Below, one piece after another: positions 1-21,762 of a stretch of 21,762 bases of DNA; the first letter of the stretch is position 1, and each line of letters opens with the position of its first letter. The stretch is from a virus. Location of the stretch: positions 1 to 21,762 of IMG/VR virus record IMGVR_UViG_3300008267_008024; one strand, 5' to 3'. The notes under the pieces are model-generated. The model worked only from the letters and a program-made list of their open reading frames with translations. It did not search any database and had not been told where the DNA came from. The position numbers were made by a program, and so were the translations under genes.

Positions 1-318
1 GATATTATATTAATACGCAACGTTGGAGAACGTTTAAAGAAGTTTTATTCACTATCAGATAACTTGGATAAAATGATTTCAGCATTCTGTCATATCGTCG
101 ATACTACCTTAGAAGAAAAAGTTTTATCTGTTGGATGGTGGGGTATGATTATCAAATCAAATAAAACATTATTCCTAGAATCATCAGCTGATGTATATCA
201 ATCGGTACGTTGTAAAAATGATAGATTATCTGATGCAATTGCAAACTTTCATCAAAACAAATTATTCGTATTAGGAAGCCAATTAAGCACTAAAGTAACA
301 AAAAAATCACAGGACTAA
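1..318 (+). CDS. Unknown protein, cut by the left edge
   Basis: The frame is open from the first base to the TAA at 316-318, giving at least 105 residues with the N-terminus outside the window. A TTG at 64 could serve as a start, but the frame continues upstream without a stop, so a truncated longer gene is more likely. The visible part is mixed alpha/beta in character, with a hydrophobic centre (VGWWGMII) and a basic C-terminus (KVTKKSQD). I see no catalytic motif, membrane helix or zinc site, and I do not recognise the family. The stop codon overlaps an ATG (TAATG) that opens only a two-codon frame. The next real gene starts at a TTG four bases further on, so the two are probably read from one message. 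Confidence 0.6.
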   Translation, partial: DIILIRNVGERLKKFYSLSDNLDKMISAFCHIVDTTLEEKVLSVGWWGMIIKSNKTLFLESSADVYQSVRCKNDRLSDAIANFHQNKLFVLGSQLSTKVTKKSQD

Positions 319-322
319 TGAG

Positions 323-709
323 TTGAAAACACAATTATTATGCACATTTGCACATAAATCAGATTTAAATATAATAGTAGATTACATACAAACTAATTAT
401 ACAATACCGGAACGAAGAATATTCGTATTTTCAAATTCTACAGCTCCGGAAAATGTATATTGCACATATAATGCAGACGCTGGTACTCAACGAGGACAGA
501 ATACTATAAGCATTCACAGGAAAAAAGAAACTAATACGTTATATACAGTTAATGCACTTAATGAAGTGATACGAGAAGTTAACAACGGAGTATTAGATAA
601 AACATATCAGTTGGATTGGCAACGTTATCAAAATTCATTCATACTTACAGATGAATCTGGATATCGAATTATCAACTTGGTATTTTTTAAGAAAATTGCC
701 TGGCAGTAA
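323..709 (+). CDS. Conserved T4-like phage protein of unknown function, TTG start
   Basis: This 128-residue protein starts MKTQLLCTFAHKSDL if the TTG at 323 is the start. That N-terminus resembles a conserved hypothetical protein I recall from marine T4-like phages (MKTKLLCTF...), which supports the TTG despite its rarity; no ATG exists nearby in this frame. The middle (about residues 30-55) contains RRIFVFSNSTAPENVYCTYNA, typical of a small beta-rich fold. The C-terminal half carries alternating aromatic and charged residues and ends FFKKIAWQ. No catalytic motif, signal peptide or membrane span is seen. It lies four bases after the preceding gene and 25 bases before the next, consistent with one transcript. 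The function is unknown; the link to T4-like phages is from memory. Confidence 0.6.
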   Translation: MKTQLLCTFAHKSDLNIIVDYIQTNYTIPERRIFVFSNSTAPENVYCTYNADAGTQRGQNTISIHRKKETNTLYTVNALNEVIREVNNGVLDKTYQLDWQRYQNSFILTDESGYRIINLVFFKKIAWQ

Positions 710-734
710 TATTTATATATAGAAAAGGATTATA

Positions 735-1436
735 ATGAAAAAAAATACATTAGCAGAAAATATGCAACGTTTTGGTACTAAGAATCTAGATGAAGCTGGT
801 AAGTTTTATAAGGGTTCTAGATACAATGATGAACCATTTAAGTTTGGTGACGATAAACGATCATTAGCTACAAAAACTAATCCTGAGTGGGATGCATTTG
901 TAGATAAATATAATAACACTCCTGGCTTTGAAACATCAACATCTGCAGACGGTACGAGTTATAAAGCAGAAATCACAAATTTAGAATCTGGATTAAAATG
1001 GGTTGTTATGAACCAAAAAGGTAACAATTGGTCTTACGTAGGACGAGATCCAAGTTATTTAGGAAACCCAGAGTTTTGCCGAGATGCAAAAGAACTTATT
1101 GCAAACTTCGAAGAAATAAACGGAACTAGTATGGCAGAGAATATGCGTCGTTTCGGTACTAAGAATCTAAAAGAAGATGGAGACCAAAACAATGATGGAT
1201 ATCCTGATGAAACTGAAAAAATCATGATGTTGGCAAGAAATAAAGGATCCAAGTTCGTTTTAGTAACTCCACAAGTATGGAATGATATGGACGAAGAGGC
1301 ACAAGCTAATGCATTATTATCAGTAGTAAAAGATCCAGACGAAGCCGAAAGATATATTGGTGTTGACTTTAATGAATTACCGAGTGAAATAACAAGCAAC
1401 ATGATGGTGTTTGTAAGAACTGGTAACTTTTCATAA
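735..1436 (+). CDS. Unknown protein with a duplicated LAENMxRFGTKNL motif and a possible calcium loop
   Basis: This 233-residue protein has a good ribosome site (AAGGA, 5 bases before ATG). Residues 6-18 (LAENMQRFGTKNL) recur almost exactly at residues 133-145 (MAENMRRFGTKNL), so the protein looks like two units, each opening with the same short tag. After the second tag comes GDQNNDGYPDE (about residues 149-159), which fits the DxNxDGxxD calcium-loop pattern of dockerin-like and thrombospondin-type repeats. The first unit (about 20-130) has features of a small globular domain (WVVMNQKGNNWSYVGRD). I do not recognise either unit. In large phages, short N-terminal tags shared between proteins can act as capsid-targeting or protease-cleaved peptides. 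That is only a hypothesis here. The gene precedes a promoter-bearing gap and probably ends its transcription unit. Confidence 0.65.
   Translation: MKKNTLAENMQRFGTKNLDEAGKFYKGSRYNDEPFKFGDDKRSLATKTNPEWDAFVDKYNNTPGFETSTSADGTSYKAEITNLESGLKWVVMNQKGNNWSYVGRDPSYLGNPEFCRDAKELIANFEEINGTSMAENMRRFGTKNLKEDGDQNNDGYPDETEKIMMLARNKGSKFVLVTPQVWNDMDEEAQANALLSVVKDPDEAERYIGVDFNELPSEITSNMMVFVRTGNFS
750..788 (+). repeat. Tag repeat, copy 1 (LAENMQRFGTKNL)
   Basis: Thirteen codons near the start of the 735-1436 gene. They match copy 2 at 1131-1169 at 33 of 39 bases, with most changes silent or conservative. The similarity extends weakly downstream (DEAG against KEDG). Confidence 0.8.
1131..1169 (+). repeat. Tag repeat, copy 2 (MAENMRRFGTKNL)
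   Basis: Second copy of the tag, at residues 133-145 of the same protein. It begins with an in-frame ATG at 1131, so the second unit could once have been, or could still be, a separately started protein. Confidence 0.8.
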
Positions 1437-1471
1437 CATAAAAATAAACAAAAAAAAACTTAACTAATTAC

Positions 1472-1501
1472 TTTGAATTACCGAATTAATTATCTATATT
1501 A
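1472..1501 (+). promoter_or_regulatory. Promoter of the SSB gene (TTTG-19-TATATTA)
   Basis: TTTG at 1472-1475 and TATATTA at 1495-1501 are separated by 19 bases. This matches the spacing of Bacteroidota -33/-7 promoters. Three other gaps in the window carry the same pattern. The surrounding 110-base gap (1437-1546) is otherwise featureless AT-rich DNA. The expected transcript start near 1508 leaves a leader of roughly 40 bases. Confidence 0.55.
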
Positions 1502-1546
1502 TAATTAATAAATACATAAATTAATAACTTAACAAAAGGCAAAATT

Positions 1547-2323
1547 ATGGCTTTAAATTTAGATGCTATCAAAGCAAAACTTAACCAATTAAACAAGAGT
1601 GACGAAAAGAAAAACAATTTGTGGAAACCAGAATCTGGTAAGACACGTGTTCGTATCGTTCCTTATGTACACAGAAAAGACAATCCGTTCTTAGAATTGT
1701 ATTTTCATTATGACATTGGTAAAAAATCAATGTTATCACCAATCACATTTGGTAACGCAGATCCAATCGTAGAATTCGCAGAAAAATTAAAAAAGACAGG
1801 CGATAAAGACGAATGGTTAATGGGTCGTAAAATTGAACCTAAGATGCGTACTTATGTACCTGTAATCGTTCGCGGTAAAGAATCAGAAGGGGTAAAATTC
1901 TGGGGCTTCGGTAAACAAATTTACACTGAATTATTATCAATCATTTCAGATCCAGATTATGGCGATATTACCGACTTAATGAATGGTCGTGATATCGATG
2001 TAGAATTTACACCAGCTGAAGGGGGAGGATTTCCTAAAACAGCAATTCGTGTAAAACCAAATACTCAACCTGCGACCGAAGATAAATCAGTTGCTGAGAA
2101 AATTATGAATCAGCCTGAGATTACAGATATCTTCCCGGAGCCATCATATGATGAATTAGAAAAAGCATTAGCTGAATGGATGAATCCTGAAAATGCAGAT
2201 TCTGATGTGTCTGATGATGAAGAAGAAACAACATCGGCACCAGCAGCACCAGCAAAAACTTCAAAGCCAGTAGCAGGTAAAGTTGATGATGTTGCATCAG
2301 CATTCAATGATCTTTTCAATTAA
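1547..2323 (+). CDS. 32: gp32-like single-stranded DNA-binding protein
   Basis: This 258-residue protein coats single-stranded DNA at the fork and organises the phage replisome. The N-terminus (residues 1-30) is a basic segment analogous to the cooperativity region of T4 gp32. Residues 25-170 resemble the gp32 OB-fold core as seen in marine T4-like phages (KTRVRIVPYVHRKDNPFLEL, MRTYVPVIVRG, VKFWGFGKQIY). An acidic, Pro/Ala-rich linker (about 205-240) leads to the tip DDVASAFNDLFN, the expected docking tail for partner proteins. The protein contains no cysteine, so the zinc module of T4 gp32 is absent. The gene has its own likely promoter and an AAAAGG ribosome site. It is followed 10 bases later by the uvsX remnant, the usual recombination partner. 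Confidence 0.88.
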   Translation: MALNLDAIKAKLNQLNKSDEKKNNLWKPESGKTRVRIVPYVHRKDNPFLELYFHYDIGKKSMLSPITFGNADPIVEFAEKLKKTGDKDEWLMGRKIEPKMRTYVPVIVRGKESEGVKFWGFGKQIYTELLSIISDPDYGDITDLMNGRDIDVEFTPAEGGGFPKTAIRVKPNTQPATEDKSVAEKIMNQPEITDIFPEPSYDELEKALAEWMNPENADSDVSDDEEETTSAPAAPAKTSKPVAGKVDDVASAFNDLFN

Positions 2324-2333
2324 GGAGTTATAA

Positions 2334-3351
2334 ATGGCAAAGAGTAAAAGCAAACTAGAACTGGAAGATGCGTTAGCAAACACCTTAGCAGATAGTATTA
2401 ATAAGCAGTTTAAAGGTCAATCATTAAAAACGGCATTCTTTTTAGATGGCGATGATGATGCACCTAGCAATGTTAAGGATTGGATTTCATCAGGTTGCGA
2501 TTCACTCGATTTAGCAATTTCAAATCGACCGAACGGAGGATTCCCAGTAGGTCGAATTACTGAAATAACCGGATTAGAAGCAATTAGAGACAATTGAAGA
2601 AATATTCGAAACAATTGAAACTATAGTTGAGCAGGTTCGTAAGTCAAATAAAGATCGTTTGGTTACAATCGTAGTAGATTCAGTAATGGGAGCATCAACA
2701 AAAATTGAAATGGCTGCTGAATATGACAAGGATGGTTATGCAACAAGCAAATCAATTATTCTTTCAAAAGCAATGCGAAAAGTTACAAATTGGATTGCTC
2801 GAGAAAACATTTGTCTAATATTTACCAACCAACTTCGAACAAAATTAGGTGTTTCTTTTGGCGACGCTTGGACAACATCTGGTGGTAAAGCAATTCCATT
2901 CCATGCATCAGTTCGTCTTCGATTGAAAAACACAGGTATGATCAAAGCAAAGATTAATGGTGTCGAACAAGTAGTTGGAAGTAAAACTGAGGTTCAAGTT
3001 GTTAAGAATCGAATGGGTCCGCCACATCGTAAAGTAAATTATGATATCTACTATGATAGTGGTATTGATAATTTTGGTGGTTGGTTAGAAATCATGAAAA
3101 AGTTTGATTTAGTTAAACAAGCAGGTGCTCATTACACATTAGAAGATGTAGATCATGAAACAGGCGAAGTGTTTGGCGAAATTAAATTTCAATCAAAAAA
3201 CTTTGTAGAAAAGGTTATTGAAAATAAAGAAGTTCGAGATCGTTTATATCATAGGATCTGTGATGCTTATATTTTCAAATATCAAGCAGGTATCGATGGT
3301 GGCATTGATGATGTTATTATAGATGAATCAGTTATAGATGAAGAAGGCTAA
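2334..3351 (+). pseudogene. uvsX: UvsX/RecA-like recombinase broken by an internal deletion and frameshift
   Basis: UvsX is the phage RecA-family strand-exchange ATPase. The 5' part (2334-2597, 87 residues) begins normally after an AAGGAG site and reads GGFPVGRITEITGLEA, the strand leading into Walker A. It then reads four more codons to a TGA at 2595-2597. The rest continues in another frame from about 2581 (QLETIEEIFETIETIVEQV), through the Walker B strand (VTIVVDSVMGAS) and loop 2 region (TSGGKAIPFHASVRLRL), to an acidic C-terminus at 3351. The Walker A loop (GKS) and about 45-50 following residues are missing, so this is a deletion rather than a simple indel or an inserted intron. The deleted length must leave remainder 2 when divided by 3. 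Without Walker A the product cannot be an active ATPase. An assembly error at a short homology is equally possible. Confidence 0.82.
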
Positions 3352-4415
3352 TGAATAAGTATCAAGAGCTCTTTAAAAAGTTACAACAAGAAAAGGTAAA
3401 CTCCCCATCGGATGTCAATGATCATATCATGGTATTCGATGGGTTGAATACCTTCATCCGTGCTTTTGGAGCAACACCCTCAACAAATGAAGATGGAGAA
3501 CATATCGGTGGAATTACTGGATTTTTGTTTTCTATAGGAAAAGCAATACGAGATTTCAAACCTAGCAGATGTATAATCGTATTTGATGGTCGCGGAGGTT
3601 CTGCTCGTCGTAAAAAAATATATAGTGATTATAAAGGTAATAGAGCTAATAAAACCAGATTGAGAAGGCATGATCATCAGAATTTTGCTACAATTGAAGA
3701 CGAGCAAGAAGCAATGCGTTATCAATTCAGTCGATTAGTTTCATATCTAGATAATCTACCTGTTACTTTTATTGCAATTGATGGAATTGAAGCAGATGAC
3801 ACTATTGCATACATTGCACAGATGTATGAGGAACAAGCAAAGAAACTTACTATAGTATCTACGGATCGAGATTTCTATCAATTAATTAGTCCAACATTAC
3901 AAGTATGGTCTCCAATTAAAAAGAAAATGTATGATACCGAAACTCTGTTAGAGGAATTTGGTGTTCATCCAAATAACTATGTGGTGTACCGAACGTTTAC
4001 AGGTGATACCTCAGATAATATTCCAGGTGTAGATGGATTTGGTCCAAAAACAATATTAAAGACCTTTCCAGAATTAGCAGATGAAAAGGAATTTACTTTA
4101 GAAGATTTGCAACAAAAATGCAATGATAAAATACTTTTAAATGAAGGTAAAGGTTTTCAGAAAGTATTAGATAGTTATGATATTATTGATAAAAACTATC
4201 AACTTATGAATATTAAATTGTTAAACATTCCAGCACAGAATGCTAGTACAATTAGAGGTATTATGCAACAAGCAATACCTACTTTAAATAAAATGGAATT
4301 TCAACGTTTGTTCATGGAAGACAAAATGTGGACTACTATGAAAAATCTACCAGAGTGGTTGAATAACACCTGGCTATCGCTAAATGCATTTGCAATGCAA
4401 ACAAATAACAAATAA
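3351..4415 (+). CDS. rnh: 5'-3' exonuclease / flap endonuclease (T4 RNase H type)
   Basis: This 354-residue FEN/PIN-family nuclease removes RNA primers and flaps from lagging-strand fragments. Metal-binding acidic residues sit in the expected order: D30 (VFDGLNTFIRAF), D79 (VFDGRGG, followed by the basic arch RRKKIYSDYKGNR), E147-A-D-D150 (GIEADDTIAYIA), D172 and D174 (STDRDFYQL), and D219/D222 in TGDTSDNIPGVDGFGPKT, the helix-hairpin-helix entry. The length is somewhat greater than the 305 residues of T4 RNase H. The ATG overlaps the uvsX stop (TAATG), so its translation is probably coupled to uvsX. This is one reason the uvsX lesion may matter for expression. The family assignment is firm; the T4 rnh equivalence rests on context. 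Confidence 0.9.
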   Translation: MNKYQELFKKLQQEKVNSPSDVNDHIMVFDGLNTFIRAFGATPSTNEDGEHIGGITGFLFSIGKAIRDFKPSRCIIVFDGRGGSARRKKIYSDYKGNRANKTRLRRHDHQNFATIEDEQEAMRYQFSRLVSYLDNLPVTFIAIDGIEADDTIAYIAQMYEEQAKKLTIVSTDRDFYQLISPTLQVWSPIKKKMYDTETLLEEFGVHPNNYVVYRTFTGDTSDNIPGVDGFGPKTILKTFPELADEKEFTLEDLQQKCNDKILLNEGKGFQKVLDSYDIIDKNYQLMNIKLLNIPAQNASTIRGIMQQAIPTLNKMEFQRLFMEDKMWTTMKNLPEWLNNTWLSLNAFAMQTNNK

Positions 4416-4416
4416 C

Positions 4417-4447
4417 TTTGGATTTTATACGTAACTATCATATAATA
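4417..4447 (+). promoter_or_regulatory. Promoter of the helicase gene (TTTG-20-TATAATA)
   Basis: TTTG at 4417-4420 and TATAATA at 4441-4447 are separated by 20 bases. The TTTG falls just after the preceding stop codon. The ATG of the next gene is only 6 bases after the -7 box, so the message would be leaderless or nearly so. Confidence 0.5.
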
Positions 4448-4452
4448 AGTTC

Positions 4453-5820
4453 ATGACAGATAAATTAAGTGAATACGGTTGGGGCTTTCAAGTAAAAGTC
4501 TTAGCAGCAATGTTTACGGATAGAATATTTTTACAACAAATTGCAGATATTATTAGACCGGAATATTTTGAATCAGATGCAAATAACTGGTTGTTAGAAG
4601 TAATAATAGATCATTTTCATCAATACAAAACACCTCCCACAAAAGATGTTTTAAAAGTTAAATTAACTGAATTAAGTGATGATGGTCCCGAATCTATTTT
4701 AAAGACGGCAATATTAGAACAACTTAAAGATGTGTTCCGTTTTATGGAGTCTGATGATTTAACATTTGTTAAAGATGAAATTCTTAACTTTTGTAAAAAT
4801 CAAGAAATTAAACGAGCAATTATGGATTCGGTTAACCTATTAAAAATGGGTAACTATGACCAAATCAAAAGCAAGATTGATACTGCAATGAAAGCTGGGG
4901 CTGATACTAATATCGGTTTAGATTATAAAATTAATATTTCATCTAGATATGAGGAAGCTGCACGACAAACTATAACTACCGGATGGGATGTTGTTGATGA
5001 TTTAATGGATGGCGGCCTAGCTCCAGGAGAATTAGGAGTTGTAATGGCACCTGCAGGTATTGGTAAATCATGGTTGCTTATTAATATTGGTGCTAATGCA
5101 ATCAAAGCAGGACATACAGTTATTCATTATACATTGGAGCTTAATGAGAATTATGTAGGTCAACGTTATGATTCTGTGTTAACGGGAATAAATGCACAAA
5201 GTCTTAAGAACCATCAGGAAACAGTTGAAGAAAAGATGAAGACATTATCTGGCGATTTGATAGTAAAATATTATCCAACCAAGTCAGTAGGTGTTATGGG
5301 ACTCAAAGCACATTTAGAAAAAACTATCATGTTAGGCAAACGTCCAGATGTAGTTATTGTGGATTATGGTGACTTATTGAAAATCAATACAAAAAAGGAT
5401 AAACACGAAGCCTTAGAAGAACTTTACGAGGAGTTACGAGGAATGGCAGGTGAGTATTCCATTCCAGTTTGGACCGCGTCACAAGCAGGTCGAAGTGCGT
5501 TAGAAGAGGATGTTATTGAAGCAGATAAAATTGCATCATCATATGGTAAAGTGATGGTTGCTGACTTCTTAATGTCACTTTCTAGAAAGGTAGAAGATAA
5601 GATGTCAGGTACTGGTAGAGGTCACGTAATTAAAAATAGATTTGGGCCTGATGGTATAACATTGCCGAGTAAAATTAACACTAACAATGGGCAATTTCAA
5701 TTCTTCGAACCACAAACAACTCAGGGTAAACAAACTACTCAAGTTATGAAAAGTGGCGAGAATATTATGAAGAAAAATTTAGCTCAACGTTTTAAAGATT
5801 TAGGTGGGAATTTTGGATAG
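4453..5820 (+). CDS. 41: Replicative DNA helicase, gp41/DnaB-like
   Basis: This 455-residue hexameric 5'-3' helicase unwinds the fork ahead of the polymerase and, by analogy with T4 gp41, works with a primase. The N-terminal domain (about 1-140) is the helical DnaB collar (FQVKVLAAMFTDRIFLQQI). The RecA-like core follows GGLAPGELGVVMAP. Walker A is at residues 199-206 (APAGIGKS) and Walker B at 300-307 (VVIVDYGD). Motif H4 follows as TASQAGRSAL, and RKVEDKMSGTGRGHVIKNRFG carries the basic residues expected of the arginine finger region. The length is close to T4 gp41 (475). The gene follows its own likely promoter and is closed by a terminator, so it can be expressed as a single-gene unit as well as by read-through. 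No primase is seen in the window. Confidence 0.92.
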   Translation: MTDKLSEYGWGFQVKVLAAMFTDRIFLQQIADIIRPEYFESDANNWLLEVIIDHFHQYKTPPTKDVLKVKLTELSDDGPESILKTAILEQLKDVFRFMESDDLTFVKDEILNFCKNQEIKRAIMDSVNLLKMGNYDQIKSKIDTAMKAGADTNIGLDYKINISSRYEEAARQTITTGWDVVDDLMDGGLAPGELGVVMAPAGIGKSWLLINIGANAIKAGHTVIHYTLELNENYVGQRYDSVLTGINAQSLKNHQETVEEKMKTLSGDLIVKYYPTKSVGVMGLKAHLEKTIMLGKRPDVVIVDYGDLLKINTKKDKHEALEELYEELRGMAGEYSIPVWTASQAGRSALEEDVIEADKIASSYGKVMVADFLMSLSRKVEDKMSGTGRGHVIKNRFGPDGITLPSKINTNNGQFQFFEPQTTQGKQTTQVMKSGENIMKKNLAQRFKDLGGNFG

Positions 5821-5843
5821 GGCATTATATTTATTTATACAAC

Positions 5844-5871
5844 AAGGTCCGAACCATCGGTCCTTTTTTTG
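5844..5871 (+). terminator. Intrinsic terminator after the helicase gene
   Basis: The left arm AAGGTCCG (5844-5851) pairs with CGGTCCTT (5858-5865) through seven pairs and one T-T mismatch around a 6-base loop. A run of seven Ts (5864-5870) follows. It lies 24 bases after the helicase stop and separates that gene from the ribonucleotide reductase. Confidence 0.75.
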
Positions 5872-5912
5872 TCTAATAAACATTTATATTAACAACAAGG
5901 AGATTACAACAA

Positions 5913-7769
5913 ATGGAGATTTCAAACAAAATTTTGAGTGAAATTACGGTATATATGAAATATGCCAAGTACCTTCCTGAGCTCAATCGCAGAGAAACTT
6001 GGGAAGAATTAGTTACGAGAAACATGGAAATGCACATCAAAAAATATCCGACATTAGAATCGGAAATTAGAGATGCGTATACATTCGTGTATGATAAAAA
6101 AGTATTACCATCAATGCGTAGTTTGCAATTTGGTGGAAAACCAATTGAAATATCTCCTAACAGAATTTATAACTGCGCATATCTTCCAATTGATGATCAT
6201 CGCGCATTTGGTGAGGCAATGTTCTTACTATTAGGTGGAACTGGTGTTGGGTATTCTGTACAAACACATCATGTTGAAAAATTACCAGAAATACGTAAAC
6301 CGAATCCAAAAAGAACACGTAGATTTTTAATTGCAGATTCAATCGAAGGTTGGGCAGATGCAGTTAAAGCTCTTGTTAAATCTTATTTTGAAGGTGGATC
6401 CACATTTGTATTTGATTTTTCAGACATTCGTGCTAAAGGTGCTAGATTAGTTACATCAGGAGGAAAAGCTCCAGGACCACAACCACTTAAAGAATGTTTA
6501 ATTAAATTAGCAGGAATCTTAGATGCAAAAGAAGATGGTGACAAATTATCGGCAATTGAAGTTCACGATATGGTATGTCATGTTGCAGATGCAGTATTGG
6601 CAGGTGGTATACGCAGAGCAGCTCTTATTAGTTTGTTCAGCGCTGATGATGAAGAAATGATTTCATGTAAATCAGGTAACTGGTGGGAACATAATCCACA
6701 ACGAGGACGTGCAAACAACTCTGCAACATTAATGCGTCATAAATTAACAAAAGAATTCTTTATGGATCTTTGGAAACGTGTTGAATTATCTGGAGCTGGA
6801 GAGCCTGGTATTTATCTTACAAATGATAAAGATTGGGGAACAAACCCATGTTGTGAGATTGCATTAAGACCATTCCAATTCTGTAATCTTTGTGAAGTAA
6901 ATGCATCTGATGTAGAATCGCAAGAAGATTTACAAGCACGAGTAAAAGCAGCAGCATTTATTGGTACACTTCAAGCAGGATATACTGATTTTCATTATTT
7001 ACGTCCAGTTTGGAAACGCACAACTGAGAAAGATGCACTTATTGGAGTATCTATGACAGGTATCGGTTCTGGAACTGTATTAGGTTATGACATGAAAGCT
7101 GCAGCAAAAGCTGTTAAAGAAGAAAATGAGCGAGTAGCTGGATTAATTGGAATTAATAAATCAGCTCGTACGACTACAGTTAAACCAGCAGGTACAACAT
7201 CATTAGCATTAGGAACATCATCGGGTATCCATGCATGGCACAATGATTATTATATTCGTAGAATTCGCGTAGGTAAAAATGAAGCAATTTATACATATCT
7301 ATCAATTAATCATCCAGAACTAATTGAAGATGAGTATTTCCGTCCACATGACACTGCCGTAATTTCTATTCCACAAAAAGCTCCAGAAGGTGCAATTATG
7401 AGAACAGAATCTCCATTCCAATTATTAGATCGTATTAAAAAGGTACATCTAGAATGGGTTAAACCAGGTCACCGTTCAGGTAACAATACTCATAACGTAT
7501 CTGCAACAGTTTCACTTAAAGCAGATGAATGGGAATTAGCTGGAGAATGGATGTGGGATAACAAAGACCATTATAATGGATTATCAGTATTACCATATGA
7601 TGGCGGTACATATACACAAGCACCATTCGAAGATTGTAGCAAAGAAACTTATGAAACTATGATGAAATCACTTCATAACATTGATTTAAGTCAGGTTATA
7701 GAATTAGATGACAATACAGATTTATCAGGAGAATTGGCTTGTGCGGGCGGAGCGTGTGAAATCAAATAA
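5913..7769 (+). CDS. nrdJ: Class II (adenosylcobalamin-dependent) ribonucleotide reductase
   Basis: This 618-residue enzyme reduces ribonucleotides to deoxyribonucleotides using vitamin B12. The fold markers are MRSLQFGG and GGTGVGYSVQ. The reactive cysteines are C88 (NCAYLP), the thiyl-radical site C313 with E315 in NPCCEI, and C327 (NLCEVN). The C-terminus ends CAGGACEIK (C610, C615), the swinging dithiol that accepts electrons from thioredoxin. The usual Gly between the radical Cys and Glu is a Cys here (NPCCE rather than NPCGE). There is no neighbouring small subunit or activase, which supports class II. A thioredoxin at 10417 could be the reductant. The ribosome site is AAGGAG at 5899-5904. 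No cobalamin riboswitch is visible in the short leader. Many marine phages carry this class. Confidence 0.92.
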   Translation: MEISNKILSEITVYMKYAKYLPELNRRETWEELVTRNMEMHIKKYPTLESEIRDAYTFVYDKKVLPSMRSLQFGGKPIEISPNRIYNCAYLPIDDHRAFGEAMFLLLGGTGVGYSVQTHHVEKLPEIRKPNPKRTRRFLIADSIEGWADAVKALVKSYFEGGSTFVFDFSDIRAKGARLVTSGGKAPGPQPLKECLIKLAGILDAKEDGDKLSAIEVHDMVCHVADAVLAGGIRRAALISLFSADDEEMISCKSGNWWEHNPQRGRANNSATLMRHKLTKEFFMDLWKRVELSGAGEPGIYLTNDKDWGTNPCCEIALRPFQFCNLCEVNASDVESQEDLQARVKAAAFIGTLQAGYTDFHYLRPVWKRTTEKDALIGVSMTGIGSGTVLGYDMKAAAKAVKEENERVAGLIGINKSARTTTVKPAGTTSLALGTSSGIHAWHNDYYIRRIRVGKNEAIYTYLSINHPELIEDEYFRPHDTAVISIPQKAPEGAIMRTESPFQLLDRIKKVHLEWVKPGHRSGNNTHNVSATVSLKADEWELAGEWMWDNKDHYNGLSVLPYDGGTYTQAPFEDCSKETYETMMKSLHNIDLSQVIELDDNTDLSGELACAGGACEIK

Positions 7770-7793
7770 AATACAATGGGGTAACAATGTGCC

Positions 7794-7828
7794 ACTTAAC
7801 ATGCAAGTATTTTTAGCTTGGTATAATA
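7794..7828 (+). promoter_or_regulatory. Weak promoter candidate before the small Cys-rich gene
   Basis: TATAATA at 7822-7828 is a good -7 box, but the upstream element is ACTTAA rather than ACTTTG and the spacing is about 22 bases. It lies in the 75-base gap after the reductase gene. Confidence 0.25.
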
Positions 7829-7844
7829 TAAGAAAACAAAACGG

Positions 7845-8060
7845 ATGATACAGCCAGCATCAAAAGATTGGATACAACAACTGTTTGTGAGGGAGTTTGG
7901 AAACAAGCTCCTTCCTACAGATTTTTACTGGGAAGATGGTAAACGAGTGATGACAGAATCATATCATCAAAGACGAGGTTCTTGTTGCGGTAATGGATGT
8001 CGACATTGTGTATACGTTCCAAGGCATGAAAAAGGTTCAAAAACTTTGAAAACACAATAA
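7845..8060 (+). CDS. Small Cys-rich protein, DUF5522-like
   Basis: This 71-residue protein has the core RVMTESYHQRRGSCCGNGCRHCVY (about residues 34-57). That is close to the YHLKRGxCCGxGCRHCPY signature I recall for a small family (DUF5522) common in Bacteroidota. Four cysteines and a histidine within 12 residues suggest a metal site, probably zinc or iron. Its biochemical role is not known to me. The preceding part (FYWEDGKR) also fits the family. If the attribution is right, it points to a gene taken from, or shared with, a Bacteroidota host. The protein is cytosolic, with no signal peptide. It stands between the reductase and the folE promoter. Confidence 0.65.
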   Translation: MIQPASKDWIQQLFVREFGNKLLPTDFYWEDGKRVMTESYHQRRGSCCGNGCRHCVYVPRHEKGSKTLKTQ

Positions 8061-8074
8061 AATATACTATATTA
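8045..8074 (+). promoter_or_regulatory. Promoter of the folE operon (TTTG-19-TATATTA)
   Basis: TTTG at 8045-8048 and TATATTA at 8068-8074 are separated by 19 bases. The folE ATG is 17 bases after the -7 box, giving a leader of about 10 bases. It would drive the folE-queD-queE run. Confidence 0.55.
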
Positions 8075-8091
8075 TTAATAAGAATTAAGTT

Positions 8092-8796
8092 ATGACAGAT
8101 ACACAAAGAAAAAATTTAGAATTAGTTAAATCTGGGTTTGCAAATGGTATTTCAACTCAGTTAGCAACTAAACAAGCAATTTATGGACCAGATGCTAAAT
8201 TAACTGACCTTGAGAAACAAGAAATAATTGAAGCAGCAGCATTTCATTATGGTGAATTTCTTCGAGCATTAGGTGTTGCATGGGAACAAGATCCTAATTC
8301 GGATAATACTCCTAAACGAGTTGCAAAGGCATATGTAAATGATTTATGGCGCGGTCGTTATGAACCAATGTCAGATATCACATCATTTCCTAGTGACGGC
8401 TATGACGGCATAGTATTCGAAGGAGGTATTCCATTAACATCAATGTGTTCACATCATCATCAAACTATTGAAGGATTAGTTCATATTGCATATATTCCAG
8501 CAGAAAATGGTAATGTAGTTGGATTGAGTAAATTGAATCGAGTAGTAGAACATTTTGGTAGACGAGGTGCAATACAAGAACAATTAACAGTTGCAATTCA
8601 ACATGCAGTAGATGAACTTATTACAGATAACAAAGGAGTTGCTGTGATGATCGAGGCAACACATAACTGCGTATCATGTAGAGGTGTTAAGCATCGAGGT
8701 GCGTCTATGAAGACAGCAAAGCTATCTGGAGCATTCTTAGAAGATGGTAATGCAAGATCAGAGTTTTATCAATTTGTAAAAGGTTATAATAACTAA
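8092..8796 (+). CDS. folE: GTP cyclohydrolase I (FolE)
   Basis: This 234-residue enzyme converts GTP to dihydroneopterin triphosphate, the first step of folate and 7-deazaguanine synthesis. The zinc ligands appear as C119 and H122 (SMCSHHHQ) and C193 (THNCVSCRG). The active-site stretch VVGLSKLNRVVEHFGRR and the RGVKHRGASMKT segment follow the family order. The usual CEHH is CSHH here. An N-terminal extension of about 40 residues precedes the catalytic domain, as in many FolE enzymes. In this context (queD, queE and dpdA in the same window) it most likely feeds 7-deazaguanine DNA modification rather than folate. The gene follows a likely promoter and ends in a TAATG overlap with queD. Confidence 0.93.
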   Translation: MTDTQRKNLELVKSGFANGISTQLATKQAIYGPDAKLTDLEKQEIIEAAAFHYGEFLRALGVAWEQDPNSDNTPKRVAKAYVNDLWRGRYEPMSDITSFPSDGYDGIVFEGGIPLTSMCSHHHQTIEGLVHIAYIPAENGNVVGLSKLNRVVEHFGRRGAIQEQLTVAIQHAVDELITDNKGVAVMIEATHNCVSCRGVKHRGASMKTAKLSGAFLEDGNARSEFYQFVKGYNN

Positions 8797-9272
8797 TGGC
8801 AAGATATATTTCAACAAAATTATTTGAAAACTATTCAGTAGCACTTCGTCAATGGCGAGCTTCACATTCTCATTGTGAATTGTTACATGGATATGCTTTA
8901 AAGTTCAAAGTGTGGTTTGCATCGAATGAACCAGATATTGACAAACAATTAGATGATATGAATTGGATTGTTGATTATGGGGGTTTCAAGACACCACCTA
9001 AAGGTAATGGTTTAAAAGATTGGATGAATCATATGTGGGATCATACTTTGTTAATTGAGAAAGATGATCCGTATTTAGATTTATTTGAAACTATGGCAAT
9101 GGAAGGTATTTGTTCATTGCGAATCATGGATAAAATGGGTGCAGAATCATGTGCTAAAATGGTTTATGATAAATTCAATGAAGTTCTATCTAAAACAGAT
9201 GCTGGTAGATGTAAATGCATCAAAGTAGAATGTTTTGAAAATGATAATAATTCATCAATATACGAAGAATAA
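8796..9272 (+). CDS. queD: 6-carboxytetrahydropterin synthase (QueD), phage variant
   Basis: This 158-residue T-fold enzyme should convert dihydroneopterin triphosphate to 6-carboxytetrahydropterin, the second step to 7-deazaguanine. H24/H26 lie in ASHSH. The catalytic C27 and zinc ligand H31 lie in CELLHGY, and the D82-H83 dyad is in WDHTLLI. The canonical motif C-x3-HGH reads C-x3-HGY, so Y33 replaces one zinc histidine. I recall the same WRAxHSHCxLLHGY form in marine T4-like phages, so it is probably a functional variant rather than a decayed gene. The gene overlaps folE and the next gene by TAATG junctions, consistent with coupled translation. A more distant QueD-like gene lies at 14961. 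Confidence 0.82.
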   Translation: MARYISTKLFENYSVALRQWRASHSHCELLHGYALKFKVWFASNEPDIDKQLDDMNWIVDYGGFKTPPKGNGLKDWMNHMWDHTLLIEKDDPYLDLFETMAMEGICSLRIMDKMGAESCAKMVYDKFNEVLSKTDAGRCKCIKVECFENDNNSSIYEE

Positions 9273-9631
9273 TGGAAAGAATAGTTACAACCTGGGAAGA
9301 AAATGGTATGCAATATACAATTACAGCTAAGCCAATTACTGTAGTAAATACTCCACCCCAATCTAATACACCTAATCAGTTAATATCAATATTTGAATAT
9401 CTAGGAGGAAAGACTCCAGAACGAGGTACTGGTGATAAAGTATATAAACACGCAAAAAAAGTTGGTGCTAAATTCGAAACTAAAGATATTGAGACTAGAA
9501 ACTATACTGGTAAAATTATGTTGTATGAACGATCTTTTTTAGATGTATATTTTAATCAAAATACGTATGCCACACAACCATTATCTATGCCAGAGCCTGA
9601 AATTGAGTTTGATGATGATTTACCATTCTAA
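9272..9631 (+). CDS. Unknown protein with an SSB-like acidic tail (DDDLPF)
   Basis: This 119-residue protein has no family I recognise. Residues 36-100 look like a small folded domain with a basic helix (GDKVYKHAKKVGAKF). Residues 100-119 are an acidic, Pro-containing tail ending EIEFDDDLPF. That ending closely matches the C-terminal tip of bacterial SSB proteins (DDDIPF), which recruits replication and repair partners such as exonuclease I, RecQ, PriA and the clamp-loader chi subunit. The body does not look like an OB-fold SSB and the phage already has a gp32. It may therefore copy the tail to capture or block host SSB-binding proteins. It lies between queD (TAATG overlap) and queE (12-base gap), so it could also be part of the modification operon. 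Confidence 0.7.
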   Translation: MERIVTTWEENGMQYTITAKPITVVNTPPQSNTPNQLISIFEYLGGKTPERGTGDKVYKHAKKVGAKFETKDIETRNYTGKIMLYERSFLDVYFNQNTYATQPLSMPEPEIEFDDDLPF

Positions 9632-9643
9632 TTAGAGAAAATA

Positions 9644-10417
9644 ATGAATAAACGAATAACAGATTATAATAAGGTATTACCTATAGTTGAATTGTATAGA
9701 TGTGTACAAAGCGAAGGAAGTCGTTTCGGTAGACCTACAATTGCAGTTAGGACAACAGGTTGCACACACCGATGCTATTTTGGAGAAGGTGGTTGGTGTG
9801 ATAGTTGGTATACAAGTATTCACCCGGAGAAAGGACAATTCACATTCAATGACATTATTAAGATATATGATGAAAATCCACATATCAAAGAAATGATGTT
9901 AACTGGTGGTTCTCCAACTATGCATCCTGCATTAGTAAATGAATTGACACATTTTGCACATGAAAGAGACATTCTTATCACTATTGAAACTGAAGGTTCG
10001 CATTTTATTCACACTGATTATCCTATTGGCTTACTATCTATTAGCCCTAAGTTTAGTAATAGCGTACCCGTTTTGGGTGTTGCTACGCCGCAGGGTACAA
10101 TCACGGATCAGAAGATGGTATCCCAACACAACAAGCTTCGATTAAATTATGATGCTATGAAATCTATGATAGAATATCACACAGATTATCATTATAAACC
10201 AGTATGGGATGGCACTCCAGAAAATTTAAAAGAAATTGAAGGATTTCGTGTATTCATGAATATCCCAAAAGATAAAACATATATCATGCCAGCTGGCGAT
10301 ACTCGCGAAGAATTAATACGAATGTATCCAATTGTGTTTGATATGTGTGCTGAATTAGGATATAATATGACCGGTAGAGATCATATTATTGCATTTGATA
10401 CAAAACGAGGAGTATAA
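9644..10417 (+). CDS. queE: 7-carboxy-7-deazaguanine synthase (QueE), radical SAM
   Basis: This 257-residue enzyme rearranges 6-carboxytetrahydropterin to 7-carboxy-7-deazaguanine (CDG). It has the QueE opening VELYRCVQSEGSRFGRPT, then the iron-sulfur cysteines C40, C44 and C52 (GCTHRCYFGEGGWCDSW). LTGGSPTMHP follows as the SAM-binding GG(E)P equivalent, and ETEGSHF after that. The cluster spacing is C-x3-C-x7-C, longer than the common C-x3-C-x2-C. I recall similar spacing in marine phage QueE proteins, and other QueE enzymes tolerate altered spacing. It completes the FolE-QueD-QueE route to CDG in this operon. It ends in a TAATG overlap with the thioredoxin gene. Confidence 0.88.
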   Translation: MNKRITDYNKVLPIVELYRCVQSEGSRFGRPTIAVRTTGCTHRCYFGEGGWCDSWYTSIHPEKGQFTFNDIIKIYDENPHIKEMMLTGGSPTMHPALVNELTHFAHERDILITIETEGSHFIHTDYPIGLLSISPKFSNSVPVLGVATPQGTITDQKMVSQHNKLRLNYDAMKSMIEYHTDYHYKPVWDGTPENLKEIEGFRVFMNIPKDKTYIMPAGDTREELIRMYPIVFDMCAELGYNMTGRDHIIAFDTKRGV

Positions 10418-10662
10418 TGAAACAGTTAATTTATTTTGGAGCAGAATGGTGCGGTCCATGCAAAACAATAAAACCGCAATTACAAGCATCTGGATTACCA
10501 ATAAAATATGTAGATGTAGATGCAGATCCTAAAATTACATCATATTATAGTATACGAAATGTACCTACTATAATATTAACGGATTTAAATGGAGATGCAT
10601 TAGTTAAAAAAGTAGGAAATGCAATTACAGTTCAGGCTGTAAAAGAAATGTTAAATAAATAA
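10417..10662 (+). CDS. Thioredoxin-like protein
   Basis: This compact 81-residue thioredoxin-fold protein has the classical active site W11-C-G-P-C15 and the cis-proline loop NVPT (about residues 46-49). It is shorter than bacterial thioredoxin (about 108), as is common for phage versions that lack the first strand and helix. It could reduce the C-terminal CAGGAC dithiol of the ribonucleotide reductase encoded upstream. Its start overlaps the queE stop (TAATG). It is cytosolic, with no signal peptide. Confidence 0.88.
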   Translation: MKQLIYFGAEWCGPCKTIKPQLQASGLPIKYVDVDADPKITSYYSIRNVPTIILTDLNGDALVKKVGNAITVQAVKEMLNK

Positions 10663-10674
10663 AAAGAACAAGTT

Positions 10675-11001
10675 ATGTCAAGAACAATGAATAATAATCC
10701 AACATTCCCATGGAAGCCAATGGGAGATCAAATTTTAATTAAAGTAGCAGATAAACAAGAAAAAACACAGAGTGGTATTATTGTGATGACCGGAATGGAT
10801 GATTTTGTTAATGCACAAGTAATCGTAACCGGTGATGGATTGTTTACTCAAACAGGTAATAGAATTCCAGTAACTCTTAAACCAGGTGATAATATCTTTA
10901 TTCATGCTGCGAATGTAGGAGATCAGAAAAAAATCAAACTAGAAGGTGAAGAATATATTCTAGTAAGAGAAGGCGATGTTGCAGTTTATAACGTATATTA
11001 A
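10675..11001 (+). CDS. GroES-like co-chaperonin (functional gp31 analogue)
   Basis: This 108-residue protein matches the GroES fold. KPMGDQILIKVADKQEKTQSGIIV is the first strand and mobile-loop region. LKPGDNIFIHAAN matches the GDxVxF strand, and EGEEYILVREGDVAVYNV matches the closing ExxILxxxDIxAxV segment. In T4, gp31 replaces GroES on the host GroEL so that the major capsid protein can fold. This protein is closer to GroES in sequence than gp31 is. No GroEL is seen here, so it would cap the host chaperonin. It has its own weak AAAAAGAAC leader and follows the thioredoxin by 12 bases. Confidence 0.85.
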   Translation: MSRTMNNNPTFPWKPMGDQILIKVADKQEKTQSGIIVMTGMDDFVNAQVIVTGDGLFTQTGNRIPVTLKPGDNIFIHAANVGDQKKIKLEGEEYILVREGDVAVYNVY

Positions 11002-11011
11002 TATATTAACT

Positions 11012-11266
11012 ATGTTAACGTTGGGGTGGATTAGTACCATATTAGTACTAATTGGATATATCACAAATGCTCGAGGTTATTATCTAGTAGCGATGATAAC
11101 CTGGATTGCTGGTGATGTTGGGTGGATAGCCTATGACATTTATATTGACAATTACAGTCATATGGTTTTAAGTTTAGTTATAATATCAATTAATATATTC
11201 GGAATAATACGGTTATGCAAAAAATTATCAAGAAAGAAGAGATTAGACAACGCGTCAAAGAATTAG
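11012..11266 (+). CDS. Small three-helix membrane protein
   Basis: From the ATG at 11012 this is an 84-residue protein with three likely membrane helices (about residues 2-17, 24-42 and 48-67) and a basic tail (CKKLSRKKRLDNASKN) that should lie in the cytoplasm. An ATG at 10976 would add 12 residues but overlaps the co-chaperonin gene by 26 bases. The pattern of Trp and Gly in the helices (WISTILVLIGY, WIAGDVGWIAYD) resembles small phage proteins loosely related to the PnuC or SWEET-like transporters, but I cannot assign a substrate. The 3' end overlaps the phosphoribosyltransferase gene by 52 bases, a large overlap for this genome. Confidence 0.6.
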   Translation: MLTLGWISTILVLIGYITNARGYYLVAMITWIAGDVGWIAYDIYIDNYSHMVLSLVIISINIFGIIRLCKKLSRKKRLDNASKN

Positions 11267-11721
11267 CAGAAGCAATTTCAGTAGATCACGTACAAAGCAA
11301 TAATAGTTTGCCCCCAGTAATGATATGCATCTTAAACGGTGCATTTTACTTTTTTTCAGATCTAACACAAATGATGTCTATAGATTGTGAAATAGATTTT
11401 ATTCGTTTAAAATCATATGAAGGACAAGATAATTCTGGTGGAATTCAACATATTAAAGGATTAGAGTTGGATCTTAAGGGTAAAAGAGTCTATATTATAG
11501 ATGATATATGTGATACTGGTGCTACTATTTTAGAGGCATTGTTTATGGTTAATTCTCGCATGGCAGAAGAAGTTAAAGTAGTAACATTATTGCGTAGAGC
11601 AGGTGGTGTGATTTTAACTGATTTCAGTGGATTTGAGATTGGCGATGAGTGGGTTATCGGATATGGGTTAGATGACAACGGGTTGAAAAGAAATTTACAA
11701 GACATTTATAAAATTAATTAG
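11215..11721 (+). CDS. hpt: Hypoxanthine/guanine phosphoribosyltransferase
   Basis: This 168-residue type I phosphoribosyltransferase attaches ribose-5-phosphate from PRPP to a purine base. The PRPP-binding motif is at residues 92-104 (VYIIDDICDTGAT). The pyrophosphate loop is LNGAFYF (40-46), the flexible loop is SYEG (68-71), and the C-terminus WVIGYGLDDNGLKRNLQDIY matches the FVVGYGLDYxxxYRNLPxI end of bacterial HPRT. Because a DpdA-like enzyme in this window would release guanine from DNA, this enzyme may return it to GMP; that link is inferred. It starts within the tail of the membrane-protein gene and is followed 6 bases later by the polymerase. Confidence 0.85.
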   Translation: MQKIIKKEEIRQRVKELAEAISVDHVQSNNSLPPVMICILNGAFYFFSDLTQMMSIDCEIDFIRLKSYEGQDNSGGIQHIKGLELDLKGKRVYIIDDICDTGATILEALFMVNSRMAEEVKVVTLLRRAGGVILTDFSGFEIGDEWVIGYGLDDNGLKRNLQDIYKIN

Positions 11722-11727
11722 GAATAT

Positions 11728-14247
11728 ATGTATCAGGCAATAGGTTATGATAGAAAAACAAGTACCATGCATATATGGGATGATGAACTAGGATATCAAA
11801 AGTTTACATTCAAACCATATGCATATTTGCCAGATAGTGCTGGACAATTTGTTTCATTGGATGGTACTAGATTGAATCGAGTAGCCGGGAATCACAAAGA
11901 TAATTCAACAGCATTTGAATCAGATTTAAATGAAGAAGTAAGAACCTTAATTGATTTATACTATGATTCTGATTTAGTTTCAAAAGGTCATCGAGATTTC
12001 TTCTTTGATATTGAGACTGCAAAGGATGAAAATGGATATAGTACTATACAGGATGTCCGCACTGCTATAACATCCATTGCATATTACGATAAAACTGGTA
12101 ATGATCGCCGAGTACTTATATTAGATGAACAAAATCGCATAAAAGAACGTGAAATTCAAGGCGATGGTTATGTTTTAGAGATATTTCGTGATGAAAGAGA
12201 CTTATTAACAAGGTTTATTAATAAATTTGCTGAAATTCAACCAACTATAATCACAGGGTGGAACACTGATGGATATGATATTCCATATATGATGGGTCGT
12301 ATCAAAAAAGTATTAGGTGCACAAGCTCTTAAGAAACTAAGTCCTGCCGGAATTGTAGACTTTAATCCTAAAAAGGATAAATGGAAAATATTTGGCGTAT
12401 CTAGTTTAGATTATTTAAAACTATATAAAAACTTCACATATTCAGAGCTTCCGAATTATCGTTTAGACACTGTTGCTAAAAAGGAATTAGGCAAAGGTAA
12501 AGTTGAATATGAAGGAGATTTAGATACGCTATTTACTCAGGATATTCATAAGTTTGCATTTTATAACATGACCGATACGGATCTTGTATATGAATTGGAT
12601 GAAAAACTGCAATTAATTAACTTAGCACGAACCATATGTCATAAAGGGCATGTTCCATATGAAGATGTGTATTATGCATCTAAATATCTAGATGGCGCTG
12701 CGATTGTAGATTTGAAACGAAATGGGTATGTTGCTCCTAACAAGCAGTTCCGATTTATTGAAGATGAAACTGCGTCAGATGCATTAGCAGGAGCTTATGT
12801 GATGCCACCTGTACCTGGATTGTATAAATGGATATATGACTTAGATTTAACATCGCTATATCCAAGTATCATCATGACACTTAATATATCTCCAGAAACT
12901 AAAATTGGAGTAATTCCAAATTGGGATGAAATGTGTTTATTGAAAAATGAACCGGTATCAGTTTCAATGACAGATAAGACATATGTACAAGATGTAAAAC
13001 AATGGTTAGCTGATAACAAATATACAATTGCAAGTAATGGTACAGTATATCGCACAGATATCAAAGGATTTTTGCCTAAGATTCTAGAAAAATGGTTTGA
13101 TGAACGTGTAGAGTTTAAAGACAAACGTGATGAATATGCAGTTGGTACTGAAGAATATAAATTCTATGATGCAATGCAGTTAACACAAAAAGTATTGCTT
13201 AACTCATTTTATGGAGTATTAGGTCTTAAGACGTTCCGTTTCCACGATTTAGATAATGCTGGTGCAATTACTGCTACAGGTCAAAGTATTATTAAATTTT
13301 CTGCAAAAGTTATTAATAACCATTATCAACAAGAAGTTGGCAATGATCATTTCATTAATGCAACTAACACAAAAGCAGAATTTGCATTTTATACTGATAC
13401 AGATTCTACCTTTGTTTCTAGTTTACCACTTATAGAAAAACGTTTTCCTGGGTATGATGAAAATGATGAGCAATTCATGATTGATAAAACCAATGAAATT
13501 GCAGATGAGGTTCAAAGCAAAGTGAATACGATGTATAATCAATATGCTAAGGTATTTTTAAATGCAGATTCACATCGTTTTAAAATTAAGCAGGAATATG
13601 TAGCTAAATCTGGTTTGTGGATTGCTAAAAAGCGTTATGCGCAATGGGTAATCTTTAAAGAAGGAAAACCTACGGATAAAATGGATATTAAAGGATTAGA
13701 TGTTGTAAGATCTAGTTTCCCAGATGCATTTAAAACGGTAATGAAGGAAACATTGTGGAATATTCTAAAAGGTAAAAGTAAACAAGATACATCTACAATG
13801 ATTTTGGATTTTAAAAAGACAATACAAAATTCTAGTACACCAATTTTAGACGTAATGAAAAATTCCGGTGTTAAAGAAATATCAAAATACACTAAAAAAC
13901 GAAAACCATTTACTGGATATATATCAGGTACTCCAGCTCATGTTAAGTCGGCAATAAATTTCAATGATGTGTTAACACAATTAACTACAGACATCGTTAC
14001 AATTAAAGATGGTGAAAAAGTTAAATGGGCATATTTGCAAGGTAATCCATATGGGTTTGATACAATGGCATTACGAGGATATCAAGATCCACCTGAAGTA
14101 GTTGCCTTTGTAGAACAATACATAGACCGAAATAAACAATTTGAAAGAGAACTTAAAGGTAAATTAGATGATTTTTATGCAGCAATGAATTGGGGAGGTT
14201 TACCAGAAAATAATAATGCTGCTAAGTTCTTTTCATTTGGAAAATAA
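11728..14247 (+). CDS. 43: Family B DNA polymerase, gp43-like
   Basis: This 839-residue replicative polymerase has a proofreading exonuclease. The exonuclease motifs are D94-x-E96 (FFFDIETA), TGWNTDGYD (176-184) and YNMTDTD (279-285). Polymerase motif A is DLDLTSLYPSII (from D371), motif B is QKVLLNSFYG (487-496) and motif C is YTDTDS (555-560). KKRYAQW follows. All catalytic carboxylates are present, so both activities should work. T4 gp43 has 898 residues, so this is slightly compact. The C-terminus ends AAKFFSFGK, a plausible clamp-binding tail. The copied guanines become the substrate for the DpdA-like enzyme encoded downstream. It ends just before a promoter-like element. Confidence 0.95.
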   Translation: MYQAIGYDRKTSTMHIWDDELGYQKFTFKPYAYLPDSAGQFVSLDGTRLNRVAGNHKDNSTAFESDLNEEVRTLIDLYYDSDLVSKGHRDFFFDIETAKDENGYSTIQDVRTAITSIAYYDKTGNDRRVLILDEQNRIKEREIQGDGYVLEIFRDERDLLTRFINKFAEIQPTIITGWNTDGYDIPYMMGRIKKVLGAQALKKLSPAGIVDFNPKKDKWKIFGVSSLDYLKLYKNFTYSELPNYRLDTVAKKELGKGKVEYEGDLDTLFTQDIHKFAFYNMTDTDLVYELDEKLQLINLARTICHKGHVPYEDVYYASKYLDGAAIVDLKRNGYVAPNKQFRFIEDETASDALAGAYVMPPVPGLYKWIYDLDLTSLYPSIIMTLNISPETKIGVIPNWDEMCLLKNEPVSVSMTDKTYVQDVKQWLADNKYTIASNGTVYRTDIKGFLPKILEKWFDERVEFKDKRDEYAVGTEEYKFYDAMQLTQKVLLNSFYGVLGLKTFRFHDLDNAGAITATGQSIIKFSAKVINNHYQQEVGNDHFINATNTKAEFAFYTDTDSTFVSSLPLIEKRFPGYDENDEQFMIDKTNEIADEVQSKVNTMYNQYAKVFLNADSHRFKIKQEYVAKSGLWIAKKRYAQWVIFKEGKPTDKMDIKGLDVVRSSFPDAFKTVMKETLWNILKGKSKQDTSTMILDFKKTIQNSSTPILDVMKNSGVKEISKYTKKRKPFTGYISGTPAHVKSAINFNDVLTQLTTDIVTIKDGEKVKWAYLQGNPYGFDTMALRGYQDPPEVVAFVEQYIDRNKQFERELKGKLDDFYAAMNWGGLPENNNAAKFFSFGK

Positions 14248-14266
14248 CATTAAATTCATTATATTA
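14236..14266 (+). promoter_or_regulatory. Promoter of the second modification block (TTTG-20-TATATTA)
   Basis: TTTG at 14236-14239, inside the last codons of the polymerase gene, and TATATTA at 14260-14266 are separated by 20 bases. The next ATG is 15 bases downstream. It would allow the nucleotidyltransferase-to-dpdA run to be transcribed apart from the polymerase. Confidence 0.5.
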
Positions 14267-14281
14267 AATAAAAAAAGTTAT

Positions 14282-14545
14282 ATGTACGGCAAACAGCAAT
14301 GGCGAGGTAGAGAAGTAGAAGGTCGATACTCAGATATCATGACTCTATTCATAAGAGAGTTAGGTGATGGTATTGATGTGGAAGATCTTCGAGACTATCC
14401 TCATTATTATTTTACAATCGAATATGTTTCTAAAATGATTCAAACTAAAAGTACTGCTCATTTTGAAGCAATTCGAGAAATTTTAGATACAACAAATGGG
14501 GTTGTTACTATAGAAGCTAATAAAGACACTTTAGATGGAAATTAA
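14282..14545 (+). CDS. Unknown small protein, conserved-looking
   Basis: This 87-residue protein starts at ATG 14282 (MYGKQQWRGREVEGRYSDIM). An upstream ATG at 14216 in the same frame lies inside the polymerase gene and upstream of the promoter, so I reject it. The N-terminus is basic and aromatic. The middle, DYPHYYFTIEYVSKMI, is an alternating strand-helix pattern, and the end is acidic. I have a faint memory of similar proteins next to polymerase genes in marine T4-like phages but cannot name a function. T4 has the translational repressor RegA near this position; this protein is shorter and I see no resemblance. Confidence 0.6.
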   Translation: MYGKQQWRGREVEGRYSDIMTLFIRELGDGIDVEDLRDYPHYYFTIEYVSKMIQTKSTAHFEAIREILDTTNGVVTIEANKDTLDGN

Positions 14546-14579
14546 TCCAGATAACTATAAATTTGACGAAGAACTATGA
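14535..14579 (+). CDS. Possible 14-codon leader peptide coupled to the nucleotidyltransferase
   Basis: An ATG at 14535, inside the end of the previous gene, reads MEINPDNYKFDEEL. It stops at a TGA that overlaps the next start (ATGA at 14576-14579). Its only likely role would be to carry ribosomes across the 30-base gap to the next gene. Chance is a fair alternative. Confidence 0.25.
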   Translation: MEINPDNYKFDEEL

Positions 14580-14989
14580 AAACTGGGGTAATAGCAGGCA
14601 ACTTCGATGTTATTCACCCAGGGTATATTCGAATGTTTCATGAATGCAAAGAAAATTGTGATTATTTTGTGGTATTGTTGCATGATGATCCTACTATTGA
14701 GCGTCCCGAGAAAATGAAACCGGTTTTAACTGTCGACGAACGACGTGAAATATTGTTTGCATTGGATATAGATACAGTTATTGCATATAACACAGAATCA
14801 GAATTATATTATATGCTAAAAGATGGTAATTATGATGTAAGATTCTTAGGTGATGATTATATCGGTAAATCTTTTACCGGTGACGATTTACCAATTCAAA
14901 TTCATTACATAAATAGAGACCATGGTTGGTCTACAACTAAATTTAAAAAATTAATAGCAGATGAAGTACAGCGTAGTAGTAACATTTAG
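14576..14989 (+). CDS. Cytidylyltransferase-like nucleotidyltransferase
   Basis: This 137-residue protein of the HIGH-type nucleotidyltransferase superfamily (glycerol-3-phosphate cytidylyltransferase group) transfers a nucleotide to a small phosphorylated substrate. The N-terminal GNFDVIHPGYI (8-18) is the GxFDxxHxGH motif with Tyr in place of the second His (HPGY). The C-terminal HGWSTTKFKK (116-125) is the ISTT motif. R57 in VDERREIL and the RFLGDDY strand also fit. I recall the HPGY form in marine T4-like phages. The natural substrate is unknown; a CDP-activated polyol or lipid head group is possible. It overlaps the QueD-like gene by 29 bases, so it belongs to the modification block, where it might supply an activated group to the glycosyltransferase. 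Confidence 0.75.
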   Translation: MKTGVIAGNFDVIHPGYIRMFHECKENCDYFVVLLHDDPTIERPEKMKPVLTVDERREILFALDIDTVIAYNTESELYYMLKDGNYDVRFLGDDYIGKSFTGDDLPIQIHYINRDHGWSTTKFKKLIADEVQRSSNI

Positions 14990-15311
14990 TATTGAAGGAT
15001 TTCATTGTTGGCCAGATGCCAAATTTGTATTTCCAGAAGTAGCATTTTTATCGGAAAGACATCGACATATGTTTGGATTTCGTTGTTATGCACATGTAAC
15101 GCATACTGATAGGGACGAAGAATTCATTCTGTTAAATAGAAAAATACAAAAAAGTCTTCGCATAGGATTCACAAGTTCCGAGACAAATATATTAGAATTT
15201 GGTTCTATGTCTTGCGAAATGATTGGTGAATGGTTATTAGATGCATTTCCTAGTTTATATAAAGTGGAAGTATGGGAAGATTTTGAAAACGGAGCAATTA
15301 TAGAAAGATGA
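14961..15311 (+). CDS. Second QueD-like T-fold protein, possible CDG decarboxylase (DpdL type)
   Basis: This 116-residue protein has the layout of the QueD/pterin synthase fold. H15 (GFHCWPDA) and H34-x-H36 (SERHRHMF) match the three zinc histidines, and VEVWEDFENGA matches the closing strand with its Glu. The catalytic cysteine expected four residues before the first His of HxH is absent (L30), so it is unlikely to make 6-carboxytetrahydropterin. I recall that phage QueD-like proteins have been proposed to remove the carboxyl group of 7-carboxy-7-deazaguanine (named DpdL), but I am not certain this is the same group. Alternatives are a binding protein or another step on the modified base. 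It overlaps both neighbours (29 bases upstream, ATGA downstream). Confidence 0.6.
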   Translation: MKYSVVVTFSIEGFHCWPDAKFVFPEVAFLSERHRHMFGFRCYAHVTHTDRDEEFILLNRKIQKSLRIGFTSSETNILEFGSMSCEMIGEWLLDAFPSLYKVEVWEDFENGAIIER

Positions 15312-16495
15312 GAAACTTATTTTATTTTGGTTTAGAACCACTTAAAGCTCGATACACATATCAGCTTTCAAAAGAATGGATGCCAGCAACATTTGCACCT
15401 TATGAAAAAGTAGGTGCGGTTAAATTTATAGATGTAGAAGGAGATTTCGATCCAGATCAACAAATTAAAGTTGGGGCTGTATTAGATGCAGTAGGCAGAG
15501 GTAAATTTGCTATGAGTCAATGTAGCAACTTCTTAGATATGTTAAATGCAGATCAAGTCAAAGATGGTGATATTATATTTTTGCAAGACTATTGGCATCC
15601 TGGAATTGAATCTATTTTGTATGCATTAGATTTATATGGCATAACGGTTAAGATATATGCAATGCTACATGCACAAAGTGTAGATGAATATGACTTCACT
15701 TGGCCAATGCGTACATGGATGCGAGGATTTGAATTAGGTTTAGACAAACGAATGTCAGGAATATTCGTAGGATCCACAATACACCGAGATCAACTCAGAT
15801 CAGCAGGATTTGAAGCACCTATACATGTAGTTTCATTGCCATTGCATAAAGAATTAACTTTAGCAAAATATCCTGAATATAGTGCACTTAGTCCTCGTGA
15901 AAATAAAATTGTATATTCAAGTCGATTTGATAAAGAAAAGAATCCTTTCTTTATGATGAAAGTAGCTGAATCATTTTTAACGGATAATCCAAATTATGTT
16001 TGGCACGTGACGACATCAGGTAAATCATTTAAATCTATGGTACCTGGTGTAATTGAAGCAATGGAAGAGTTAGCAAAACGACAACCTAGATTTAAATTGC
16101 TGAGTAATCTGACTAAAGAAGAATATTATCATGAATTAGCAACAGCTCGTATTCAATTTAATAGTTCACTTCAAGATTATGTTTCCTGGACAGTATTAGA
16201 ATCTACTTGTTTTGGTTGTGATGTAGTATTTCCAAACTTTAGATCGTTTCCAGAATTTATTCCAGATAATCGAATGTATACTCCATTTTCAGTAGTAGAT
16301 GCAGTACAGGTATTGGATCGAGTATGTAACAATGATTATAATCGTTATTATGATTTTGCAGATATAGCAGATTTAGGTAGAAGAACTGAAGCATATATCA
16401 TCATTAATGATGTGACACAAGAACTTAATGTTTGGCATGAAAAAGAATATTGCCAGCATTTAATTAATCAATATTTTAATAACAAAGGTAACTAA
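15308..16495 (+). CDS. GT-B type glycosyltransferase
   Basis: This 395-residue protein has two Rossmann-like halves. The N-terminal half (about 1-185) carries GDIIFLQDYWHPGIE and IFVGSTIHRDQL, typical of the acceptor domain. The C-terminal half starts at KIVYSSRFDKEKNPFFMMKV, the usual GT4-like entry, and ends the donor site with SWTVLESTCFGCDVVFPN followed by FPEFIPD (ExxxxGxP-like). The donor sugar and acceptor are not evident. Placed by ATGA and TAATG overlaps between a QueD-like gene and dpdA, it may decorate the modified base. Phage glycosyltransferases can also act on other DNA bases or on host surface sugars. No membrane segment is seen, so it is cytosolic. Confidence 0.8.
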   Translation: MRNLFYFGLEPLKARYTYQLSKEWMPATFAPYEKVGAVKFIDVEGDFDPDQQIKVGAVLDAVGRGKFAMSQCSNFLDMLNADQVKDGDIIFLQDYWHPGIESILYALDLYGITVKIYAMLHAQSVDEYDFTWPMRTWMRGFELGLDKRMSGIFVGSTIHRDQLRSAGFEAPIHVVSLPLHKELTLAKYPEYSALSPRENKIVYSSRFDKEKNPFFMMKVAESFLTDNPNYVWHVTTSGKSFKSMVPGVIEAMEELAKRQPRFKLLSNLTKEEYYHELATARIQFNSSLQDYVSWTVLESTCFGCDVVFPNFRSFPEFIPDNRMYTPFSVVDAVQVLDRVCNNDYNRYYDFADIADLGRRTEAYIIINDVTQELNVWHEKEYCQHLINQYFNNKGN

Positions 16496-17745
16496 TGAGT
16501 AAAAAGTTTATATACTATCCGTCGCTGTCAGCAGGATCGATGGTATCTGCTTTCAAAAAAGATACAAAGTTTAGTGATGGCACTACGATGAGATTTTTTG
16601 GAAAAGATTATCCAGAAGAATGGAGACATCCATATTTCCTAATTACGGCAGGACACCATTATAAAAAAATGGATTTCCGTCAGCAATTAGGCCTCGATGA
16701 TAATGTATTAGTATTTGGTGATTCAGGAGGTTTCCAGATTGCTACAGGTGCATTAAAATGGGATAGCACAATTCGAGAAAAAATATTTCATTGGTTAGAA
16801 GCTAATTCAGATGTAGCAGCAAACTTGGATATTCCTCCTCGTGTTACTTTTGAGAATCGTTTTCAAGATTCTATGGATATTTCATTTGATAATTTTAAAT
16901 GGTTCGAAAAACATCAATCAGGTAAAACTAAGTTTTTAAATGTTATTCAAGGAACATATAACGAAGAATATAATACTTGGTATCATAAGTTTAAAGATTT
17001 TGACTTTAACGGTTGGTGTATCGGAGGTCCTAAGCGTCTTGTAGATTTTATGTATGTAATTGCATTAATGCTTCAAGAACGTGAATTTGAGAAAGCACAT
17101 GTGCAATATATACACTTATTAGGTATCTCAAAAATATCAGATTTCTTCATATTATCGACACTACAAAAATTGTTGAATGATTTGACAAAGGGTAGAGTAC
17201 AGTTATCTACGGATTCTTCATCTCCAGGCCAATATCCGGTATATGGTACATATTTGCACTCAACTAACTATAAAACTCAAACTTTTACGGAATTGTATTT
17301 CCCTAAGAATGCCGAGTATAGAAGAAAAACTCATATTAAACAAGGCAAAGACACTGTATCAATTGATAAAACAAAACATGTCCCTTGTAGTATAGATTGT
17401 CCAGCATGTAGAGATTTTACATATGAATATTTAGGTGGACAAACACAAGACGGGTTAGATCGTTATTCGCAAGAAGGTATGCCACGTATGGTAGTTCATA
17501 ATACACATTTATATTGCCAATTGGCAAAAGATGTTGATAAGATTGTAGATAGTCATGTTGAATTGTTAGAAACAGCAATTCCAGCAGAATTATTCAATGT
17601 TATTGTATCACTACATGATATGTTTGCAGATCCAGATAATGCAATGCACGTATATTCAAAATATAAAAAGACATATAAAAAATTCGGTGGAGATTCAATT
17701 TCAACCACTGATGCAAATAAATTCGCAGAATTCTTTAAATTTTAA
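16495..17745 (+). CDS. dpdA: DpdA-like DNA guanine transglycosylase
   Basis: This 416-residue member of the tRNA-guanine transglycosylase superfamily is expected to swap guanine in DNA for a 7-deazaguanine base. D76 in FGDSGGFQIATG is the conserved acid, and D240 in STDSSSPGQ is the likely nucleophile. The zinc site is C298-x3-C302-x2-C305 with H335 or H338 (HNTHLYC). The spacing differs slightly from bacterial Tgt (CxCxxC). The N-terminus, YYPSLSAGSM, and GHHYKKMDFR are features I associate with phage DpdA rather than tRNA enzymes. With FolE, QueD and QueE in the window, a DNA modification role is much the best reading. It is coupled to the glycosyltransferase by TAATG and followed 10 bases later by the sliding clamp, which could help it travel with the fork. 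Confidence 0.85.
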   Translation: MSKKFIYYPSLSAGSMVSAFKKDTKFSDGTTMRFFGKDYPEEWRHPYFLITAGHHYKKMDFRQQLGLDDNVLVFGDSGGFQIATGALKWDSTIREKIFHWLEANSDVAANLDIPPRVTFENRFQDSMDISFDNFKWFEKHQSGKTKFLNVIQGTYNEEYNTWYHKFKDFDFNGWCIGGPKRLVDFMYVIALMLQEREFEKAHVQYIHLLGISKISDFFILSTLQKLLNDLTKGRVQLSTDSSSPGQYPVYGTYLHSTNYKTQTFTELYFPKNAEYRRKTHIKQGKDTVSIDKTKHVPCSIDCPACRDFTYEYLGGQTQDGLDRYSQEGMPRMVVHNTHLYCQLAKDVDKIVDSHVELLETAIPAELFNVIVSLHDMFADPDNAMHVYSKYKKTYKKFGGDSISTTDANKFAEFFKF

Positions 17746-17755
17746 AAGGTAAAAA

Positions 17756-18466
17756 ATGGAAAAAAGTAAGTTACAATCGTTTATTAATCGTTATTATTTA
17801 GCAGGAAACTGTGAAGCGGTTACATTGAAGGAAAATGAATCAGGTGTTGGTTGTGAATTAATCGATCAAGATCAAACAATTGTTGGAAAGTTGCAATGGA
17901 AAACAAGTCCATTCATGAAAGGCTCATTAGGAATTAATCATACAGGTGCATTGACAAAAATGTTAAGTGCTGTTGGTGAAAATATCGATATACAAGTACA
18001 AGATGCTGCAGGTAAAAATTATGCAATGAAAATAAGCGAGGGATCAACTAAGTTAACGTTTATGTTGGCTGATACAACCGTAATTCCGGCAGTACCTAGT
18101 ATTAATCAAGAACCAGAATATTTAGTAGATATCAATGTTGATGATGATTTTATTACTAAATTTATCAAAGCAAAAAATGCATTGCCTGATGCTAAGAATT
18201 TTGCGGTTCAAGTAAAAGGTGGTAAAATTATTTTCGTAATTAATTACACAACTATTAATGCAGATAATATTTCATTTGAAATGGGTAATACTCCAGTAGC
18301 AGATATGGATCCAATCTGTTTCTCAGCAGATAAATTAAAAGAAGTTTTAAATGCAAATAAAGGTGATCAAGGAACATTGCATGTATCTCCAGACGGATTG
18401 GCTCGAATCGATTTCATTGGTCCTGATTTTGAATCATCTTATTGGTTAGTACAATTACAGAATTAA
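17756..18466 (+). CDS. 45: Sliding clamp, gp45-like
   Basis: This 236-residue protein has the length and pattern of the T4-type trimeric clamp, which tethers the polymerase to DNA. The first domain contains FINRYYLAGNCEAVTL and the KTSPFMKGSLGINHTGALTKML region. The second starts near residue 120 (EYLVDINVDDDFITKFIKAK) and ends with LHVSPDGLARIDFIG. It has an AAAAGG ribosome site. By analogy with T4 gp45 it may also activate late transcription. The clamp is loaded by the gp44/gp62-like proteins encoded downstream, and the order clamp-dUTPase-loader places the whole set in one run. Confidence 0.82.
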   Translation: MEKSKLQSFINRYYLAGNCEAVTLKENESGVGCELIDQDQTIVGKLQWKTSPFMKGSLGINHTGALTKMLSAVGENIDIQVQDAAGKNYAMKISEGSTKLTFMLADTTVIPAVPSINQEPEYLVDINVDDDFITKFIKAKNALPDAKNFAVQVKGGKIIFVINYTTINADNISFEMGNTPVADMDPICFSADKLKEVLNANKGDQGTLHVSPDGLARIDFIGPDFESSYWLVQLQN

Positions 18467-18469
18467 TAT

Positions 18470-18892
18470 ATGCAAGTAAAGTTTAAAAAATTAGACGAGA
18501 ATGCAGTTATCCCTAGCTACGCAAAAGCTGGGGATGCTGGATTAGATATAACAGCTATCGATTTGCGAGATTGGCATGATCAGGTTGTGTATATGACCGG
18601 TATAGCAATAGAAATACCAGAAGGACATGTTGGATTATTATTTCCACGATCGTCAATTAGAAAATATCAATTAGAACTTTCTAATTCGGTAGGCGTAATT
18701 GATAGTGGATATCGTGGAGAAATTCAATTTGCATTTAATAAGACAGCCGGACCTGCTTCGAACAAATATAAAATTGGAGAAAGAATTGGACAATTGGTAA
18801 TAATTCCTTATCCTATAATAGAAGTAGTTGAAGCACAAGAATTATCCGATTCGGAACGCGGAGATGGTGGATTTGGATCAACAGGAAAATAA
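18470..18892 (+). CDS. dut: dUTPase (deoxyuridine triphosphatase)
   Basis: This 140-residue trimeric enzyme hydrolyses dUTP to dUMP, keeping uracil out of DNA and supplying the dTMP precursor. All five family motifs are present: AGDAGLD (20-26), PRSSIRKY (59-66), SNSVGVIDSGYRGE (71-84, with catalytic D78 and Y81), GERIGQLVI (about 102-110) and RGDGGFGSTGK (about 129-139). Its length is typical. It starts three bases after the clamp stop and ends 10 bases before the clamp-loader gene, so it is part of the replisome operon. Confidence 0.95.
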   Translation: MQVKFKKLDENAVIPSYAKAGDAGLDITAIDLRDWHDQVVYMTGIAIEIPEGHVGLLFPRSSIRKYQLELSNSVGVIDSGYRGEIQFAFNKTAGPASNKYKIGERIGQLVIIPYPIIEVVEAQELSDSERGDGGFGSTGK

Positions 18893-18902
18893 ATAATATA
18901 AT

Positions 18903-19829
18903 ATGTACGGAACGCAAGAAAATACATTATGGGTAGAATCATTTCGCCCGGATACTTTAGATGGTTATATTGGAAATGAGCACATTATTGAAAAAGTTAG
19001 AATTTTTATTGCTAATGGCGATGTTCCACATTTGCTATTTTATGGCACAGCTGGGACTGGTAAGACAACGTTGGCAAAGATTATTGCTGGGTCGGTTGAC
19101 GCAGATATTATGTATATTAATGCCTCAGATGAAAACTCGGTTGATGCCGTTAGAGACAAGATCAAGAGGTATGCGTCAACTGTAGGATTTAGACGTTGGA
19201 AAATCATTATTCTAGATGAGGCAGATTATTTAACTCCCAATGCCCAAGCAGCTCTTCGTAACTTGATGGAGACATATAGCAAAACTACTAGATTCATTTT
19301 AACATGTAATTATGTAGAAAAGATTATTGATCCAATTCAATCTAGATGTCAAACATTCGCAATTGCCCCGCCGAGTAAAACAGATGTAGCAAAGCGCTTG
19401 GTTTCGGTTTTAGAAGAAAAAGAAGTTGAATATGATATTCGAGATGTTGCATCTATTATTAATGCGTCATATCCGGATATTAGAAGAGCTATCAATGCAG
19501 CACAAGCATCTGTAGTGAATGGCAAATTGCAATTAGACAAAGCAAGTGCTATACAAGCTAATTATATGACAGAAGTATTAGATGTGTTACGTGATCCAAA
19601 AAACAAACAAGGTGCGTTTACAAAAATACGACAAATTATTGCGGATAGCAAAGTAAAAGATTTTACGCCATTATATACTTTCTTATATGATAACTTAGAT
19701 GAGTATGCAACAGGTCATATTGGAGCTGTTATATTGATTATTGCAGAATCTCAGTACAAAGATGCGAGTGTGGTTGATAAAGAAATTAACATAATGGCAA
19801 TGTTTATAAATTTATTAGGAGAACTATGA
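18903..19829 (+). CDS. 44: Clamp-loader ATPase subunit, gp44-like
   Basis: This 308-residue AAA+ protein uses ATP to open the clamp and load it on primed DNA. Walker A is GTAGTGKTT (48-56), Walker B is ILDEAD (103-108), and the SRC motif (QSRCQTF) carries the arginine finger. The sequence follows the RFC/gp44 order, with a helical domain after residue 165 and a C-terminal collar. T4 gp44 has 319 residues. The ATG overlaps a TATAATA that could be mistaken for a promoter. It ends in an ATGA overlap with the next gene. Its partner gp62 is encoded 1 kb further on instead of adjacent as in T4. Confidence 0.93.
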   Translation: MYGTQENTLWVESFRPDTLDGYIGNEHIIEKVRIFIANGDVPHLLFYGTAGTGKTTLAKIIAGSVDADIMYINASDENSVDAVRDKIKRYASTVGFRRWKIIILDEADYLTPNAQAALRNLMETYSKTTRFILTCNYVEKIIDPIQSRCQTFAIAPPSKTDVAKRLVSVLEEKEVEYDIRDVASIINASYPDIRRAINAAQASVVNGKLQLDKASAIQANYMTEVLDVLRDPKNKQGAFTKIRQIIADSKVKDFTPLYTFLYDNLDEYATGHIGAVILIIAESQYKDASVVDKEINIMAMFINLLGEL

Positions 19830-20044
19830 GTAAATTAAATGTAAATATCGGTCCAAATGATATGCAACCGATTATATGCAAAGAATGTGATGGATTATAC
19901 TTTCGACAAGTAATGGCAATCAACAAAGTATCAAAATTCTTAACAGGAGGAGATAAAGACACTATGGTACCGGTACCTGTGTTTAGATGTGATGATTGTG
20001 GGTCTATTCCAGAAGAATTCCAGCCAATTAAAGTTAAAAAATAA
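19826..20044 (+). CDS. Small zinc-ribbon protein
   Basis: This 72-residue protein has two CxxC pairs (C18/C21 in IICKECDG and C55/C58 in FRCDDCGS) flanking about 33 residues. It is a typical zinc ribbon that could bind nucleic acid or a protein partner. Similar small proteins are found near replication genes in marine T4-like phages, as far as I recall. No further function can be assigned. It is coupled by ATGA to the clamp-loader gene upstream and by TAATG to the next gene. Confidence 0.65.
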   Translation: MSKLNVNIGPNDMQPIICKECDGLYFRQVMAINKVSKFLTGGDKDTMVPVPVFRCDDCGSIPEEFQPIKVKK

Positions 20045-20673
20045 TGGCATACTTAAATGCAAATATACCAACTATTACTTGTTTCATTAGAAATGAATTT
20101 TTATTTAATCACGAACAAGGCGTAGGTGAATTTACATTAGCAGATGTGCATAGTGTAGCGTCTATACAAAAGAGAACACCATTATTTGAATCATTTTTAG
20201 AAAATGGCGTTAATTGGACTCGTAGACCTATACATGCATTTTGTTGGAAACGTGATGCTGAAAAACTTCCATTAACAGAACATGTATATTGGGACTGTTT
20301 TTCTTCATACATAGATGTACAAATACGAGAGAGATTATCCGGATTACGTGCAGATTTAATTTCTATAACAGGTGTTAAACGAGCAGGTACGTATATGTTC
20401 ACATTAGATTGGTCACATGAAAATCGAAATGTGTTAGATACTAACTTTTCAGAAACACCAGAACATAAATGTGGCCATGTTTTTAAAATGGATAATGGAA
20501 ATTATTTTATTTATCCTAATAATAGAATTATATGGATGGATAATGCATGGACTTTTAACCGAATTGATAAAAATCCTGGATATAAAATTGATATGACAAT
20601 TTATTCCGTAGAAGGAAAAGGTGGGTATGAAACCGATTATTCATATATTACAAATTTTAAACAACAAAAATAA
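20044..20673 (+). CDS. Conserved T4-like phage protein of unknown function
   Basis: This 209-residue protein starts MAYLNANIPTITCFIRNEFLF. Further recognisable stretches are HAFCWKRDAE, YWDCFSSYIDV, LDWSHENRNVLDTNFSE, HKCGHVFKMDNGNYFIYPNNRI and IIWMDNAWTF. I recall this protein as widespread in marine T4-like phages, always annotated as hypothetical. It is rich in aromatic residues and beta strands, with scattered Cys/His residues that could be structural. No catalytic motif is clear. It is coupled by TAATG on both sides to small genes in the clamp-loader run. Confidence 0.65.
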   Translation: MAYLNANIPTITCFIRNEFLFNHEQGVGEFTLADVHSVASIQKRTPLFESFLENGVNWTRRPIHAFCWKRDAEKLPLTEHVYWDCFSSYIDVQIRERLSGLRADLISITGVKRAGTYMFTLDWSHENRNVLDTNFSETPEHKCGHVFKMDNGNYFIYPNNRIIWMDNAWTFNRIDKNPGYKIDMTIYSVEGKGGYETDYSYITNFKQQK

Positions 20674-20885
20674 TGTCTAGTCCATATCACAAAGATAATG
20701 TTACTATAGTTTTTAAAACTTCTAATAGGAGCAATGCAAAAACTAAAATAAAAACATTTCGAAACAAAACAATTGATGATATTTTAGATAAAAAATTACC
20801 AGGGATACCTGACAATGCTATTATAGTAGAAATTGCAATGGGTAGCCAGTTTGAAGAACGATTAAAATTAAAATATAAACTATGA
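20673..20885 (+). CDS. Unknown small basic protein
   Basis: This 70-residue protein is rich in lysine and arginine in its first half (KTSNRSNAKTKIKTFRNK), followed by a short helical segment (IDDILDKKLPGIPDNAIIVEIAMGS). A small nucleic-acid or partner-binding role would fit its composition, but no family is recognised. The start overlaps the previous stop (TAATG) and its stop overlaps the gp62-like start (ATGA), which supports real translation. Confidence 0.55.
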   Translation: MSSPYHKDNVTIVFKTSNRSNAKTKIKTFRNKTIDDILDKKLPGIPDNAIIVEIAMGSQFEERLKLKYKL

Positions 20886-21331
20886 GCGAGAAAAAGGGTG
20901 CAACAATATTTGATTTCATTGATGGAATCACGCATAAGAAAAAAGAATGGAAAAAATGGTCTGATCCCGATCAAAAACTATTTAGTCCATATATTGTAAA
21001 TCGTTGGTTGTCAATGAGACAAGAACTTTGCGGATTGGTTAATGATTTACAAACATATACTATAGGAATGTTGCGCCCTCAAGAAACTTATCGTTTATAT
21101 CATAACCTGTTACCAGCTTCAAAAGGTTTTGCAAAGTATGTAAAAGGTAAAAAGGAAGATAAGTATTCTGACAAATTAATTACTCAAATATCAGAACACT
21201 ATCTAGTAAGCAAAACGGAGGCAACTGATTATGTTGAAATCATGACACAATCACAATGTACTGCTATATTACAATTATATGGGTACACTGAAGCAGAAAT
21301 TAAAACTATGTTAAAAGGAGTTAAAAAATGA
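20882..21331 (+). CDS. 62: Clamp-loader small subunit, gp62-like
   Basis: This 149-residue protein resembles the T4-type gp62 as found in marine phages: an N-terminal FDFIDGITHKKKEW, then SPYIVNRWLSM, LLPASKGFAKYVKGKK, and a C-terminal helix pair (HYLVSKTEATDYVEIM and ILQLYGYTEAEIKTML). It would sit at one end of the gp44 ring and contact the clamp. It lacks ATPase motifs, as expected. It is fused by ATGA junctions to the genes on each side and is separated from gp44 by three small genes, whereas in T4 genes 62 and 44 are adjacent. Confidence 0.72.
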   Translation: MSEKKGATIFDFIDGITHKKKEWKKWSDPDQKLFSPYIVNRWLSMRQELCGLVNDLQTYTIGMLRPQETYRLYHNLLPASKGFAKYVKGKKEDKYSDKLITQISEHYLVSKTEATDYVEIMTQSQCTAILQLYGYTEAEIKTMLKGVKK

Positions 21332-21600
21332 GTTCACATGAACGAGTAACAGAAACATTTGAAAATTTAGGTAAAGATCTTAAAATTATCAATACACAAA
21401 AACATTATAAAGGATCTAACACAATTTATAAAGTAGCAGATGACTTTGAATTAAATTCATATGAATTTGATATATTAAAACGAGTTATTAGATGTCGCCA
21501 CAAAGGTAACTGGTTAGAAGACTTAAATAAGACAAAAGACACTATTGATCTTTATATAAAAGAACAGAGTGAAAAATTTGGATCTTTCAAAATAATTTAA
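21328..21600 (+). CDS. Unknown 90-residue protein
   Basis: A mainly helical, charged protein (ERVTETFENLGKDLK, DFELNSYEFDILKRVIR, NWLEDLNKTKDTIDLYIKEQ) with no motif I can name. The ATGA overlap with the gp62-like gene shows that it is the last member of the coupled run. It is followed by a gap with a hairpin and a T-run before the next gene. Confidence 0.55.
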   Translation: MSSHERVTETFENLGKDLKIINTQKHYKGSNTIYKVADDFELNSYEFDILKRVIRCRHKGNWLEDLNKTKDTIDLYIKEQSEKFGSFKII

Positions 21601-21640
21601 ACTTTTTTCAGAAAAAGGTTGGCGCGTGTTCTTTTTTTTC
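21600..21640 (+). terminator. Candidate terminator at the end of the replisome run
   Basis: A nine-pair hairpin (21600-21608 with 21612-21620, including one G-T pair) is followed, after 11 GC-rich bases, by eight Ts at 21632-21639. Alternatively AAAAAG at 21612-21617 can pair with CTTTTT at 21631-21636. Neither form is ideal, but the position between gene runs fits. Confidence 0.35.
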
Positions 21641-21677
21641 TTATTTTTATGTTATTAATAATTAAAAACAAAGAGAT

Positions 21678-21762
21678 ATGAAAGAACAAAGCATTTTATT
21701 AGCGTTGCGTTATCAATTAGCAACATTAGGGTATTCAGAATTAGTTATTGACCAGCAAGATG
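21678..21762 (+). CDS. Start of an unknown gene, cut by the right edge
   Basis: An open frame begins at ATG 21678 after an AAAGAGAT leader and runs past the window end (28 full codons). It starts MKEQSILLALRYQLATLGY and looks helical. The 77-base gap before it holds the possible terminator. It is too short to classify. Confidence 0.5.
   Translation, partial: MKEQSILLALRYQLATLGYSELVIDQQD

Follow-up and report, generated by a model that had tools for sequence, protein, structure and literature searches.

A 146-bp gap across the Walker A segment of uvsX in a virus contig, and a candidate stop-hop site in the exonuclease genes of its relatives

The replication block and the interrupted uvsX

The stretch of DNA analysed here, referred to as the window, is an IMG/VR virus fragment of 21,762 bp. 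Analysis of its genes indicated a T4-like replication block, in which a gp32-like SSB gene (1547..2323, plus strand) lies upstream of uvsX (2334-3351, plus strand, coordinates confirmed) and is followed by a 5'-3' exonuclease gene (3351..4415, plus strand) whose start overlaps the uvsX stop, a DnaB-type helicase gene (4453-5820) and a B12-type ribonucleotide reductase gene (5913-7769). The SSB and exonuclease genes, both identified with Pfam, are intact, and a family B polymerase and a clamp loader are also encoded in the window. This neighbourhood of SSB, helicase, polymerase and clamp loader resembles that of known UvsX/RecA proteins (T4 UvsX; PF00154), from which the window copy differs in having a broken frame and no Walker A segment. 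Genes for GTP cyclohydrolase I and for QueD-like, radical SAM (QueE-like) and TGT-like proteins were found at 8092-10417 and 16495-17745, and possibly constitute a 7-deazaguanine DNA modification set. An Rfam search of the window and seven related loci gave no match. With regard to N runs that might have been stripped from a scaffold, there are no N letters in the window, and among the fetched loci L021 alone contains any.

The uvsX gene is read in two frames. The 5' part (2334..2582, plus strand) comprises 83 codons ending in GLEA, directly before Walker A, and gives a weak match to PF00154 (profile positions 8-62); its frame, MAKSK...GRITEITGLEA, continues with IRDN to a TGA at 2595-2597, so that 2334-2597 encodes a product of 87 aa. 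The 3' part (2583..3351, plus strand) lies in a different frame that picks up again at KQLETIEEIFETIETIVEQVRKSNKDRLVTIVVDSVMG, reads KQLETIEEIF and proceeds through Walker B to the stop, matching positions 134-262 of the same RecA profile. Both fragments are thus collinear matches to the RecA core domain, and no single ORF spans both Walker motifs, the frame changing at 2582|2583. The P-loop (GxxxxGKS/T) is absent from the window gene, while the sequence GLEASGKS is present and gap-free in all 80 relatives retrieved from IMG/VR (79 of them full length; L010 begins inside the gene). With its frame broken and its Walker A segment gone, the gene as it stands in this contig cannot encode a working recombinase.

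Comparison of uvsX with related loci

The relative closest to the window, L003, aligns to window positions 1-4207 (4.2 kb) with 99.46% identity to the left of the break and 99.94% to the right, and carries an intact uvsX, a single frame of 387 aa whose match to RecA, over residues 21-294, reaches 186 bits. It is the sole relative near enough to belong to the same population, and comparison at that level is a comparison with one sequence. Alignment of the two showed that window 2582|2583 corresponds to L003 3098|3245, so that exactly 146 bp (L003 3099-3244) are gone. The lost segment runs from the SGKS of Walker A up to the VP preceding LETIEEIF. A first-pass annotation of the window, made without relatives, had described the loss of Walker A and the change of frame, which the L003 alignment and both reading frames bear out; it had also predicted some 140 missing bases, 45-50 residues and a remainder of 2, close to the roughly 49 codons and the remainder (146 mod 3 = 2) obtained here. 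Sizing against the uvsX of close relatives, as it had proposed, gave the same length against six relatives of lower identity than L003 (L004, L005, L006, L009, L012 and L019).

In the shared parts of uvsX the window and L003 differ at two SNPs, both synonymous and neither of them in 2583-3351, and from 2659 onward the window UvsX protein is 100% identical to that of L003. With just two SNPs and an unchanged protein, uvsX bears no mark of relaxed selection, and because the rest of the gene has not decayed the lesion is either very recent or was never in a phage. When 839 ORFs from the relatives were used to screen the window for frameshifts, the uvsX break was the sole one returned, the loci behind this screen spanning about 10 kb on each side of uvsX and stopping short of the window's far right; widespread decay of the window was rejected on this result. 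The annotated phage nearest to the window is Microcystis phage Mel-JY01 (nucleotide identity of about 66% across this region), whose RecA/RadA (PP395634; 57% identity over 95% of the L003 protein) is, unlike the window copy, encoded by an intact gene.

Lesions confined to single contigs were also seen among the relatives. In L055 a TAA (L055:9884-9886) replaces codon 119 of uvsX, a second and independent lesion of this gene; in L057 the exonuclease is affected at codon 7, and in L010 the helicase gene (L010:2038-3377) is frameshifted near codon 351-359. Such lesions amount to about 3 per 384 kb of coding sequence checked, a rate at which a single lesion in a window of 21.8 kb is unremarkable. 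In L039 the ribonucleotide reductase gene is broken at 14187-15484, where the N and C parts of an intein-like element (CFIGDTKIQ... and ...FFANGILAHN) enclose another ORF in a different frame, an arrangement that resembles a split intein of the 'fractured gene' type.

The exonuclease had been proposed to be translationally coupled to uvsX. The overlap is there, the uvsX stop (3349-3351) and the exonuclease ATG (3351-3353) forming TAATG with a GAAGG three bases upstream of the start, and the same arrangement was found in 45 of the 75 relatives compared. About a dozen relatives, however, have some 250-650 bp inserted between the two genes, so the overlap is not a general requirement. If the lesion is real, the arrangement makes some loss of exonuclease expression through polarity possible.

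Origin of the gap

The join in the window was compared with the two edges of the segment in L003. These edges read GAAGCA|TCAGG ... GTTCC|ATTAGAG, the window junction reads GAAGCAATTAGAG, and the join has 0 bp of microhomology. A 26-mer across the junction, searched in IMG/VR as an exact and as a degenerate pattern, was found in no other contig, although such a search may omit near-identical records.

The gap is probably a one-off error that arose in the library or the assembly of this contig. Either a chimeric library molecule or two sequence ends joined across a coverage dip in uvsX would have entered the assembly, and in the phage population itself uvsX would most likely be intact, as it is in L003. 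An error is favoured because the near-identical L003 is intact, because no other IMG/VR contig matched the junction, because the rest of uvsX has not decayed and because single-contig lesions turn up sporadically in the relatives too; from this we infer an origin in the library or the assembly rather than in a phage. The length of the gap is near the Illumina read length, a weak point for the same reading. Against it, the remainder of the contig looks clean, and a k-mer assembler needs at least one real spanning read to make a join without homology.

This last point also speaks for the reading that stands second, and that we regard as appreciably less probable: a genuine, very recent uvsX null, produced by a spontaneous illegitimate deletion, whose lineage survives with reduced recombination, possibly with help from the RecA of the host or from a further recombinase encoded outside the fragment. 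A non-homologous junction normally requires a real molecule, and L055 provides a different lesion in the same gene. T4 uvsX or uvsY knock-outs are viable, small-plaque and recombination-deficient (PMC3016280), so a genuine null mutant would be possible but unsurprising. The likeness is that the recombinase is lost and the phage survives; the difference is that the T4 nulls are laboratory mutants, while the window allele is a putative one from a single metagenomic contig. Further points against a null are that uvsX is intact in L003, which belongs to the same species-level population, that no second contig is known to share the junction (subject to the reach of the search), and that a deleterious allele is rarely the assembled majority sequence. 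The first-pass annotation had offered a natural recombination mutant as one of two explanations; it keeps a share of the probability but gained no positive support, given one contig, a junction absent elsewhere and no decay. If it were real, the gene would yield the 87-aa product without a P-loop, and if translation restarted at 2659 (TTG) or 2686 (ATG), the resulting C-terminal fragment would also lack the ATP-binding loop. That a whole wild, freshwater-type phage population lacks its own UvsX and relies for recombination on host RecA or another recombinase is unlikely.

The other explanation offered at first, collapse of the assembly through a short direct repeat, is highly improbable. Imperfect 10-mers at the gap edges, ATTAGAAGCA and ATTAGAGACA, do agree at 8 of 10 positions; such matches are common, however, with seven in the surrounding 1 kb, and the junction sequence itself contradicts a collapse, which would keep one copy, while the window retains both and joins them with no shared base. 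Equally improbable is a meaningful arrangement, such as a shortened UvsX kept by selection, or a deletion driven by a homing nuclease cutting at the P-loop: the left edge of the gap does fall exactly at the Walker A loop, but the frame is destroyed, no insertion, intein or deletion is seen at this place in any of the 80 relatives, and the segment has no unusual DNA structure (fold z -0.54). The latter two results also led us to reject, respectively, a former intein or intron at the P-loop and a hairpin-promoted deletion.

An in-frame TAG in the exonuclease of related contigs

In 14 related IMG/VR contigs, several of them near-duplicates of one another and the window not among them, the exonuclease frame is broken by CUU-UAG-CUU (L022, L008, L011, L016, L017, L018, L026, L031, L050, L083, L084, L087 and L089) or CUU-UAG-CUG (L092). 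The site, at L022:10817-10835, carries six extra bases (GGC CTT TAG CTT AAC; in L092 GGA CTT TAG CTG AAT), and the TAG falls inside the first conserved exonuclease motif, VFDGL-NTFIRAF. In the window protein, the Pfam 5'-3' exonuclease domain begins at residue 26. Judged from the sequences, a hop from CUU to CUU over the UAG would restore VFDGLNTF exactly. In contigs that extend far enough, 314-323 codons follow the TAG without a stop, and the first in-frame start codons beyond it lie at distances of 72 and 90 codons. The dN/dS of this part is about 0.04-0.12 where computable, a rough value with synonymous sites near saturation, which indicates that the part behind the TAG is under purifying selection. 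No in-frame stops were found in the SSB, helicase, reductase and folE genes of the relatives, and no tRNA genes in the eight loci scanned; together these speak against recoding of the TAG, with the caveat that each contig is a fragment.

Just upstream of the TAG, in the space separating uvsX from the exonuclease gene, these contigs carry an HNH/NUMOD3 homing-endonuclease-like gene (L022:10091-10726 and equivalents). Relative to L022, identity is 91-100% over the 96 bases before the TAG (80% in L083, L084 and L087) and 72-90% over the 60 bases after it, a fall that would be seen if a mobile cassette had its end close to the TAG. This suggests that the insertion may be mobile in the manner of the T4 gene 60 region. 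L049, L053 and L044 have endonuclease genes of this family but no TAG, so the endonuclease and the TAG are separable. We regard CUU-UAG-CUU as a candidate natural ribosomal stop-hop. The precedent is the bypass in T4 gene 60, which likewise adjoins a homing-endonuclease gene (PMC3014915, PMC5009743). In-frame stop hopping had been demonstrated with synthetic constructs, with no natural occurrence known, according to a 2016 review (PMC5009743), and nothing newer on natural in-frame stop hopping was found among the papers from 2016 on that were searched.

For annotation, one contig is a poor ground for calling a phage recombination-deficient. If the uvsX lesion is real, it would be a natural case of the dispensability of uvsX already known through T4 genetics, and the candidate stop-hop in the relatives matters more than the gap in the window's uvsX.
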